64,000 bases of DNA from Nitrospirota bacterium (GCA_021825295.1 JAKAHV010000004.1:52000-115999); one strand, 5' to 3'; positions 1 through 64,000 are shown, counted from the first letter of the stretch. Notes: generated by a model not told the origin, from the letters alone. Translations and numbers: made by a program.

Positions 1-1
1 C

Positions 2-1537
2 CTGGTCGATTTTCTAATAGGGATACTGCCCTGGGCGCTCATAATCGGCGTATGGGTGCTCATAATGAGGCGCACCTCCAGGCAGATAAGCGGCGGGCCG
101 GGAGGTCTTTTCTCCTTCGGGGAGAGCAAGGCGAAACTCTTCCAGGAGGGCAAGACGCCAAAGATCACCTTCAGGGACGTCGCGGGCATGGAAAACACCA
201 AGAGGGAGCTCAGGGAGGTAATCGAATTCCTGAAGGATCCCGCAAAGTACAGGGCGCTGGGCGCCAAGGTGCCCAAGGGCGTGCTGCTCGTGGGGCCGCC
301 CGGCACGGGCAAGACCCTGCTTGCGCGCGCTGTGGCGGGCGAGGCCGGAGTGCCGTTTTACAGCATAAGCGCCTCGGAGTTCATAGAGATGTTCGTGGGC
401 GTGGGGGCGGCCCGCGTGCGGGACCTCTTCAAGAAGGCAAAGGCGAGCCAGCCAAGCATCATCTTCATGGATGAGATTGACGCGGTCGGGCGCACCAGGG
501 GCGCCGGGCTTGGCGGGGGGCATGACGAGAGGGAACAGACACTCAACCAGCTCCTGGGCGAGATGGACGGGTTCGAGTCGCACGAGGCGGTGATAGTGAT
601 AGCGGCGACGAACAGGCCCGACGTGCTGGACCCCGCGCTGCTTCGGCCTGGGCGCTTCGACAGGCACATCGTGATAGACAGGCCGGGCCTGAAGGAAAGA
701 AAGGCCATACTGGAGATACATGTGAGGGGCAAGACCCTCGCGCCGGATGTGGACCTGGAGAAGATAGCCCGCGGCACCCCGGGCATGACGGGGGCGGACC
801 TCGAAAACCTGGCAAACGAGGCCGCGCTCATCGCCGTGAGGAAGGACAAAAAACAGGTGGAGATGAAGGATTTCGACGAGGCCAGGGACATCATCCTCAT
901 GGGCGCGGTGCGGGAGGAGACGATAAGCGAGTATGAGAGGCGCATCACGGCCTATCATGAATCCGGCCATACGCTTGTGGCCTGGGAGCTTCCCGGTACC
1001 GACCCGATACACAAGGTGAGCATCGTGCCGCGCGGCATGGCGATGGGCGTTACCCAGTTGCTGCCCGAGGAGGACAGGCATTATTACCCGAGGAGCTATC
1101 TCATGAACAAGCTGGCCGTGGCGCTGGGCGGCCGCGCGGCCGAGAAGCTGATATTCAACGACGTGAGCACCGGCGCCCAGAACGATTTGAAGGAGGCCAC
1201 CCAGCTTGCCGAAAAGATGGTGGCCCAATGGGGGATGAGCGAGAAGGTCGGGCCGATAAACCTGGGCCGGGCGGAGGAACACCCTTTTCTGGGGCGGGAA
1301 CTGGCGCAGCCCAAACGCTACAGCGAGGGGATGGCGTGGCTCATGGACAGCGAGATAAGAAGCCTGATCGAAGAGGCGCAGGCCACGGCGGAGAAGGTGC
1401 TCGGCGAAAAAAAGGAGATACTGGACAGGCTCGCCGAGGGGCTGCTGAAAGAGGAATCGCTCAACTACGAGCAGATAGGAAGGATTGTCGGCACGCCGAA
1501 GAAGAAGCCGGAGGCGCCCCCGTCAAGAAAGGTCTGA
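2..1537 (+). CDS. ftsH: ATP-dependent zinc metalloprotease FtsH (5' end outside the window)
   Basis: Open frame from base 2. Walker A GPPGTGKT, Walker [13 protein letters not shown] region [18 protein letters not shown], zinc motif HESGH. Confidence 0.97.
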
Positions 1538-1694
1538 TCACAGCCTTTGGTCCCGACCCGTCGGCCGCCCGTTTTTGCACGCGGCCTTCCGCCCTTGCCC
1601 TACCGCCCGGCCAAAGCCGTAAAATGCTGCTAATTCCTTCTATAAGGAGCCGTGCCCCTCATGTGTTAAACTACCACTAAAGGAGATTGTTCCC

Positions 1695-2495
1695 GTGTTA
1701 CACTGGCTTCGCGACCGTCGCCGCGCCGAGGCGCGAAAGCGTCCGGTCCCTCCCGAGTGGGAAACCTTCCTGCGTACAAACGTGGCCCACTACTGTATGC
1801 TCGATGACGCCGAGCGCGCGGAACTGTGCGCGATGATTCAGGTCTTTCTGGAGGAAAAACACTGGGAGGGATGCGGGGGGCTCGATCTCACGGATGAGAT
1901 TCGCGTCACAATCGCCGCCCAGGCATGTCTTCTGCAACTGAAACTCCCCCATGATTATTATCCCGATGTGACATCGATTCTTGTCTACCCCTCCACCGTA
2001 GTGCCGCCCGAGCGCCGCCCGGGCGTATTCGAGCGCGTAGAGGGCCCGGTAGAGCCTTCAGTTCCCATCCTCGGCCAGGCCTTGGTCTGGGGTACGGTGA
2101 TTCTGGTGTGGGATGCGCTCGTCCACGGGGCGCGCCATCCCGGGCAGGGGCACAACCTGGTGTACCACGAGTTCGCCCATAAGCTTGACATGCTCGATGG
2201 GGCTGCCGACGGCACCCCGCCCATTTCCGACCGCGCCAGGCTCGCCGAATGGGTGGCCGTGTGCTCCCGCGAATTCCTGCGGCTGCGCCGCCTTTCCGGG
2301 AAAGGCCATAAAACCTTCCTTGACGCCTATGGCGCGAAGAACGAGGCGGAGTTTTTTGCCGTGGCAACCGAGGAGTTCTTTGACCGCCCGATTGAACTTC
2401 AGAAGAACGCTCCCGACCTCTACCGCGTCCTTTGCGCCTATTACCGCCAGGACCCGGCAAAACGCGTTAAAAAAACCTGCGCGGCAAAAGAGTAA
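1695..2495 (+). CDS. mtfA: MtfA-like zinc-dependent peptidase (M90 family)
   Basis: HEFAHKLDMLDG motif, GQALVWGTVILVWDA, and C-terminal EFFAVATEEFFDRP are typical of MtfA. Confidence 0.88.
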   Translation: MLHWLRDRRRAEARKRPVPPEWETFLRTNVAHYCMLDDAERAELCAMIQVFLEEKHWEGCGGLDLTDEIRVTIAAQACLLQLKLPHDYYPDVTSILVYPSTVVPPERRPGVFERVEGPVEPSVPILGQALVWGTVILVWDALVHGARHPGQGHNLVYHEFAHKLDMLDGAADGTPPISDRARLAEWVAVCSREFLRLRRLSGKGHKTFLDAYGAKNEAEFFAVATEEFFDRPIELQKNAPDLYRVLCAYYRQDPAKRVKKTCAAKE

Positions 2496-2632
2496 AGCTA
2501 TACATGCTCTCCACCTGGGAGGCTTTAAAACATGCCTTTTTCTTTCTTTAATATTTCAAGCCCCTCCGGGGCGGGCACACGCGCGGCCTCAATGCCGGAA
2601 AAATTCGTCTGTTTTATTCCCGAGTACCACAA

Positions 2633-2664
2633 AAAAGGGACGCCGTTCAGGCGTCCCTTTTTGT
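2633..2664. terminator. Intrinsic terminator, bidirectional by sequence
   Basis: aaaagggacgcc-gttca-ggcgtcccttttt: perfect stem with T-tract, between convergent genes. Confidence 0.85.
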
Positions 2665-2670
2665 TATCCC

Positions 2671-3306
2671 TTACGCTATGGCTTTTCCCAGGAAGAAAGC
2701 GGCGGTCAAAAGCCCGATGCCTGACAGCAGGAAAGTTGAGGGCTCAGGGACGGACGCCGGCACCCCAATATCAAATCCGTACCAATACTCATATTGAGGG
2801 TTGGTCCATGTAAGCGAACTGAAAGTCCCGTTAAACAGGATCGTACCGTTGCCCTCTTCACCATAGACTGTGTTGCCCGAGGCAGTGATCGAGGAGCCGC
2901 CATATTCTGCCGATGGGCCGCCGGCTACAATAGTGAACGGTTCACTTGCTGAGAACACAAATGATGCTTGTGCATCACCCAGGCTCCAAATCGCCATCAC
3001 CGGGTCTTTTACCGGGTCGGAAAAAGTAATCGTGTTAAGAGTTGTATTTCCTCCGGCAAGCCCTATGATCTGGTCGATGGTAGGCGCATCCTGCACGATC
3101 GTCCCATCGGCCCATGTGCTGGCCGGATGGTAACTTGGATAATTCGATACGAGCCACCCCGGCCCGGCATACGTTATATTGACCGGGGCAGTGGTGCCGT
3201 GATTTGCATTCTGCCAGTTGGTCCAGTCTATAACGGTGGCGGACGCCGAAGCGGCAATCAAAACATAAAAAGCAAAGGCTATTGCAAACAACAGATTTTT
3301 TCTCAT
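2671..3306 (-). CDS. PEP-CTERM sorting-domain protein
   Basis: N-terminal signal peptide MRKNLLFAIAFAFYVLIAASASA. C-terminus VPEPSTFLLSGIGLLTAAFFLGKAIA. Confidence 0.85.
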   Translation of the reverse strand: MRKNLLFAIAFAFYVLIAASASATVIDWTNWQNANHGTTAPVNITYAGPGWLVSNYPSYHPASTWADGTIVQDAPTIDQIIGLAGGNTTLNTITFSDPVKDPVMAIWSLGDAQASFVFSASEPFTIVAGGPSAEYGGSSITASGNTVYGEEGNGTILFNGTFSSLTWTNPQYEYWYGFDIGVPASVPEPSTFLLSGIGLLTAAFFLGKAIA

Positions 3307-3566
3307 ATGCCTCCCCCTTTTTCTGCCTTGATTAAAAACCCATATAGAACTTAAGCAAAACAAATGCCATTATTTAAACAGCCCGTTTTTATTGGATTTA
3401 TAAAAAATGACAGGCCAAAAATTGTAAAGTAAACCTTACAGTTACACGGGAAAATCTTACAGCTTATCCTTACAAATTTGAATTCGGGGCTGGCTTTGCC
3501 CAGTTCGATAAAGCTTTTAAGAAATAAGGCTCTTCGTGGAAGAGTGTGGGTAAACATTTTCTTTTT

Positions 3567-4148
3567 TCACGGTTTGATCATATTTATGAACATGTCGCTT
3601 GCGCCCTGGAAAGGGCCGAGGGGGTTTTGGGTGTCGGTGATCGCGTCGATGGAGGGGCTGCCGCCCCATTGTTTGTAGACCACCACATCGTCCACCATCA
3701 CGACAAGCGCATCGAACTTCCATCCGGTCTTTTTGATGTGCCTTTTGAAATTGAAGAAGTCCAGAAACAGGTTGCCGGTCCGCTTGTCATATATTATGCC
3801 GGGCGTTATGGAGTAGGCGCGGCATCCCGTCTTCGCGTGGATGCACTGCTGCAGCCCCTCATCCAGGTCCTGCATCCTGATGGACGGGTTGAACATGAAT
3901 TTCTGGATGATGTCCACGTAAGTCATTATCTCGATGTTCGGATTCGTGTAGGGGTCAAAACCCAGCTTTTCGAGCTGCCTTGCGCTGGTCTTTCCCACAT
4001 GGATGCTGTCATAGGCCTTTTTCGCCTCATCGAAGTTCGCCCAGGGGGATTGAACCGTCTGGCGGCTGCTTGGAAGAAGCGCGCCGCATCCTGCGGCAGC
4101 CGACAGAAGGGCGAAAATGAGGGGTCCCGCCATTATTTTGAGGGCCAT
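3567..4148 (-). CDS. Putative lipoprotein
   Basis: Signal-like N-terminus with LLSAAAGCGALL lipobox-like motif. No clear family recognised. Confidence 0.7.
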   Translation of the reverse strand: MALKIMAGPLIFALLSAAAGCGALLPSSRQTVQSPWANFDEAKKAYDSIHVGKTSARQLEKLGFDPYTNPNIEIMTYVDIIQKFMFNPSIRMQDLDEGLQQCIHAKTGCRAYSITPGIIYDKRTGNLFLDFFNFKRHIKKTGWKFDALVVMVDDVVVYKQWGGSPSIDAITDTQNPLGPFQGASDMFINMIKP

Positions 4149-4250
4149 AAATGAACGCTATTAGATTTTAAGCCAAAAGTCCAGACCGCCAATTTCCCGG
4201 TTCAGGATTGGAGGCATGGCGGGCCTGGGGGACTTGTCCGGGGGAAAAGG

Positions 4251-5078
4251 TCAATGGCGCAGCCGGAACACGGCAATCAGCAAAAAAAGCGCCTCCGCAA
4301 GCTCCGTGAGCGCCCCGAGGTGGTCCCCCGTGAGCCCCCCGAATTTTTTTGCGAAAAATTTTACTCCAAGGACTCCAAGGGCATAGAAAAAGACAAGGGG
4401 AAAGAGGAAAAATTCAATGCAGCCGGTGAGTGAAACGTCTTTCAGGTAAAGGGCCGGATAAAAAGCCACGAGCCAGATGCCGGCCAGCAGGAAGGTGGAG
4501 CACGCGACTTCCCTGAAACCCGTGTTGCCGATGAATATCCTCCCCAGTCCGTCCTCTCTGGCCGGCTGGCCATGATACATGGCCGGCAGCGTTATCCATT
4601 TGGAAAATGCGGGCATTGCAAACAGCAGGGCGAAGACAAGCCACCTCCGGCCCGGCGCATACCCGCTTGCGAGCGCGCCGCTTATAAGAAGGAATTTCAG
4701 CAGGATGGACACCACGATGGCTATCACGCCCATTGCGCCCACCGTGCTTTCCTTCATTATGTCCAGTCTCTTTTGGCGGCAGGCTTCCGGGTCTCCGGAT
4801 GTCTTTACGGCGAGCGCGTCGGCGGTGTCCGCCAGCCCGTCCAGGTCGAAGCCGCCGCTTGCGATTATCAAAACGGCAAGTGACAGGCCGCCACCGATAT
4901 TCGGGCCGAACGCGTCTGCCAGCGCAAGCGAGGCAGCCGCAAGCAACAAACCCTGAAGCGCCCCGGCCAGGGGGAAAAAGGGCGCCGACCGGGCGAGGTC
5001 CCTTTCGGTGACCTCCCCGCTCACCTTAACGGGCACGATAGTATGAAACTGCAGGGCAAGCAGTATCCGTTTTATCAT
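4251..5078 (-). CDS. cobS: Adenosylcobinamide-GDP ribazoletransferase
   Basis: FHTIVPVKVSGEVTERDLARSAPFFPLAGALQG, GGFDLDGLADTADAL and GGLTGDHLGALTELAEALFLL are CobS hallmarks. Confidence 0.95.
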   Translation of the reverse strand: MIKRILLALQFHTIVPVKVSGEVTERDLARSAPFFPLAGALQGLLLAAASLALADAFGPNIGGGLSLAVLIIASGGFDLDGLADTADALAVKTSGDPEACRQKRLDIMKESTVGAMGVIAIVVSILLKFLLISGALASGYAPGRRWLVFALLFAMPAFSKWITLPAMYHGQPAREDGLGRIFIGNTGFREVACSTFLLAGIWLVAFYPALYLKDVSLTGCIEFFLFPLVFFYALGVLGVKFFAKKFGGLTGDHLGALTELAEALFLLIAVFRLRH

Positions 5079-5088
5079 TCGGCCCCGT

Positions 5089-6156
5089 TCAATTCAAAAT
5101 CTCGTCCGAGACGCCGGCCTCCCTGAATGTCGCCATCTCCCTGTAGATTTTCAGTCCCGCCTCTATGAGCCCCATCCCGAGGGCCGCGCCCGTGCCTTCG
5201 CCCAGCCGGAGGTTCAGGTCCAGTATCGGGGCAAGCCCCATCTTCTCCAGCATCGCGCGATGGCCGATCTCCACCGAGTTGTGGGCCGCGAACATGTAAT
5301 CCGCGGCGCATGGCAGCAGGGCATGGGCTATGAGCGCGCCGGCCGTTGAAATAAACCCGTCGATGACGACCGGCGTCCGGTTTGCCGCCGCCCCGAGCAC
5401 AAGCCCGGCTATCCCCCCTATCTCCGCCCCGCCCACCTTTGAAAGCACATCGATGGGGTCGCGCGCATCCGGGGCGTTCACCCTGATGGCCTCCTCTATC
5501 ACCCTGATCTTCCTGCCAAGGGATTCATCCGAGATACCCGTGCCCTTTCCCGTGACCCGGGCTGCGCCGTTGCCGGTCAGCACCGCCGCTATCGCGCTTG
5601 AAGGGGTGGTGTTTCCTATCCCCATGTCGCCGGTGCCGAAGATGGCCTTGTCCATGTCTTTTTTTGCGAACCTCTCCGCCAGCCGGATCCCGGTCTCGAT
5701 GCTCTTTATGGCCTCGGCCCTCGTCATCGCCGGGCCCTTGGTGAAATTTCCCGTCCCGTTGACCACTTTCGCGGATATGAGCCCCTTTACCGCTCCGAAA
5801 TCATGGCGCACCCCGATGTCCACGACGATCACCCTTGCCCCGATGTGCCGGGCAAGTACGTTTATCGCCGCCCCTCCCCGGAGGAAATTGCGCACCATCT
5901 GCACCGTGACCTCCCCGGGATACGCGGAGACACCCTCTTCCACCACCCCGTGGTCGCCCGCGAATGTGAAGATGGTCTTTTCCCCGATCTCAGGCATCGG
6001 GTTTTCCCTTATGGCGACCAGCCTTGCCGCGAACTCCTCCAGGCGCCCCAGGCTGCCGGGCGGCTTCGTTAGGTTGTCAAGCCGCTCCAGGGCCACCTGC
6101 CGCCACTTGGGGTCCACCGGCCTGATTTTTTCAAGCGTCGTTTTGAGCAATTTCAT
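5089..6156 (-). CDS. cobT: Nicotinate-nucleotide--dimethylbenzimidazole phosphoribosyltransferase
   Basis: [47 protein letters not shown] and [13 protein letters not shown] motifs. Confidence 0.97.
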
Positions 6157-6158
6157 TG

Positions 6159-7736
6159 TTACCCTCTCCTTCGAAAATTTTCGTCTTTTCCCATCCGCCC
6201 CTCCCTGAAGGGGACGGGGGCTGGCTCCAATTTCCCTGTCAGCGTCAAAAATTCCTCCTCCACGCGGGCGATAAAATCCACTTCATCCGGGATATTCTCT
6301 CCGCGCAGCAGTCTGCCCAGAGTGTTTTCAAAGAGCCGCACCAGGTATTCGTTTATCTCCGCATATGTCTTGTGCGCGCCCAAAGGGGCGGGCCTTCTGC
6401 CGCTCCAGATGCCATCCATCCGGAGGAAAAGGAGGTTCGTCGCCCTCTCCATGACGTTTGCCAGCGTCTCTACCGCGGGCTCTCTGAAGAGCGCCCGCCC
6501 CTCATGGGAGGTCTCCATCCGGAGCCGCCCCTCTTTCCGCAGCGCGTCGAACGCCTGGGTGCCCCGGAGTATTATCTGATGGTGATAAAGGACGTTTGCC
6601 GAGACCGGCAGGTTTTCGAGGAGCCTGTTTCTTTTCAGGAACCGGAAGTTGGTTTCTATGTCTTCCAGGGTGGAGTCCGGCTCGAACATGATAAAACCAA
6701 CATTGGGCTCTATGCCGTGGCGGCGGAGCGTCCTGAGCGCCTCTTCGTTGTCCTGGACGGTCGTCATCTTTCCCATCCTCAGAAGCGACCGGCCGCTGCC
6801 GCTTTCAAGCCCTACGAGGATATGCCTCAGCCCGGCCCTGGCGAGCGCGCCGATGCTTTCGTCCCTTATATCGTTTGCCCGGGCCTCGATGCCAAACCGG
6901 ATGTCCCTCTCCTCAAGCATCCCGGCCAGCCGGAGCGCCCGCTGCTGCCCGCCCGCTCCGGGGCCAAAGAAATTGGGGTCCGTGAAATAGAAATCCCTCT
7001 TGCCCTTTTCCGCAATCAGCGCGTCGATCTCCATCACGATGTTTTCCGGGCTCCTGCCCCTCCAGGGGGAAGGGGAACGCGGAGCTCCGCCGAAGAAGGA
7101 ATTTATATGGCAGAAGGTGCACCTTCCGTAACACCCGCGGCTTCCAAGCAGGTTTACCTCCGGCAGCCGCCACAATGCGGCCGTGCGGAACGGGAAGGGG
7201 AGCGTGTCGGGGTCCCGGGCCACCCTGGGCGGGGAGGATGTGAAAATTTTTCCCCCGCTTCTGACCGAAAGCCCCGGTATTTTATTTAAAGAACCCCGGC
7301 CCCCGGCGATTGATTTTGCCAGGGCGGCGAATGTCAGCTCCGGCTCTCCGAGCGCCACCGCGTCCAGGGCGCCGAAGCCGGCAAGTATCTGCCTGAAGGC
7401 GAAGGTTGGATAATACCCGTAGGCCGCGATAAACGGGGCTGCGCCCTCTTTTTTTATCCGGCGGAGGAATCCCGCGAGTCTTTTGTCCTCTTCCCAGTGG
7501 TAGACCATATGCACGCCAAGGATGTCCGGGGCGAATGCGGCTATCTTCCGCCGGATATCGGGGTAGGAGAGCCTATCCATATGCCCCTCGATTACCTCGG
7601 CCTCGTGGCCTTCCTCAAGCAGCATCGCCGCCGCGTAGCCGGTAAGAAGACAGGAGGAAAGGGGGGTGTTGGCGATATCGTTGCACCGCTCGGGACGATG
7701 GCTCCTCGGATGCTCAAGAAGGAGTATTTTCATTGG
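6159..7736 (-). CDS. B12-binding-domain radical SAM protein (bzaE/bzaD-like by context)
   Basis: N-terminal B12-binding-like fold; CxxxCxxC in [19 protein letters not shown]; adjacent to cobT and a second radical SAM gene. Confidence 0.8.
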
Positions 7737-9076
7737 CAATCTGCATTGCGGAGATGGTCGTCCGCATGCCATGCAAAGACGTTTTTGCAGAAACTGAGGT
7801 TTTCAAGCTCGTACCGCAGTGTCTCAAGCGGGGGCGGGTTGTAGTAGACCGGGTAGAGCAGGTCCTGGCCCCTCCTTATCACGCCGTTACGTATCGCGGT
7901 CTTCTCGATGGGCGTGCCGGGCAGGATTCGGATATTATTAAGGACTATTGTGCCAAGATTTTTTCCGGGTGCGTGCAGGTCGTAAAGGCGCTCAATGAGG
8001 CCGATGGCCTTTTCCCTCGTCCCTTCGGTCTCCCCGGGGGCGTTTGCCATGAAATGGTAGACTGAAAGTATGCCGGTCCTGGCGGCCGCGCCGGCCGCCC
8101 TGAGGATGCCGCCCATTGTAGTTTTTTTGCCCAGCGCCTCCAGCGCCTCCGCGCACAGCCCGTCCGGCGAGAATGAAAAGCATTCGCAGCCGGCCTTCTC
8201 GTACAGCGAGGCGCTTTTTTCGTCGAAAAGGTCTTCCCTGAAGAAGCCGTCCCATTTCAGCGGGAGCCTCCTGCGCAGAAGCTCCCGGCAGATTTCCTCC
8301 AGGTGGCCCTTCGGGTTGTTCAAAACGGGGTCGGTGAAATGGAACCGCTCCACGCCGAATTCCCTGTATGATCTCTCCATCTCGTCCGCTATGGAATCCG
8401 GAGCGCGGAGCCTGAGAGTCCTGCCCTGCAGCCCCGGATAAACGCAGTATGAGCAGCCAAAGGGGCAGCCGCGTTTGCCTTCGATGCCTACAGCCGGCAC
8501 GTAGGAGTCCGCGGCCAGATATGCGGAAGGGTCAAGCAGCGTCTTGTCCGCCGGCCTGTATCCGGCCATGTCGATGTTTCCTGCCGGCGCGGATGTCCTT
8601 ATTTTGTCTCCGGCCCTCAGGCAGAGGCCATCGATCGGAGGAGGGGCTTCGAGGCGGTCAAGAAGGGCCGGCAGGCTGCATTCGGCCTCCCCCGCGATGC
8701 CGTATCTTATCTCCGGCAGCTCCCGCATGAGGCGCTCCGGGAAGAGCGAAAAGCCCGTGCCCCCCGCGATGATCGCCGCTTTTGGAAGCAGCGACGCCGT
8801 CATGCGGACGGCCGCCGCGAACTGCGGGACATATGATGTTCTTTTATTTGCGAGCGGGTCCACGTTTCTAAGCGACAGGCCGACCGCCCCGGGGCGGAAA
8901 TCGAGAAGCGCCTCTTTGAGCGCCCCGAAGGGGTCGCTATGGAAATTCATGTCGAGGACGCGCGTCTCGTGGCCCTGCTCCCTGAGCCTGGTAGCGAGAA
9001 GGACGATGCCTATAGGGTAGACCCTCGGGGAGGAGGCGCCCTCGACACTTGCTGTCTGGACCATCAGTACACGCAT
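7730..9076 (-). CDS. B12-binding-domain radical SAM protein (bzaD/bzaE-like by context)
   Basis: MRVLMVQTASVEGASSPRVYPIGIVLLATRLREQGHE; CxxxCxxC in GKRGCPFGCSYCVYPG. 3' end overlaps the start of the next gene. Confidence 0.8.
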   Translation of the reverse strand: MRVLMVQTASVEGASSPRVYPIGIVLLATRLREQGHETRVLDMNFHSDPFGALKEALLDFRPGAVGLSLRNVDPLANKRTSYVPQFAAAVRMTASLLPKAAIIAGGTGFSLFPERLMRELPEIRYGIAGEAECSLPALLDRLEAPPPIDGLCLRAGDKIRTSAPAGNIDMAGYRPADKTLLDPSAYLAADSYVPAVGIEGKRGCPFGCSYCVYPGLQGRTLRLRAPDSIADEMERSYREFGVERFHFTDPVLNNPKGHLEEICRELLRRRLPLKWDGFFREDLFDEKSASLYEKAGCECFSFSPDGLCAEALEALGKKTTMGGILRAAGAAARTGILSVYHFMANAPGETEGTREKAIGLIERLYDLHAPGKNLGTIVLNNIRILPGTPIEKTAIRNGVIRRGQDLLYPVYYNPPPLETLRYELENLSFCKNVFAWHADDHLRNADCQ

Positions 9077-9084
9077 GTTTGGTG

Positions 9085-10716
9085 TCACTCCAGAAGAAGC
9101 AGGGCAAAGTATTTCACGAATTCATCCCTGCCGCTTAATGTCTTTAGTCCGATGCCGGAGCGCCTTACGGTCTCAAAGACGTCTATGCCGGCGCCCTCCA
9201 TCGATGGGCGGGCGTCCCTGGGGTTTTTGCATGCGCCCCCCGGGCAGTCCGGGCAGATGGAGCATGGGCCGGCCCAATAGGAGAAGGCCTTGTAAAAGCC
9301 GCCGGCGAAGGCCTCCCGTTCCGCCTTCAGGACGTTCATCTGGAAGTCCCTTGCCGGCGGCTCGCCTTCCAGCAGGAGGGCCTTCGAGCAGCCGCTTATA
9401 AGGCGCAGCGTCTCTTCGTGCGCGGGCGCATTCGGTGGGCAATGCGGTTTTTTGTTGAAGTTGTCGCAGCCGTAGCGGCATTTAAGGGCCGTCCATCCGG
9501 GGATGCGCACGTCTTCCGGACGGATGGGCGAGACGCTCCGAAACCCAAGCTGCCTGATATCCGCCGCGAGCCGGGCCACGCGGTCCACGCGGAGTTTTGA
9601 AAGAGGCATCGGGTCTTTTGATGCCGCGACAATCGCCGTGTCCGACTCCAGCGGGATAAGCCCGGTGCAGGAAAGGCCGAGGCGGACGAGCCCGTCTTTT
9701 ACCTCACCCACGGTAAACACCCTTCCGTTATACGTGTTTATGAGCATGTTCAGGTCAAACAGCGACGCCTTGACCGGGTGGTGCTCCGAAAAAAAATCGT
9801 GGACGAGAAGCAGCCCGTCCCCTGCCAGGCACCTTGCCGCGTTTGCCAGTATGTGCGGCAGCTCCTTTTCCGAATAGGCGTGGATTATATTCGAGAGGAT
9901 GACCAGGCTGAAGCGGTTGTCATCGAACGGCCATTCCTCCAGGATATTTGCGGCGCACAGGTTTATCCTGCCGCCCGGACCTTCAGCGGTGCTTTTTTTG
10001 AAACCCCTTTCGCTCATCATCCGCCCTGTAACGCCGATTACCTGGGAGATGTCCATGAGGGTGGCCCGGAGAGCCGGAGAGCGCTCAAGCAGCGCGGCCG
10101 CAATCGCTCCGGAGCCCGCCCCCGCGTCAAGCACCTCGCCCTCGAGCGGGAATGAGCCAAGTACGGGCAGTATCTCCTTTGCCTTCACCCTGGCGGCCGA
10201 ATCCATCGCCCTTATGTATTTCTGGATTCTTTCACACTCGTGATCGCTGTCTGGTGCATCATTATCATCCGATGAGGTTTTTTTTCTCGCCACCAGGCGG
10301 TCTTTGAGCCCCGCCCAGTACCGGCGCAGCTCCCTGCGCCACAGCACGGAGTCCCCCTGGTAGTCTTCCTTCCCGGCGACCAGGTAGCGGCTTGCCAGGG
10401 CCGAATTGAAATAGTAACCGTTTTTGCCGGGCCCCTCGCAGACAAGACCGATGGAGCAGAGGCAGCGCAGCAGCCTCGAAAGTGCCTCTTCCCTCATGCC
10501 GAGCGCGCGGGAAATCCCGTTTATGGTCCCGCCGTCCGGCTCCAGGAGGCCGAACAGGCCAATCTCCACCGCGGCGAAGAGCGCCTCGGAGAGCCAGTAG
10601 GCGCTGGCGAGGTCCTCGATTGCCTGGAAACCCGCCTGCTGCGGATCGGCCCTGAAAATTGAAATTCCGCCGGATCCGGGCATGTCTCCGCCGGGCGCGT
10701 GAAGAGGAAAAGTCAT
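9085..10716 (-). CDS. SAM-dependent (O-)methyltransferase fused to a C-terminal DUF2284-like Cys-rich metal-binding domain (bzaC-like by context)
   Basis: N-terminal wHTH/dimerisation and methyltransferase motif VLDAGAGSGAIAAALLE. C-terminal CRYGCDNFNKKPHCPPNAP and GPCSICPDCPGGACKNP. Confidence 0.8.
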   Translation of the reverse strand: MTFPLHAPGGDMPGSGGISIFRADPQQAGFQAIEDLASAYWLSEALFAAVEIGLFGLLEPDGGTINGISRALGMREEALSRLLRCLCSIGLVCEGPGKNGYYFNSALASRYLVAGKEDYQGDSVLWRRELRRYWAGLKDRLVARKKTSSDDNDAPDSDHECERIQKYIRAMDSAARVKAKEILPVLGSFPLEGEVLDAGAGSGAIAAALLERSPALRATLMDISQVIGVTGRMMSERGFKKSTAEGPGGRINLCAANILEEWPFDDNRFSLVILSNIIHAYSEKELPHILANAARCLAGDGLLLVHDFFSEHHPVKASLFDLNMLINTYNGRVFTVGEVKDGLVRLGLSCTGLIPLESDTAIVAASKDPMPLSKLRVDRVARLAADIRQLGFRSVSPIRPEDVRIPGWTALKCRYGCDNFNKKPHCPPNAPAHEETLRLISGCSKALLLEGEPPARDFQMNVLKAEREAFAGGFYKAFSYWAGPCSICPDCPGGACKNPRDARPSMEGAGIDVFETVRRSGIGLKTLSGRDEFVKYFALLLLE

Positions 10717-12014
10717 TTCTTGTCGGAGCCGGTCATGTCTTTCTCGAAAATCCCCCGCAGCATGTCATTGGCGCAGAACTTGCCGCACATCGTGCAGGAG
10801 TGCTCGTCGCCATCGCCCCTTTTGGTCTTTATCTCCGCTGCGCGCTCCGGGTCTATGGCAAGCCTGAACTGTTCGTCCCAGCGCATGTCGCGCCTGGCCT
10901 TGGACATCGCCTTGTCGGCGTCCGTTTTCCTGTTTTTTATCATGTCGCCCACGTGTGCGGCGATCCTCGCCGCTATGACCCCCTCGCGCACGTCCTCCGG
11001 GTAGGGCAGCCCAAGGTGCTCGGAAGGCGTGACATAGCAGATGAAATCCGCGCCGAAGGAGGAGGAGAGGGCGGCCCCGATGGCGGCCGTTATGTGGTCG
11101 TAGCCTGGGGCGATGTCGGTGGTGATCGGCCCAAGCATATAGAAGGGCGAGCCGCCGCTCATCTTTTTTTCCATGATGATGTTCGCCTCTATCTCGTTTA
11201 TCGGGATATGCCCCGGCCCCTCGACCATCGTCTGGCAGCCCGCCTGCCTGCCGGTTTCGGCCAGCTCGCAGTTGATGAGAAGCTCCTGTATCTGCACCCT
11301 GTCGGTGGCGTCATGAATCGCGCCGGCCCGGAAACCGTTTCCGAGGCTGAGCACGGTGTCATGCTTTTTAAGGATGGAGACGACCCGGTCAAAGTGCTCG
11401 TAAAGGGGGTTTTCCCTGCGGTTGTGCTCCATCCATGCCACCATATAGGAGCCGCCCTTGGATACCAGCCCGCCGTACCGGTAGTGCTGTTTCCGGAGCA
11501 TCTCGACCGTCCTTCGGTTTATGCCGCAGTGGATGGCCATGAAACCCACTCCCTCCTCGCACTGTCTTTCGGTGACCTCGAAGAGCAGCTCCTCCGGCAT
11601 TTTTACGGCCGCGCCGTATTTCTCGATTGCCAGGGCGAATGCCTCGTACAGCGGCACCGTCCCGACCGGAAGGCTCACGGCGTCCATGACCGCCTTTCTT
11701 ATGGCGGCGATATCGCCGCCCACGCTGAGGTCCATGAGGGTGTCCGCGCCGTATTTTTCGGCTATCCTCGCCTTCTCCACCTCCATCGATGCGTCGGCTA
11801 TGGATGTGGATGTGCCTATGGAGGCGTTCACCTTGGTCCTGAGACCTCCGCCGATGCCGACGGTCCTGCTTTTCCTGTTGATGTTGGCGGGTATGACGAT
11901 CTTTCCGGCTGCCACGCGCTCCGCAAGCGCGCGCGGGTCCATCCCCTCATCGAGGGCGACTGTCCTGATCTGCTCCGTAACCTCTCCCTTCAGGGCGCGT
12001 TCAAGCTGTGTCAT
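10713..12014 (-). CDS. bzaF: ThiC-superfamily radical SAM enzyme, probably 5-hydroxybenzimidazole synthase (BzaF-like)
   Basis: ThiC-family motifs (VEGPGHIPI, GPITTDIAPGYDHI, SxxDDDD-like tail with CTMCGKFC). Followed by B12 lower-ligand genes and preceded by a B12 riboswitch. Confidence 0.75.
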   Translation of the reverse strand: MTQLERALKGEVTEQIRTVALDEGMDPRALAERVAAGKIVIPANINRKSRTVGIGGGLRTKVNASIGTSTSIADASMEVEKARIAEKYGADTLMDLSVGGDIAAIRKAVMDAVSLPVGTVPLYEAFALAIEKYGAAVKMPEELLFEVTERQCEEGVGFMAIHCGINRRTVEMLRKQHYRYGGLVSKGGSYMVAWMEHNRRENPLYEHFDRVVSILKKHDTVLSLGNGFRAGAIHDATDRVQIQELLINCELAETGRQAGCQTMVEGPGHIPINEIEANIIMEKKMSGGSPFYMLGPITTDIAPGYDHITAAIGAALSSSFGADFICYVTPSEHLGLPYPEDVREGVIAARIAAHVGDMIKNRKTDADKAMSKARRDMRWDEQFRLAIDPERAAEIKTKRGDGDEHSCTMCGKFCANDMLRGIFEKDMTGSDKK

Positions 12015-12033
12015 CTCATCCTCCTGTGGTTAA

Positions 12034-12083
12034 AAATAAAAAATCCTCAAGGCGGGTTTTTAAAAAAAACCGCCTTGAGGATT
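12034..12083 (-). terminator. Intrinsic terminator between riboswitch and bzaF-like gene (likely attenuator)
   Basis: AATCCTCAAGGCGG ... CCGCCTTGAGGATT perfect 14-bp stem, followed on the minus strand by TTTTTATTTTTA. Confidence 0.85.
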
Positions 12084-12099
12084 GCACCCTGTTTCGCTT

Positions 12100-12405
12100 C
12101 ATCCCCAAATGGGAAGACTCCCTCCGCGGGAAAGCGGGCGCTGCCCGCCGGGGCCGATGGCCGCCTCTCCGCGGCCGCGTGGCCATCACATTCAGGCAGG
12201 TCTTCTGGCTACGGGTTCAACCTACGGCCGGCCTTCCCAGGCCCTTTTCCGGGCCAAGTGGCTGTTTCGGCTTTCGTCCCCCTTACAGCGGCGGGACCGC
12301 TCCCGGTTAGGATTAATTCAAGACTTCCAATCCGCACGGGATTCCCTATTAAGCCTTGCGGCGCCTGATTATGTCTTCCACCTACGTTATATACCGGCGC
12401 CGGGC
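12100..12405 (-). promoter_or_regulatory. Cobalamin (B12) riboswitch, approximate bounds
   Basis: B12-box on minus strand AGCCAGAAGACCTGCC (12195..12210), conserved GGGAATCCCGTGCGGATTGGAAG segment, GC-rich stems. Located immediately 5' of the ThiC/BzaF gene. Confidence 0.85.
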
Positions 12406-12498
12406 CCCTTGTCAACGTTGGATTGTCAACATCGAATTGTCCGCCGGGTCTGCATCGCCGCCGGTTTTGTTATAATAGCCGTCAATCTGGGTGTGCCG

Positions 12499-14496
12499 AT
12501 GGGTTTTCATGCAAAAGACAGCGGGGGAGGGCGCGGCAGGGGCATTCGTGCCGCCCTGGGCATAGGGCTGTGCCTCACGTTTGTCTTCTGCATGCTCTCG
12601 CTCCACTCTCCCGCCTTTCTTGGCTCAATCGAGGGGAAGCTCCTTGATTACAGGTTCGAGCTGAGGGGCGCGCAAAAGCCCTCCGGCAGTGTCGTTATCG
12701 CTGCCATCGATGAAAAGAGCCTGAGGACGCTGGGCAGATGGCCCTGGGGCAGGGACAAGCTGGCCGTAATTGTGAACAATCTCTCGCGCGCCGGGGCCAA
12801 GGTCATAATGCTGGACACCATCCTAAGCGAAAAAAGCGGAGAAGACGGCCTTCTTGAAGCCTCCCTGCTCAGGGCGGGGGACGTCGTGCTGCCGGTTACC
12901 TTCCATTTCGCGGACAGGCTGCGGCCATCCGGCGGGGAAAAACTCCTTGAGCAGAACTCCTATTACACTGTAAGCCATCCCGGGGAGTTGAAACCTTATC
13001 CGCCGCCGGTTGCCGCGGGGGTGCTTTCGCCTGTGCCAGGCCTGATGTCCGAGGCCTCGGCCCTTGGCTTCATAAACGTGCTGCCGGACGACGACGGCTC
13101 TCTCCGGTGGGACATGACGGCCATCGGGTACGGTGGCTATCTGTACCCTTCGGCGGATATCCAGGTGGCCGCACAGTATCTTGGGATTCCCAGCGAGAAG
13201 ATAGATCTCGACTGGCCGCGCGGAGTCCGGCTGGGCAACAGGCTTATCCCCACGGACCGGTACGGCAGGACGCTGATAGACTACTACGGCCCCGAGAGGT
13301 CCTTCCCGTATATATCGGCCGCGGACATTTATGAAAACAGGTTTCTTCCGGGGGCGGTCAGGGGAAAGATCGTCCTTGTGGGCGCGACGGCTGTGGGCCT
13401 GAACGATGTCGTGATAACGCCTTTTTCCCCCGTGATGCCGGGCATAGAAAAACACGCAACCATAATCTCGTCCATCCTGCAGGGAAGGTTCCTGCGCAAG
13501 GCTTCAAAGACCGCCGGCGTGATCATAGTGCTGATTACCGGCCTCATGTTCACCGTTATGGTGTCCAGGCTCAGGGCCGCCGGGGCACTGGCGGCCCTGG
13601 CGGGTTTCATGGCGGCCGGCGGCGCCGGTGGCTATCTTGCCTTCCTGCGCGGCCATCTGTGGGGCAATTTGCTCTATCCTTCGGCCAATGTCCTTGCCAT
13701 CTTCATCCTGGTGAGCGTTTACAAGTTCGCCGTGGAGGAGAGGTACGCCCGCCGCATAAGGGCCATGTTTTCAAGCTACGTTACCGAGCGCGTCGTCAGC
13801 GAGCTTGTCAAAAACCCGGCGATGGCGAAGCTCGGCGGCGGCAGGGCCGAGGTCACGGTCCTTTTTTCGGACGTGAGGGGTTTTACCAACTTCTCCGAGA
13901 AGCATGCCCCTGAAGAGGTCGTCTCCATTTTAAACGAATACCTCGGGGCCATGACGGAGACCATCTTCAGATGGGAGGGCACGCTCGACAAGTTCATCGG
14001 GGACGCCATACTGGCCTTCTGGGGGGCGCCGCTGAAACAGGAAAACCACGCCGAACTGGCCATCAGATGCGCCCTCGACATGGAGAGGAAAGTCGAGGAG
14101 CTGAGGGGAAAATGGGTTGCCGAAGGGAAAACGCCCCTGGACATGGGCATCGGAATAAACACCGGCGAGGTCCTGGTGGGAAACATCGGGGCGCAGGGCA
14201 AAAAGATGGACTATACGGTCATTGGCGACAGCGTGAACCTGGGCTCCCGCATAGAGGCCCTCACCAGGAAGTATAACGTCCGCATCCTCATAACCGGCTT
14301 CACCCTGCAGAAGATAAAGGACCTCCTCGTCCAGGGGAAGATCGGCCACGTCGAGGCGGTTGGCATCGAAAGCGTGATAGTAAAGGGCAAGGAAACCCCC
14401 GTGCGCATCTACGAGATCAGGAACATCGCCCCCGGCAGCGCCAGCCGCATAATAAACCCGGACACTGACAGGATAGTCCGGTTTGACTCAAAATAA
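12499..14496 (+). CDS. CHASE2-domain adenylate/guanylate cyclase (class III)
   Basis: CHASE2: LLDYRFELRG...VVIAAIDEKSLRTLGRWPWGRD. Cyclase: VTVLFSDVRGFTNFSEKHAPEEVVSILNEYL and DKFIGDAILAFWGAP. ORF opens at 12082 but the likely ATG is 12499. Confidence 0.9.
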   Translation: MGFHAKDSGGGRGRGIRAALGIGLCLTFVFCMLSLHSPAFLGSIEGKLLDYRFELRGAQKPSGSVVIAAIDEKSLRTLGRWPWGRDKLAVIVNNLSRAGAKVIMLDTILSEKSGEDGLLEASLLRAGDVVLPVTFHFADRLRPSGGEKLLEQNSYYTVSHPGELKPYPPPVAAGVLSPVPGLMSEASALGFINVLPDDDGSLRWDMTAIGYGGYLYPSADIQVAAQYLGIPSEKIDLDWPRGVRLGNRLIPTDRYGRTLIDYYGPERSFPYISAADIYENRFLPGAVRGKIVLVGATAVGLNDVVITPFSPVMPGIEKHATIISSILQGRFLRKASKTAGVIIVLITGLMFTVMVSRLRAAGALAALAGFMAAGGAGGYLAFLRGHLWGNLLYPSANVLAIFILVSVYKFAVEERYARRIRAMFSSYVTERVVSELVKNPAMAKLGGGRAEVTVLFSDVRGFTNFSEKHAPEEVVSILNEYLGAMTETIFRWEGTLDKFIGDAILAFWGAPLKQENHAELAIRCALDMERKVEELRGKWVAEGKTPLDMGIGINTGEVLVGNIGAQGKKMDYTVIGDSVNLGSRIEALTRKYNVRILITGFTLQKIKDLLVQGKIGHVEAVGIESVIVKGKETPVRIYEIRNIAPGSASRIINPDTDRIVRFDSK

Positions 14497-14690
14497 CCCC
14501 GGCCGCACGCTTAAACCTGTCCTCGAATTTCGTAATCGGGGGACATGCGGGAATGACGAATAAAGGAAGCAAACAAATACAATTTGATTATTGTCACTAG
14601 CCCCGGCCCACAAGGTAAAGGCCGTTGATATCCTCGATAAAACCCTCAACGAAACGCCAAGTATACAAAAAGTATACAATCCAAATGAAA

Positions 14691-14726
14691 AAGGGCTAGC
14701 CGCCATTGGCTAACCCCTTGTTTTTT
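14691..14726. terminator. Hairpin/terminator adjoining the tRNA remnant
   Basis: aagggctagcc-gccatt-ggctaacccctt followed by gtttttt. Confidence 0.6.
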
Positions 14727-14727
14727 A

Positions 14728-14773
14728 TGGTAGGCACGTGGGGTTTCGAACCCCGGACCTCTACCGTGTCAAG
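14728..14773 (-). other. 3' half of a tRNA-Val(GAC) (anticodon loop to CCA), candidate att/integration remnant
   Basis: Minus strand CTTGACACGGTAGAGGTCCGGGGTTCGAAACCCCACGTGCCTACCA has anticodon-loop 3' side, T-loop GGTTCGAAACC and encoded CCA. No matching 5' half follows. Confidence 0.6.
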
Positions 14774-15029
14774 CTTGACAAGGCCGCCTCCCTGCTTTCT
14801 CTCTTGCCCGTTAGTGTTTGATATTGTTTGAAAATCTTGCGCTCAGGGAATGGCATCCTGCCGTGCCATCCCCTGTTTTGTCCTGTCAGGTGCACATTTA
14901 CTGCACAGTCCCCTCGGCATGAGGACTTTTAATCCGCCGAATTTTAATTATTTGGGAGGCATTTTCCTTGATATGGCGGGATAAATCCATATATCATACA
15001 ATTGGATTGCAGCAAAGGAGGTGCAGGAC

Positions 15030-15251
15030 ATGGACAGGTTTGACAGGATAACCTTTGACCCGAAAATCATGGGCGGGCGGGCCTGTATTCGCGGGATGCG
15101 CATTCCGGTCTCTGTGATATTGGGGCAGATTGCCCATGGCGCAAAGGCGGAAGAAGTCCTCGCCGATTACCCGGACCTGGAACCGGAGGATATCAGGCAG
15201 GCGCTTGAATACGCCGCCTGGCTTGCCCAGGAAGAGGTCTATTCGGCATAG
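15030..15251 (+). CDS. DUF433-family antitoxin
   Basis: FDRITFDPKIMGGRACIRGMRIPVSVILGQIAHGAKAEEVLADYPDLEPEDIRQALEYAA is the classic DUF433 pattern. Confidence 0.88.
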   Translation: MDRFDRITFDPKIMGGRACIRGMRIPVSVILGQIAHGAKAEEVLADYPDLEPEDIRQALEYAAWLAQEEVYSA

Positions 15252-15622
15252 ATGCGTTTTCTTGCGGACATGGGCGTGTCGCAGGGGATTATCCGGTGGC
15301 TCAGGGAAGAAGGGCACGATGCCGTGCATTTGCGCGAGGGAAACCTCCACCGCTTGCCAAACGGTGCGATCTTCGAAAAAGCTCATTCTGAAAACAGAAT
15401 CCTTTTGACCTTTGACCTTGATTTTGGCGAAATTGTGGCCCTCTCCGGTCCTCACCAGGTCAGCGTCATCTTGTTCAGGCTCCGAAACACAAGGGGACGG
15501 AGCACGTTTTAAACCGGCTGGAAACGGTTCTGAAGACTTCTAAGGCGGTCTTGGAGCAAGGGGCGATTATTGTTGTGGAAAAGACCCGCCATCGCATCCG
15601 GCGTTTGCCGCTTGGGGCGTGA
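15252..15622 (+). pseudogene. DUF5615 PIN-like toxin with internal frameshift
   Basis: First frame MRFLADMGVSQGIIRWLREEGHDAVHLRE...ILLTFDLDFGEI stops at 15512. Family C-terminus HVLNRLETVLKTSKAVLEQGAIIVVEKTRHRIRRLPLGA* continues in another frame to 15622. Confidence 0.75.
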
Positions 15623-15696
15623 AAAACTTGCCAGTCTTTACGTTTCGCCTTGACGGCCACTATGCGTATCTGATCGGATACATCGACGATTAGTGA

Positions 15697-15805
15697 TCCG
15701 TCCGCTCTTCGCTTTTTTCCGGGAAGAACAGGCGGGCCAGGAACAGGCAGATGCTTTTTTCTCCGGTAACAGACGGATACGGGCCCCGCAAATCTGACGC
15801 AGGCC
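15697..15805. mobile_element. MITE-like family A, rearranged partial copy (A1)
   Basis: Contains ccgtccgctcttcgctt, ccaggaacaggcagatgc and ccccgcaaatctgacgcaggcc, all shared with copies at 47496 and 60817. Confidence 0.65.
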
Positions 15806-15877
15806 TCTCCCTGCCGGGGCATTTGACAATCCCGTGCCGCTCCATGATAATCTCATGGCATTAGCCCCCCGGAGGTC

Positions 15878-16675
15878 ATGGCTTTGGCTGAAAAGGATTT
15901 ATGGCAGGGATATCTGGACGCGCTGAACAAGAAGAACTGGGAGAAGGCCCTTTCAGTGATGGGGGCTTTCAAGGAAAAGGAACCCTCCAACCCCCAGGTA
16001 TTTCTCAGGACCGGCGATGTGTTGCAAAGGATGGGCAGGATCGATGATGCCGTTTCGGCATACCACAAGGCGGCGTCCTTATTCTCAAGAGGCGGTTTTT
16101 CCGAGAAGGCCCTGGCAATCTATAAGATAATCCTGAGGCTGTCGCCCCAGGACCGGCAGGCGGCGAAGGAATTTTTTGCCGCCATGAATGAACTGGAAAA
16201 GGAAAGGTCGCACCCGGCGAGGCTGGAGGCTGACTCCCGCAGCGATGGTGCGGAGGCGGTCATCTTCTCCTCGCTTACGCAGCAGGAAAACGCCCGGCTG
16301 GTTTCAAGCGCCGCCAGGCTGGCCTTTGAGCCGGGCCAGGTTGTGGTGGCCGAGGGCGGCTCCGGGGATTCCATCTATTACATGAAAAACGGGTTTGCCG
16401 CGGTGATGACGCTGGTCCGGGGCAGGGAGATAGAACTTGCCACCTTGTCTGCAGGCGACATCTTTGGCGAGGTCGCCTTTTTGACCGGCAGGCCGCGGAC
16501 GGCCTCCGTAGTGGCCAAATCCGCCGTTGAGGCCATTGAAATAGGCCGGCGGCTCCTGGAAGAGATCGCCTCGTCAAACCCCGCTGTGATGGAAGAGCTG
16601 CAGGATTTCTATCAGAAAAGGGCGCACGACACTGTCGACAAGACGATGCGGGCCCTAAAACCCCCGTCCTTTTAA
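15878..16675 (+). CDS. TPR-like plus cyclic-nucleotide-binding domain protein
   Basis: N-terminal TPR-like repeats; C-terminal LAFEPGQVVVAEGGSGDSIYYMKNGFAAVM...GDIFGEVAFLTGRPRTASVVA cNMP-binding domain. Confidence 0.85.
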   Translation: MALAEKDLWQGYLDALNKKNWEKALSVMGAFKEKEPSNPQVFLRTGDVLQRMGRIDDAVSAYHKAASLFSRGGFSEKALAIYKIILRLSPQDRQAAKEFFAAMNELEKERSHPARLEADSRSDGAEAVIFSSLTQQENARLVSSAARLAFEPGQVVVAEGGSGDSIYYMKNGFAAVMTLVRGREIELATLSAGDIFGEVAFLTGRPRTASVVAKSAVEAIEIGRRLLEEIASSNPAVMEELQDFYQKRAHDTVDKTMRALKPPSF

Positions 16676-17439
16676 ATCCTGATCAACTGGCCGTCTGAAA
16701 CCACGCCCGGCTTGTCCAGATTCAGTCTGCCGGCCTCACGGATTATGGTCCTGTAGAATGCCGCTTTCTGATGGACGATATATATCCTTCGGGGGGGGCT
16801 GTCAAGCTGGCTCAGCTCCCCGGCAAGCAGCCGGGGGGTGAGATGGCCGGTCTGCACGGCCTCTTTCTCCATGCTGTTGGGAAAAGACACCTCCGTGATC
16901 AGGCAATCCAGGGTCATGCCGCCCAGCTTTTTCCACACGCCGCTGCCTGGCCCCGTGTCGCCGGTATAGAAAAAATTCTTTCCGGTCCCGGTATGCCTTG
17001 CCAGATAACCCACCGCGGGCGTGGTGTGCCGCATGCGGAAGGCCGTTATTTCGTATTTGCCGGCGGAAACCGGCGCGCCTTCCCTCAGCGCCTTAAGCAT
17101 TATCGCCGGCCGTCCGGCCCGGCGGATGGAGCTGAAATCGGGCCAGATCGAACCATTCAGTATATGTTTCTTGAACTTCCCGAGAATGACAGCCGAGCTG
17201 AATACGTTTATGCCGCCTTTCCCCGCGATGAATATGTTGTCCGCAAGAAAGGGTATGCCCTGGATATGGTCCAGGTGGCAGTGTGTTATGAATACGTCCC
17301 GGATCCGGAGCTGCCTTTTGATGTCAAGCGCGCCGGTAAGCCCGCCGGCGTCAAAGAGTATGCTGTCATCGAGCAGGTATGAGGACAGTCCCCGTCCGGG
17401 AACCCCGGAGCCGGACCAGCCAAGCACCCGGAGCCTCAT
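16672..17439 (-). CDS. MBL-fold metal-dependent hydrolase
   Basis: FITHCHLDHIQGIPFLADN, FYTGDTGPGSGVW, LITEVSFPNSM. Confidence 0.8.
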   Translation of the reverse strand: MRLRVLGWSGSGVPGRGLSSYLLDDSILFDAGGLTGALDIKRQLRIRDVFITHCHLDHIQGIPFLADNIFIAGKGGINVFSSAVILGKFKKHILNGSIWPDFSSIRRAGRPAIMLKALREGAPVSAGKYEITAFRMRHTTPAVGYLARHTGTGKNFFYTGDTGPGSGVWKKLGGMTLDCLITEVSFPNSMEKEAVQTGHLTPRLLAGELSQLDSPPRRIYIVHQKAAFYRTIIREAGRLNLDKPGVVSDGQLIRI

Positions 17440-18557
17440 TCCGGGATCCCCAGCCTGCCGTCCTCCCACGCCTTCACGAAGGCTGCGACAACCGATGGAT
17501 CGAACTGCGTGCCGGAGCACCTTTTCAGCTCGGCGATGGCCTGTCCGGCGCTGAGCCCCTTCCTGTAAGGCCTGTCCGTCGTCATCGCATCGAAGGTGTC
17601 GGCCACGGCTATTATGCGGGCCGGCAAGGGAATGACCTCGCCTGCCGTGCCGTCCGGGTAGCCTGTGCCATTGTATTTTTCATGGTGGGACCGCACGCCG
17701 GGTATCACCTCCCGGAGCTGGGGGATGTGACCCAGGATATCGGCCCCGTACTCGACATGCTTTCTTATCAGGGTCTCCTCCTCCGGCGTGAGCCTCTGGT
17801 TTTTAAGGAGCACCGCGTCTCTCACCCCGATCTTTCCTATGTCGTGCAGGATGGCCGAGAGGCGCAGGTTCCCCATCTCGCCACCCTGGAGCCCCATGGC
17901 CCTTCCGATGGACATGCTGTAGACGGACACGCGGCTTGTATGCCCGGCCGTGTAGGGGTCCCTTTTTTCTATCGTTTCCGCCATGGCGTTCACTACCGCG
18001 TAAAAGGTCTCCTTCAGTTCGTTGTAAAGGCGGGCGTTTTCCATCGCCACGGCCACCTGGTTTGAAAGGGCGATGAAGAGGTCGAGGTCCGAATTATCGA
18101 AGCCGCCAATTTTATTCATGGCCTGCAGCACGCCGAGGGTGCGGCCCCTGCTGGACACGGGCACGCATATCATGTTTTTTGTGACGAAGCCGCTTTCAGA
18201 GTCCGCGCCGTGGAAGAACCGGCTGTCGGACCGCGCATCGTTGGCGATAACCGGATCCCCGTGCAGGGCCACCCAACCCGCTATCCCCTGGCCCTTTTCA
18301 AGCCTCACCGCCTTCGCCCTGTCGCCCTTGTCCCCGAGGGCCACGTCGAAATAAAGCCCGCCTGTTTCCTTGTCCACGAAGAGGAGACTGCCGGCCTCCG
18401 CGCCAAAGAGGGACATGGCGGCCTCGATCGCTTTTTTTCTTATCTCGGTTATATCGAGGGATGAATTGACAATGGCCGAAAGATCAATAAGGGCCTTCAG
18501 CCTCGCCTGCTGCCCTGCATGGTAAGCTTCCCTTTTCAGCACAACGGATTTTAGCAT
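17436..18557 (-). CDS. GAF-HD-GYP domain protein
   Basis: GAF (ASLLFVDKETGGLYFDVALGDKG...) and HD-GYP (HTSRVSVYSM, AILHDIGKIGVRDAVLLKNQRLTPEE, HHEKYNGTGYPDG). Confidence 0.92.
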   Translation of the reverse strand: MLKSVVLKREAYHAGQQARLKALIDLSAIVNSSLDITEIRKKAIEAAMSLFGAEAGSLLFVDKETGGLYFDVALGDKGDRAKAVRLEKGQGIAGWVALHGDPVIANDARSDSRFFHGADSESGFVTKNMICVPVSSRGRTLGVLQAMNKIGGFDNSDLDLFIALSNQVAVAMENARLYNELKETFYAVVNAMAETIEKRDPYTAGHTSRVSVYSMSIGRAMGLQGGEMGNLRLSAILHDIGKIGVRDAVLLKNQRLTPEEETLIRKHVEYGADILGHIPQLREVIPGVRSHHEKYNGTGYPDGTAGEVIPLPARIIAVADTFDAMTTDRPYRKGLSAGQAIAELKRCSGTQFDPSVVAAFVKAWEDGRLGIPE

Positions 18558-18640
18558 AAACGGTTTTTTTATAAATTGCTTTTTTTTTAGCGCTTGTGTT
18601 AAAAACCTAATCACGATTTGCACGAATTGTATTGTGGAGG

Positions 18641-19507
18641 ATGAGAGAGGTTTTGGGTAAAAGTAAAGTCCTTGCTGCCGCGGCCGTAATACTGGCAGCG
18701 TTTTTTTCTGTCCTTGTTTCCAGCCAGAAAGCTGCTTTTGCCGCCCCCGGGCTTGCCGGCCGCGTGGCCGGGATTGAGGGCAGGGTTGACATATTGAGGG
18801 CCGGGGCATCCGAAGTGGCCCCTTTAAAGCAGGGAGACGAGGTGTTCGTGGGGGACATCATCCGGACGAAAAGCGACGGCAAGGCGGAGCTTGTCATGAT
18901 CGATAAAAGCGTCATGCGTCTGGGGCACAATTCAAGGTTCGGCATCGAGAGGTATCTCTTCCGGCCCGGCCGCAGCCGCGCGGTCACAGTTAAACTATAC
19001 AGGGGCAAAAGCGGTTTCAAGGTCCCCAGGTATGCCCTCCAGAGCAACCGGTTTCATTTAAAGACCAGAACTGCCGTGGCCGGCATAAGAGGCACCGCCG
19101 GCTACCTCGTCTCGGAAGAGGTGGAAGCGGTATATGTGACGAAGGGCATAGTGAAGTTCAGCAACGAGTTTGGTTCGGTGCTGGTAAAGGCCGGCGAGAT
19201 CGGCCAGTTTGCAATGGGCCAGGCGCCGGTTGTGAGGCCGTTTACTCCGGGTGAATCCGGGCACATGGGAAGCGCGGTAAACCTGCACGAAACGGGCAAA
19301 GAAGGCAGCGGGGGGGGAGGAGGCGGGGATGTCCCGCCGCCTCCTCCCCCGGCGACTCCGCCAGCCGGGTCCGGGATGCCGCCGTCCTCCGGGCAGCCGG
19401 CCGCAAACAGCGCCATGCTCCCGCCGGGGCCCGGCGTAGGCGGCGTGCCTACCGCAACTCAGGTCGCACCAAGCACGCCGGTGAACATAAATGTCAATGT
19501 CCCATGA
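18641..19507 (+). CDS. FecR-domain protein with signal peptide
   Basis: VDILRAGASEVAPLKQGDEVFVGDIIRTKSDGKAELVMIDKSVMRLG...TAVAGIRGT. Confidence 0.85.
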   Translation: MREVLGKSKVLAAAAVILAAFFSVLVSSQKAAFAAPGLAGRVAGIEGRVDILRAGASEVAPLKQGDEVFVGDIIRTKSDGKAELVMIDKSVMRLGHNSRFGIERYLFRPGRSRAVTVKLYRGKSGFKVPRYALQSNRFHLKTRTAVAGIRGTAGYLVSEEVEAVYVTKGIVKFSNEFGSVLVKAGEIGQFAMGQAPVVRPFTPGESGHMGSAVNLHETGKEGSGGGGGGDVPPPPPPATPPAGSGMPPSSGQPAANSAMLPPGPGVGGVPTATQVAPSTPVNINVNVP

Positions 19508-19555
19508 CGAGGCGGGGTCCCGTGACGGGGCCTGCGGCAAAAGGCAGATGAGGCA

Positions 19556-21214
19556 ATGAGATACCGGGGGGCGGCATTTCTTCTTCTGATCATCTCCGTG
19601 GCAACGGCAATTGGCGGGTGCGGCGCGGGGGGCTCCTCCCAGGGCACATCCGGGGTGACCATAAAAATAGGAAACGGCGGCGCCGCGGGCAAGGCGGCTG
19701 CCACTTCCACGGCGACCTCGCCGGCAATAGTGAGCATACGCTACAGCGTGTCCGGCCAGGGCATGACGGCATTGACCGGGACCGTCCCGTATTCAAGCGG
19801 CGGGGCAACCATCAGCCTCAATGTCCCCGATGGCCCGCAGAGATATTTCCTTATCGAGGCGCTCGACTCCAGCGGCACGGTGGATTACAGCGGCTCCTGC
19901 TATGCGGACTTAAACGGCGTCCCCGTGACACTGACAATCACACTTTCGCCGGCTGCAGTCTCAAGCTGGACGATTTATGCTTCCGCCGGCGCCTATGCGT
20001 ACAGCGTTTCTGCCCGGCAGACAGCCGATGGCGGATACATAGGGATATTAAACGGCAGCAGTCTTTTGAGACTGGATGCCGGCGGAAATTCCCTTTGGCA
20101 GGAATCATTCCCGGGCGGCGTATACAACGGCACCATGTACGGTATTCAGCAGACCGCGGACGGCGGATACATGGCAGCGGGGAACCTGTCGAACGGGAAC
20201 CCCCTGCTTATAAAGCTCGGCACGGGCGGAAATATCCAGTGGCAGGAGACACTCGCCCCGGGCGGCGGCTACAGCAGTTCCTCCGGTTTCAACGTTGTTC
20301 AGACATCAGACGGCGGATATATCGGGCTGGTGGACATTTACCCGTACACGGGCAGCGGTTCTCCCGTCCCTATAGTCCTGAAGCTCTCTGGCACAGGCGG
20401 CATAAGCTGGCAAAAAGCGTATGCCGGAGCTGAGATTTACGATATCAAGCAGACATCCGACGGCGGGTATGTCGCAGACGGGGACGTGATGAACCAGACG
20501 TATAACGCGGCGCCCATGATTCTGAAACTGGACGCCAGCGGGAATATCCAGTGGCAGGAATCGCTCGGCAGCGGCGCTTCCGGCCAAACGGGCAGCTCCG
20601 ATTATATTGCCGCCCTCGAGCAGACATCCGACGGGGGATACATCGGGCTGATGACGGTTTCGAACTATTCATCAGCCTCATACACGTCGGAAGGCGTGAT
20701 TTTCAAGCTCGCCTCAACCGGGGGGATCCAGTGGCAAAAGACGTACAGCAACGCAGGCAACAACCTGACGCTTGCCGGCATCAGGCAGGAGTCCGGCGGC
20801 GGGTACCTCGTGCCGGGCGCTTCCGGGGCCTCCAGCATGGGGGCGGCCAGCGCGCTTCCGGTTCTGCTGAAGCTCGACTCCAGCGGCAATATATTATGGC
20901 AGTGGACGGAAGCCACATACAGGTTCAATTCGGCTTACCTTCAGCCGACATCCGATGGCGGATACCTCATGGCCGGGATAACCAACGCCGCATCGGGATC
21001 CGGCTATTTATACATCATTTCAAAGCTGGACGCCAGCGGGTCAAATCCCTGCATTACCGCGGGCTCGCCCGGTATCGCATCGGCTCCGGCCTCGATGACC
21101 GCCGGCATAGCCAATGTCACGGTTTATTCCCAGCCGCCCTCAAGCATTACGGGCAGCGCCACAAACCTTAATGTTGTCAGCCAGGGGAGTTCTTTTGCGC
21201 AGGGGTGTCCATGA
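19556..21214 (+). CDS. Secreted/lipoprotein with repeated Q-T-x-D-G-G-Y motifs (propeller-like repeat protein)
   Basis: Lipobox-like IGGCGAGG; at least six QTxDGGY repeats with LKLDxxGNIxWQ spacing. Confidence 0.8.
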   Translation: MRYRGAAFLLLIISVATAIGGCGAGGSSQGTSGVTIKIGNGGAAGKAAATSTATSPAIVSIRYSVSGQGMTALTGTVPYSSGGATISLNVPDGPQRYFLIEALDSSGTVDYSGSCYADLNGVPVTLTITLSPAAVSSWTIYASAGAYAYSVSARQTADGGYIGILNGSSLLRLDAGGNSLWQESFPGGVYNGTMYGIQQTADGGYMAAGNLSNGNPLLIKLGTGGNIQWQETLAPGGGYSSSSGFNVVQTSDGGYIGLVDIYPYTGSGSPVPIVLKLSGTGGISWQKAYAGAEIYDIKQTSDGGYVADGDVMNQTYNAAPMILKLDASGNIQWQESLGSGASGQTGSSDYIAALEQTSDGGYIGLMTVSNYSSASYTSEGVIFKLASTGGIQWQKTYSNAGNNLTLAGIRQESGGGYLVPGASGASSMGAASALPVLLKLDSSGNILWQWTEATYRFNSAYLQPTSDGGYLMAGITNAASGSGYLYIISKLDASGSNPCITAGSPGIASAPASMTAGIANVTVYSQPPSSITGSATNLNVVSQGSSFAQGCP

Positions 21215-21306
21215 CCGCGACTTTCAAGACTAAACGCATATACAGGTGCGGCCGCGGCGCAGCCGATCGGAGGAATTAGGACTTGATAACGCACAGGGCG
21301 CAGATC

Positions 21307-22869
21307 ATGAAGAAGGGGATGTCGGCTTTTCTGGCGTTAGCTTCGGTCCTGGCGCTGATGTCCGGCCCGGCGTTTGCCCTGGGTTTTACCGGGCGCGGGA
21401 TCAGGCGATACAAGCGGCAGGACTACGAGGAGGCCATCGCGCTGCTGAACGGGGCCTGCGCGGATAACCCCAAAGACAGCCGGGCAACGTACTATCTCGG
21501 GCTGGCATACCTGCGGACCTGGGACCTGCCGCGGGCCGAGAGATCTTTCAGGGCCGCGCTCGCCCTTGACCCGTCAAGCGGAAAGGCCGCCTATTACCTG
21601 GCGGACACGCTCTGCCTGGAGGGAAAATACGAGGATTCACTGAAGGCCTCGGCGGCGATAAAACCGGGCAGCCCGTTTGAGGGCAAGGCCCATTACGTGA
21701 GGGGAAGGGCGCTCCTGAAGCTGGGCAGGAGCAGGGAGGCCATAGACGAATTCGGCAGGGCCGGGAAACTGGACGCCTCGCTTGCAACAAAGGTGAACTT
21801 CGAGACGGCCCGGGCCTATTTCAAGGAAGGCCGGTACGGCAAGGCCGGGAAACTCTTCAAGGGGATAATCACGAGAAACCCGTATTCCGATTGGGCCCTC
21901 TATTCGAAGGATTACCTCCAGGCCCTGGAAAAGATGCCCCCACGCTACAGGGTTGAGGCCGGGGCCGGCCTCCAGTACGACGACAACGTCCTTGCAGTGC
22001 CCCTTAACAGCGCCTTTTCGGACATCGGCAGGCAGAAAGACGGCAAGGAGATATTTTATCTTCTGGGCGAATACAATTTCCTGAACAGGGGGCCGTGGGA
22101 CCTGAAGGGCTCCTATTATTTCAATATCGGCCAGTATTTCAGGTCCGGCTATACGGGATACAACGGCAAGAAGGTGCTGAGCCTGGACACCCTTCAGCAC
22201 TCCGTGTCGGTGTTGCCGTCTTACAACACCTCGAAGGGCACTGCGGGTCTTCTGCTTCAATACACTTACCTTGAGGTCCACTATGCCGGCTATTCAAGCA
22301 GCCTCACCGTAAACCCATCCTACACCTTCATCATCTCGGGCAACAATATCGGGCAGGTGGGCTTCAGGTATATAAGCTACGATCAGTACGAGGACTTCTT
22401 CGTAAAGAAGTTCGGCGCTCCGCTTGTGCCCGCCGAGGACATGGACTCCGGCAACTATGCGCTCCAGGCGGCCTATTACTACACGTTCGCGGGGGCGAAG
22501 GCGTCCGGGAAGAAGGGCCTCTTCTCCGCCAGGGCCGAGGGCGAGGCAAACAACGCAAGGGGCAGCAACTGGGTCTACACCGGGATAAAGACCTCGGCGG
22601 GCGTGATGTATCCGCTCAGGAGGAGGCTGAGGTCCAACCTCCTGCTGGAGTGGTACCGGCAGGATTTTTCCCATGTGAACACCATATACGATATAAAGAG
22701 GCTTGACGACACATACAGCCTCACGGCCTCGCTCACCTATACGCTAATGAGGCATCTTGACCTCACCGCCTCATACGCGCATGTGAGGGACGCCTCCAAC
22801 ATAGGGGCCTACGACTACAGCAGGAACCTCTACACGATGAGCCTGGACTACATGTTCGAGGGCCGCTAA
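21307..22869 (+). CDS. TPR-domain protein with C-terminal outer-membrane barrel-like region
   Basis: Signal peptide, N-terminal TPRs, C-terminal alternating aromatic strands ending YTMSLDYMFEGR. Confidence 0.75.
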   Translation: MKKGMSAFLALASVLALMSGPAFALGFTGRGIRRYKRQDYEEAIALLNGACADNPKDSRATYYLGLAYLRTWDLPRAERSFRAALALDPSSGKAAYYLADTLCLEGKYEDSLKASAAIKPGSPFEGKAHYVRGRALLKLGRSREAIDEFGRAGKLDASLATKVNFETARAYFKEGRYGKAGKLFKGIITRNPYSDWALYSKDYLQALEKMPPRYRVEAGAGLQYDDNVLAVPLNSAFSDIGRQKDGKEIFYLLGEYNFLNRGPWDLKGSYYFNIGQYFRSGYTGYNGKKVLSLDTLQHSVSVLPSYNTSKGTAGLLLQYTYLEVHYAGYSSSLTVNPSYTFIISGNNIGQVGFRYISYDQYEDFFVKKFGAPLVPAEDMDSGNYALQAAYYYTFAGAKASGKKGLFSARAEGEANNARGSNWVYTGIKTSAGVMYPLRRRLRSNLLLEWYRQDFSHVNTIYDIKRLDDTYSLTASLTYTLMRHLDLTASYAHVRDASNIGAYDYSRNLYTMSLDYMFEGR

Positions 22870-22880
22870 GGCAAAAAGCT

Positions 22881-23423
22881 CTAAAAAGTCCCGCTCAGCA
22901 CAAGGCCGTAGAGGTCCTTGTCCGCCACGGGCCTTGCATATACGCCATTAAAAAGAGGTTTCGTGAATATCCTGCTTGCGCCAAACCCGATTGCCGCGCC
23001 CACAAGCACATCGGAGAAATGGTGTTCGCGCGCATCGATGCGGCTCCAGCAGACATATGCGGAGACCGCGTATGCGGGCAGGCCGTAGGCCCATCCGTAG
23101 CGCCTCTGAAGATAACCGGCCGCCGCGAATGTCGAGGATGCGTGCAGTGACGGGAAGGAATGGGTGTTTTCGCCGTTGGGGCGTTCCTCCTTTACCGTGT
23201 ATTTCAGGGCCAGGGTCACGGCGGCGGCCGTGCCGTATGATTCTATCAGTTGGGCAACACCCTTTCTGTCATTGTGGGAGAGCGAGATGATCCCCGCGGC
23301 CAGGGGGACGGCGGCGGCGCCTGCGTCCCCGGAGGTTTCAATCGTGCCGGCCATGCATACGTTTGCCGCCGCCAGGATGAAGACGGCGGCCAGGGCGGCA
23401 ATCAAAAATCCCGTTTTTTTCAT
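22881..23423 (-). CDS. PAP2-family phosphatase (canonical active-site motifs)
   Basis: KYTVKEERP, SFPSLHAS, SRIDAREHHFSDVLVG. Confidence 0.88.
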   Translation of the reverse strand: MKKTGFLIAALAAVFILAAANVCMAGTIETSGDAGAAAVPLAAGIISLSHNDRKGVAQLIESYGTAAAVTLALKYTVKEERPNGENTHSFPSLHASSTFAAAGYLQRRYGWAYGLPAYAVSAYVCWSRIDAREHHFSDVLVGAAIGFGASRIFTKPLFNGVYARPVADKDLYGLVLSGTF

Positions 23424-23429
23424 TTCAGT

Positions 23430-24968
23430 TCAAAAATATCGCGTGATCCCCAGGGTAAAGATGTCGATGTCCTGATCTTCCTGCCCCGCATCGCTTATTG
23501 TCCCGAAAGTGTATTGCCCGTTTATGCTCGTATCGTCTTTGGTGTAGAGATAGATGCCCAGTGAGGTTGCGGTTTGAAGGGGTTTCGGATTGCCCGAGAG
23601 ATTGTGCCTTTCTCTATCATACGAAAGATAGACCCGGCCCTGTATCGCCGGGACCATGTAGTCGGTTTTGAAAAAAAGATCTTTTGAATCCGTTCCCATG
23701 TGCTCGCCGAAGATCAGGTCCTTGTCCGCGGGGTAGGTGAAATTGTAGACATCGCGGGCATACCAGAGATTGGGATAGTCTCCGGGGACGTGGTTGTCCG
23801 CGTATTCGGCCCGGAAATCGACCCTGGAGAAGTTCAGTATCCGCGGAAGATAAACGCCCGACACCGTGGCCCACTTGCACGGATATATCCCGCACTGGTC
23901 GCTTCCGTCCGCCTCGATGTACATCTGCACGGGCTGCACGCTGAAAGGCAGGGTGACCTTCACATCGCCTCCGGCTTCCTGTTCCCCCGGGTTCGAAAGT
24001 CCGCTGCTGTTTTCGCCCGCCCCGGTAAAACTGTCCAGCCATGTATGAAGGCTGTCGGGGCGGCCTTCCCCGCCCAGCATGGCGAGCCGCTCAAGCCCGA
24101 TCTCCAGATACGGGACCGGCTTTAAATCGAAGCGCAGCCCCCAGAGGTACGGGTGCGGGGTAATGTTGCTGCCGTCAAGCTTCGTGACAAACGCGGTGAA
24201 CTTGACGAGCCCCAGGTATTTAAATACCCACGGAAGTATGGCCGGGCGGTCGTTCGTGAGCTTTATCATCGTGAAGGGTTCCGCATTGTTTGAAAGGAGG
24301 ACGGCCCCGTTGTAACCCGGCCCCCACCACTGGGAGTCTTTGCCGACTTCCAGATCCAGCCCAAGCGCGCTGAACACCCCGTATATCTTTTTAAGATTGA
24401 TTTGGGAAGTATCGGTATACCTGTATTCGGGGTTGATGTAGAAGGAAAACCATCCGAGGTCCGCCAGGGAGGCAAACCCGAGGCGGAAATTCGAGCCCTT
24501 CCCGTAGTCGTCTCCGTCGTTGTTATATACAAACCCGTTTGGATTGGCGGAGGAAGCTTTTCCATTAAAGCTGTAATTCAACCCGTTATCCCTGGGGTTT
24601 TGGGAGGCGAACACATAACGGGCATATGCCTCTTCGAGCGGTTTTACATATTTCACTTTTTCCCGCCCGTCCCCGAAACGCTCCTTCAGAAGGTGAATGT
24701 CCTGTTCATCCGCTTTATTCGGGTGGCCGGCTGCGGCGTTTCTTTCTGCCTCAGAGATGAGCCTTCTCATCTCCTCGCGGCTTATGGGAAGACTGTCCAG
24801 CAGCGCGCTTTTTACGAGACCCTCGGCCTCAAGCCGGAAGAGCATATTGTAGGCGTCATCGCCCACGGGCACATACGTGGAAGCCATGGCCGGCGCGGGC
24901 ACTGCGCAAACTAGGCATGCAACGAATACGATCAGCTTAAAACGAAAAGACATCCTGGACATCAGCAC
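23430..24968 (-). CDS. Capsule assembly Wzi-like outer-membrane protein
   Basis: N-terminal LEAEGLVKSALLDSLPISREEMRRLISEAE; DSQWWGPGYNGAVLLSNNAEPFTMIKL; C-terminal barrel. Confidence 0.85.
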   Translation of the reverse strand: MLMSRMSFRFKLIVFVACLVCAVPAPAMASTYVPVGDDAYNMLFRLEAEGLVKSALLDSLPISREEMRRLISEAERNAAAGHPNKADEQDIHLLKERFGDGREKVKYVKPLEEAYARYVFASQNPRDNGLNYSFNGKASSANPNGFVYNNDGDDYGKGSNFRLGFASLADLGWFSFYINPEYRYTDTSQINLKKIYGVFSALGLDLEVGKDSQWWGPGYNGAVLLSNNAEPFTMIKLTNDRPAILPWVFKYLGLVKFTAFVTKLDGSNITPHPYLWGLRFDLKPVPYLEIGLERLAMLGGEGRPDSLHTWLDSFTGAGENSSGLSNPGEQEAGGDVKVTLPFSVQPVQMYIEADGSDQCGIYPCKWATVSGVYLPRILNFSRVDFRAEYADNHVPGDYPNLWYARDVYNFTYPADKDLIFGEHMGTDSKDLFFKTDYMVPAIQGRVYLSYDRERHNLSGNPKPLQTATSLGIYLYTKDDTSINGQYTFGTISDAGQEDQDIDIFTLGITRYF

Positions 24969-25066
24969 ATATCAAAAAGCAAAAAAAACGCATTAGATAT
25001 CTTAAAACATGTGCGGAATAAATAAAAGCTAAAATTTAAAAATTAAAAAAGCTATAAATAGATTTT

Positions 25067-26251
25067 ATGTGGTTTAAAAAATTTTCCCCCCGTGATACAA
25101 TAACCGATATTTTTTTGGAATCGGGGAAACAAACAGCTTTGGATTTCAGGCTTCTGGCAGGTAGTTTGGTAGGGGCAGTCCTACTTAGTTTTATCAGCAT
25201 TCCCTTCGTCTCCAAGGCAGCCCGCTCACTTGGCGCCCTCGCGAATCCGGGAGGAAGGCATATACACTTGGAGCCTGTCCCGAGGATGGGCGGGATTTCA
25301 GTTGCATTGGGATTTTTCCCGGTTGTGATTTTTGCGGTCCCCATGGACAGGCAGATGATCTCGGTGCTGGCATCGGCGGGCCTGGTCCTGGCGCTTGGCG
25401 TCTATGACGACATAAGAGGGGCGACATGGAAGGAAAAGATGGCTGTCTGCATTGCCGCGGCGTCGGTGCTGATATTTGCGGGACATTTGTATGTGAGAGA
25501 CCTTGGCAACCTCTTCGGCCTGGGGACGATAAATCTGGGCTGGCTTTCTGTCCCGTTTACTTATTTTGCGCTTTTTGGCATCATAAACGCCATCAATCTC
25601 ATTGATGGGTTGAATGGTTTGTTATGCGGTATCTCGATGCTGGCTTTTTTGTCGTTCGCGGTTCTCGGGTATGTTACGGGAAATATCCCGGCCATTTTTT
25701 TGAGCGTGGTCTGTCTTGGCGCGGTCATCGGGTTTATTCCTTCCAATTACCCCAGGGCAAGGATTTTTCTGGGTGACACCGGCAGTTTGCTCCTCGGATT
25801 TTTGATCGGGACGGTCGCGTTGATGCTTATCCAGGATGACAGAATAAAGCCGGTAGTGCCGCCGCTTGTCCTGCTGCTGCCCATATTCGATACCTTAAGG
25901 GTGATGAGCATAAGGTTTTTCAGCGGGGGCAGTCCTTTCCGTCCCGACAAAAAACATTTTCACCATCTCCTGCTCCGGTCCGGCGTGTCAAGCACCGATA
26001 CCGTGATGTTCATGTGGATGATAAGCGTTGTTTTATCGTTTTTTGCCGTTTTTCTGAGGAACCGGCCGTCGGAATTCATACTGGTCATTGAATTGTCACT
26101 GATGTTTTTCATGGCGTTGATCGTTAAAAATCTGAGGAGCGTAAGGCTCATCGAGTCGAAGATCCGCAGAAATGCAGCCGCCCGTTCCCGTGTGGGGACG
26201 CGGGCCGTAGAGGCGGGAAAAGAAGACAGCGCGTCGGCTTATAAGGCATGA
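25067..26251 (+). CDS. MraY/WecA-family undecaprenyl-phosphate sugar-phosphate transferase
   Basis: PRMGGISVALGF, VYDDIRGA, NAINLIDGLNGL, PRARIFLGDTGSLLLGF, HFHHLLLRSG. Confidence 0.92.
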   Translation: MWFKKFSPRDTITDIFLESGKQTALDFRLLAGSLVGAVLLSFISIPFVSKAARSLGALANPGGRHIHLEPVPRMGGISVALGFFPVVIFAVPMDRQMISVLASAGLVLALGVYDDIRGATWKEKMAVCIAAASVLIFAGHLYVRDLGNLFGLGTINLGWLSVPFTYFALFGIINAINLIDGLNGLLCGISMLAFLSFAVLGYVTGNIPAIFLSVVCLGAVIGFIPSNYPRARIFLGDTGSLLLGFLIGTVALMLIQDDRIKPVVPPLVLLLPIFDTLRVMSIRFFSGGSPFRPDKKHFHHLLLRSGVSSTDTVMFMWMISVVLSFFAVFLRNRPSEFILVIELSLMFFMALIVKNLRSVRLIESKIRRNAAARSRVGTRAVEAGKEDSASAYKA

Positions 26252-26361
26252 CTTTTTGGCGTAAAAGAGAGAACAGTTTTTTGCAGCAGGCGATTCTAAA
26301 AAAAATAATTTAAAATTTCATGTGTGCGCGCAGGAATTGCCGAGGAGGCTTGACAGTCGGG

Positions 26362-29001
26362 ATGTTTAAAAAAGTAGTATGTTTGCTGCTCATATTTTTG
26401 TTCGCGGGAAACGCGTTTGCGGTGGAAGTTGAAACGATAGGGCCAGCCGGCGGGCAGGCCCCGGCATCCGGCGCGCGGATGGTGCGGGAGCAGTTGCTGC
26501 AAATGCAGAGGCAGTTGCAAGAAATACAGCTCCAGTTGCAGAGCCGGCGGCAACCCGGCGGGCCCCCCTCGCAGGCGCCGCAGTTGGAGCAGCCACAGGC
26601 CGGGCAGACCGGCTTTTTGCCCTTTGGGGCGATTGGAAACTATGCCGCCATGCCTTCCCCGGGGGCGATTGGTCCCGCCATGCTGCCGGGCCAGATCATG
26701 CAACCCGGTCAAAACGGAGGCATTGAAAACGCGCCCGCCATCGCGAACGCCACGGCTTCCCCGGCCGGGCCTCCGGAAAAACTTTCCGAGGTCGAAAAAT
26801 TCTTTGACAGGGAAGCCTCCGGAAACTCACCGGCCCTGAGGCAGTTCGGCTACGGCCTTTTCAATCAGGGGGTAACCACATTTGCTCCGGGCAATGAAAT
26901 CCCCGTCACCCCGGGTTATGTCATCGGCCCGGGCGATGAGATCAGGATAGACATATGGGGCAAGATAAACGGCAGTTGGGCCCTTACGGTTGACAAGGAC
27001 GGCAACCTGAATATCCCTGAAATAGGCCCTGTCGGGGTCGCCGGCCTGACTTTTTCCGAGCTGAAGAAGGTCCTCCGGCAAAAACTCTCCGAATATTACA
27101 CCGGTTTCGAGATGAACGTGAGCATGGGGTCCCTTAAAAGCATGCGCATATACGTTGTGGGCAACGCGAGGATGCCGGGGGCGTACACGGTCTCCTCTCT
27201 TTCGACCCTGGTGGGGGCTCTTTTTGAGTGCGGCGGGCCTTCCAAAAACGGCTCCATGCGCGATATCCAGTTGAAAAGGGACGGCAAGACCATTACTACC
27301 GTCGATTTGTACGATTTTCTGCTCAAGGGCGACAACTCAAACGACGTAAGGCTGCTGCCCGGCGACGTGATATTCATACCCCCGATAGGCCCGGTGGCCG
27401 GAGTGGAGGGCAACGTTAAGAGGCCGGCCATCTATGAGCTGAAGGGCGGCACGAAGATTTCGGACCTCCTTTCCATGGCCGGTGGCATCACTCCGGATGG
27501 GTATCTGAAGGACGTGCAGCTTGAGAGGGTCCATGGCCATGAGATAAAAACGATGATCGACACGGATTTTAAGGACCTCAACCCGAAAACGGACATACCG
27601 CTCAGGGATGGCGACTTCCTGAAGGTCCTTTCGATAAACAACAAGCTGGACAATGCCGTCACGCTGGAGGGCAACGTGGTCAGGCCCGGCCAGTATCAGT
27701 GGTTCAAGGGGATGAGGGTCAGCGACCTCATTAAAAACAGCGAGAAGGACCTCCGGAAGGATACGGATTTCGATATCGCGGTCGTGGAGAGATACATCCC
27801 GCCCGATTACCACAACGAATTTTTTTCGTTCAACCTCGGCAAGGCCCTTTTTGACAAAGGCGGCCCGGAAGACAAGCTGCTTGAGCCCTACGACGTCGTC
27901 CACATCTATTCCAAATGGGATTTCAAGACAAGGCCCGCGGTGAGGATCGCCGGGGCGGTGGGCAGGCCCGGCGAGTACGAGTTCACCCCCGGCATGAAGG
28001 TTTCGGACCTCCTGGGCATGGCCGGCGGAGTCAAGCGGTATGCCTTCATGAACAAGGTGGAACTGACCCGCGTCAATATTACGAGCAAGGGCCCGGATAC
28101 CGTGCGCATCTACCTGGATTTGAAGAAATCCCTTGCGGGGGACCCGGCCGATAACATCGCTTTACAGCGGGACGACTATCTTTTTGTCAGGAGCGTTCCG
28201 GACTGGAGGCTTTACCGGACGGTGACAATCAAGGGCGAGGTCAGGTTTCCGGGGACATACGCCGTCAGAAAGGACGAGCGCCTCTCGTCCCTTTTGGAAA
28301 GGGCCGGAGGGTTCACAAAAGACGCCTATCTCGAAGGGGCCGTGTTTACGAGAGAGTCGGTCCAGGCGATGCAGCAGTCAAGCATGGACGAGATGGTCCG
28401 TAAGCTGCAGTCCAGATTATACGCCGAGCAGTCGGTCCAGATGTCCGGCGCCATTACGCAGGAGGACGTCAGCGCAAAGCAAAGCCAGTTGGTCGAGCAG
28501 AGGGAGTTCATAGATTCCCTGAAGCACCTTAAGGCGACGGGCAGGATGGTGATCGCCCTTTCCGATCTGAAGTCTTTCAAGGGGAGCGTGTACGATATCG
28601 GCCTTGAAAACGGAGACGTCCTGGACATACCCGCCAAAAACAGCGTCGTCAACGTCGTCGGGTCCGTCATGTCCGGCACGACCAGCCTTGTTTATTCCGG
28701 GGGGCTTGGCGCAAGGGACTATATCAAGATGGCGGGAGGGTATTCGGAGAACGCGGACAAGGACCACGTTTACGTCCTGAAGGCCGACGGCAGCGCAAGG
28801 AGGCTCTCCGGGGACACCATTAAATGGGACGCCTCGAAACACCGGTGGGAGACCGGCTCCGCGGTGATCATCTCGCCGGGAGACACCATTGTCGTGCCCG
28901 AGCAGCTTCAGCAGGTGTCATGGCTGCGCGGCATAAGGGACATCACCCAGATCATGATGCAGATAGCCGTTACGGCCGGCGTGGTCATAAAGATCCTTTA
29001 A
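26362..29001 (+). CDS. SLBB-domain polysaccharide export protein (Wza-like)
   Basis: GYVIGPGDEIRIDIWGKINGSW polysaccharide-export domain; multiple SLBB repeats (GNVVRPGQYQW, GAVGRPGEYEF, GEVRFPGTYAV). Confidence 0.9.
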   Translation: MFKKVVCLLLIFLFAGNAFAVEVETIGPAGGQAPASGARMVREQLLQMQRQLQEIQLQLQSRRQPGGPPSQAPQLEQPQAGQTGFLPFGAIGNYAAMPSPGAIGPAMLPGQIMQPGQNGGIENAPAIANATASPAGPPEKLSEVEKFFDREASGNSPALRQFGYGLFNQGVTTFAPGNEIPVTPGYVIGPGDEIRIDIWGKINGSWALTVDKDGNLNIPEIGPVGVAGLTFSELKKVLRQKLSEYYTGFEMNVSMGSLKSMRIYVVGNARMPGAYTVSSLSTLVGALFECGGPSKNGSMRDIQLKRDGKTITTVDLYDFLLKGDNSNDVRLLPGDVIFIPPIGPVAGVEGNVKRPAIYELKGGTKISDLLSMAGGITPDGYLKDVQLERVHGHEIKTMIDTDFKDLNPKTDIPLRDGDFLKVLSINNKLDNAVTLEGNVVRPGQYQWFKGMRVSDLIKNSEKDLRKDTDFDIAVVERYIPPDYHNEFFSFNLGKALFDKGGPEDKLLEPYDVVHIYSKWDFKTRPAVRIAGAVGRPGEYEFTPGMKVSDLLGMAGGVKRYAFMNKVELTRVNITSKGPDTVRIYLDLKKSLAGDPADNIALQRDDYLFVRSVPDWRLYRTVTIKGEVRFPGTYAVRKDERLSSLLERAGGFTKDAYLEGAVFTRESVQAMQQSSMDEMVRKLQSRLYAEQSVQMSGAITQEDVSAKQSQLVEQREFIDSLKHLKATGRMVIALSDLKSFKGSVYDIGLENGDVLDIPAKNSVVNVVGSVMSGTTSLVYSGGLGARDYIKMAGGYSENADKDHVYVLKADGSARRLSGDTIKWDASKHRWETGSAVIISPGDTIVVPEQLQQVSWLRGIRDITQIMMQIAVTAGVVIKIL

Positions 29002-29011
29002 GAGGGAACAG

Positions 29012-30205
29012 TTGGACAAAAACGATTCGCCGGGAAAAAGAGACGCTCTGGATTACCTGATCGTCCTGCTTAAACACAAAAAGATGATCTTCTGCATGAC
29101 CTTCGGGCTCGCCCTGATAACCGCCGTTGTGAGCCTGGTCATGCAGCCCGTTTACGAGGCCGAAACAAAAATACTGCCTCCCGAGCAAAGCGGCTCAAGC
29201 CTGGCCGAGCTTTTAAACAACACGATGGCGGGGATGGCCGCAAGCGGGGGCTTTTTAAATGTCCAGACACCGGATGACCTGTACGTCGGACTGCTTGAGA
29301 GCAGGACAGTGCTGGACAGGATAGTCGACAGGTTCAACCTGGTGAAGCTCTACGGTGTTAAATTTCGCGGCGACGCAAGGCGGAAGCTGCTGGGCTCGCT
29401 CCGGGTTGTTGGCGACCCGAAGAGCAACATCATCACCGTCGCGGTTGACAGCAGGGACCCCGTGAGATCGGCGGCCATTGCAAATGCCTTCGTGGAAGAA
29501 CTTCAGAATCTGCAAAATGACATGGCAGTCCCCGGGGCGGCGCAGCGGAGGCTTTTTTTTGAAAAGCAGATGGATGAGGCGAAGGCCTCTCTGCTTAAAT
29601 CCGAAGACGCGATGAAAACGTTCCAGGAGAAGTCGGGTTTTCTGGACTCCGGCGAGCAGGGCAAGGCCGTAATAGAGGGGATAGCCCAGATCAGGGCGCA
29701 GATTGCCGCGCAAGAGGTCCAGATGGAGGTCATGAGGTCATATTCGACCCCTTCGAACCCTGAATTCCAGAAGGCCCAGGAGGTGCTGGCCGGGTTAAAG
29801 GCGCAGGCAGCCAAACTCGAGACTGGCAGGGGCGGCCCCGGCGCGGGACCGATTATCCCAACCGGGAACCTTCCCGCCGTGCAGGCGGATTATCTGAACA
29901 AGCTGAGGGACCTCAAGTTTAACGAGACCCTCTACGATCTGCTTGAAAAACAGTATGAGGCCGCCAGGCTTGACGAGGCTAACAATGCCGAGGTCATCCA
30001 GGTAATCGACAGGGCGGCGCCCCCGCAAAGGAGGGCCAGGCCGAAGAGGGCGCTGATGGTGACGGTCGCGACCGTCCTCGGATTTTTCCTCTCGCTGATA
30101 GGGGCCTTCCTCAGCGAGTACAGGGAGCAGATCGCAGCCGGACCGGAGTATAAAAGGAAGATCGAGACACTGAAGCGGTATATGCGGCTTCGGGGAGATA
30201 AATAA
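29012..30205 (+). CDS. Wzz/chain-length-determinant family protein
   Basis: N- and C-terminal TM segments, YEAETKILPPEQSG, coiled coil, AAPPQRRARPKRALMV near the C-terminal TM. TTG start. Confidence 0.85.
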   Translation: MDKNDSPGKRDALDYLIVLLKHKKMIFCMTFGLALITAVVSLVMQPVYEAETKILPPEQSGSSLAELLNNTMAGMAASGGFLNVQTPDDLYVGLLESRTVLDRIVDRFNLVKLYGVKFRGDARRKLLGSLRVVGDPKSNIITVAVDSRDPVRSAAIANAFVEELQNLQNDMAVPGAAQRRLFFEKQMDEAKASLLKSEDAMKTFQEKSGFLDSGEQGKAVIEGIAQIRAQIAAQEVQMEVMRSYSTPSNPEFQKAQEVLAGLKAQAAKLETGRGGPGAGPIIPTGNLPAVQADYLNKLRDLKFNETLYDLLEKQYEAARLDEANNAEVIQVIDRAAPPQRRARPKRALMVTVATVLGFFLSLIGAFLSEYREQIAAGPEYKRKIETLKRYMRLRGDK

Positions 30206-30298
30206 CGGCAAAGAGCAGTGCCGGCAGCATGTATTCCGGGCGCAGGGAGGCAAATGGATGTTTTCAACGTATGGTGACAGCACTGGAGGGGCGCGGTT

Positions 30299-30964
30299 GT
30301 GATTGACGGTAAAAGAGGATTCAAGTGCGGCAATATAATCTGGCACAAGGCTTCCGTGGACAGGCAGGACAGGGAATGTATCAACGGGCACAAGAGCGTT
30401 GTTTTGTGGTTTACGGGCCTTTCCAATTCCGGGAAATCCACGATAGCCCACGCCCTTGAAAAAAGGCTTTTCGATATGGGCTGCCGCACCTTCGTCTTCG
30501 ACGGAGACAACGTGAGGCACGGCCTGTGTTCCGATCTCGGCTTTTCCATGGAGGACCGCCGGGAAAACATCCGGCGTATCGGCGAGATGTCCAGGCTCTT
30601 CGTAGAAAGCGGAATGGTCGCCATCACGGCTTTTATATCGCCCTTCAGGGCCGAGAGGGGACGCGTCAGGCAGTTGGTAGGCCCGGACAGCTTCATCGAG
30701 GTGTATTGCAAATGTTCGCTTGAAGTGTGCGAGCAGAGGGACGTCAAAGGCCATTATAAACGCGCCAGGATGGGGGACATAAAGGAGTTTACCGGCATTT
30801 CATCCCCCTACGAGGAGCCTGAAAGCCCCGAGATTGTCCTCGAGACCGATCATATGTGCGTGGAGACATCCGTTGACAGGGTCCTCGATTTCCTCGTCGC
30901 CAGGAAGATCATTCCCGCTGCGGAAAAACATTCAAGCCGGATGCCTGGAGAGGCCCTGAAGTGA
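30299..30964 (+). CDS. cysC: Adenylylsulfate (APS) kinase
   Basis: FTGLSNSGKSTIAHALE, FDGDNVRHGLCSDLGFSMEDRRENIRRIGE, YKRARMGDIKEFTGISSPYEEP. Confidence 0.95.
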   Translation: MIDGKRGFKCGNIIWHKASVDRQDRECINGHKSVVLWFTGLSNSGKSTIAHALEKRLFDMGCRTFVFDGDNVRHGLCSDLGFSMEDRRENIRRIGEMSRLFVESGMVAITAFISPFRAERGRVRQLVGPDSFIEVYCKCSLEVCEQRDVKGHYKRARMGDIKEFTGISSPYEEPESPEIVLETDHMCVETSVDRVLDFLVARKIIPAAEKHSSRMPGEALK

Positions 30965-31920
30965 GAGTCAGGCTGGCTAACCGGGCTGACGCGGTAAATT
31001 ATTCGCCTGGCGCATTCTCCCCGCTGGGCCATATGGCCCCTCATATCCGGATTTCCCCGTTTAATCCCGTGATAATGGAGGCGCTGCTCAAAAAGGAGAC
31101 GAAGGGGGACCCCGGCGTCCTCGATCCCGGGTTCTGGCTGGACGGCGGACGGGCGATGGTTTTAACCGGCAGCGGACGGCAGGCGCTGAAGCTGGCGCTG
31201 AAACGGACCGGCCTGGACTCCGGAAGGAGCGTCCTGATTGTCACGACCACCGGCGGGCCATACATCAGCTCGTGCGTCACTTCGGCTATCGAGGAGATTT
31301 GCGGATGGTCAAGAACTCCGGAGAAAAACACGGGGGCGATCCTGCTTATACACGAATTCGGCTTTCCTTGCCCTCTGCCTCAGCCATTGCGGGACCTTGG
31401 CCTGCCCGTCATAGAGGACTGCGCCTACGGGACCGGATCAAGGACGTCCGGCGGCGCTGTCGGGGCCGTCGGCGATTACGCGATATACAGCCTGACGAAG
31501 TACTATCCGCTGCCCTTCGGCGGCTTGCTTGCGTCAAGAGATGATCTGGCCGGAATCCCCGGCGGGCACATTATCCCGGACGAAGACAGGAGATTGCTGG
31601 AGGGATTTCTGATTCGCTCCGGCGGCCTGCATGAGCAATGGAACGAAACGCGCATGGCAAACTGGCGCTTTTTTGAGGAAAGACTCGGCCGTTTCGCGGC
31701 CCCCTATTTCCATCCGGACGGCGGCATCGTTCCGGGGGTCTTTGCCGCGAAACTGCCGCCTGCCGTGAATGGGGCGCGGATCAAGCAGAGCTGCGTTTCT
31801 GCCGGGATTGAGTCCACCGAATATTACGGAAACGGCGGTTTCTACTTCCCGGTGCACCAGTTTTTGACGGATTATGAAAAATCATATATCCTTCACCATT
31901 TTCTGCAGGGGGTATCATGA
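30961..31920 (+). CDS. DegT/DnrJ/EryC1-like aminotransferase-fold protein
   Basis: TGSGRQALKLALKRTG, LPVIEDCAYGTGS, YSLTKYYPLPFGGLL. Confidence 0.7.
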   Translation: MRVRLANRADAVNYSPGAFSPLGHMAPHIRISPFNPVIMEALLKKETKGDPGVLDPGFWLDGGRAMVLTGSGRQALKLALKRTGLDSGRSVLIVTTTGGPYISSCVTSAIEEICGWSRTPEKNTGAILLIHEFGFPCPLPQPLRDLGLPVIEDCAYGTGSRTSGGAVGAVGDYAIYSLTKYYPLPFGGLLASRDDLAGIPGGHIIPDEDRRLLEGFLIRSGGLHEQWNETRMANWRFFEERLGRFAAPYFHPDGGIVPGVFAAKLPPAVNGARIKQSCVSAGIESTEYYGNGGFYFPVHQFLTDYEKSYILHHFLQGVS

Positions 31921-32882
31921 GGGTTTTTTTGTATGATGCCGGCAGGGACGCCGAACAGTGGGACATGTTCGTAAATGCTTCCCATAACGGGACGTTTCTG
32001 CAGTCCAGGAGGTTTTTAAGCTATCACGGGGACCGCTTCGAGGACTTCTCCGTCATCGTCAGGAACGAGAAGCAGCAGATTATCGGCGTCATGCCCGCCG
32101 CGAGGGACAAGGCGGACCCCTCGCTTGTGGTGTCCCACCCCGGGATCACGTACGGCGGCCTCGTATGTTCGGGCCGGCCGGGCGCTGATGAGGTGTACGA
32201 AATGCTGCAATCCGTTCTCGGATGGTACAGGGACAACGGGTTTCGCTCGCTGCTTTACAAGGCGGTCCCATGGCATCTGCACGCCGTCCCTTTCCATTCC
32301 GACCTGTATGCCTTGTGGAGGCTGGGGGCGCGCACAGGCAGGCGCGACCTCTGGAATATAATCACGCTGGACGGCGGGCGGTCGCTGAGCAAAGGGAGAA
32401 AATGGGCCGTAAACAAGGCGCGGGCTTCGGGGCTGGATATCCGCGTAGACGGCAGCGATGACGCATACAGGGTTTTTTTCGGGGTGCTTGAAGAGTGTCT
32501 TGCCGGGCGGTACGGCGTCCGGCCCGTCCACACGCTGGATGATTTGCTGACTCTCAGGTCCCTCTTGCCCGGCAGTATGGACCTCTGGTTGGCCGCGGAT
32601 GAAAGCGGCTGCCTGGGCGGGACATGGATATTCAAAATGGGGAAAGCAGCATGGCATACCCAATACATCGCCTCCACGGAAAGGGGGCGTGACAGGTTTG
32701 CCGTGGACCTGCTGCTGGAGAGCGTTATCAGGAGCGCGGAGCAGCAGGGGATAAGATATTTTTCCTTTGGCGCGAGCACGGAGCAAAACGGACAGGCGCT
32801 GAACTCCGGACTGTTTGATTTCAAGGCGGGCTTCGGCGCAGGTTCCGTTGCGCAGGATTTTTATCACATCGATCTGGAGTGA
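31917..32882 (+). CDS. GNAT/FemAB-like acyltransferase
   Basis: NASHNGTFLQSRRFLSYHGDRF and IKYFSFGASTEQNGQALNSGLFDFKAGFG-like C-terminus. Confidence 0.7.
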   Translation: MRVFLYDAGRDAEQWDMFVNASHNGTFLQSRRFLSYHGDRFEDFSVIVRNEKQQIIGVMPAARDKADPSLVVSHPGITYGGLVCSGRPGADEVYEMLQSVLGWYRDNGFRSLLYKAVPWHLHAVPFHSDLYALWRLGARTGRRDLWNIITLDGGRSLSKGRKWAVNKARASGLDIRVDGSDDAYRVFFGVLEECLAGRYGVRPVHTLDDLLTLRSLLPGSMDLWLAADESGCLGGTWIFKMGKAAWHTQYIASTERGRDRFAVDLLLESVIRSAEQQGIRYFSFGASTEQNGQALNSGLFDFKAGFGAGSVAQDFYHIDLE

Positions 32883-32886
32883 TTTT

Positions 32887-33300
32887 ATGCCGGGAATTGA
32901 TGACTGCAGGATAATTGATTTTCCAAAGATCGCCGACCCAAGGGGCAATCTGACATTCATTGAGGGCGGCAGGCATGTGCCTTTTGACATCAAACGGGTC
33001 TATTACCTCTACGATGTGCCCGGCGGCGCGGAGCGCGGCGGCCATGCGCATATCGCCTTGTCCCAGTTGGTTATAGCCATGTCCGGGAGTTTTGACGTGG
33101 TCCTCGACGATGGACACGGGAGGAAGCGTTTTCATCTGAACCGCTCGTACTATGGTCTGTATGTATGCCCGATGGTCTGGCGCGAACTGAATAATTTTTC
33201 ATCGGGTTCGGTATGCCTCGTCCTTGCCTCCGACCTGTATGGCGAGGCGGATTATTACCGGGACTATGGGCGGTTTCTGATGGACGTGCGCGGAAGATGA
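32887..33300 (+). CDS. FdtA/QdtA-like cupin sugar 3,4-ketoisomerase (copy 1)
   Basis: [47 protein letters not shown]. Confidence 0.9.
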   Translation: MPGIDDCRIIDFPKIADPRGNLTFIEGGRHVPFDIKRVYYLYDVPGGAERGGHAHIALSQLVIAMSGSFDVVLDDGHGRKRFHLNRSYYGLYVCPMVWRELNNFSSGSVCLVLASDLYGEADYYRDYGRFLMDVRGR

Positions 33301-33321
33301 TGATCGCATGGGAGGAACTAA

Positions 33322-33738
33322 ATGCCAGGAATTGATGATTGCAAGATAATTGATCTTCCAAAGATCGCCGATCCCAGGGGCAATCTGACTTTCATCGAAG
33401 GCGGCAGACACTTGCCCTACGATATCAAAAGGGTTTTTTATCTTTATGATGTGCCCGGAGGAAGCGAACGCGCCGGTCATGCCCTCAAGAATTGCTATCA
33501 ATTCATAATTGCCATGTCGGGGAGTTTCGACGTGATTCTTGACGATGGTCATGAAAAAAGGCGTATTCATCTTAACAGGTCGTATTACGGATTAAATATC
33601 TATCCGATGATTTGGCGTGAGATTGATAATTTTTCCTCAGGGGCCGTATGTATGGTCCTTGCCTCTGATTTTTATAATGAAAATGATTATTATCGAGATT
33701 ACGAATCTTTTATAAAAGCTTTGCGAGGCACGAGATGA
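33322..33738 (+). CDS. FdtA/QdtA-like cupin sugar 3,4-ketoisomerase (copy 2)
   Basis: Near-colinear with copy 1: [54 protein letters not shown]. Confidence 0.9.
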
Positions 33739-34880
33739 AGATACCTTTTCTTGATTTGAAAACATCCTATCAGGAATTGCAAACGGAGGTGGATGACGCC
33801 TTCAGGCGCATCATGAATTCCGGATGGTACATCATGGGAAAAGAGCTTATGCTTTTTGAGGAGGAGTTTGCCGCTTTTTGCCATACCAGGTATTGTATTG
33901 GAGTCGGCAATGGGCTGGAAGCTCTGCATCTGATCATGCGCGGTTTCGGCATAGGGCCCGGAGATGAAGTGATAGTGCCTTCCAATACTTATATTGCAAC
34001 ATGGCTTGCAATATCCTATGCAGGGGCCACCCCGATACCTGTTGAACCTGATGAAAAAACCTATAACCTGAATCCGTCTCTAGTCGAGCGTGCCATTACC
34101 GTGCGCACCAAGGCCATAATGCCCGTTCACCTTTACGGCCAGCCAGCGGATATGGATTCCATAAATGAAATAGCGGAAAATCATAATTTGAAGGTCATCG
34201 AGGACGCCGCGCAGGCCCACGGGGCCCGCTACAAGGGCCGCCGCGCGGGGTCGCTCGGCCATGCGGCGGCCTTCAGTTTTTATCCGAGCAAGAATCTTGG
34301 GGCATTTGGAGACGGCGGGGCGGTAACCACGGACGATGAGGCCATCGCCGAAAAGGTCAGAATCTTAAGGAATTACGGGGCGCCCAAAAAATACTTTCAT
34401 ATAAGCAAGGGATACAATTCCAGGCTTGACGAAATGCAGGCCGCTTTCCTTCGGGTAAAGCTGGGCAGGCTCGATATATGGAACAAGAGGCGCGCGGACA
34501 TCGCCGGCTGTTATATGTCCGCGCTCCGGGAGGTGCCCGGGCTCGTACTGCCGTACGTCCCGGATTGGGCGGAGCCCGTATGGCATTTATTTGTGGTGCG
34601 GCACCAGGACAGAGACGGCCTGCAGGACCGTATGAGGTCGGACGGCATCGAAACGCTGATTCATTACCCCGAACCCCCCCATCTGTCCGGCGCGTATTCG
34701 GACGCCGGCTGGAAGAGCGGCGCGTTTCCGGTGGCCGAACGCATCGCTTCCTCGGCGCTCAGTCTCCCGATGGGCCCGCACCTTCCGGCAGGGGCCGTGG
34801 ACGCCGTTAAGAGGTCAATACAGGGATATATATCTGAGGGCCATGGACGCGGGCGCCATATGCCGGGGGACGCGGAGTAG
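33735..34880 (+). CDS. DegT/DnrJ/EryC1/StrS aminotransferase (FdtB/QdtB-like by context)
   Basis: [53 protein letters not shown]. Confidence 0.93.
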
Positions 34881-36339
34881 CGCCTTGGGAGAATTGATTA
34901 TCGCGCTGCTGAAGACGGGAAGCGGCACCGTCGGCGGACTTTTTATTCGCGCCGTCACGATGAAGATCATCTCGGTTTTTGCCGGCCCCTCCGGCGTCGG
35001 CGTTTTCTCGATCCTGAGGCAGGTGCAGCAGTCCGCGGTCACGGTCGGGACATGCAACGGAGGGGTCTCCCTTGTGAGGGGCGTTAGCGGGCTGCGCGGC
35101 CCGGAACAGTCCATGTACTTAAAAACCACGGCCGCCATATATATTGTCTTCGGGGCGGCCATGGCCGTGGCGCTGATTACGATGTCTCCCCTTATCGCGC
35201 GGTGGTTCGGGGGCCTCAGTCCGCAACTCATCGTGCTGCTTTCCCTGCCTGTTCTTGCCGGGATAACGAGGGACTATCTGAACGGGCTGCTTAACGGATT
35301 TCATGCCATAGGACGCCTTTCCCTGGTGCAGGTTTTCGCCGCCCTGGCCGGGCTGACTGTAGCCTATCCGGTGGCCGTGCTTGCCTCGCGCGGGCATTAT
35401 GCCGGGTTTGTGGCATACCTGTTTGCTACGGCGGCCGCCAGTGTTGCCTGTCTGCTTTACTTTATCAGGAAAGGCGGATGGGCGCCGGACCTGAAGAGCC
35501 GCCCGTATTGGGACAGTTCCAGCGTCCGGTATTTTTTCAGGATGGCGGGGGCGATGCTTTTAAGTGGAACGGCCGGCGCGCTTGCGCTGGCGGCGGTGCG
35601 CGGGATCATCTCAAGGGGCATGGGGATGGCCTCCGCCGGTTTCTTTGATGTGAACTGGACCCTGAGCAGCATGTACATCGGGCTTTTTTTAAGCTCATTC
35701 GCGACATATTATCTGCCGAAATTGTCGGCCTGCCAGGACGCGGAGAAAGTCGACCTTGTGAAAAGAGTAGGCAGGCTTACAATCTGCATCATCGTCCCCC
35801 TGCTTGTGCTGATAGTATGCGTAAAACCATGGATAATACTGATCTTCTACACCCGGAAATTCCTGCCGTCGCTGGAGATGTTCCGGTGGATGCTGATTGC
35901 CGGCTATCTGCAGGTCACGGCGTGGATATTCTCCATTGTCACGATAGCAAAAGGAATGGAGAGGCCGTTTCTCGTCAGCAGCATCGGCTGGGACGCCGGG
36001 TTCCTCTTCGGCGTGTGGGCAGCCGTTAAATTCAGGCTTGGTCTGGGCGCTGTCGGGTTTTCAATGGTCCTTTTGTACGGACTTTCCCTTGCTTTCAATT
36101 ATTTCGTCATCTCAAGGGAGATATCCTTCAAGGCCCCGCCGCGCCTGCTGTTGAACTGGTTTCTGGGCCTGCTGCTGATCGCGGGCGCGTCGTTTGCGCA
36201 GTGGAGGTCGTTTCAGGTAAGCCTGCCTGTCACATTAAGCTTTGTTCTGGCGGCCCTGTTTCTGTCGTGGGTATTTTTGGAGGCCGGAGACAAGCAGGGT
36301 TTATATAAATTGATTGCACGAAACGCGAGGAGGAATTGA
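34843..36339 (+). CDS. O-antigen/polysaccharide flippase (Wzx-like)
   Basis: Multi-[30 protein letters not shown]. True start may be a TTG near 34886. Confidence 0.85.
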
Positions 36340-37247
36340 TGTCTATTCCGAGGATTGATTTTCTGATTCCCGGCGCCGGAAAGAGCGGAACGTCAGCCAT
36401 TGCGCAATATCTGAAAAGTCATCCACAAGTGTTTATCCCAAGAATCAAGGAGCCGACGTATTTCACTTTTGCGGATGCGGAAATCCCCGCATATACTGAG
36501 CGCTTGAATGCTATTCATAATTTCGAAGATTATTGCCGGCTATTCAGTGAGGCCGGTGATAAAAAAGCAATTGGCGAGGCGTCAACGTATTATTTCCTGC
36601 TGCCGGAAAGGTCCATCGCCAATATCAAACGGATAATCCCTGATTATCAAAGGATAAAAATCATTATCATTTTACGAAACCCGGTGGACAGGGCTTTTTC
36701 ACAATATATGATGCTTAAATTAAATAAGTGGGAGTCACTAAGCTTCGAAGACGCTATATCTGAAAAGACCATAAACAGGCGCATGGCCGAAAATTACGGT
36801 CCTTCTTACAACTATCTGGAGGAAGGTCTGTATTGTTACAGGATAAAGGCATTTCAGGAAAATTTTCCCTTCATGAAAATATATCTTTATGAGGATTTAT
36901 GCGGCAACCCAACTGGGCTGATGGATGACATTCTTTCTTTTCTTGATGTTGCCCCGGGCAATAATTGGCGGACGCATAGAAAAAAAGTCAATCCTTCCGG
37001 AATTCCCAGGATCAAATTCTTGCATGATTTTTTAATTAAACCTGGAGGGATAATTAAATCACTAGGCAAAACGGTTATTCCCCCGGAAATGAGACGCGGC
37101 ATTAAAGACAGGATGATTTCGCTGAATTTAAAGAGAGACGCCATGCGCCCTGCGACACGGGCCTTGCTGACTGACTATTATGAGGAAGAGATCCGGAACC
37201 TGGAGGGAATTATAGGACGTGACCTCTCCCACTGGCTCAAGAAATGA
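36336..37247 (+). CDS. Sulfotransferase-family protein
   Basis: IDFLIPGAGKSGTSAIAQYLKSHPQVFIPRIKEPTYF (5'-PSB-like) and IIIILRNPVDRAFSQYMM (3'-PB-like). Confidence 0.92.
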   Translation: MMSIPRIDFLIPGAGKSGTSAIAQYLKSHPQVFIPRIKEPTYFTFADAEIPAYTERLNAIHNFEDYCRLFSEAGDKKAIGEASTYYFLLPERSIANIKRIIPDYQRIKIIIILRNPVDRAFSQYMMLKLNKWESLSFEDAISEKTINRRMAENYGPSYNYLEEGLYCYRIKAFQENFPFMKIYLYEDLCGNPTGLMDDILSFLDVAPGNNWRTHRKKVNPSGIPRIKFLHDFLIKPGGIIKSLGKTVIPPEMRRGIKDRMISLNLKRDAMRPATRALLTDYYEEEIRNLEGIIGRDLSHWLKK

Positions 37248-37250
37248 CTT

Positions 37251-38672
37251 TTGGGGGCTTTTCAGGGCGGAAAGGACGTATCTGAAATGGACAGGACTTC
37301 CGGATTTATAAGGTTGAAGATGAAAAAATTCGTTTTCAGCCCCCTCATGTTCGGTCTGCTGGGGTTTCCCGCCGGGGTATTTTTCTTTTTGGCCCGCATT
37401 CTGGATATCGATTTGTTCTGGTTCAACTATCTGTATATGGTGAAATTGCGGCTCAGGGCCGGCTATCAGGCCGGCATGTTTTCATACGTGAACGATAAAG
37501 AGGCCGTCTCACGAGGCGTTGAAAAATTGAAGAAAATTGAAAAAAACGTTCTTTACGCCGTGTCCCGTATCGGGGCGGACATTGCCGGACCCCCTGAAGC
37601 GGGGAAAAATCCCTTGGACACGCTTTTTCTGACGTCCTTTATCTACGGCACCGGAGGCCATACACGCCTTTTGCAGACATATGTGTCTCATATGGAAAAT
37701 TCAAAATTGCTTGTAACAGGCAGGTACTCGTCCCGGCGCGCTTATGATCCGAGGCTCCAGTCCGAAGCCGGGAAAGGCTTCCCCCGGGGGCGTATCCTGA
37801 TGAAACAAGGCAGGGGAGGAAATTTCAGGTCCGAAGTGTCGGGAATATACGGAGAGCTTTCCGGGCTGGCCCCGAAAAAGCTCGTCCTTTTCAATCATCC
37901 GGCGGATATGGGATTGCTGGTTGCCGCGCTTCTGTACGCGGCGAAGAGAAAGGACCTTACCGTCGCCTATTACCACCATGCCGACGATTATATGCCCTTT
38001 CTCGGGAGCTTTTTTTCCTGCCATATAGACCTGGACGCGAACCAGGATAAAAAATGCGGCCAGGTGCCCCGCCGGGAGTTGATAAGGATATCCACGCGCA
38101 ACCGTGTTCAGCGGCCGGAGGAGGCGCCCTGTCCGGACCTCTTCACGGCATTTTCATTCGTGCCCGTGTCAAAAATCGCCGGAGAAGACGGGAAAGCAGA
38201 CGGCTACGCCTCGCTGGTGCGGGACCTGGGCGGCAGGGGCATAGGCACGATCATGGCCACGAGCAGGGGCGAAGGCGCCCTGCTGAGGGATATCCTGGAG
38301 AGGAACCGCTGCCGCCAGGACCTCATTGAAGTCGATGAGGATTGCTCGGACATATCGAAATACGCCGGCAGGGTCCACGCATATCTGGACACTTTTCCGG
38401 TGGGAGGCGGCATGTCGGTTGTGGACGGCCTTTCCATGGGATTGCCCGTCATGATTCTTGATGCGGAAAACCATCAGATATTCAGGGACCCCGCCCTCGC
38501 CCGTTTCACGTTCTCATCGGCCGGGGATATTCTCAAATACGCCGGGGAAATGGCGGCCGACTGCGGATTCTACGACCGGCAGCGCGCGGCCGCGCATGAT
38601 ACATACCGGAATTATTACTCGGAGGAGACAATGGTCGAAAAGTTGTCCGGGGCGCTCGAAAAAAAATGGTAG
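37251..38672 (+). CDS. Glycosyltransferase-like protein
   Basis: C-terminal YLDTFPVGGGMSVVDGLSMGLPVMIL resembles a GT-B nucleotide-sugar binding site. Confidence 0.6.
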   Translation: MGAFQGGKDVSEMDRTSGFIRLKMKKFVFSPLMFGLLGFPAGVFFFLARILDIDLFWFNYLYMVKLRLRAGYQAGMFSYVNDKEAVSRGVEKLKKIEKNVLYAVSRIGADIAGPPEAGKNPLDTLFLTSFIYGTGGHTRLLQTYVSHMENSKLLVTGRYSSRRAYDPRLQSEAGKGFPRGRILMKQGRGGNFRSEVSGIYGELSGLAPKKLVLFNHPADMGLLVAALLYAAKRKDLTVAYYHHADDYMPFLGSFFSCHIDLDANQDKKCGQVPRRELIRISTRNRVQRPEEAPCPDLFTAFSFVPVSKIAGEDGKADGYASLVRDLGGRGIGTIMATSRGEGALLRDILERNRCRQDLIEVDEDCSDISKYAGRVHAYLDTFPVGGGMSVVDGLSMGLPVMILDAENHQIFRDPALARFTFSSAGDILKYAGEMAADCGFYDRQRAAAHDTYRNYYSEETMVEKLSGALEKKW

Positions 38673-39979
38673 AGGCCGCGGTTAACGGGCGAACGGACCC
38701 ATTCATGGACTTCCTGCTTGCGCTGTCCGTTTTTGCCCTTTTTTTCCTGATGGTATTCGTTCCGACCATATACCAGGCGCCCAAGGGCGTGCTCCTTGGG
38801 GCCGCCTTTTCCATAATCCTCTTCAGGTTGTCGAGCGGGCGGCTGCGCCTGCACCGGAGCATCGTCTTTCTTACCCTGCTTATGGCCGCCAACGGCCTTT
38901 TTTTCATGTTGCTTGGCGTCATGCGCGGCGCCCCGGGGGCCGTGAGCGTCGGGACCGTCTATGTGGTGTGGCCGGTCGTTTACACGGTCCTCATAGCCGG
39001 GGTAACGAAGGAAGGGGCAATAGACAATCTGTTCCGGATGTTGTTGATAGCGTCCGTTGCGGCCGCGGCTTATATGATCATTTTTGTCCTGTATGACCCC
39101 CTTGGGCTGTGGCCGGGAAAATATTTTGTGAATATCTTCCCCAAAGGCACATACGGGGTGTCCATGGGGGGCGGCCTGGATTACATCGAAATATCCTTCC
39201 TCTCCATGCCTCCGTTTCTGTTTGTGGTGCCGTTTATTCTTGCTTGCCTTATGACATGGCCACGGAAATCCGGGATGCCCGTGAAGCGGGCCTTTCTGTG
39301 GGCGGTTTTTTTTATAGGCATGCTCATTATAATCATCAGCGGCAAGAGGGCTTATCTCCTGATACTGGCCCTTGCCCCGGTGCTGACCCTTTTTTTGCAG
39401 CGGTTTTCTCCGGCGCGGGCCAGGAAGGCGTATTCGGGGCCGGTCCGGCAGGTGGCGGTGTCGGGCGCCATTATGCTGGCGGTCATTGTCGGATATCTTC
39501 ACTACGCCTATAACGTCCAGGTGTCCGGGTTGCTCAATCATTTTTCTTCCGGCTTTGATTTTAAAACGGGCGGGACAAGCCCCATGATGCGCGAACAGCA
39601 GTACCGCGCTCTGATGGGCGCATGGAGCAGGAGGCCTTTATTCGGGGCCGGGCACGGGGCGGTGGACTGGGAGTCCGTGCGGAATTACAAGATGCCCTGG
39701 TCGTACGAGCTTTCCTATCTTGCCCTGCTTTTTCATGTTGGGATTGTCGGATTTTCGATTTACGGCATCGGCGTGCTCTGGATCATATGGAAGGCGGTGG
39801 GGATAATCCGATCCGGAGACAGGATGGGGTTGTACATGCTCCCGGTACTTGTGGGGATGATATGCTATCTTGTCGTCAACGCGACAAACCCCTTTCTGGA
39901 AAAATTCGACAACCTGTGGGTCCTTTTTTTGCCGCTCGCGCTTATCAATTATAATTATCTCTTGAAGGGGAGGAGCTGA
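38666..39979 (+). CDS. O-antigen polymerase/ligase-like membrane protein
   Basis: Multi-TM; MREQQYRALMGAWSRRPLFGAGHGAVD resembles the Wzy_C/WaaL loop. Confidence 0.75.
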   Translation: MVEAAVNGRTDPFMDFLLALSVFALFFLMVFVPTIYQAPKGVLLGAAFSIILFRLSSGRLRLHRSIVFLTLLMAANGLFFMLLGVMRGAPGAVSVGTVYVVWPVVYTVLIAGVTKEGAIDNLFRMLLIASVAAAAYMIIFVLYDPLGLWPGKYFVNIFPKGTYGVSMGGGLDYIEISFLSMPPFLFVVPFILACLMTWPRKSGMPVKRAFLWAVFFIGMLIIIISGKRAYLLILALAPVLTLFLQRFSPARARKAYSGPVRQVAVSGAIMLAVIVGYLHYAYNVQVSGLLNHFSSGFDFKTGGTSPMMREQQYRALMGAWSRRPLFGAGHGAVDWESVRNYKMPWSYELSYLALLFHVGIVGFSIYGIGVLWIIWKAVGIIRSGDRMGLYMLPVLVGMICYLVVNATNPFLEKFDNLWVLFLPLALINYNYLLKGRS

Positions 39980-39981
39980 AA

Positions 39982-40704
39982 TTGAAATATATAGCGAAAA
40001 AATTAAAGTTATTCGTTCTTGCCTTTTTGAAACCTCGAAAGTACTCTAAAGTGACACAGGACTGGCAGGAGTTCTGGAATGAAAAAGCGCTTTCCGATGA
40101 TTCAAGTGCTGCTTCAGGGAGGCCGGGACTGGAACCACAAATCTTTCAATTCATTGCACAGGATATAAAATTGAAACTAAAACTTGGCGGGCGGGACAGT
40201 GTTTTGGATATTGGATGCAATTTGGGAGATATTACTGCTCTTATTTCGGATGATGTGCATGATATAACTGGAATTGACATTTCTGAAAATGCGATCCAAT
40301 CAGCACAAAAAAAATATGGCAATCAAAATATCATTTTTTTAAATGAAGAATTGCCGGTCCACGCGAACAGGGGCAGACGGTACGATGCGGTTATTGTTTA
40401 TAGTGTTTTACACTACCTGAAATGGAAAACAGCAGCCAAAAAATTCCTGGATAATGTGACAAGTATATGCAACCCCTCTGCGAGAATTTTAATAGGAGAC
40501 ATACCATTTAAGGAATTTTACAATGAAAAATACAATCATAAATGGCTGATAATGACTCAAAAGGAGTTGCTGGCTTATGTGAAATCACTCCCCGGAGTTG
40601 AAACGGCAGTTATCCTTGAACAGCCAAATCACCTCCCCAGTTTCGATTACAGAAGAGATTTGTTGATTCACATGTCCCCTGGATTTGGGGCAAAGGATAT
40701 CTGA
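39982..40704 (+). CDS. SAM-dependent methyltransferase
   Basis: VLDIGCNLGDITALISDDVHDITGIDISENAI. Confidence 0.85.
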   Translation: MKYIAKKLKLFVLAFLKPRKYSKVTQDWQEFWNEKALSDDSSAASGRPGLEPQIFQFIAQDIKLKLKLGGRDSVLDIGCNLGDITALISDDVHDITGIDISENAIQSAQKKYGNQNIIFLNEELPVHANRGRRYDAVIVYSVLHYLKWKTAAKKFLDNVTSICNPSARILIGDIPFKEFYNEKYNHKWLIMTQKELLAYVKSLPGVETAVILEQPNHLPSFDYRRDLLIHMSPGFGAKDI

Positions 40705-40710
40705 CTGCGT

Positions 40711-41691
40711 ATGAGTTGCTCGCTCGACATCGTCATAGTCAACTGGAACACGAAGGGGCAGTTGAGGGAGTGCCTGGAATCCATCGCCGCCGCGGACATC
40801 AGGGGTTTTGAATTGCGCCGGGTGGTTGTGGTGGACAACGGCTCCACCGACGGTTCGGCCTCGGATACCGGGGGCATCGGGCTGCCGCTTGAGGTCATCC
40901 AAAACGGCAGGAACCTGGGGTTCGCCGCGGCCTGCAATCAGGGGGCGCGCGGATCGGAATCCGATTATCTGCTGTTCCTCAATCCGGACACCCGTGTTTA
41001 CAGGGATTCGTTGTGGAAGCCTGTTGCCTTCATGCAGGGGCCGGGCAGCGAAAAAACCGGCATTGCCGGCATACAGCTTGTGGACGAATCCGGCAGGGCG
41101 GCGGTCTCCTGCGCAAGGTTCCCCACCGTCTCGATGTACCTGTCGAAGATGACCGGATTGAGCGCCTTGTTCCCCCGCAGGTTTCCGTCTTATATGATGA
41201 CCGAATGGGATTATTCGGCCAGCGGGACAGTCGAACAGGTGATAGGCGCCTTTTTCCTCATCAGAAGGAGGCTGTTCGAAGAGCTTGGCCGCTTCGATGA
41301 ACGTTTTTTCGTTTATTTCGAGGAGGTGGATATTTCGTACAGGGCGGCCATGAACGGATGGAAGACCCAATATCTCGCGGATGTCCGGGCGTTCCATCGG
41401 GGGCAGGGCTCTTCCCACCAGGTCCAGGGGCTGCGGCTGTTTTACTCGCTGAGGAGCCGCATCCTTTACGGGCTCAAGCATTTTGACGGTTTCGAGGCTT
41501 TTTTGCTTATCGTCGCGACCCTGGGGATCGAGCCGGTCCCACGTATAATTATCTCCCTTATAAGGAGGTCCTCGCCTTTAGAAACTATCCGCGGCTATAT
41601 GTTATTATGGACGTGGTTTGTCCGTAATGCTTGGAGAAAACAGAAAAAAACAGGCAATATCAATCATTCAGAAGGAGAGATCGAGCTGTGA
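40711..41691 (+). CDS. Family 2 glycosyltransferase
   Basis: LDIVIVNWNTKGQLRECLESI, VVVDNGSTDGSA, FLNPDTRVYRDSL, FFVYFEEVDISYRAA. Confidence 0.92.
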   Translation: MSCSLDIVIVNWNTKGQLRECLESIAAADIRGFELRRVVVVDNGSTDGSASDTGGIGLPLEVIQNGRNLGFAAACNQGARGSESDYLLFLNPDTRVYRDSLWKPVAFMQGPGSEKTGIAGIQLVDESGRAAVSCARFPTVSMYLSKMTGLSALFPRRFPSYMMTEWDYSASGTVEQVIGAFFLIRRRLFEELGRFDERFFVYFEEVDISYRAAMNGWKTQYLADVRAFHRGQGSSHQVQGLRLFYSLRSRILYGLKHFDGFEAFLLIVATLGIEPVPRIIISLIRRSSPLETIRGYMLLWTWFVRNAWRKQKKTGNINHSEGEIEL

Positions 41692-42812
41692 TTCCGGTTT
41701 TTAAGCCAAAGATGAACAAGGCAGAGATACTGCCCGAACTGGAAAAAATATTTGATTCAGGATGGATCGGACTCGGTCCCAAAACATCCGAGTTTGAAGA
41801 AAAGTTCGCCGAATTCACCGGGACAAAATACGCGGTTGCCGTCAATTCGGCCACTGCGGCCCTGCATCTGGCGGTGCACGCCCTGGGGATAGGCGAAAAC
41901 GACGAGGTGATCGTGCCTTCCATGACTTTCGTCTCCACGGGCCTTGCCCCTCTTTATTGCGGGGCAAGGGCGGTCTTCGCGGACATCGAGGAGGACACCC
42001 TGTGCATTGACCCCGCGGACATCAAAAGAAAGATAACGGGCAGGACAAAGGCCATTATCCCGGTACATTTCGGCGGGCACGCATGCAGGATGGACGAGAT
42101 CATGGATATTGCGGCGCATCATAAACTCTCCGTCATCGAGGACACGGCCCACGGGTGCGGCGGCAGATACAGGGGCAGGATGCTGGGCTCGATAGGGCTC
42201 ATGGGATGTTTCAGTTTCCACGCGGTCAAGAACCTGCCCACGGGCGACGGCGGAATGATTACCACAAATGATGAGGGGCTTTACAACAGGCTCAGGAGTC
42301 TCAGGTGGGTCGGGATAAACAAGGACACCTGGAACAGGTCGTCCGGGGGGCAGTATTCATGGCAATATTCGGTGGACGAGCTTGGCTTTAAATGCCATAT
42401 GAACGACATCACCGCGGTCATCGGGCTTGCGCAGCTTAAGGTGCTTGAGGAGCACAACGAAATGCGCAGGCAAGTCGCGCGGCGTTATACCGAGGCGTTT
42501 GCGGAATTGCCCTGGGTCAGCACGCCGGTTGAAAAGGAATACTCCCGCAACGCATGGCACAATTACGTCGTGAAGGTGCCGTCAAGAAATGAGCTTAACG
42601 AATTCCTGAGGACAAGGGGCATCTCCACCGGCGTCCATTATGAGCCGATCCATCATTACGGGGTCTTTAAGGGAGACGCGGCCGGGGTCCCCGTCACCGA
42701 AAGGGTGTGGGAAAGCCTGCTGACCCTGCCGTTGTTCCCCGACCTCACGGACGCCGAGTTCCGGCAGGTGATTGAAGGCATCAGGGACTTTGCCAGGGAA
42801 GCCGTGTTATGA
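41688..42812 (+). CDS. DegT/DnrJ/EryC1/StrS aminotransferase
   Basis: VNSATAALHLAVHALGIGENDEVIVPSMTFVST, VIEDTAHGCGG, FSFHAVKNLPTGDGGMI; GTG start overlapping the previous stop. Confidence 0.94.
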   Translation: MIPVFKPKMNKAEILPELEKIFDSGWIGLGPKTSEFEEKFAEFTGTKYAVAVNSATAALHLAVHALGIGENDEVIVPSMTFVSTGLAPLYCGARAVFADIEEDTLCIDPADIKRKITGRTKAIIPVHFGGHACRMDEIMDIAAHHKLSVIEDTAHGCGGRYRGRMLGSIGLMGCFSFHAVKNLPTGDGGMITTNDEGLYNRLRSLRWVGINKDTWNRSSGGQYSWQYSVDELGFKCHMNDITAVIGLAQLKVLEEHNEMRRQVARRYTEAFAELPWVSTPVEKEYSRNAWHNYVVKVPSRNELNEFLRTRGISTGVHYEPIHHYGVFKGDAAGVPVTERVWESLLTLPLFPDLTDAEFRQVIEGIRDFAREAVL

Positions 42813-43945
42813 AAATACTGTTTTTGACTTTTGGCCCTCCTATTATTGCAAGTTCGAGGACGAGGGTTTATCAATACCTGCCTTTTTTCCGGAACGACGG
42901 GACAGACTTCAGGATAATCCCCGCCTTCACAGGCGTGCCGTACCGGTTAAGGGGCTCCCTGTCATCCGGCGCCGGCGCGCTTCGGAGGGCAAGAGGTTTT
43001 CTGCTGAAGGTGAACATATGGTTCTGGAACATATTCAACGTATTTTTTTCCGTGTTCCAGATCGCGCGGGCCTTTTTTGCTTCGGTCGTCTTTTCGTATG
43101 ACATAGTGTTTGTCCAGAAGGTTTTCCTGCCTTTGCCGGTTTTGAAGATTCTCCGGTTTTTCGGCAAGAAGCTGGTCTTCGATTTCGATGACGCCATATA
43201 CACCCAGAAGGGCATTTTCAGGAACAAGACCCGGTTTGACAAGGCGATCCGCCTTTATGACCTGGTAGTGCTGGAAAATGAAGAAACGGCGAATTATGTG
43301 CGGGGAAAAGGAGTTGAAAATATCCTTACCATCACCGGCCCTATCGACATCAACAGATACAGAGGGCGAAATCCATCCGGCGGGGGGAAAGTAATAGCGG
43401 GATGGATAGGCAGCCCGTCTTCCCAGCAGTATCTGCGCATGATTAAAGACGTATGCGCCAGGCTGTGCAAAAAATATCCCCAGCTTTATTTCGAGACAAT
43501 CGGCGCCGGAGACCTTGAAATGGAGGGTGTGAGGCTTATACGGAAACGCTGGAGCCTTGAATCCGAGGTGGAGGACCTGAAGGATTTTGACATCGGCGTC
43601 ATGCCGCTGCCGGATGACGAGTTTTCGAGGGGAAAGGGCGGATACAAATTGCTTCAGTACATGTCCATGGGCATTCCGGGGTGCGCCTCTCCGGTAGGTA
43701 TAAACGCCATGCTTGTGGAAGACGGGGTGAACGGTTTTCTGGCCGGGGACGAAGACCAGTGGTTCACGAAGATTTCCCGCCTGGTAGAGGACACCCCGCT
43801 CAGGGAAAGGATGGGCGCAAACGGCAGGGCGGCGGTCGAGAAATTATATTCCTTCGAGGCGGCATACCCGCGGCTTAAACAATCCCTCGGGGCTTTATGC
43901 CGGTCCGGGCGGCAGTCCACGAGTCTCCCCTGCGAGAGCAAATAG
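42809..43945 (+). CDS. Glycosyltransferase family 1/4
   Basis: KLVFDFDDAIYT, IAGWIGSPSSQQYLRMIKDV, LLQYMSMGIPGCASPVGIN. Confidence 0.85.
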   Translation: MKILFLTFGPPIIASSRTRVYQYLPFFRNDGTDFRIIPAFTGVPYRLRGSLSSGAGALRRARGFLLKVNIWFWNIFNVFFSVFQIARAFFASVVFSYDIVFVQKVFLPLPVLKILRFFGKKLVFDFDDAIYTQKGIFRNKTRFDKAIRLYDLVVLENEETANYVRGKGVENILTITGPIDINRYRGRNPSGGGKVIAGWIGSPSSQQYLRMIKDVCARLCKKYPQLYFETIGAGDLEMEGVRLIRKRWSLESEVEDLKDFDIGVMPLPDDEFSRGKGGYKLLQYMSMGIPGCASPVGINAMLVEDGVNGFLAGDEDQWFTKISRLVEDTPLRERMGANGRAAVEKLYSFEAAYPRLKQSLGALCRSGRQSTSLPCESK

Positions 43946-43958
43946 CCTTAAGCTCAAA

Positions 43959-45191
43959 ATGCCGGTCAAGACGGTTTTCAGGCATCATCCAGGCGGCGGT
44001 CGCGAGGCTGGAAACGGCGGTCCGCCTGCCGGAGGGCGGAACGGGCAGGGGGGCCGGCCCAGGTGCGCCGTCTACGTTGCCAACACCTCCTGGTACCTCT
44101 ACAATTTCCGGCTCTCCCTGATGCAGCGGATGGCCAACGAGGGATGGCGGGTCATAGCCGCCGCCCCAAGGGACGGATATTCAAGCCGCCTTACGGAAAG
44201 TGGCATCCTGTATTATCCATTGCCGATGTCCCGGAAGGGTATGAACCCCCTGGCGGAAATTGCGCTTCTATTGCGCCTTTACAGGCTCTATGCCAGGGAG
44301 CATCCGGCGCTGGCGCATCACTTTACCATGAAACCCGTTATTTACGGAACGATTGCGGCCCGGCTGGCCGGAGTGGCCGCGATTGTCAACGCGGTTACCG
44401 GGCTCGGCTATATTTTTTCCAGCAATGGGGCAAAAGCGCGGGTTTTGCGGGGCGTGGTAAGCCGTGCGATGCGTTTCATCATGGACGCGGACAATATAAG
44501 GGTCATATTCCAGAACCCGGACGACAGGGATGTGTTTGTCTCCGGGGGCCTTTTGGATCCGGGGCGCGCGGTGATGATCCGCGGCTCCGGAGTTGACGTG
44601 GACAAGTTCACGCCGTCTCCCGAGCGTGAGGGCGGTCCCGTGGTGCTGCTTTGCGCCCGGATGCTCAGGAGCAAGGGTGTGGAGGAATTGGTAGAGGCGG
44701 CTCGCCATCTGCGGAAAATGAATATGCCGGGACAAATAGTTTTGGCCGGGCAATCCGATCCCGGCAATCCGGAAGCCATATCGGAAGATCAATTGAGGCA
44801 GTGGGACGAGGAGGGTATAGTCCGGTGGCTGGGCCACAGGGATGACATGCCAAAAATTTACGCCGGCGCGCATATAATAGCGCTGCCTTCCTACAGGGAA
44901 GGGGTCCCTCGCACTTTGCTGGAGGCTGCGGCATGCGGCCGCGCTATTGTGGCCACCGACGTGCCGGGGTGCAGGGAAATCGTCCGCCACGGTGAAAACG
45001 GACTGCTGGTGCCGGCCAGAAACCCCAGGGCGCTCAGCCTGGCCTTGAAGACGCTGATGGAGGACCCCTGTTTGCGCCTGCGGATGGGGGCGAAGAGCCG
45101 TGAAATCGCCGTCTCGGAATTCGCACAGGAGCATGTTATTGACCTGACATTGGAAGTATACGCAGGCTTGTGCGGGAGCTTGCCGCACTGA
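43959..45191 (+). CDS. Glycosyltransferase family 4
   Basis: YVANTSWYLYNFRLSLMQRMANEGW...; IIALPSYREGVPRTLLEAAACGRAIVATDVPGCREIV. Confidence 0.93.
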   Translation: MPVKTVFRHHPGGGREAGNGGPPAGGRNGQGGRPRCAVYVANTSWYLYNFRLSLMQRMANEGWRVIAAAPRDGYSSRLTESGILYYPLPMSRKGMNPLAEIALLLRLYRLYAREHPALAHHFTMKPVIYGTIAARLAGVAAIVNAVTGLGYIFSSNGAKARVLRGVVSRAMRFIMDADNIRVIFQNPDDRDVFVSGGLLDPGRAVMIRGSGVDVDKFTPSPEREGGPVVLLCARMLRSKGVEELVEAARHLRKMNMPGQIVLAGQSDPGNPEAISEDQLRQWDEEGIVRWLGHRDDMPKIYAGAHIIALPSYREGVPRTLLEAAACGRAIVATDVPGCREIVRHGENGLLVPARNPRALSLALKTLMEDPCLRLRMGAKSREIAVSEFAQEHVIDLTLEVYAGLCGSLPH

Positions 45192-46243
45192 TGGAAGCCC
45201 CGATGAATAACGGCATGCCGGATATTGCCCTGGAAAACAATATTGCCCTGGAAAACAGGGGATGCCCCATCGGGTGTGACGGAGGGGATGATATAGTGCT
45301 TTCAGGCCATGACCGTCTCCACGGACTGCCGGGCGAATTTACGCTTGTCAGGTGCCGCCGCTGCGGACTGATGCGCACAAATCCCCGTCCTACCCCGGAG
45401 ACAATCGGACTTTACTATCCTGATGATTACGGCCCCTATCAGGGCACGCGCGTTGACCTCTCGGATGTCTCTTCCCGGCGGCGCGCCTACTCCTATCTGA
45501 AACGCCTGGGGCGCGCGGCGCTTCAGACCAACACCCAGTGCCTGCCGGATTTGCCGCCAGGCCGGATGCTGGAGATCGGCTGCGCTTCCGGCTCCTTTAT
45601 GCACGAGATGGCGGCCAGGGGATGGGAAGTGGAGGGGGTGGAGTTCTCCAGCCATGCCGCCGAATCCGCCAGGGCGCTGGGGTATCCGGTCTACGCGGGC
45701 GCGCTCGAATCCGCTCCGGACCCCGGTAAACCTTATGATCTTGTTGTGGGATGGATGGTGATGGAACACCTGCATGACCCCGTAGGGGCCCTCAGAAAAT
45801 TGCATAAATGGGTAAAGCCCGGCGGCTGGCTGGCCGTCTCGGTGCCAAACGCGGCGGCGCTGGAGTTCAGGTTCTTCAAGACCGCCTGGTACGCCCTGCA
45901 GCTTCCGACGCACCTCTACCATTACACGCCGCGCACGCTCGGACTCGTCCTGCAGAAGGGGGGATGGCGCATGGAAGGTTTAAGGCACCAGCGGGTGATA
46001 AGGAATCTCGTCTCAAGCACGGGCTATCTTCTGCAGGACAGGAAAAAATTGCTGAAATTGGCGGAGTTGCTGGTTGATTTCCCCGAAAGGGCCGGCACGA
46101 AAGGCAAGATGGCGCTGTATCCGTTTGCCTATATCCTGAGCCTCTTTGGACAAACAGGAAGAATGACGGTGTGGGCAAGGCGCAGCGATGATTTAAGCGG
46201 CCCGGGCACGAAAGGCCGGACGAACAGCCTTACCGGTCAGTGA
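45191..46243 (+). CDS. Class I SAM-dependent methyltransferase with N-terminal zinc-ribbon-like region
   Basis: VRCRRCGLMRTNPRPTPETIGLYY, MLEIGCASGSFMHEMAARGWEVEGVE, GWMVMEHLHDP. Confidence 0.9.
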   Translation: MEAPMNNGMPDIALENNIALENRGCPIGCDGGDDIVLSGHDRLHGLPGEFTLVRCRRCGLMRTNPRPTPETIGLYYPDDYGPYQGTRVDLSDVSSRRRAYSYLKRLGRAALQTNTQCLPDLPPGRMLEIGCASGSFMHEMAARGWEVEGVEFSSHAAESARALGYPVYAGALESAPDPGKPYDLVVGWMVMEHLHDPVGALRKLHKWVKPGGWLAVSVPNAAALEFRFFKTAWYALQLPTHLYHYTPRTLGLVLQKGGWRMEGLRHQRVIRNLVSSTGYLLQDRKKLLKLAELLVDFPERAGTKGKMALYPFAYILSLFGQTGRMTVWARRSDDLSGPGTKGRTNSLTGQ

Positions 46244-46253
46244 AAGGCATTTT

Positions 46254-47459
46254 CTATCTCTGTAACGTGCGGACTGGAGCCTGGATCATTGTTTTTGTGC
46301 CGTGATCTGTTAATCTTCCAATCTCAGCGCCAAATATCATATTGACTCCCTGCCCCGGGTCGGATGGATCGATCATAAAATCCGCTTTTCTGTTGGCCTC
46401 ATTAAGGTCACCGCCCAAAAAAACTTCCCAGTGTGCTGCATGACTCAGGTGTACGCCGTATCCGTGATTCAATTCTGCAAGCGTACCAATAAAAGTATTC
46501 GCTCCGCCCATATTTATATAAAGTCCGTCCTGTCCATTGTTAATGACCTGAAGGCTTGTGGAGGTGCCGGCATTGGCGTTGGCGGGGTTTAAGTAACTGG
46601 AGTTGTCGTCGTCGATAGTGACCCCATTGCGCCCATTGCCGACAGAAATGACCGAGTCTATCCGCCATTCGTTTTGATTTCCTCCAGGGTTATCTTGTCC
46701 GATCCGTATTCCGTCACGTCCCATTCTTGAGATTCCGATTTTTTCCAAAACAATATTAGTTGCATCAGGACCCGCTACCTGGATGCCGTCTCCGCGATTG
46801 CCATCCTGCCCTTTAAGCCAAAATCGTTCCAGGATAGACCCGGTGCCCGAAACGGATATGGCAGGCCCGTTGAGCCTCGCCGCCTTCAGTATCATTGTAG
46901 CGGCGGTGCCGATGGATCCATAACCGCCTGCACCGTGAAAGAAAATTTTCTTGTATATTCTCACCGTATTGGCAATTAGGTAATTCCCGGAAAGCAACGA
47001 TACTTCCCCTCCATTGGCGGGCAGCGCCGCAATAGCTGAATTTATGGCGCGGCTGTCATCCGCAACCCCGTCGCCTTTTGCTCCCCACCACTGCGGAAAG
47101 ACTTTTTCAACGCTCCCATTGCCGAAACTCACCTCCCCGGGTTTGAACCCGCTGAATACCCGGTACAATCCGGCTGAAAAAGGCCCGTTTATCGCAATCG
47201 TGTGGTTGGCTGTTTTTACGATCGAGCCCCCATGCGCGACAACTATGCCGACATTCGCGGGGACTGCAAGACTTGCTTCGAGTCTTTCCCCAGTGGAAAT
47301 TGTTACAACGCCGCCTGTCCTGGCCGCAGCCTCTACGGCGCTGTTGAGGCTCAGGGGACCACCAGCCGCCAAAACACTCCGGTTCACGGCCGGAGAAAAG
47401 ACAAAAATAATAAGTGCGATTAAAATTTTGATGCCGCGCCTCATGCTTTTTTTATACAA
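46254..47459 (-). CDS. Secreted right-handed beta-helix / pectate-lyase-superfamily protein (copy 1)
   Basis: WWGAKGDGVADDSRAINSAIAALPANGGEVSLLSGNYLI; signal peptide. Paralogue at 49326. Confidence 0.82.
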   Translation of the reverse strand: MYKKSMRRGIKILIALIIFVFSPAVNRSVLAAGGPLSLNSAVEAAARTGGVVTISTGERLEASLAVPANVGIVVAHGGSIVKTANHTIAINGPFSAGLYRVFSGFKPGEVSFGNGSVEKVFPQWWGAKGDGVADDSRAINSAIAALPANGGEVSLLSGNYLIANTVRIYKKIFFHGAGGYGSIGTAATMILKAARLNGPAISVSGTGSILERFWLKGQDGNRGDGIQVAGPDATNIVLEKIGISRMGRDGIRIGQDNPGGNQNEWRIDSVISVGNGRNGVTIDDDNSSYLNPANANAGTSTSLQVINNGQDGLYINMGGANTFIGTLAELNHGYGVHLSHAAHWEVFLGGDLNEANRKADFMIDPSDPGQGVNMIFGAEIGRLTDHGTKTMIQAPVRTLQR

Positions 47460-47495
47460 GATTCACCGCAATAAAGACAAGCGGGGAGCGACGGT

Positions 47496-47691
47496 GGGCC
47501 TGCGTCAGTTTTGTGGGGCTGGCATCTGCTTGTTCCTGGAGAGAAGCGAAGAGCGTACGGACACGGCGGGCCGCATCTTGACAATGGCTTGATATTCGCC
47601 CTTGGCGGCGGGATTTACGTCCGGAACCGCGCGCTCAAACGGAAGGAGCGGGCAGATACCCGCCTTGCCCCCACAAATCTGACGCAGGCCC
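47496..47691. mobile_element. MITE-like family A (copy A2)
   Basis: Termini GGGCCTGCGTCAGttTTGTGGGG and CCCCACAAATCTGACGCAGGCCC are inverted. Internal homology to 60817..61017. Confidence 0.8.
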
Positions 47692-47765
47692 TACCCCGGC
47701 AGGCCATTTGACAGTTATTGGTGGCGTATGGTAAAAATATGCAAACTTTTTTTAGGAGGGACGTT

Positions 47766-48239
47766 ATGCGCAAGCTTTTGTTGGCAGCCTTGCTGGTTTT
47801 CTCCTTGACAGGAGTGGCTTTTGCAGGGGGTGGGGTCAATGTGACGCTGTCCTGCCCGTCTTATGTCCGTTATCTTACTGGCTCCAATACACTCTACGTA
47901 TCCGCCACACTTAGTAATTACGACTGCAGCAACCCCGTTTATGTGCAGAGGTACACCTCCGCGCTTATTGCAAATGGCGGCGGCTCATTCGGCGCGCTCA
48001 GCGTATACGGTCCGTACCCCATGGCATTGTCGTCTCTCGTTTCTGTGCCCGTTGCAACCTGTGACTGTTCCAGCGGCCCTTGCTATCCGACATCTCCCGG
48101 AACGAAGACGATCAGCGGCATTCCAGTTGTGACTATTCCCAACGCTACTGGAAAGATGGCGATAGCTAATATTGAATTCATAACCACCGACGGCAACGCG
48201 AAAGGCAGCGGCACCTGCATGGTAAGCATCCAGCCATAA
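47766..48239 (+). CDS. Small secreted protein, unknown function
   Basis: MRKLLLAALLVFSLTGVAFAGG signal peptide; Cys-containing extracellular-type composition. Confidence 0.7.
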   Translation: MRKLLLAALLVFSLTGVAFAGGGVNVTLSCPSYVRYLTGSNTLYVSATLSNYDCSNPVYVQRYTSALIANGGGSFGALSVYGPYPMALSSLVSVPVATCDCSSGPCYPTSPGTKTISGIPVVTIPNATGKMAIANIEFITTDGNAKGSGTCMVSIQP

Positions 48240-48278
48240 GTTTTTTTGAAATAAGATAAAATATCGTCTGATCGGAGA

Positions 48279-48306
48279 GGGTGCCCCCTGGGCACCCGTC
48301 TTTTTT
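48279..48306 (+). terminator. Intrinsic terminator
   Basis: GGGTGCCC-cct-GGGCACCC followed by gtctttttt. Confidence 0.85.
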
Positions 48307-48310
48307 GGGG

Positions 48311-49282
48311 ATGCCGTATAAAAGATTGATATTCGGGTGCATCCTTCTGGTTTTTTCCGCCGGAGCGCTCTTTTTCGCGGTCCCCAGGCATGCCTCCAAC
48401 GAAGGCATGCACTCCCAGCCGCCTCATGCCCGCGCGCCTCGTGATTTCGACAGTTTCAGGATCAACGATCTCTCCATGGTCGAGAAAAAAGGTAACAGCG
48501 TCCTTTTCTCCCTCAGCGCGAAACAGGTCGTCCACAGGAAAAGGCGCAACGATTTTTTTGTCTACAACAATATCAAGGAGATTTACATGCGGGATGTCCG
48601 GCTGGACATCTATCCCGGCACGGCGGAGGTCACGGCGGCGGTCACGGCGGGGGCGGACCATACGGTGAAACAGATTGCCCCCGCCCGTCCGCGCCGCGCA
48701 ACGGAAAGGCCACGTTTTGTAAAGAAAGACATCTCCATCCCCGCGAAGGACATCGGCGGCATTTTCCATAATTTGAGCGATTCCACGCCAATCAAACGGT
48801 ATCTGAGCGGCCATCCCGATATCGATTTGAACCTGCTGTCACGGCTCCTGATGGAAAATATGGTGATGGTTTTTCATCTTGGAGACGGCAAAACGCTGTC
48901 CATCAGCGCGGGGGGGGCCATATTGAACCTGGATGATCTCCAGAACATGATATTCATAGACAATGTCGTAATCACCGGATCGGACGGCTATAGAATTGAA
49001 ACTGACAAGTGCATATGGTCCAGGAAATTCCACGGCATATTGTTCCCCCACGGATACACTGCCAGCAGAAGAGAGGTGCATGGCGGTCATTTTTTCCTTG
49101 TGAGCCGGGGCGGTGTTCTTAGCCGGACCGCCCATGTCCCGAAGGTAAATTACGTAGACCTGCTGGGGCAAAGGGAAAAGGAGCTTATTGACAGGCTGGG
49201 CAAATACCTCCCGGGTTATCTTCAGCTCATTCTGAAAAGCAGAGAGGAGTTTTTAGGCGCGTCATCGAAGCCGGCGCTTTAA
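48311..49282 (+). CDS. LptC-like / LPS-export-associated periplasmic protein (tentative)
   Basis: N-terminal TM MPYKRLIFGCILLVFSAGALFF, then beta-rich region with INDLSMVEKKGNSVLFSLSAKQV and DNVVITGSDGYRIETDK. Confidence 0.55.
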   Translation: MPYKRLIFGCILLVFSAGALFFAVPRHASNEGMHSQPPHARAPRDFDSFRINDLSMVEKKGNSVLFSLSAKQVVHRKRRNDFFVYNNIKEIYMRDVRLDIYPGTAEVTAAVTAGADHTVKQIAPARPRRATERPRFVKKDISIPAKDIGGIFHNLSDSTPIKRYLSGHPDIDLNLLSRLLMENMVMVFHLGDGKTLSISAGGAILNLDDLQNMIFIDNVVITGSDGYRIETDKCIWSRKFHGILFPHGYTASRREVHGGHFFLVSRGGVLSRTAHVPKVNYVDLLGQREKELIDRLGKYLPGYLQLILKSREEFLGASSKPAL

Positions 49283-49325
49283 TTTTTTAAAAACGCGGCC
49301 TTTCTCCCTGGCCGGGTTTCACTGA

Positions 49326-50687
49326 CTAAGGCGCGGCCTGGACCACGGTGTCCGCGCCGTTGTCTATGAATTTTCCCGTATCGGAGCCGAATATCATATT
49401 GCCGCCCTGCCCCGGATAGGAGGCATCGATGATAAAATCCGCCGCCGTATTGCCCTCGTTCATGTCGCCGCCGAAAAAGGCCTCCCAGTGGGCCGCGGGG
49501 CCCAAATGCACGCCATACCGCCGGTTCCTTTCGGCAAGAGTGCCCATGAATGAGTTCGCCCCTCCCATATTTATATAGAGGCCGTCCTGCCTGTTGCTGA
49601 TGGCCTGCAAGTTTATGGAGGTCCCGGAATTGGCGTTGGCGGGGTTTAGGTAACTGGAGTTGTCGTCGTCGATAGTGACCCCGTTGCGGCCGTTGGCGAC
49701 AGAGATGACCGTATCAATCCGCCATCCGTTTTGATTGCCTCCCGGGGCGTCCTGTCCGATCCGTATTCCGTCTCGGCCCTGGTTGGCGACTGCCAGGTCC
49801 CTCAGGACAACTCTTCCGGCATCCGCCCCCGCCACTACAATGCCGTCGCCGCCATTGCCGCTTTCGCCTGTCAGCCAGAATCTCTCCAGGACGCATGCGT
49901 CCGCGGCAACGGATATCCCCGGCCCGTTGAGAGCGGACGCCTTTGTTATTGTCGTGGCGGCATTGCCTCCCGAGGTGTATCCGCCGTCCCCGTGGAAAAA
50001 AACCTTTTTGTTTATTCTCACTGTATTGGCTATCAGGTAATTTCCAGCCGCCAAAGATATTTCCCCGCCATAGGCCGGCAGGGCGGCGACTGCCGAATTT
50101 ATTGCCCCGCTGTCATCCGCGACGCCATCTCCCCGTGCTCCCCACCACTCCGCATAGACTTCCTGGACGTTGCCTTCCCCGAATGTGATGTCGCCGGCCC
50201 TAAACCCGCTGAATACCTGGTAAAGCCCGGCAGAAAACGGGCCGTTTATGGTCAGCTTATAGTTGGAGGTATTGATAATCGAACCTCCGTTTTCAATGAC
50301 CAGCGAGATATTGGACGGCACTACCAGGTCCGCGGTAAGCGTTTGCGGACTGGAAACCGTGATGGTGATATTCGCCGACGCCGCGTTGGCAACGGCCGCG
50401 TTGATGCTGGGGTAGTCTCCGGCGTTTACCGGGCCGCTCAGGCCGGCAACAGGGTCGGCGGCGGGACTTTGACCGTCCCCACCGCAGCCGGTCAGGACAA
50501 GAAGCGGGCTGAAGGCAAAAAACAATAGGGCAACGGCGGCAAGGACATCGTGCCTGTTTTGATTTTTTCTCGCGGCATAAGAAACGTTCAGCATGCAGGC
50601 CTCGCAAAGGGGAATCCCCGGTTTATGCTGCAAAGCCGCCCAGTGAAAGATGGAAAAGTGAAGATCGCCTGCCCATGAAATACGCAA
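49326..50687 (-). CDS. Secreted right-handed beta-helix / pectate-lyase-superfamily protein (copy 2)
   Basis: WWGARGDGVADDSGAINSAVAALPAYGGEISLAAGNYLIANTVRINKKVFFHG. Paralogue of 46254..47459. Confidence 0.82.
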   Translation of the reverse strand: MRISWAGDLHFSIFHWAALQHKPGIPLCEACMLNVSYAARKNQNRHDVLAAVALLFFAFSPLLVLTGCGGDGQSPAADPVAGLSGPVNAGDYPSINAAVANAASANITITVSSPQTLTADLVVPSNISLVIENGGSIINTSNYKLTINGPFSAGLYQVFSGFRAGDITFGEGNVQEVYAEWWGARGDGVADDSGAINSAVAALPAYGGEISLAAGNYLIANTVRINKKVFFHGDGGYTSGGNAATTITKASALNGPGISVAADACVLERFWLTGESGNGGDGIVVAGADAGRVVLRDLAVANQGRDGIRIGQDAPGGNQNGWRIDTVISVANGRNGVTIDDDNSSYLNPANANSGTSINLQAISNRQDGLYINMGGANSFMGTLAERNRRYGVHLGPAAHWEAFFGGDMNEGNTAADFIIDASYPGQGGNMIFGSDTGKFIDNGADTVVQAAP

Positions 50688-50855
50688 GAAAAATGCCCGC
50701 CAATTAACCTGCTGATAAAACGGTTTTTTTCAGGAAGGGGCGGCAGGCGCAACCGGAAAACCTGTTTCCTTTGGAAACACGGCAGTGTTTCCTTTTGGCC
50801 CGGAATCAACGGGTTGGATTTTTGCCTCTGTTATAATTACGAATAAATCAAAAAT

Positions 50856-51602
50856 ATGATGTTTACCTTTAAAAAAGTCATATCGCCTTTTCTGCTTCCG
50901 CCCGGGATATTTGTCCTCATCCTGATAGGCTCCGGGATTTTTCTGTCAAGGAAAGACCGGAAGGCCGGGATACTGAATATCGCTGTCGGCTTTTTGATTT
51001 GGCTTTTGTCCATCGCCCCCGTTTCAGACGCCCTGATGAGGGGGCTTGAGGGCGGCTTAACGGTCCCGGCGCACCCCAGGGGCGATGTGATAATCCTTCT
51101 TGGCGGCGGCTTGTCCGGCAATGAGCCCTCGGCCGGGACACTTGTGAGGATAGTGGCCGCGGTTAGACTCTACAAGGTCCTGCGCGTGCCGGTCATAGTG
51201 TCCGCCGGCGCCGTCCATCCCTGGGGAAAAGCCGAGGCCCCGGCAGACGCGCGGGTGCTGAGGGAGCTGGGCGTGCCGGCCAAAAGGATAATCCTTGAGG
51301 ACAGGAGCAGGGACACCCTTGAAAACGCCCGGTATTCGAAGGAAATATGCGGGGAATATCATTTCAGGAGGCCGGTTCTGGTCACTTCCGCGTATCACAT
51401 GAAACGCGCCCTGATGAGCTTCAGATATGTGAAAATGCATGATGTGGGCTATTACCCGGCGGATTTAACGGGGAAGGGGAGAGTATACGGCTGGGCGGAT
51501 TATCTGCCCCACGATCTTGACGACTCCAGCGCAGCGCTTCATGAATACCTGGGGCTTTTTTATCTAAAATTCTTTCCGGGGCGGCTTGTCGGGGCCGGTT
51601 AA
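50856..51602 (+). CDS. YdcF/ElyC/SanA-family (DUF218) membrane protein
   Basis: DVIILLGGGLSGNEPSAGTLVRIVAAVRLYKVLRVPVIVSAG, SRDTLENARYSKEI, LVTSAYHMKRALMSF. Confidence 0.9.
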   Translation: MMFTFKKVISPFLLPPGIFVLILIGSGIFLSRKDRKAGILNIAVGFLIWLLSIAPVSDALMRGLEGGLTVPAHPRGDVIILLGGGLSGNEPSAGTLVRIVAAVRLYKVLRVPVIVSAGAVHPWGKAEAPADARVLRELGVPAKRIILEDRSRDTLENARYSKEICGEYHFRRPVLVTSAYHMKRALMSFRYVKMHDVGYYPADLTGKGRVYGWADYLPHDLDDSSAALHEYLGLFYLKFFPGRLVGAG

Positions 51603-52498
51603 TCCTCGCACATCTTGCCGATTAAAACCGGGCATTTCGAGTGTGAAAGCACGTTTCTTGAAACGCTGCCCATCATCCCCCTGATCCCGGTCAGCCCGCG
51701 GCACCCTACGGCTATCAGGTCGGCTTTCATGGCCTCGGATGCCGCCAGTATTTCGGCGGTGGGATCGCCTTCCGCCGATAAGACCTCCGTTTTCCGGAAC
51801 CTGCCGCTTAAATAATCCCGGGCCTGCCCGGCAATCCTTCCGGATTCCGCGCGCTCCGATTCCCTCGCCTTTTCCATGACCGCGATAAACCTTTCGTTGA
51901 TTTCGGGGGTAAAGGCCGGCATGTACATGTCCAGAAAGACCGGCTTCATCACGTTTAATACCGTAATTTCGGAGTTGCCCGGAAACGGCATCGAGGATAA
52001 AAATTTCATGGTGGAAACCGAGTATTCGGAGCCGTCAGTGGCGAATAGTATTTTCATCCCGCCCGGCCTGACACTCAGGGGCAGCCTGGTGACGAGGACG
52101 GGTATCGGGGATTTTATGGCGACTGCCCTGGTCACGCTGCCAAGGAGGATTGATTCGACGCCTCCCATTCCCCTTGCGCCCATGACGATCAGGTCCATGC
52201 CGGCCTCCGCCGCCCTCCCCATAATGGTCTGGCTGGCTGGACCTTCGGCGACAGCGGTGCTGATTTTCGCCTTCACGGGGCCGAGTATGCTCAGCGCGGA
52301 ATCCAGGACCCTGGGCACGAACAATCTTTTGATCTCTTTTATGGCTTCCCGGTAGGACTTCTCATCGTAAAGGAAACGGCTCCAGTAAAGCGCATGGAAC
52401 ACGGTTATTTCGTCGTCCTCCGACAAATTCAGAAAGGTCAAAAAACCGGCCGCGCCTTCCGAATATTTTGAGCCATCGACGGCAAGCAATATTTTCAT
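51599..52498 (-). CDS. Tandem-domain universal stress protein
   Basis: Two UspA units: ILLAVDGSKYSEGA...LIVMGARGMGGVESILLGSVTRAV and ILFATDGSEYSV...LIAVGCRGLTGIRGMMGSVSRNVLSHSKCPVLI. Confidence 0.93.
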   Translation of the reverse strand: MKILLAVDGSKYSEGAAGFLTFLNLSEDDEITVFHALYWSRFLYDEKSYREAIKEIKRLFVPRVLDSALSILGPVKAKISTAVAEGPASQTIMGRAAEAGMDLIVMGARGMGGVESILLGSVTRAVAIKSPIPVLVTRLPLSVRPGGMKILFATDGSEYSVSTMKFLSSMPFPGNSEITVLNVMKPVFLDMYMPAFTPEINERFIAVMEKARESERAESGRIAGQARDYLSGRFRKTEVLSAEGDPTAEILAASEAMKADLIAVGCRGLTGIRGMMGSVSRNVLSHSKCPVLIGKMCED

Positions 52499-53211
52499 GT
52501 TAGTATCGCATCCACCAGCCTCTCCAGATCGGAATAATCGTTAAACCTGCCGTCCGGCCTGTAGGAAACAGACGGCTCGTTGCCGCCCCTGAAGAGGACG
52601 CACTTCATGCCGGCCGCCCTGGCGCCTCTGAGGTCCTTCTCCGGGTTGTCGCCCACATAAACGGCGTCCTCCGGCCGGACCTGGAGGCTTTTCAGCGCCA
52701 TCTCGAACAGCCTGGGGTCCGGCTTTTTATACCCCAAACGGGACGACAGCACGCGCGTCTTGAAGAACCTTGTAAACCCGAGCATCTCCATCTCCGTGTC
52801 GGTGAAGACCCACTGAGCGTCCGATACGGCCGCCACCCGGTACCGCCGGGACAACCTCGATATCGCGTCGTGGGCCCCGGGGAACGCCCCGAAGCGCTTT
52901 CTGGACAGCGACCTGAAGAGCATTGCTATGGCGCTTATGGCCGGCTTTCCGTAATTGCCCCGCCCGTACCTGTCCATGATGGAGCGGAAGATATTGTAAA
53001 CGTTTACCTCCGGGTATTGCTGCAGGCTCTGCCCCAGGCTTATCCTGACCTCCTCGACGTATGCCTTCCTCAGCTCCTCGGGCTGTATCCGGACCATGTA
53101 GTAAGACAGGTACTGGGAAAGCACGCCGTAGAGCCAGGGGTCCTGCTCGTCCGTCTGGATATCGATGAGCGTGCCGTAGAGGTCAAAGATGACGGCCTTC
53201 CTCCTTGTCAT
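52495..53211 (-). CDS. HAD-superfamily hydrolase
   Basis: AVIFDLYGTLIDI, VAAVSDAQWVF, LGYKKPDPRLFEMAL, YVGDNPEKDLRGARAAGMK. Confidence 0.93.
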   Translation of the reverse strand: MTRRKAVIFDLYGTLIDIQTDEQDPWLYGVLSQYLSYYMVRIQPEELRKAYVEEVRISLGQSLQQYPEVNVYNIFRSIMDRYGRGNYGKPAISAIAMLFRSLSRKRFGAFPGAHDAISRLSRRYRVAAVSDAQWVFTDTEMEMLGFTRFFKTRVLSSRLGYKKPDPRLFEMALKSLQVRPEDAVYVGDNPEKDLRGARAAGMKCVLFRGGNEPSVSYRPDGRFNDYSDLERLVDAILT

Positions 53212-54221
53212 ATCCGGAGCCCCCATTTCAGGCAGCTCATCGCCTCCAGGGCTATCGTGCGTCTGTATTGGCTGCCCAGGTAGCCGTTTCTCGCTATCCT
53301 GAATTCGGCCAGGGCCATGTAGAAGGGGTTTCTCCGGGCAGTCCTGAGGAAGGCCTTGTCCTTTTCCTTCGGATCGGCGGGCTTCGAATAGGACCTCAGG
53401 AAATGCGAGATATAGGGCTCGGCGGCGGAGGGGTCCCCCGTCCTCCAGAGGAAGGCGTGCTTCAGTTCCCCGCAGACCATGCCCGCGTCGAAGACAGGGT
53501 CCGCGTTTTTCATCCTCTCCAGGTCTATCGCGACGACGTCCCCGCTTTCCGTAAAGAGAAAATTTGTCGGGGTGGCGTCACCGTGGACTATCGAGCTGCG
53601 GGCCCGGGCCAAAAACGGCCGTTTAAGCCATTTCTCCACCAGCCGGAGCACGCCGGACATTTCCCTGCGGCTGAGGACCTGCTGCCTGACCAGCTTTGAG
53701 ACTACCTTGCTGTAATGCGCGAGCACCGGGGCCAAATCCACGAGCGCGCCGTCCCTGGTCCGGCTGTGAAGGGCGGAAAGAAACGATGCCAGTTTTCCCA
53801 GGGCAACGACGAGAGGGTTATGCCCCTTTCCGCTGCCGGCGGCCTTTTCCAGGAAATAGTCCAGGCTCCTGCCGCTAATGAACTCCTCCGTGAGGGCAAG
53901 GCCTATATTTTCATCCCTGCTTATGGGTCGCACTACATAGTGGGGAGAAGCATCGAATCCGTACCGGCGCAACTGGCAGAGCTTGTCGAACTCCCCCTTT
54001 ATCCTCAATGCCCTTCCGGATGCGGAGTCGCCGGGCTTGAAGAACTTGCCGATGATCGCCGTCCGGGACTTCTCTTCGGTGTACTTGTACACCTTGTCCA
54101 GGGAGATGAGGTCCACATGGAAGACGGGGTCTCTGACAGACGGGCAGACATCCGCATATAGGATATCATAGAGCGGGTCCGAGCGCTTCAGGGTTCCCAG
54201 ATAACATGGCTCCATCTTCAT
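53208..54221 (-). CDS. Aminoglycoside-phosphotransferase-fold kinase
   Basis: SSIVHGDATPTNFLFTESGDVVAIDLERMKNADPVFDAGMVCGE. Likely ATG at 54221. Confidence 0.82.
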   Translation of the reverse strand: MKMEPCYLGTLKRSDPLYDILYADVCPSVRDPVFHVDLISLDKVYKYTEEKSRTAIIGKFFKPGDSASGRALRIKGEFDKLCQLRRYGFDASPHYVVRPISRDENIGLALTEEFISGRSLDYFLEKAAGSGKGHNPLVVALGKLASFLSALHSRTRDGALVDLAPVLAHYSKVVSKLVRQQVLSRREMSGVLRLVEKWLKRPFLARARSSIVHGDATPTNFLFTESGDVVAIDLERMKNADPVFDAGMVCGELKHAFLWRTGDPSAAEPYISHFLRSYSKPADPKEKDKAFLRTARRNPFYMALAEFRIARNGYLGSQYRRTIALEAMSCLKWGLRI

Positions 54222-54270
54222 TGAAATTCTATCACTAAAAACCGGGCTTGGCATCCGGCCGGGAGACCTC

Positions 54271-54363
54271 GGGCCTGCGTCAGATTTGCGGGGCAAGGCG
54301 GGGCATCTGTCCCGCCTTGGGCGGGATTCCGGGCGTAACAGGCGGTCCCGCCGCGGCGGGACC
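54271..54363. mobile_element. MITE-like family A, half copy (A3)
   Basis: gggcctgcgtcagatttgcggggcaaggcggggcatctgtcccgccttgggcgggattccgggcgtaa is near-identical to the reverse complement of the right half of 60817..61017. Confidence 0.75.
54344..54363. repeat. 20-bp perfect palindrome (TCCCGCC..GGCGGGA family)
   Basis: GGTCCCGCCGCGGCGGGACC. Confidence 0.9.
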
Positions 54364-54379
54364 GAAAGGATAAAGGCGG

Positions 54380-54721
54380 TCAGACCTGGAGGTCTTCGCA
54401 GAGTTTCAGGAACTCGTCCCTTATTTTGGGCAGGCTGGGAAGTTCCAGCTCATCGAGTTCATGATCAATCTTCCTGCCCGTTTTCGAATGCAGGTCGGCA
54501 AGGACATTTTTTTTAACGTCCGCAGCGGTCGGATACTGCTGAAGGTCGTGGAAACGGTGCTTCTCCTTCTCGATGTGTTTTTTAACAGCATGCAGTTTTT
54601 TCTTGAGGACTTCGCTTTTATAATCGCCGGGGGAAGCGAGCAAAATGGCGTCGAACAGTTTTTCGTCAAGGAATTTTATGAGTTCTTCCCTTCTTTTTTC
54701 GCCGGCCCTGATTGCCATCAC
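54380..54721 (-). CDS. Small charged helical protein, unknown function
   Basis: 113-aa ORF with good codon character; helical, Lys/Glu-rich; no recognised family. Confidence 0.6.
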   Translation of the reverse strand: MMAIRAGEKRREELIKFLDEKLFDAILLASPGDYKSEVLKKKLHAVKKHIEKEKHRFHDLQQYPTAADVKKNVLADLHSKTGRKIDHELDELELPSLPKIRDEFLKLCEDLQV

Positions 54722-54949
54722 GCGCCTCCTTATTTCCCGGATACAGGTTATGGTTGGCCCTCCGGATGATTAAATGCTATCAGGGAATATATGCCGGATC
54801 AAGACGGGTTATATTCACTGATGGGCCGTTTGGCCATGCATGCCGGGCGATGGGGGATATGGATTCTCCTTCCGAAATTTCCTAGACTTAATAAAAGTGC
54901 TCCCGGCGCAAATATATAAGGATGTTTTCTCTCTCAGGCGAGGCCTGTC

Positions 54950-57900
54950 ATGAACTGGAGGCATTACGTTGCGATTGCCGCCGCCCTTGCTCCCGGGCAG
55001 CCTTTAAAGGCGCAGATTGCCCGGCTTCTGGACAGGATCCGTGAGGCGTCCTACAGCGCTTTTGTCGCCAATGTCATACTGGTCCTCTTTGCGGTTGCGA
55101 TTATAATCGCCGGCGCCGCAGTGGGGTGGATTGCCTTATATCCCGAGAAGGTCCAGGCCCTTGTGGAAAAGCTGCGCGGCAGGCCGCGGCTGGCGCGCCT
55201 GGAGACACGGTATAAGAAATGGACGGGATTTCTTGTCGACAGGGTCAGGCCCGGGGGCGCATACGGGCTGTCCTTCACGATCGGCCTGGTGGCCCTCGGC
55301 CTGAGCATCTGGGCCTTTGGCAGCCTGCTGGAAGATGTTGTGGCCAGGGATGAGCTTATATTCTTCGACATGCCCCTGGCCGCGTACATCGCGGCCCACC
55401 GCAGCGCCTGGCTAACGTCGGTCATGCTGCGTTTGGCGGTCCTCGGAAACGGCTGGTTCGTAATCTCCCTGGCGGGCCTGGCGGGCCTCTTTCTGAGGTA
55501 CAAGACAAAGACCTGGCGGCCCCTTTTGTTGCTGATGGCCGCGGTGGCCGGAGCGGGCGTGCTTGACCTTATTGTGGGAATCTCGGTCGCCCGGCCGCGC
55601 CCCCCGACGCCTTGGATGGCCGTCCCCGCATACGGATACTCTTTCCCGTCCTGGCAGACATCGTTATCTGTCATTTACGGCGGCATAGCATATCTGCTTG
55701 CCAAAAACCTTCCTCTCTGGCGGAGCAAGCCCGCCGTCTGGGTATTCGCTCTCGCACTGGCTTTTCTTGCCGGGGTCCAGGCAGTGTACCTGGGGGTTAA
55801 TTGGCTGACCGATGTGCTTGGCGGATGGGCGCTTGCCTGCCTGTGGCTGTCGATCATATTTACCGTATCGCCGGTAATTGAACATGCCAGGGGCCCTGTC
55901 CGCGGCGCGCCGGCAGCGGCCGCTCCTGTGCCATCCGGACGGGGGCCGGCCTATACCCCTGTCCGGATGCCCCCGATACCCATCCCCGCGCGCCTCACGC
56001 CGGCGCAGGACGGGCTGAATGAGGCGCAGGTAAAAGACAGGACGGCCAAGGGGCAGATCAACATCACAAAACAGAAATCCGGAAGGAGCGTGGCCCGGAT
56101 ACTCAAGGAGAACATCCTTACCAGGTTTAATGCCCTGCTGGGCAGCCTGTTAATAATAATTCTGCTTGTCGGGCCTCTCCAGGATGCCCTCTTTGGCATC
56201 GTGATCATTCTCAATACGGCAATCGGCATCTTTCAGGAAATGCGCGCGAAACTGGCGCTGGACCGCCTTGTAATCATAGCGGCCCCAAAGGCGAGAGTGG
56301 TGCGTTCCGGCGCAATAATGGAAATCGGCAGCGATGAGATCGTCCAGGACGACATAATCGAGCTTCGCGCAGGCGACCAGGCCCCGGTTGACGGCGTGGT
56401 CCTTTCCTCCGGCAACGCGGAGGCCGATGAGTCTTCCATCACGGGCGAGTCAGAGCCGGTGGCAAAGGCCGCGGGCGACGGGATATATTCGGGAAGCTTT
56501 GTGGTTGCGGGCAGTTGCCGCATCCAGGCCGTCCGGATAGGGGAGCAGGCCTACGGGCGGGCGCTTGCGAATGCAGCCCGCCGGTTCACCCTCGCCCGCT
56601 CCGAACTGCGCGAAGGAATCGACCGCCTGCTTGGCTATATCACATGGTTTCTCATCCCCGCCTCCGTGATACTGTTTGTTACCCAGTTTCTGTATATGCA
56701 GGGCGGCTGGCGGGACGCAATCACAGGCTCGGTCGCCGGGGTGGAGGGAATGGTGCCGGGGGGGCTGGTCCTCCTCGCCAGTGTGGTAATGGCCACGGCC
56801 GCGGTGCGGCTGGCCAGGCGGAAGGCGCTTATTCAGGAACTGGGGGCCGTGGAGATGCTTGCCAGGGTGGATGTGCTCTGTCTGGACAAGACCGGGACCC
56901 TTACGAACGGGGACATGTTTCTTGAAATGATTGTGCCGGCGGACCGGATTTTGGGGCGCGTCGCGGGCCTGCCGGCATGCAGCCCCGGCTCCGTGCTGGG
57001 GGCATTGGCCGCAATTGAGCCCGCCCCCAATGCGAGCCTTCGCGCCATCGCCTCCGCCTGTCCGCCCCCGCGGGGCGGGCAATGGGCCGTAAAGGGCGCG
57101 GTCCCCTTTTCTTCCGCGCGGAGGTGGAGCGCGGTCGCCTTTGAGGGCGGCGGCACCTGGGTGCTCGGCGCCCCGGAGGTTATTCTTGTCCATCACATGC
57201 CCGCCTCGCCCCTGATGCCCGCCTCGCCCCTGATGGAGGAGATCAACCGGCACGCCGCAGGCGGAAAACGTGTCCTGGCCCTGGCGTATACCGGACAGGC
57301 GCTGACCGCCCAATCGGATATCTCCCAGGCTGCTCTGACGCCCGCCGCGCTTGTTGTGCTGGGCGAGCATTTAAGGGAAGGCGTAGCCGGGACGCTTCAA
57401 TATTTCAAGGAGCAGAACGTGACGCTTAAGATCATTTCCGGCGACCATCCGCATACGGCTGCCGCGATCGCGTCCGCCTCGGGTCTCACCGCCGAATCCG
57501 GCGTGGATGGGCGCGACCTGCCCGCGGACCCAGACGCGCTTGCCGATGCGCTTGAGCGGACAAACGTGTTTGGAAGGGTCACGCCTGAGCAAAAAAGGGT
57601 GATGATCAGGACGCTTCAAAAAAGGGGGCACGTGGTTTCCATGGTCGGCGACGGCGTAAATGACGTCCTTGCGGTCAAGGAAGCGGATTTCGGCATAGCC
57701 ATGGGCTCCGGGGCCAGTGCCACGAGGGCGATCGCCCAGTTGGTTCTGCTTTCAAACGATTTCAAGGTCCTGCCGGATGTGATCGCGGAGGGGCGCCGGA
57801 CCATCGCGAATATCGAGAGGACCGCCAATTTGTTCATCTCCAAGACGACGTATGTGATAGTATTGGCCCTGGCGGTGGGTCTTGCAAGGGTCCCGTTTCC

Positions 57901-58378
57901 CTTTCTGCCGCGGCATCTGACCCTTATCGGCTTCCTGACAATAGGCCTGCCGGCCATGTTCCTGTCCCTGAGGCGCAATACCACCCGCGCGCGGCATGGT
58001 TTTATTTCCCGCGTCCTGCGCTTTTCAGTCCCGGCGGGCTGCATCTCGGCCGCCATGACCCTGATCGCCTACGCCTTCACCAGGCAGGTTGAGCCCATGA
58101 GCACCGGCCTGGCGCGCACCGCCGCAACGCTCACCGTGATCGGCTGCGGCGTGTCTGTTCTGATATTGCTTGCGCGGCCCGTCACCTTGCGGTTCAGGCT
58201 TTTCATGGGCGCATTGATGATTGCCCTTGGCGCGGTCATCACCGTTCCGCTGCTCAGTGATTTTTTTGCGCTCGTGTTTCCGCCCGCGCGCGTCTGGGCG
58301 GTCATACTGGTCCTTTCGGCGGCATGCTTCATGGCGCTCAGGGCAAACCGGCAATTGCTGGAGGTTTCGGCGAAATAG
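54950..58378 (+). CDS. PAP2-like membrane domain fused to a P-type ATPase
   Basis: N-terminal PAP2-like region (VARPRPPTPW, SFPSWQTSLS, YLGVNWLTDVLGGW). C-terminal P-type ATPase: TGESEPVAK, CLDKTGTLTNGDM, MVGDGVNDVLAVKEADFGIAMGSG. Confidence 0.9.
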   Translation: MNWRHYVAIAAALAPGQPLKAQIARLLDRIREASYSAFVANVILVLFAVAIIIAGAAVGWIALYPEKVQALVEKLRGRPRLARLETRYKKWTGFLVDRVRPGGAYGLSFTIGLVALGLSIWAFGSLLEDVVARDELIFFDMPLAAYIAAHRSAWLTSVMLRLAVLGNGWFVISLAGLAGLFLRYKTKTWRPLLLLMAAVAGAGVLDLIVGISVARPRPPTPWMAVPAYGYSFPSWQTSLSVIYGGIAYLLAKNLPLWRSKPAVWVFALALAFLAGVQAVYLGVNWLTDVLGGWALACLWLSIIFTVSPVIEHARGPVRGAPAAAAPVPSGRGPAYTPVRMPPIPIPARLTPAQDGLNEAQVKDRTAKGQINITKQKSGRSVARILKENILTRFNALLGSLLIIILLVGPLQDALFGIVIILNTAIGIFQEMRAKLALDRLVIIAAPKARVVRSGAIMEIGSDEIVQDDIIELRAGDQAPVDGVVLSSGNAEADESSITGESEPVAKAAGDGIYSGSFVVAGSCRIQAVRIGEQAYGRALANAARRFTLARSELREGIDRLLGYITWFLIPASVILFVTQFLYMQGGWRDAITGSVAGVEGMVPGGLVLLASVVMATAAVRLARRKALIQELGAVEMLARVDVLCLDKTGTLTNGDMFLEMIVPADRILGRVAGLPACSPGSVLGALAAIEPAPNASLRAIASACPPPRGGQWAVKGAVPFSSARRWSAVAFEGGGTWVLGAPEVILVHHMPASPLMPASPLMEEINRHAAGGKRVLALAYTGQALTAQSDISQAALTPAALVVLGEHLREGVAGTLQYFKEQNVTLKIISGDHPHTAAAIASASGLTAESGVDGRDLPADPDALADALERTNVFGRVTPEQKRVMIRTLQKRGHVVSMVGDGVNDVLAVKEADFGIAMGSGASATRAIAQLVLLSNDFKVLPDVIAEGRRTIANIERTANLFISKTTYVIVLALAVGLARVPFPFLPRHLTLIGFLTIGLPAMFLSLRRNTTRARHGFISRVLRFSVPAGCISAAMTLIAYAFTRQVEPMSTGLARTAATLTVIGCGVSVLILLARPVTLRFRLFMGALMIALGAVITVPLLSDFFALVFPPARVWAVILVLSAACFMALRANRQLLEVSAK
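57197..57232 (+). repeat. Perfect 18-bp tandem duplication inside the P-type ATPase
   Basis: atgcccgcctcgcccctg x2, encoding MPASPLMPASPL. Confidence 0.95.
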
Positions 58379-58392
58379 CCAGCGATGTTTTT

Positions 58393-58627
58393 AGAACCTA
58401 TCTCTAAATTGATTAAATTTTCAATACCCCGCAGTCTCTGCTGCGGCGGGGAGGTTCATTCCGAAGCGAAAGAGAGAGGGAATCGTGGCAGACAAGGAGA
58501 AAAGGGGAAATCGCCCGGAGGCGCAGCAGCGCTGCATTGAGGACGATTTTCCCTTGGCGACACCGTATGCCGCGAGTTTCAGTCCCGCCATGGCGGGACA
58601 GCCGGAAGCGATTTTGAGATAGGTTCT
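58393..58627. mobile_element. MITE-like family B (copy B1)
   Basis: AGAACCTATCTC... / ...GAAGCGATTTTGAGATAGGTTCT termini. Interior is the reverse complement of copy 63296..63474. Confidence 0.85.
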
Positions 58628-60777
58628 TACATCCTTGCAGCGCGCAGCCGCAGGGCATTGCCGATGACCGAGACCGAACTGAAACTCATGGCGGCTGCGG
58701 CTATCACGGGGCTCAAAAGTATCCCCGTGAATGGATACAGCACGCCCGCCGCGACCGGCACCCCCAGGGAATTATAGACAAAGGCGAAAAACAGGTTCTG
58801 TTTTATGTTGCGCATCGTCGCGCGGCTGAGGCGGATGGCGCGCACAATCCCGCGCAGGTCCCCCTTCACAAGGGTAACGCCCGCGCTCTCCATCGCCACA
58901 TCCGTCCCTGTCCCCATCGCTATTCCCACATGCGCCTGTGCCAGGGCCGGAGCGTCGTTGATGCCGTCTCCGGCCATTGCCACCATGCGCCCTTCGTTTT
59001 GAAGCCGCTTCACCACGTCCGCCTTCTGGTCCGGCAGGACCTCGGCGATGACCTCATCGATGCCGAGCTTCGAGGCGACCGTCCGGGCCGTTGTGCGGTT
59101 GTCCCCTGTAAGCATCACCACCCTTATGCCCTCCCTGTGGAGTTCATCGATTGCGCCCTTTGTAGTATTCTTGACCGGATCGGCCACCCCCATCAGCCCC
59201 GCGGCCCTGCCGTCGATGGAGAGGAACATCGCGGTCTCGCCGCTTTTGCGCATCTCCTCCGCCCTGGCGCGGAGCGCTCCCAAATCGATCCCGGAGTCCG
59301 CCATCAGGGCCAGGTTTCCGAGCATAACGCTGCGACCCTCCACCAGGCCGGAAACCCCCTTGCCTGTTATGGAATTGAAGGATGTCGCGTTGACGGGAGA
59401 GATGCCCGCCTCCAGCGCCCCGCCCACGATCGCGGCCGCAAGCGGGTGCTCGCTGCCCTTCTCGATAGAGGCGGCATGGCGGAGGACTGTCTTTTCGTCG
59501 AAGCCCGCCGCGGGGACGACTTCAATGAGCCTTGGCTTTCCAACCGTGAGCGTGCCGGTTTTGTCCACGACCAGGGTGTCCACCTTTTTCATGACCTCTA
59601 TGGCCTCCGCATTCCTGAACAGCACGCCGCCGGCCGCGCCCTTGCCGGCCGCCACCATTATGGACATGGGGGTCGCCAGCCCAAGGGCGCAGGGGCAGGC
59701 GATTATCAGGACGGCGACGGCGTTTATCAAGGCCAGGGCCATCCGGGGCTGCGGGCCGAAGACCGCCCAGGCTATGAAGGTAAGGATTGCGACCGCCACC
59801 ACCGTCTGGACGAAATAAGAGGCCACCACATCCGCGAGTTTTTGTATGGGGGCCCGGCTGCGCTGCGCCTCGGCCACCATTCGGATTATCTGTGAAAGGA
59901 GGGTTTCGGCCCCCACCTTTTCGGCGCGCATGATGAGCGCCCCGGGGCCGTTGATGGTTGCGCCTATCACCCGGTCGTCCTTTTTCTTCTCCACCGGGAT
60001 GGGCTCCCCCGTTATCATGGACTCGTCTACGGAGCTTGCCCCCTCCATGACGGTGCCGTCCACCGGGACCTTCTCACCCGGGCGTATCCTGAGCAGGTCG
60101 CCGGGCTTTACCATGTCCAGGGGCACATCCTCCTCGGCGCCCTCCGGCAGCACGCGGCGCGCCGTTTTGGGGGCAAGCCCCAGGAGCTGCCTGATGGCCG
60201 CGCCTGTCTTGGACCTGGCCCGAAGCTCCAGCACCTGGCCCAGAAGCACCAGCGTCGTTATGACGGCCGCGGCCTCGAAATACGTGCCGACCTCGCCGCC
60301 CGCAAGACGGAAAGATGCCGGGAAAATGTCCGGAAACATCACCGCCACCACGCTGTAGACGTAGGCCACCGATATGCCGAGCCCTATTAGGGTGAACATG
60401 TTGGGGCTTCTGTTTATCACCGATTGCCAGCCCCTGGCGAAAAATGGCCAGCCGCCCCAGAGCACGACGGGAGTGGCCAGGGCAAGCTCCACCCACTTGG
60501 GCGCGGCGGCTGTGAAAACCTTATTCAGGAAAGGCAGACTGGCCCGCATGGCGATTATTACCAGCGGCGCGGTGAGGACAACACCCAGCCAGAAACGCCG
60601 CGTCATCGAGCGCAGCTCCGGGTTTTCCTCCTGCGGGGGAGCGGCGGTCCGGGGTTCGAGGGCCATGCCGCAGATGGGGCAGGCGCCCGGCTGGTCTCTG
60701 ACGATCTCCGGGTGCATGGGGCAGGTATAAGTGACGTCCCCTTCGCGCTTGCCGGATTCCGGCTTCACATGCTTCAT
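58627..60777 (-). CDS. Heavy-metal (copper-type) P1B ATPase with N-terminal YTCPMHPE metal-binding module
   Basis: [86 protein letters not shown]. Confidence 0.95.
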
Positions 60778-60816
60778 AACTATCTGTTAGCACAGGCGAA
60801 TCGAATGTCAAGGAAT

Positions 60817-61017
60817 GGGCCTGAGTCAGATTGGTGGGGCTGGTATCTGCCTGTTCCTGGAGAGAAGCGAAGAGCGGACGGATACCGGCGGGGCGCATCC
60901 TGACAATGGCTTGATATTCGCCCCTGGCGGCAATCCCGCCGCGGCGAGATTTACGCCCGGAATCCCGCCCAAGGCGGGACAGATGCCCCGCCTTGCCCCG
61001 CAAATCTGAGCAGGCCC
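60817..61017. mobile_element. MITE-like family A (copy A4) with 9-bp target-site duplication
   Basis: Inverted ends GGGCCTGAGTCAGATTGGTGGGGC / GCCCCGCAAATCTGAGCAGGCCC, flanked by direct repeats TCAAGGAAT (60808..60816 and 61018..61026). Confidence 0.9.
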
Positions 61018-61153
61018 TCAAGGAATTAATCAGGGAATGCCCAATACACCTTTTCTTCCACCTAAAAGGTGATAGACTATATTGTAGGTTTTATATCCGG
61101 AGCAACAAACGGATGACCGCATTGCAAATTCACCAAACCAGGGTTGCCGAAAG

Positions 61154-62314
61154 ATGAGAATAAGTCTGCTTTGCTGGGAATCGCTGCATTCGATTGCCGT
61201 GGGCGGCGTCGCCGTCCATGTAACCGAGCTTGCCGCCGCCCTCGAGCGAAAGGGGCATGAAGTCCACGTGTTTACGAGAATGGGCCATGGCCAGCCCCAT
61301 TACGAGGTCATAGACGGGGTGCATTATCACAGGTGCCCGTTCCGGCTGGACCGGGACTTCGTCGAAGAGACGAACGAGATGTGCCGGTCGTTCGTGCACC
61401 ATATCCTGCAGACCGAAACCTATATGGGCGCCGCCTTCGATGTGATACACGCGCACGACTGGATGACCGCGAATGCGCTTATATGGCTGAAGATGAACAG
61501 GCAGCGCAAATATGTCTTCACAATGCATTCAACCGAATACGGCCGGTGCGGCAATAATTTCTTTGACGGCCGCTCCGCGGCGATAAGGGACCTGGAGCGC
61601 GCGGGCATCAACTGGGCGGACAAGGCGATAGTAGTCTCGCACGGTCTTAAAAGAGAGATCATGTGGATGTATGAGGCGCCGGACTGGAAGGTCTCTGTGG
61701 TCTTCAACGGGGTCAACCTGCGCCAGTTCGACGGCTGGATAGACCCTTTCGATGTAAAGCGCCGCTACGGCATGGGGCCCATGGACCCTACAGTGCTTTT
61801 CTGCGGCCGCATGGTTTACCAGAAGTCGCCGGACCTCATGGTCCAGGCCATACCCTACATCCTGCGCTATTACCCGAACGCCAGGTTTGTGTTCGTGGGC
61901 GACGGCGAGATGATGGGGCATGTGCAATGGCTCTCGCATCACCTGCGGGTGGCCCATGCCGCGAGGTTTGTCGGACATAAATCAAACGGCGAGCTGGGAG
62001 ACCTTTACAAGGCCTGCGACGTGGTGTGCGTCCCCAGCCGAAACGAGCCCTTCGGGCTGGTGGTACTCGAAGGCTGGAGCGCCGGGAAACCGGTCGTTGT
62101 CACAAAAAACGGCGGACCGGACGAATACGTCTGGCATGAGGTAAACGGACTGAAAATCTACCCGAACCCGGAGTCCATCGCCTGGGGGGTAGGCACGCTT
62201 TTTACCAACTTCGAATGGGCGAGATGGATGGGGAGAAACGGCAGAATCGCCGTCGAGAGCGCCTTCACCTGGGACGCGGTCTCGGATAAGGTGCTTTCAG
62301 TTTATTGCAGCTAA
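61154..62314 (+). CDS. Glycosyltransferase family 4 (glycogen-synthase-like)
   Basis: GGVAVHVTELAAALERKGHEVHVFTR, HAHDWMTANALI, VCVPSRNEPFGLVVLEGWSAGKPVVVTKNGG. Confidence 0.94.
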   Translation: MRISLLCWESLHSIAVGGVAVHVTELAAALERKGHEVHVFTRMGHGQPHYEVIDGVHYHRCPFRLDRDFVEETNEMCRSFVHHILQTETYMGAAFDVIHAHDWMTANALIWLKMNRQRKYVFTMHSTEYGRCGNNFFDGRSAAIRDLERAGINWADKAIVVSHGLKREIMWMYEAPDWKVSVVFNGVNLRQFDGWIDPFDVKRRYGMGPMDPTVLFCGRMVYQKSPDLMVQAIPYILRYYPNARFVFVGDGEMMGHVQWLSHHLRVAHAARFVGHKSNGELGDLYKACDVVCVPSRNEPFGLVVLEGWSAGKPVVVTKNGGPDEYVWHEVNGLKIYPNPESIAWGVGTLFTNFEWARWMGRNGRIAVESAFTWDAVSDKVLSVYCS

Positions 62315-62532
62315 CCGTATCCGGTCTTCCTGCCGGAAGGGCTGAACATCTCAAACGCGCGGGTCCTTGGCCAGTATCGATTCGTTCGGGTATAACGGAT
62401 ATGTTGTTCCCGGGAAACCTTGCAACCTCCGGCTTGTGTTTTCCGTAACGATACCGGCCCCAATGACGATTTCATCGAAAGCCTTCAGGTCCATCCGGAA
62501 TGCATCGCCCCGGCATCGATTCGTTCCGGCCT

Positions 62533-62790
62533 TCAGTAAATCTCACCATTTTGGCTGGACAGTTCCGCATGATCATGGGAGCAGAACAACTGCACGTCGT
62601 TTCCTTGCCATTGTTTCAGCTCGCGCAGCCTGCGCTGGTTATTTATCCGCGCCCTGTTGTCAGCCGCCAAAACCCTTTGATACAGGCCGAGGCCCGGCGA
62701 GCAGCGCGGTTTATCCAGGGACATCTCCTCATGGAAAAAATATGCGTCTCCGCAATGGAGGGCCCACCGCTGCCGCATACGTCCGGCCGG
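62533..62790 (-). pseudogene. 3' fragment of an MBL-fold hydrolase gene
   Basis: Minus-strand RWALHCGDAYFFHEEMSLDKPRCSPGLGLYQRVLAADNRARINNQRRLRELKQWQGNDVQLFCSHDHAEL resembles the C-terminal part of MBL-fold enzymes. No N-terminal HxHxDH region present. Confidence 0.55.
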
Positions 62791-62799
62791 GAAAATGCA

Positions 62800-63174
62800 A
62801 AAGGGCTTCTGGCCATATCCAACTGCGGGTTTCCGGAGGCGCACCAGAACGTGACGGCGCTCGCCATATGCCGCCAATTCGCGGAAGAGACGGGCATGGA
62901 GTGGATCGGGGGGCTTGCCCTGGGCGGCGGGCAATCGATTGACGGACGGCTTGAGAAACTGGGCAGGCTTGCCGGAAATCTGAAGAAATCGCTCGACCTG
63001 GCGGCGGCTGCCCTCGTGGCCGGGAAACCGCTTCCGGAGAAGGCGGAGGCGCTTATGGCAATGCCGCTCATGCCCAAATGGTTCTACCTTTGGATGGCTA
63101 AAATGAGGGGAAGGCGCACGGCAATAAAGAATGGGGTATGGGGAAGGATCAACGACCGCCCGTATTTGCAATAG
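62800..63174 (+). pseudogene. 3' fragment of an NAD(P)H-dependent FMN reductase/flavodoxin-like gene
   Basis: KGLLAISNCGFPEAHQNVTALAICRQFAEETGMEWIGGLALGGGQSIDG resembles the C-terminal half of such proteins. Upstream codons are unrelated (antisense MBL fragment). Confidence 0.6.
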
Positions 63175-63295
63175 CCAGGGGAAAATTAAAATCGCAAGGT
63201 TCGGATAGCGGCGCCACTTTCTCCTGGCAACCTCGGCCCTTTGACAAGAATCCTCAATAGTGATATATCGTTATAACAATGATAACGTCCTTAAA

Positions 63296-63474
63296 AGAAC
63301 CTATCTCAAAATCGCTTCTGGCTGCAAGAGGCCGAAATTGCGGCATACGGCGTCATACACGGGAAATAGTCCTCAACGCAGCACTGCCGCGCCTCCGGGC
63401 GATTTCCCCTTTCTTCCTTGTCTGCCACCATTTCATCTCTCTTTCGCTTCAAAATCAATTTTGAGATAGGTTCT
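63296..63474. mobile_element. MITE-like family B (copy B2)
   Basis: AGAACCTATCTCAAAATCGCTTC ... GCTTCAAAATCAATTTTGAGATAGGTTCT. Shares IVLNAALxRLRAISPFxLVCH-coding interior with B1 in the opposite orientation. Confidence 0.9.
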
Positions 63475-63478
63475 AGCA

Positions 63479-63816
63479 AGTTGAAAAAGCCGCGGCCCCC
63501 GGTTGCCTCCGAAAGACCCGATACAATCAGGCAGGAAATCCTGGCTGTCCTCAGGGGCGCAACCCTTACGGCAAAAGACATTTCCTCACAGGTCAGTATC
63601 ACCGAAAAGGAAGCCTATGAGCACCTTGAGCATATCCGGAGGAGCCTGGGCGGCATTCATGGCCTGCTGATTGTTACTCCTGCGGAATGCAGGAAATGCG
63701 GTTTCATCTTTAAAAAAAGGGACCGTCTCAAAAAGCCAGGCAAATGTCCGGTATGCCATCATGAAGCTATAAGGGCTCCGGGTTTTTCGATAAGGCAAGA
63801 GGAGGAAAATCCCTGA
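63479..63816 (+). CDS. HTH plus zinc-ribbon predicted transcriptional regulator
   Basis: IRQEILAVLRGATLTAKDISSQVSITEKEAYEHLEHI; zinc ribbon ECRKCGFIFKKRDRLKKPGKCPVCHHEAI. TTG start likely; the ATG at 63418 lies inside MITE B2. Confidence 0.75.
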
Positions 63817-64000
63817 AAAACCAGCCCGGGACGAACCCCCTATTTTTTTATTTTTAAACATAAGGCCCTTCAGGCTTTTGTGTGGGATCAGCAGTCTTAA
63901 AAATAATTTGTATATTTCGCGCTTGCCGATACCTGCCAGGCCCTTTCGTTCGGCCGCGCGGTTCCGGACGTATCCAGACGGCGGGATTTAGATCGTCTTC

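Follow-up and report, generated by a model that had tools for sequence, protein, structure and literature searches.

The window analyzed here, a 64,000-nucleotide stretch of DNA from a Nitrospirota bacterium, contains a gene that joins a PAP2-like domain to a P-type ATPase, and the PAP2 part has lost catalytic residues. The locus raises the question of whether such a fusion is a pump with a built-in pseudoenzyme or a protein that lost catalysis in one lineage, and what the PAP2 part still does. No published description of a PAP2–P-type ATPase fusion was found in the open-access literature searched.

Domain organization of the fusion gene

The gene forms one ORF of 1142 codons without any interruption. 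Its features were located by Pfam searches, hydropathy, and alignment as follows.

54950..58378, plus strand: fusion gene, PAP2 plus P6/CtpE-like P-type ATPase, 1142 amino acids (ORF, Pfam, full-length homologues)
55058..55114, plus strand: extra N-terminal transmembrane helix, residues 37–55, preceding the PAP2 helices (hydropathy; conserved in four of four fusions)
55523..55867, plus strand: PAP2 domain (PF01569), residues 192–306, catalytically degenerate (Pfam; PgpB profile match)
55868..56011, plus strand: Pro/Ala-rich interdomain linker, residues 307–354 (alignment)
56282..56821, plus strand: E1-E2_ATPase region, residues 445–624, with TGES at residue 498 (Pfam, alignment)
56885..56899, plus strand: phosphorylation motif DKTGT, residues 646–650, intact (alignment)
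57647..57664, plus strand: GDGVND hinge motif, residues 900–905, intact (alignment)

The PAP2 domain was detected with E 2e-10 and a score of 41.0 bits versus a gathering score of 27.2, and it therefore counts as a homologous PAP2 domain. A profile built from the PAP2 parts of four fusions (see below) matched Bacillus subtilis PgpB (5jki/6fmx) with E 1.4e-24, and the three catalytic motifs coincide in this match. The E1-E2_ATPase domain was detected with E 2.7e-38 and is followed by a HAD P/N domain at residues 640–913. These domains and the intact TGES, DKTGT, and GDGVND motifs place the second half in the P-type ATPase superfamily. Hydropathy orders the protein as the extra helix, the PAP2 helices, the linker, and then the membrane helices of the pump. 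The linker is the fastest-evolving part (29–49% identity between the window protein and the other fusions), and its position between the two domains is conserved. The initial annotation described one 1142-residue ORF joining a PAP2-like domain to a P-type ATPase with an intact DKTGTLT, and the open frame, the Pfam domains, and DKTGT at residue 646 bear this out. A structure model of the whole protein from a seven-row alignment had a mean pLDDT of 47, with the PAP2 part below 50, and was not used.

Loss of the phosphatase residues in the window copy

Whole-genome searches identified full-length PAP2–ATPase fusions in three more genomes of the phylum, G073, G116, and G304. They are 65–71% identical to the window protein over the whole length. 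G073 and G116 represent two other families of the window's order and G304 another order of the same class, so the four genomes fall into four families. The family sample is these four members, and in G073 an assembly gap filled with N breaks the ORF in the pump part. Only these four of 234 genomes of the class carry the fusion, and it is absent from two genomes of the window's own genus. The four phylum fusions form one clade in both the ATPase and the PAP2 trees (99/99 in the PAP2 tree). The PAP2 parts of the three homologues align with that of the window protein gap-free, and this alignment rejects a realignment that would restore the catalytic residues. The three motifs of the window copy were read from it.

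55577..55603, plus strand: C1 motif K-x6-RP, here G210-ISVARP-R217-P218; Lys lost, Arg kept
55646..55657, plus strand: C2 motif PSGH, here PSWQ, residues 233–236; Gly to Trp, His to Gln
55778..55813, plus strand: C3 motif SR-x5-H-x3-D, here QA-VYLGV-N-WLT-D, residues 277–288; Arg and nucleophile His lost, Asp kept

The replacements are K210G, G235W, H236Q, S277Q, R278A, and H284N. The RP of C1 is kept, along with Arg217, Ser234, and Asp288 (R104, S161, and D211 in PgpB). All three homologues retain the catalytic residues in the form K-x6-RP, (P/L)SGH, and SR-x5-H-x3-D, and their motifs read LKITIARPRP/LSGH/SRIYLGVHWPTD, IKITVARPRP/PSGH/SRVYLGVHWPTD, and FKIAIARPRP/PSGH/SRVYLGVHWPTD. The earlier motif readings (no Lys, PSWQ, Arg to Ala, and His to Asn) were confirmed, with K, SGH, SR, and H in the same columns of the homologues. 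Judged by the catalytic residues of the three motifs, the sister fusions qualify as active enzymes and the window copy does not. Intact motifs in the same architecture had been named beforehand as the observation that counts against the pseudoenzyme claim, and they were found in three of three homologues. The architecture is therefore not a pseudoenzyme-pump by design, and catalysis was lost in the window lineage. The proposal that the PAP2 part is a pseudoenzyme is supported for the window copy, where four catalytic residues are gone, but it was rejected at the family level as a property of the fusion itself.

An artefact of sequencing, assembly, or gene calling could also give rise to a fusion or to degenerate motifs, and the assembly is a draft of 65 contigs. 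Seven codons of the motif regions have changed, those of the six motif columns and P286L, and at least about 12 nucleotide substitutions lie behind them. The reading frame stays open over all 3.4 kb; the degenerate motifs are therefore not frameshift or base-calling noise. The same join in four genomes of four families means that the gene is no assembly chimera, and for the fusion itself an artefact was already refuted by the homologues. This explanation was rejected, and its probability is negligible.

The window PAP2 shares with PgpB (Escherichia coli; B. subtilis 5jki/6fmx) the PAP2 core and the motif spacing, and the motifs are intact in the three sister fusions. It differs from PgpB in lacking the motif Lys, both His, and the Arg, and in being joined to a pump. 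The C3 His of E. coli PgpB (H207) is the nucleophile; activity of H207A is not detectable, and G162D is virtually dead (PMC7413402). These two positions are Asn284 and Trp235 in the window protein. Because Asn284 replaces the C3 nucleophile and the remaining three catalytic positions have changed as well, the window PAP2 is, by its sequence, almost certainly a catalytic null. Continued catalysis through alternative residues could be argued from the finding that PgpB H163 and R201 are partly dispensable for C55-PP hydrolysis (PMC7413402). It is very improbable given an Asn for the C3 nucleophile and a Trp for the C2 Gly. A survey of about 34 related PAP2 domains from the class and the Burkholderia locus described below points the same way: the C3 His is kept by every domain except the window's and an equally degenerate Burkholderia DedA-LssY protein, and these are the only two that have lost all four catalytic residues.

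A stand-alone PAP2 protein of 180 residues is also encoded in the window (23423..22881, minus strand). It had been described as keeping all three motifs. The catalytic K, H, R, H, and D are indeed present, but the second motif reads PSLH for PSGH, and the gene lies on the minus strand.

A catalytically dead PAP2 pocket might still bind lipid phosphate and gate the pump allosterically. The PAP2 fold is conserved while catalysis is selectively lost, Arg217, Ser234, and Asp288 are retained, and PgpB H207A still binds phosphate very tightly (PMC7413402). However, the equivalents of K97 and R201, two of the basic or phosphate-contacting residues, are Gly and Ala in the window PAP2, and Trp235 takes a position at which a bulky side chain obstructs the cleft of PgpB. 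With the Lys and Arg of the pocket gone and Trp at the C2 Gly position, phosphate binding should be poor, which makes lipid-phosphate sensing less likely. The intact relatives also show that the fusion did not arise for sensing. We consider a lipid-sensing pseudoenzyme unlikely.

The pattern of loss was measured against the 71 PAP2 columns that are invariant in the other three fusions. The window protein differs at 12 of the 71, with changes in 6 of 10 motif columns, chosen after the published motifs, compared to 6 of 61 other columns (Fisher p = 0.001). Identity between the window protein and the other fusions is 63–67% in PAP2 and 58–85% across pump segments; by these values, conservation of the PAP2 domain as a whole is similar to that of much of the pump. 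The helix-plus-PAP2 segment has a dN/dS of about 0.15–0.2 (dN 0.21–0.26 versus dS of about 1.3–1.6 or more), where dS approaches saturation in most comparisons with the window copy and a low ratio in a membrane domain is by itself no demonstration of function. The window PAP2 is under purifying selection. The picture suggested by the alignment is one of catalysis lost with the fold retained, rather than random decay.

These values bear on the idea that the PAP2 part is vestigial, with the gene apart from its partner genes, the phosphatase no longer needed, the catalytic residues drifted, and the domain an N-terminal passenger nearing loss. Drift would not concentrate on motif columns, the dN/dS is low, and the rest of PAP2 diverges about as much as the pump. 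On the other side, the TM4 Glu of the pump has changed too, and the window copy is without the RND and two-component neighbors of G116 and G304, the RND homologue of its genome lying on another contig. A vestigial domain is quite unlikely. The conserved fold, the low dN/dS, and the targeted loss fit a retained, non-catalytic PAP2 role.

The pump half and its TM4 site

P6 ATPases (CtpE, family 23) are recognized by an Ile replacing the TM6 Asp and by the absence of the KGA lysine (PMC10654040). CtpE imports Ca2+ in Mycobacterium smegmatis and has VPEGL in TM4 (PMC5615198). The corresponding sites of the fusion are as follows.

56738..56767, plus strand: TM4 site GVEGMVPGGL, residues 597–606; the PEGL Glu is Gly604, and Glu599 is new (alignment)
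57926..57952, plus strand: TM6 IGFLTIGLP; Ile998 replaces the Asp of Ca2+ export pumps, as is characteristic of P6 (alignment; PMC10654040)

Both P6 signatures are present in the fusion, with TIG at residues 997–999 and LGAP, without the KGA lysine, at residue 739. The ATPase half is 49–50% identical to Streptomyces, 49% to a Burkholderia plasmid protein, and 42–46% to Nonomuraea, Pseudonocardia, and Tsukamurella proteins, the actinobacterial matches being HAD-IC ATPases, whereas the best full-length matches among the phylum's other P-type ATPases reach only about 31%. The ATPase tree places the fusion pump apart from G080; its forks are open and its branches long, and CtpE itself lay outside the comparison. 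The fusion resembles the CtpE group (P6/TC family 23; M. smegmatis and Mycobacterium tuberculosis) in an ATPase half that aligns over its length with actinobacterial members, in the TM6 and KGA positions, and in having all catalytic P-type motifs. It differs in that CtpE is a 791-residue stand-alone Ca2+ uptake pump, whereas the window protein has a 340-residue PAP2 half in front.

TM4 is the second difference. The window protein has VPGGL and a Glu five residues upstream in place of the VPEGL of CtpE, a combination found only in the window copy and G073 (L076). These two depart from the P6 form of TM4, whereas VPEGL is retained in G116, G304, Burkholderia, and Streptomyces. For the clostridial relatives of the P6-like pump (L003–L007), TM4 was read in L003 and L005 and has IPSGL, which lacks the PEGL Glu, so this Glu is not universal across the wider group. 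The window and G073 pumps, with the PEGL Glu missing, may have changed substrate or lost transport. The ATPase tree pairs the window protein with G073 (99/96); the short PAP2 tree places it outside the other three fusions (95/79). G073 combines the TM4 change with intact PAP2 motifs; provided that the ATPase tree is correct, TM4 therefore appears to have changed before the phosphatase residues were lost.

Gene neighborhoods, apparently independent joining, and possible meaning of the fusion

The gene order in G116 is TolC, MFP, RND, a 207-residue protein, the fusion, and two successive pairs of response regulator and kinase. The G304 fusion has an MFP-RND-two-component block on one side; on the other are genes for a DSP phosphatase and a metallophosphoesterase, together with a second set of TolC-MFP-RND genes. 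The fusion on the Burkholderia plasmid comes after TolC-MFP-RND genes, which gives three loci with adjacent TolC-MFP-RND genes (G116, G304, and Burkholderia contaminans); the G073 contig is too short to show its setting. By NCBIfam, the second RND of G304 scores over the cut-off as a metal exporter of the CusA/CzcA type, the Burkholderia RND falls just under that cut-off, and for the G116 RND no model matched above its cut-off. The G116 regulators score best against heavy-metal CopR/CopS-type models, under the cut-off. Synonymous divergence between G116 and G304, which belong to different orders, is only about 0.5–0.8, and their shared RND is 84% identical; these values suggest that the efflux/fusion island spread horizontally. 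Two further observations were made at the G304 locus. The DSP-type phosphatase and calcineurin-like phosphoesterase genes directly follow the intact fusion (L103 5776–7325), which puts three phosphatase-type domains in a row, and a short ORF (L103 10905–11456) joins a sensor kinase start to an RND permease end, apparently a deletion scar in the efflux island.

Unlike the G116 and G304 genes, the window fusion has no TolC-MFP-RND or two-component neighbors. It lies beside genes for an APH-like protein and a small protein, and an HMBD-type metal P1B ATPase gene lies 250 bp downstream on the other strand. The protein has an N-terminal HMBD domain, and its gene (58627..60777, minus strand) is oriented convergently to the fusion gene. 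Relatives of the window copy do not carry homologues of the flanking glycosyltransferase (61154..62314) and APH-like genes side by side. The RND homologue elsewhere in the window's genome is a native gene, commonly present in the window's family where the fusion is absent; therefore, only direct adjacency was counted and co-occurrence was dropped. No PAP2 or DedA gene was found beside stand-alone P6-like ATPases in the stretches examined (Streptomyces, Clostridia, and three actinobacterial plasmid records).

B. contaminans plasmid pB1701 encodes a 1257-residue protein (WP_241132170.1) that, like the phylum fusions, holds a P6-like ATPase and a PAP2 domain in one polypeptide. The order is opposite, ATPase-PAP2-LssY_C, and the PAP2 is intact. 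Its PAP2 groups with that of a neighboring DedA-LssY_C protein (98/96), outside the phylum-fusion clade, on long branches that make the exact placement uncertain. The Burkholderia fusion is apparently independent of the phylum fusions, and its PAP2 is apparently of separate origin. The repeated joining of these partners, once in each order, speaks for a functional link. A plasmid search for further fusions returned no record spanning both halves besides pB1701. The adjoining DedA-LssY_C protein (L120 8754–10793) has a degenerate PAP2-like middle (VVGATSNGAWP, PDGQ, and ADLYLGRAW) that is without the same catalytic residues as the window PAP2, including K to G and H to Q.

The closest PAP2 domains in the phylum are those of DedA-PAP2 and DedA-PAP2-LssY proteins (about 30–35% identity), which likewise fuse a PAP2 phosphatase to a membrane transporter. 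Their partner is DedA rather than a P-type ATPase, and their catalytic residues are mostly intact. One proposal for DedA-PAP2 fusions is that they link C55-PP dephosphorylation with the flipping of C55-P (PMC10127716).

The explanation that we favor, with confidence a little better than even, is that the window protein is a cation pump of the P6 type whose PAP2 part has become a membrane domain without catalytic function, the phosphatase having been switched off in the window lineage while fold and pump remained under selection. The fusions would form a lineage of bifunctional membrane proteins that is small and moves horizontally; in its members, a PAP2 lipid phosphatase with its active site at the outer face precedes a P6/CtpE-like pump. 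The window gene would have come to stand apart from the efflux and two-component setting of its relatives, its phosphatase would have been silenced through replacement of the catalytic residues, and the PAP2 fold and the pump would have been kept by selection. An enzyme with two activities thus seems to have turned into a pump whose phosphatase domain is silent. Phosphatase activity is very likely absent from the window protein, and an active ATP-driven pump is likely. Ca2+ or a related divalent ion is a plausible substrate, though the TM4 site has changed. PAP2 may now stabilize, dock, or tune the pump, a structural, docking, or tuning role that is a guess reached mainly by elimination.

Few P-type pumps are as poorly understood as the P6 ATPases, among which CtpE has been shown to move Ca2+ inward (PMC10654040). 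More speculatively, P6-PAP2 fusions would have arisen at least twice, in opposite orders and beside RND genes, and could be an unrecognized envelope module that couples lipid-phosphate hydrolysis to the ATP-driven transport of cations or lipids; this coupling would be broken in the window lineage, the phosphatase turned into a pseudoenzyme regulator, and the TM4 ion site remodeled. We put this forward only tentatively. Natural fusions to a lipid phosphatase, apparently made twice, point to a functional link between P6 pumps and the lipid-phosphate chemistry of the envelope, and the intact and inactivated fusions, at 65–71% identity, offer a ready comparison for what the phosphatase half contributes to the pump.
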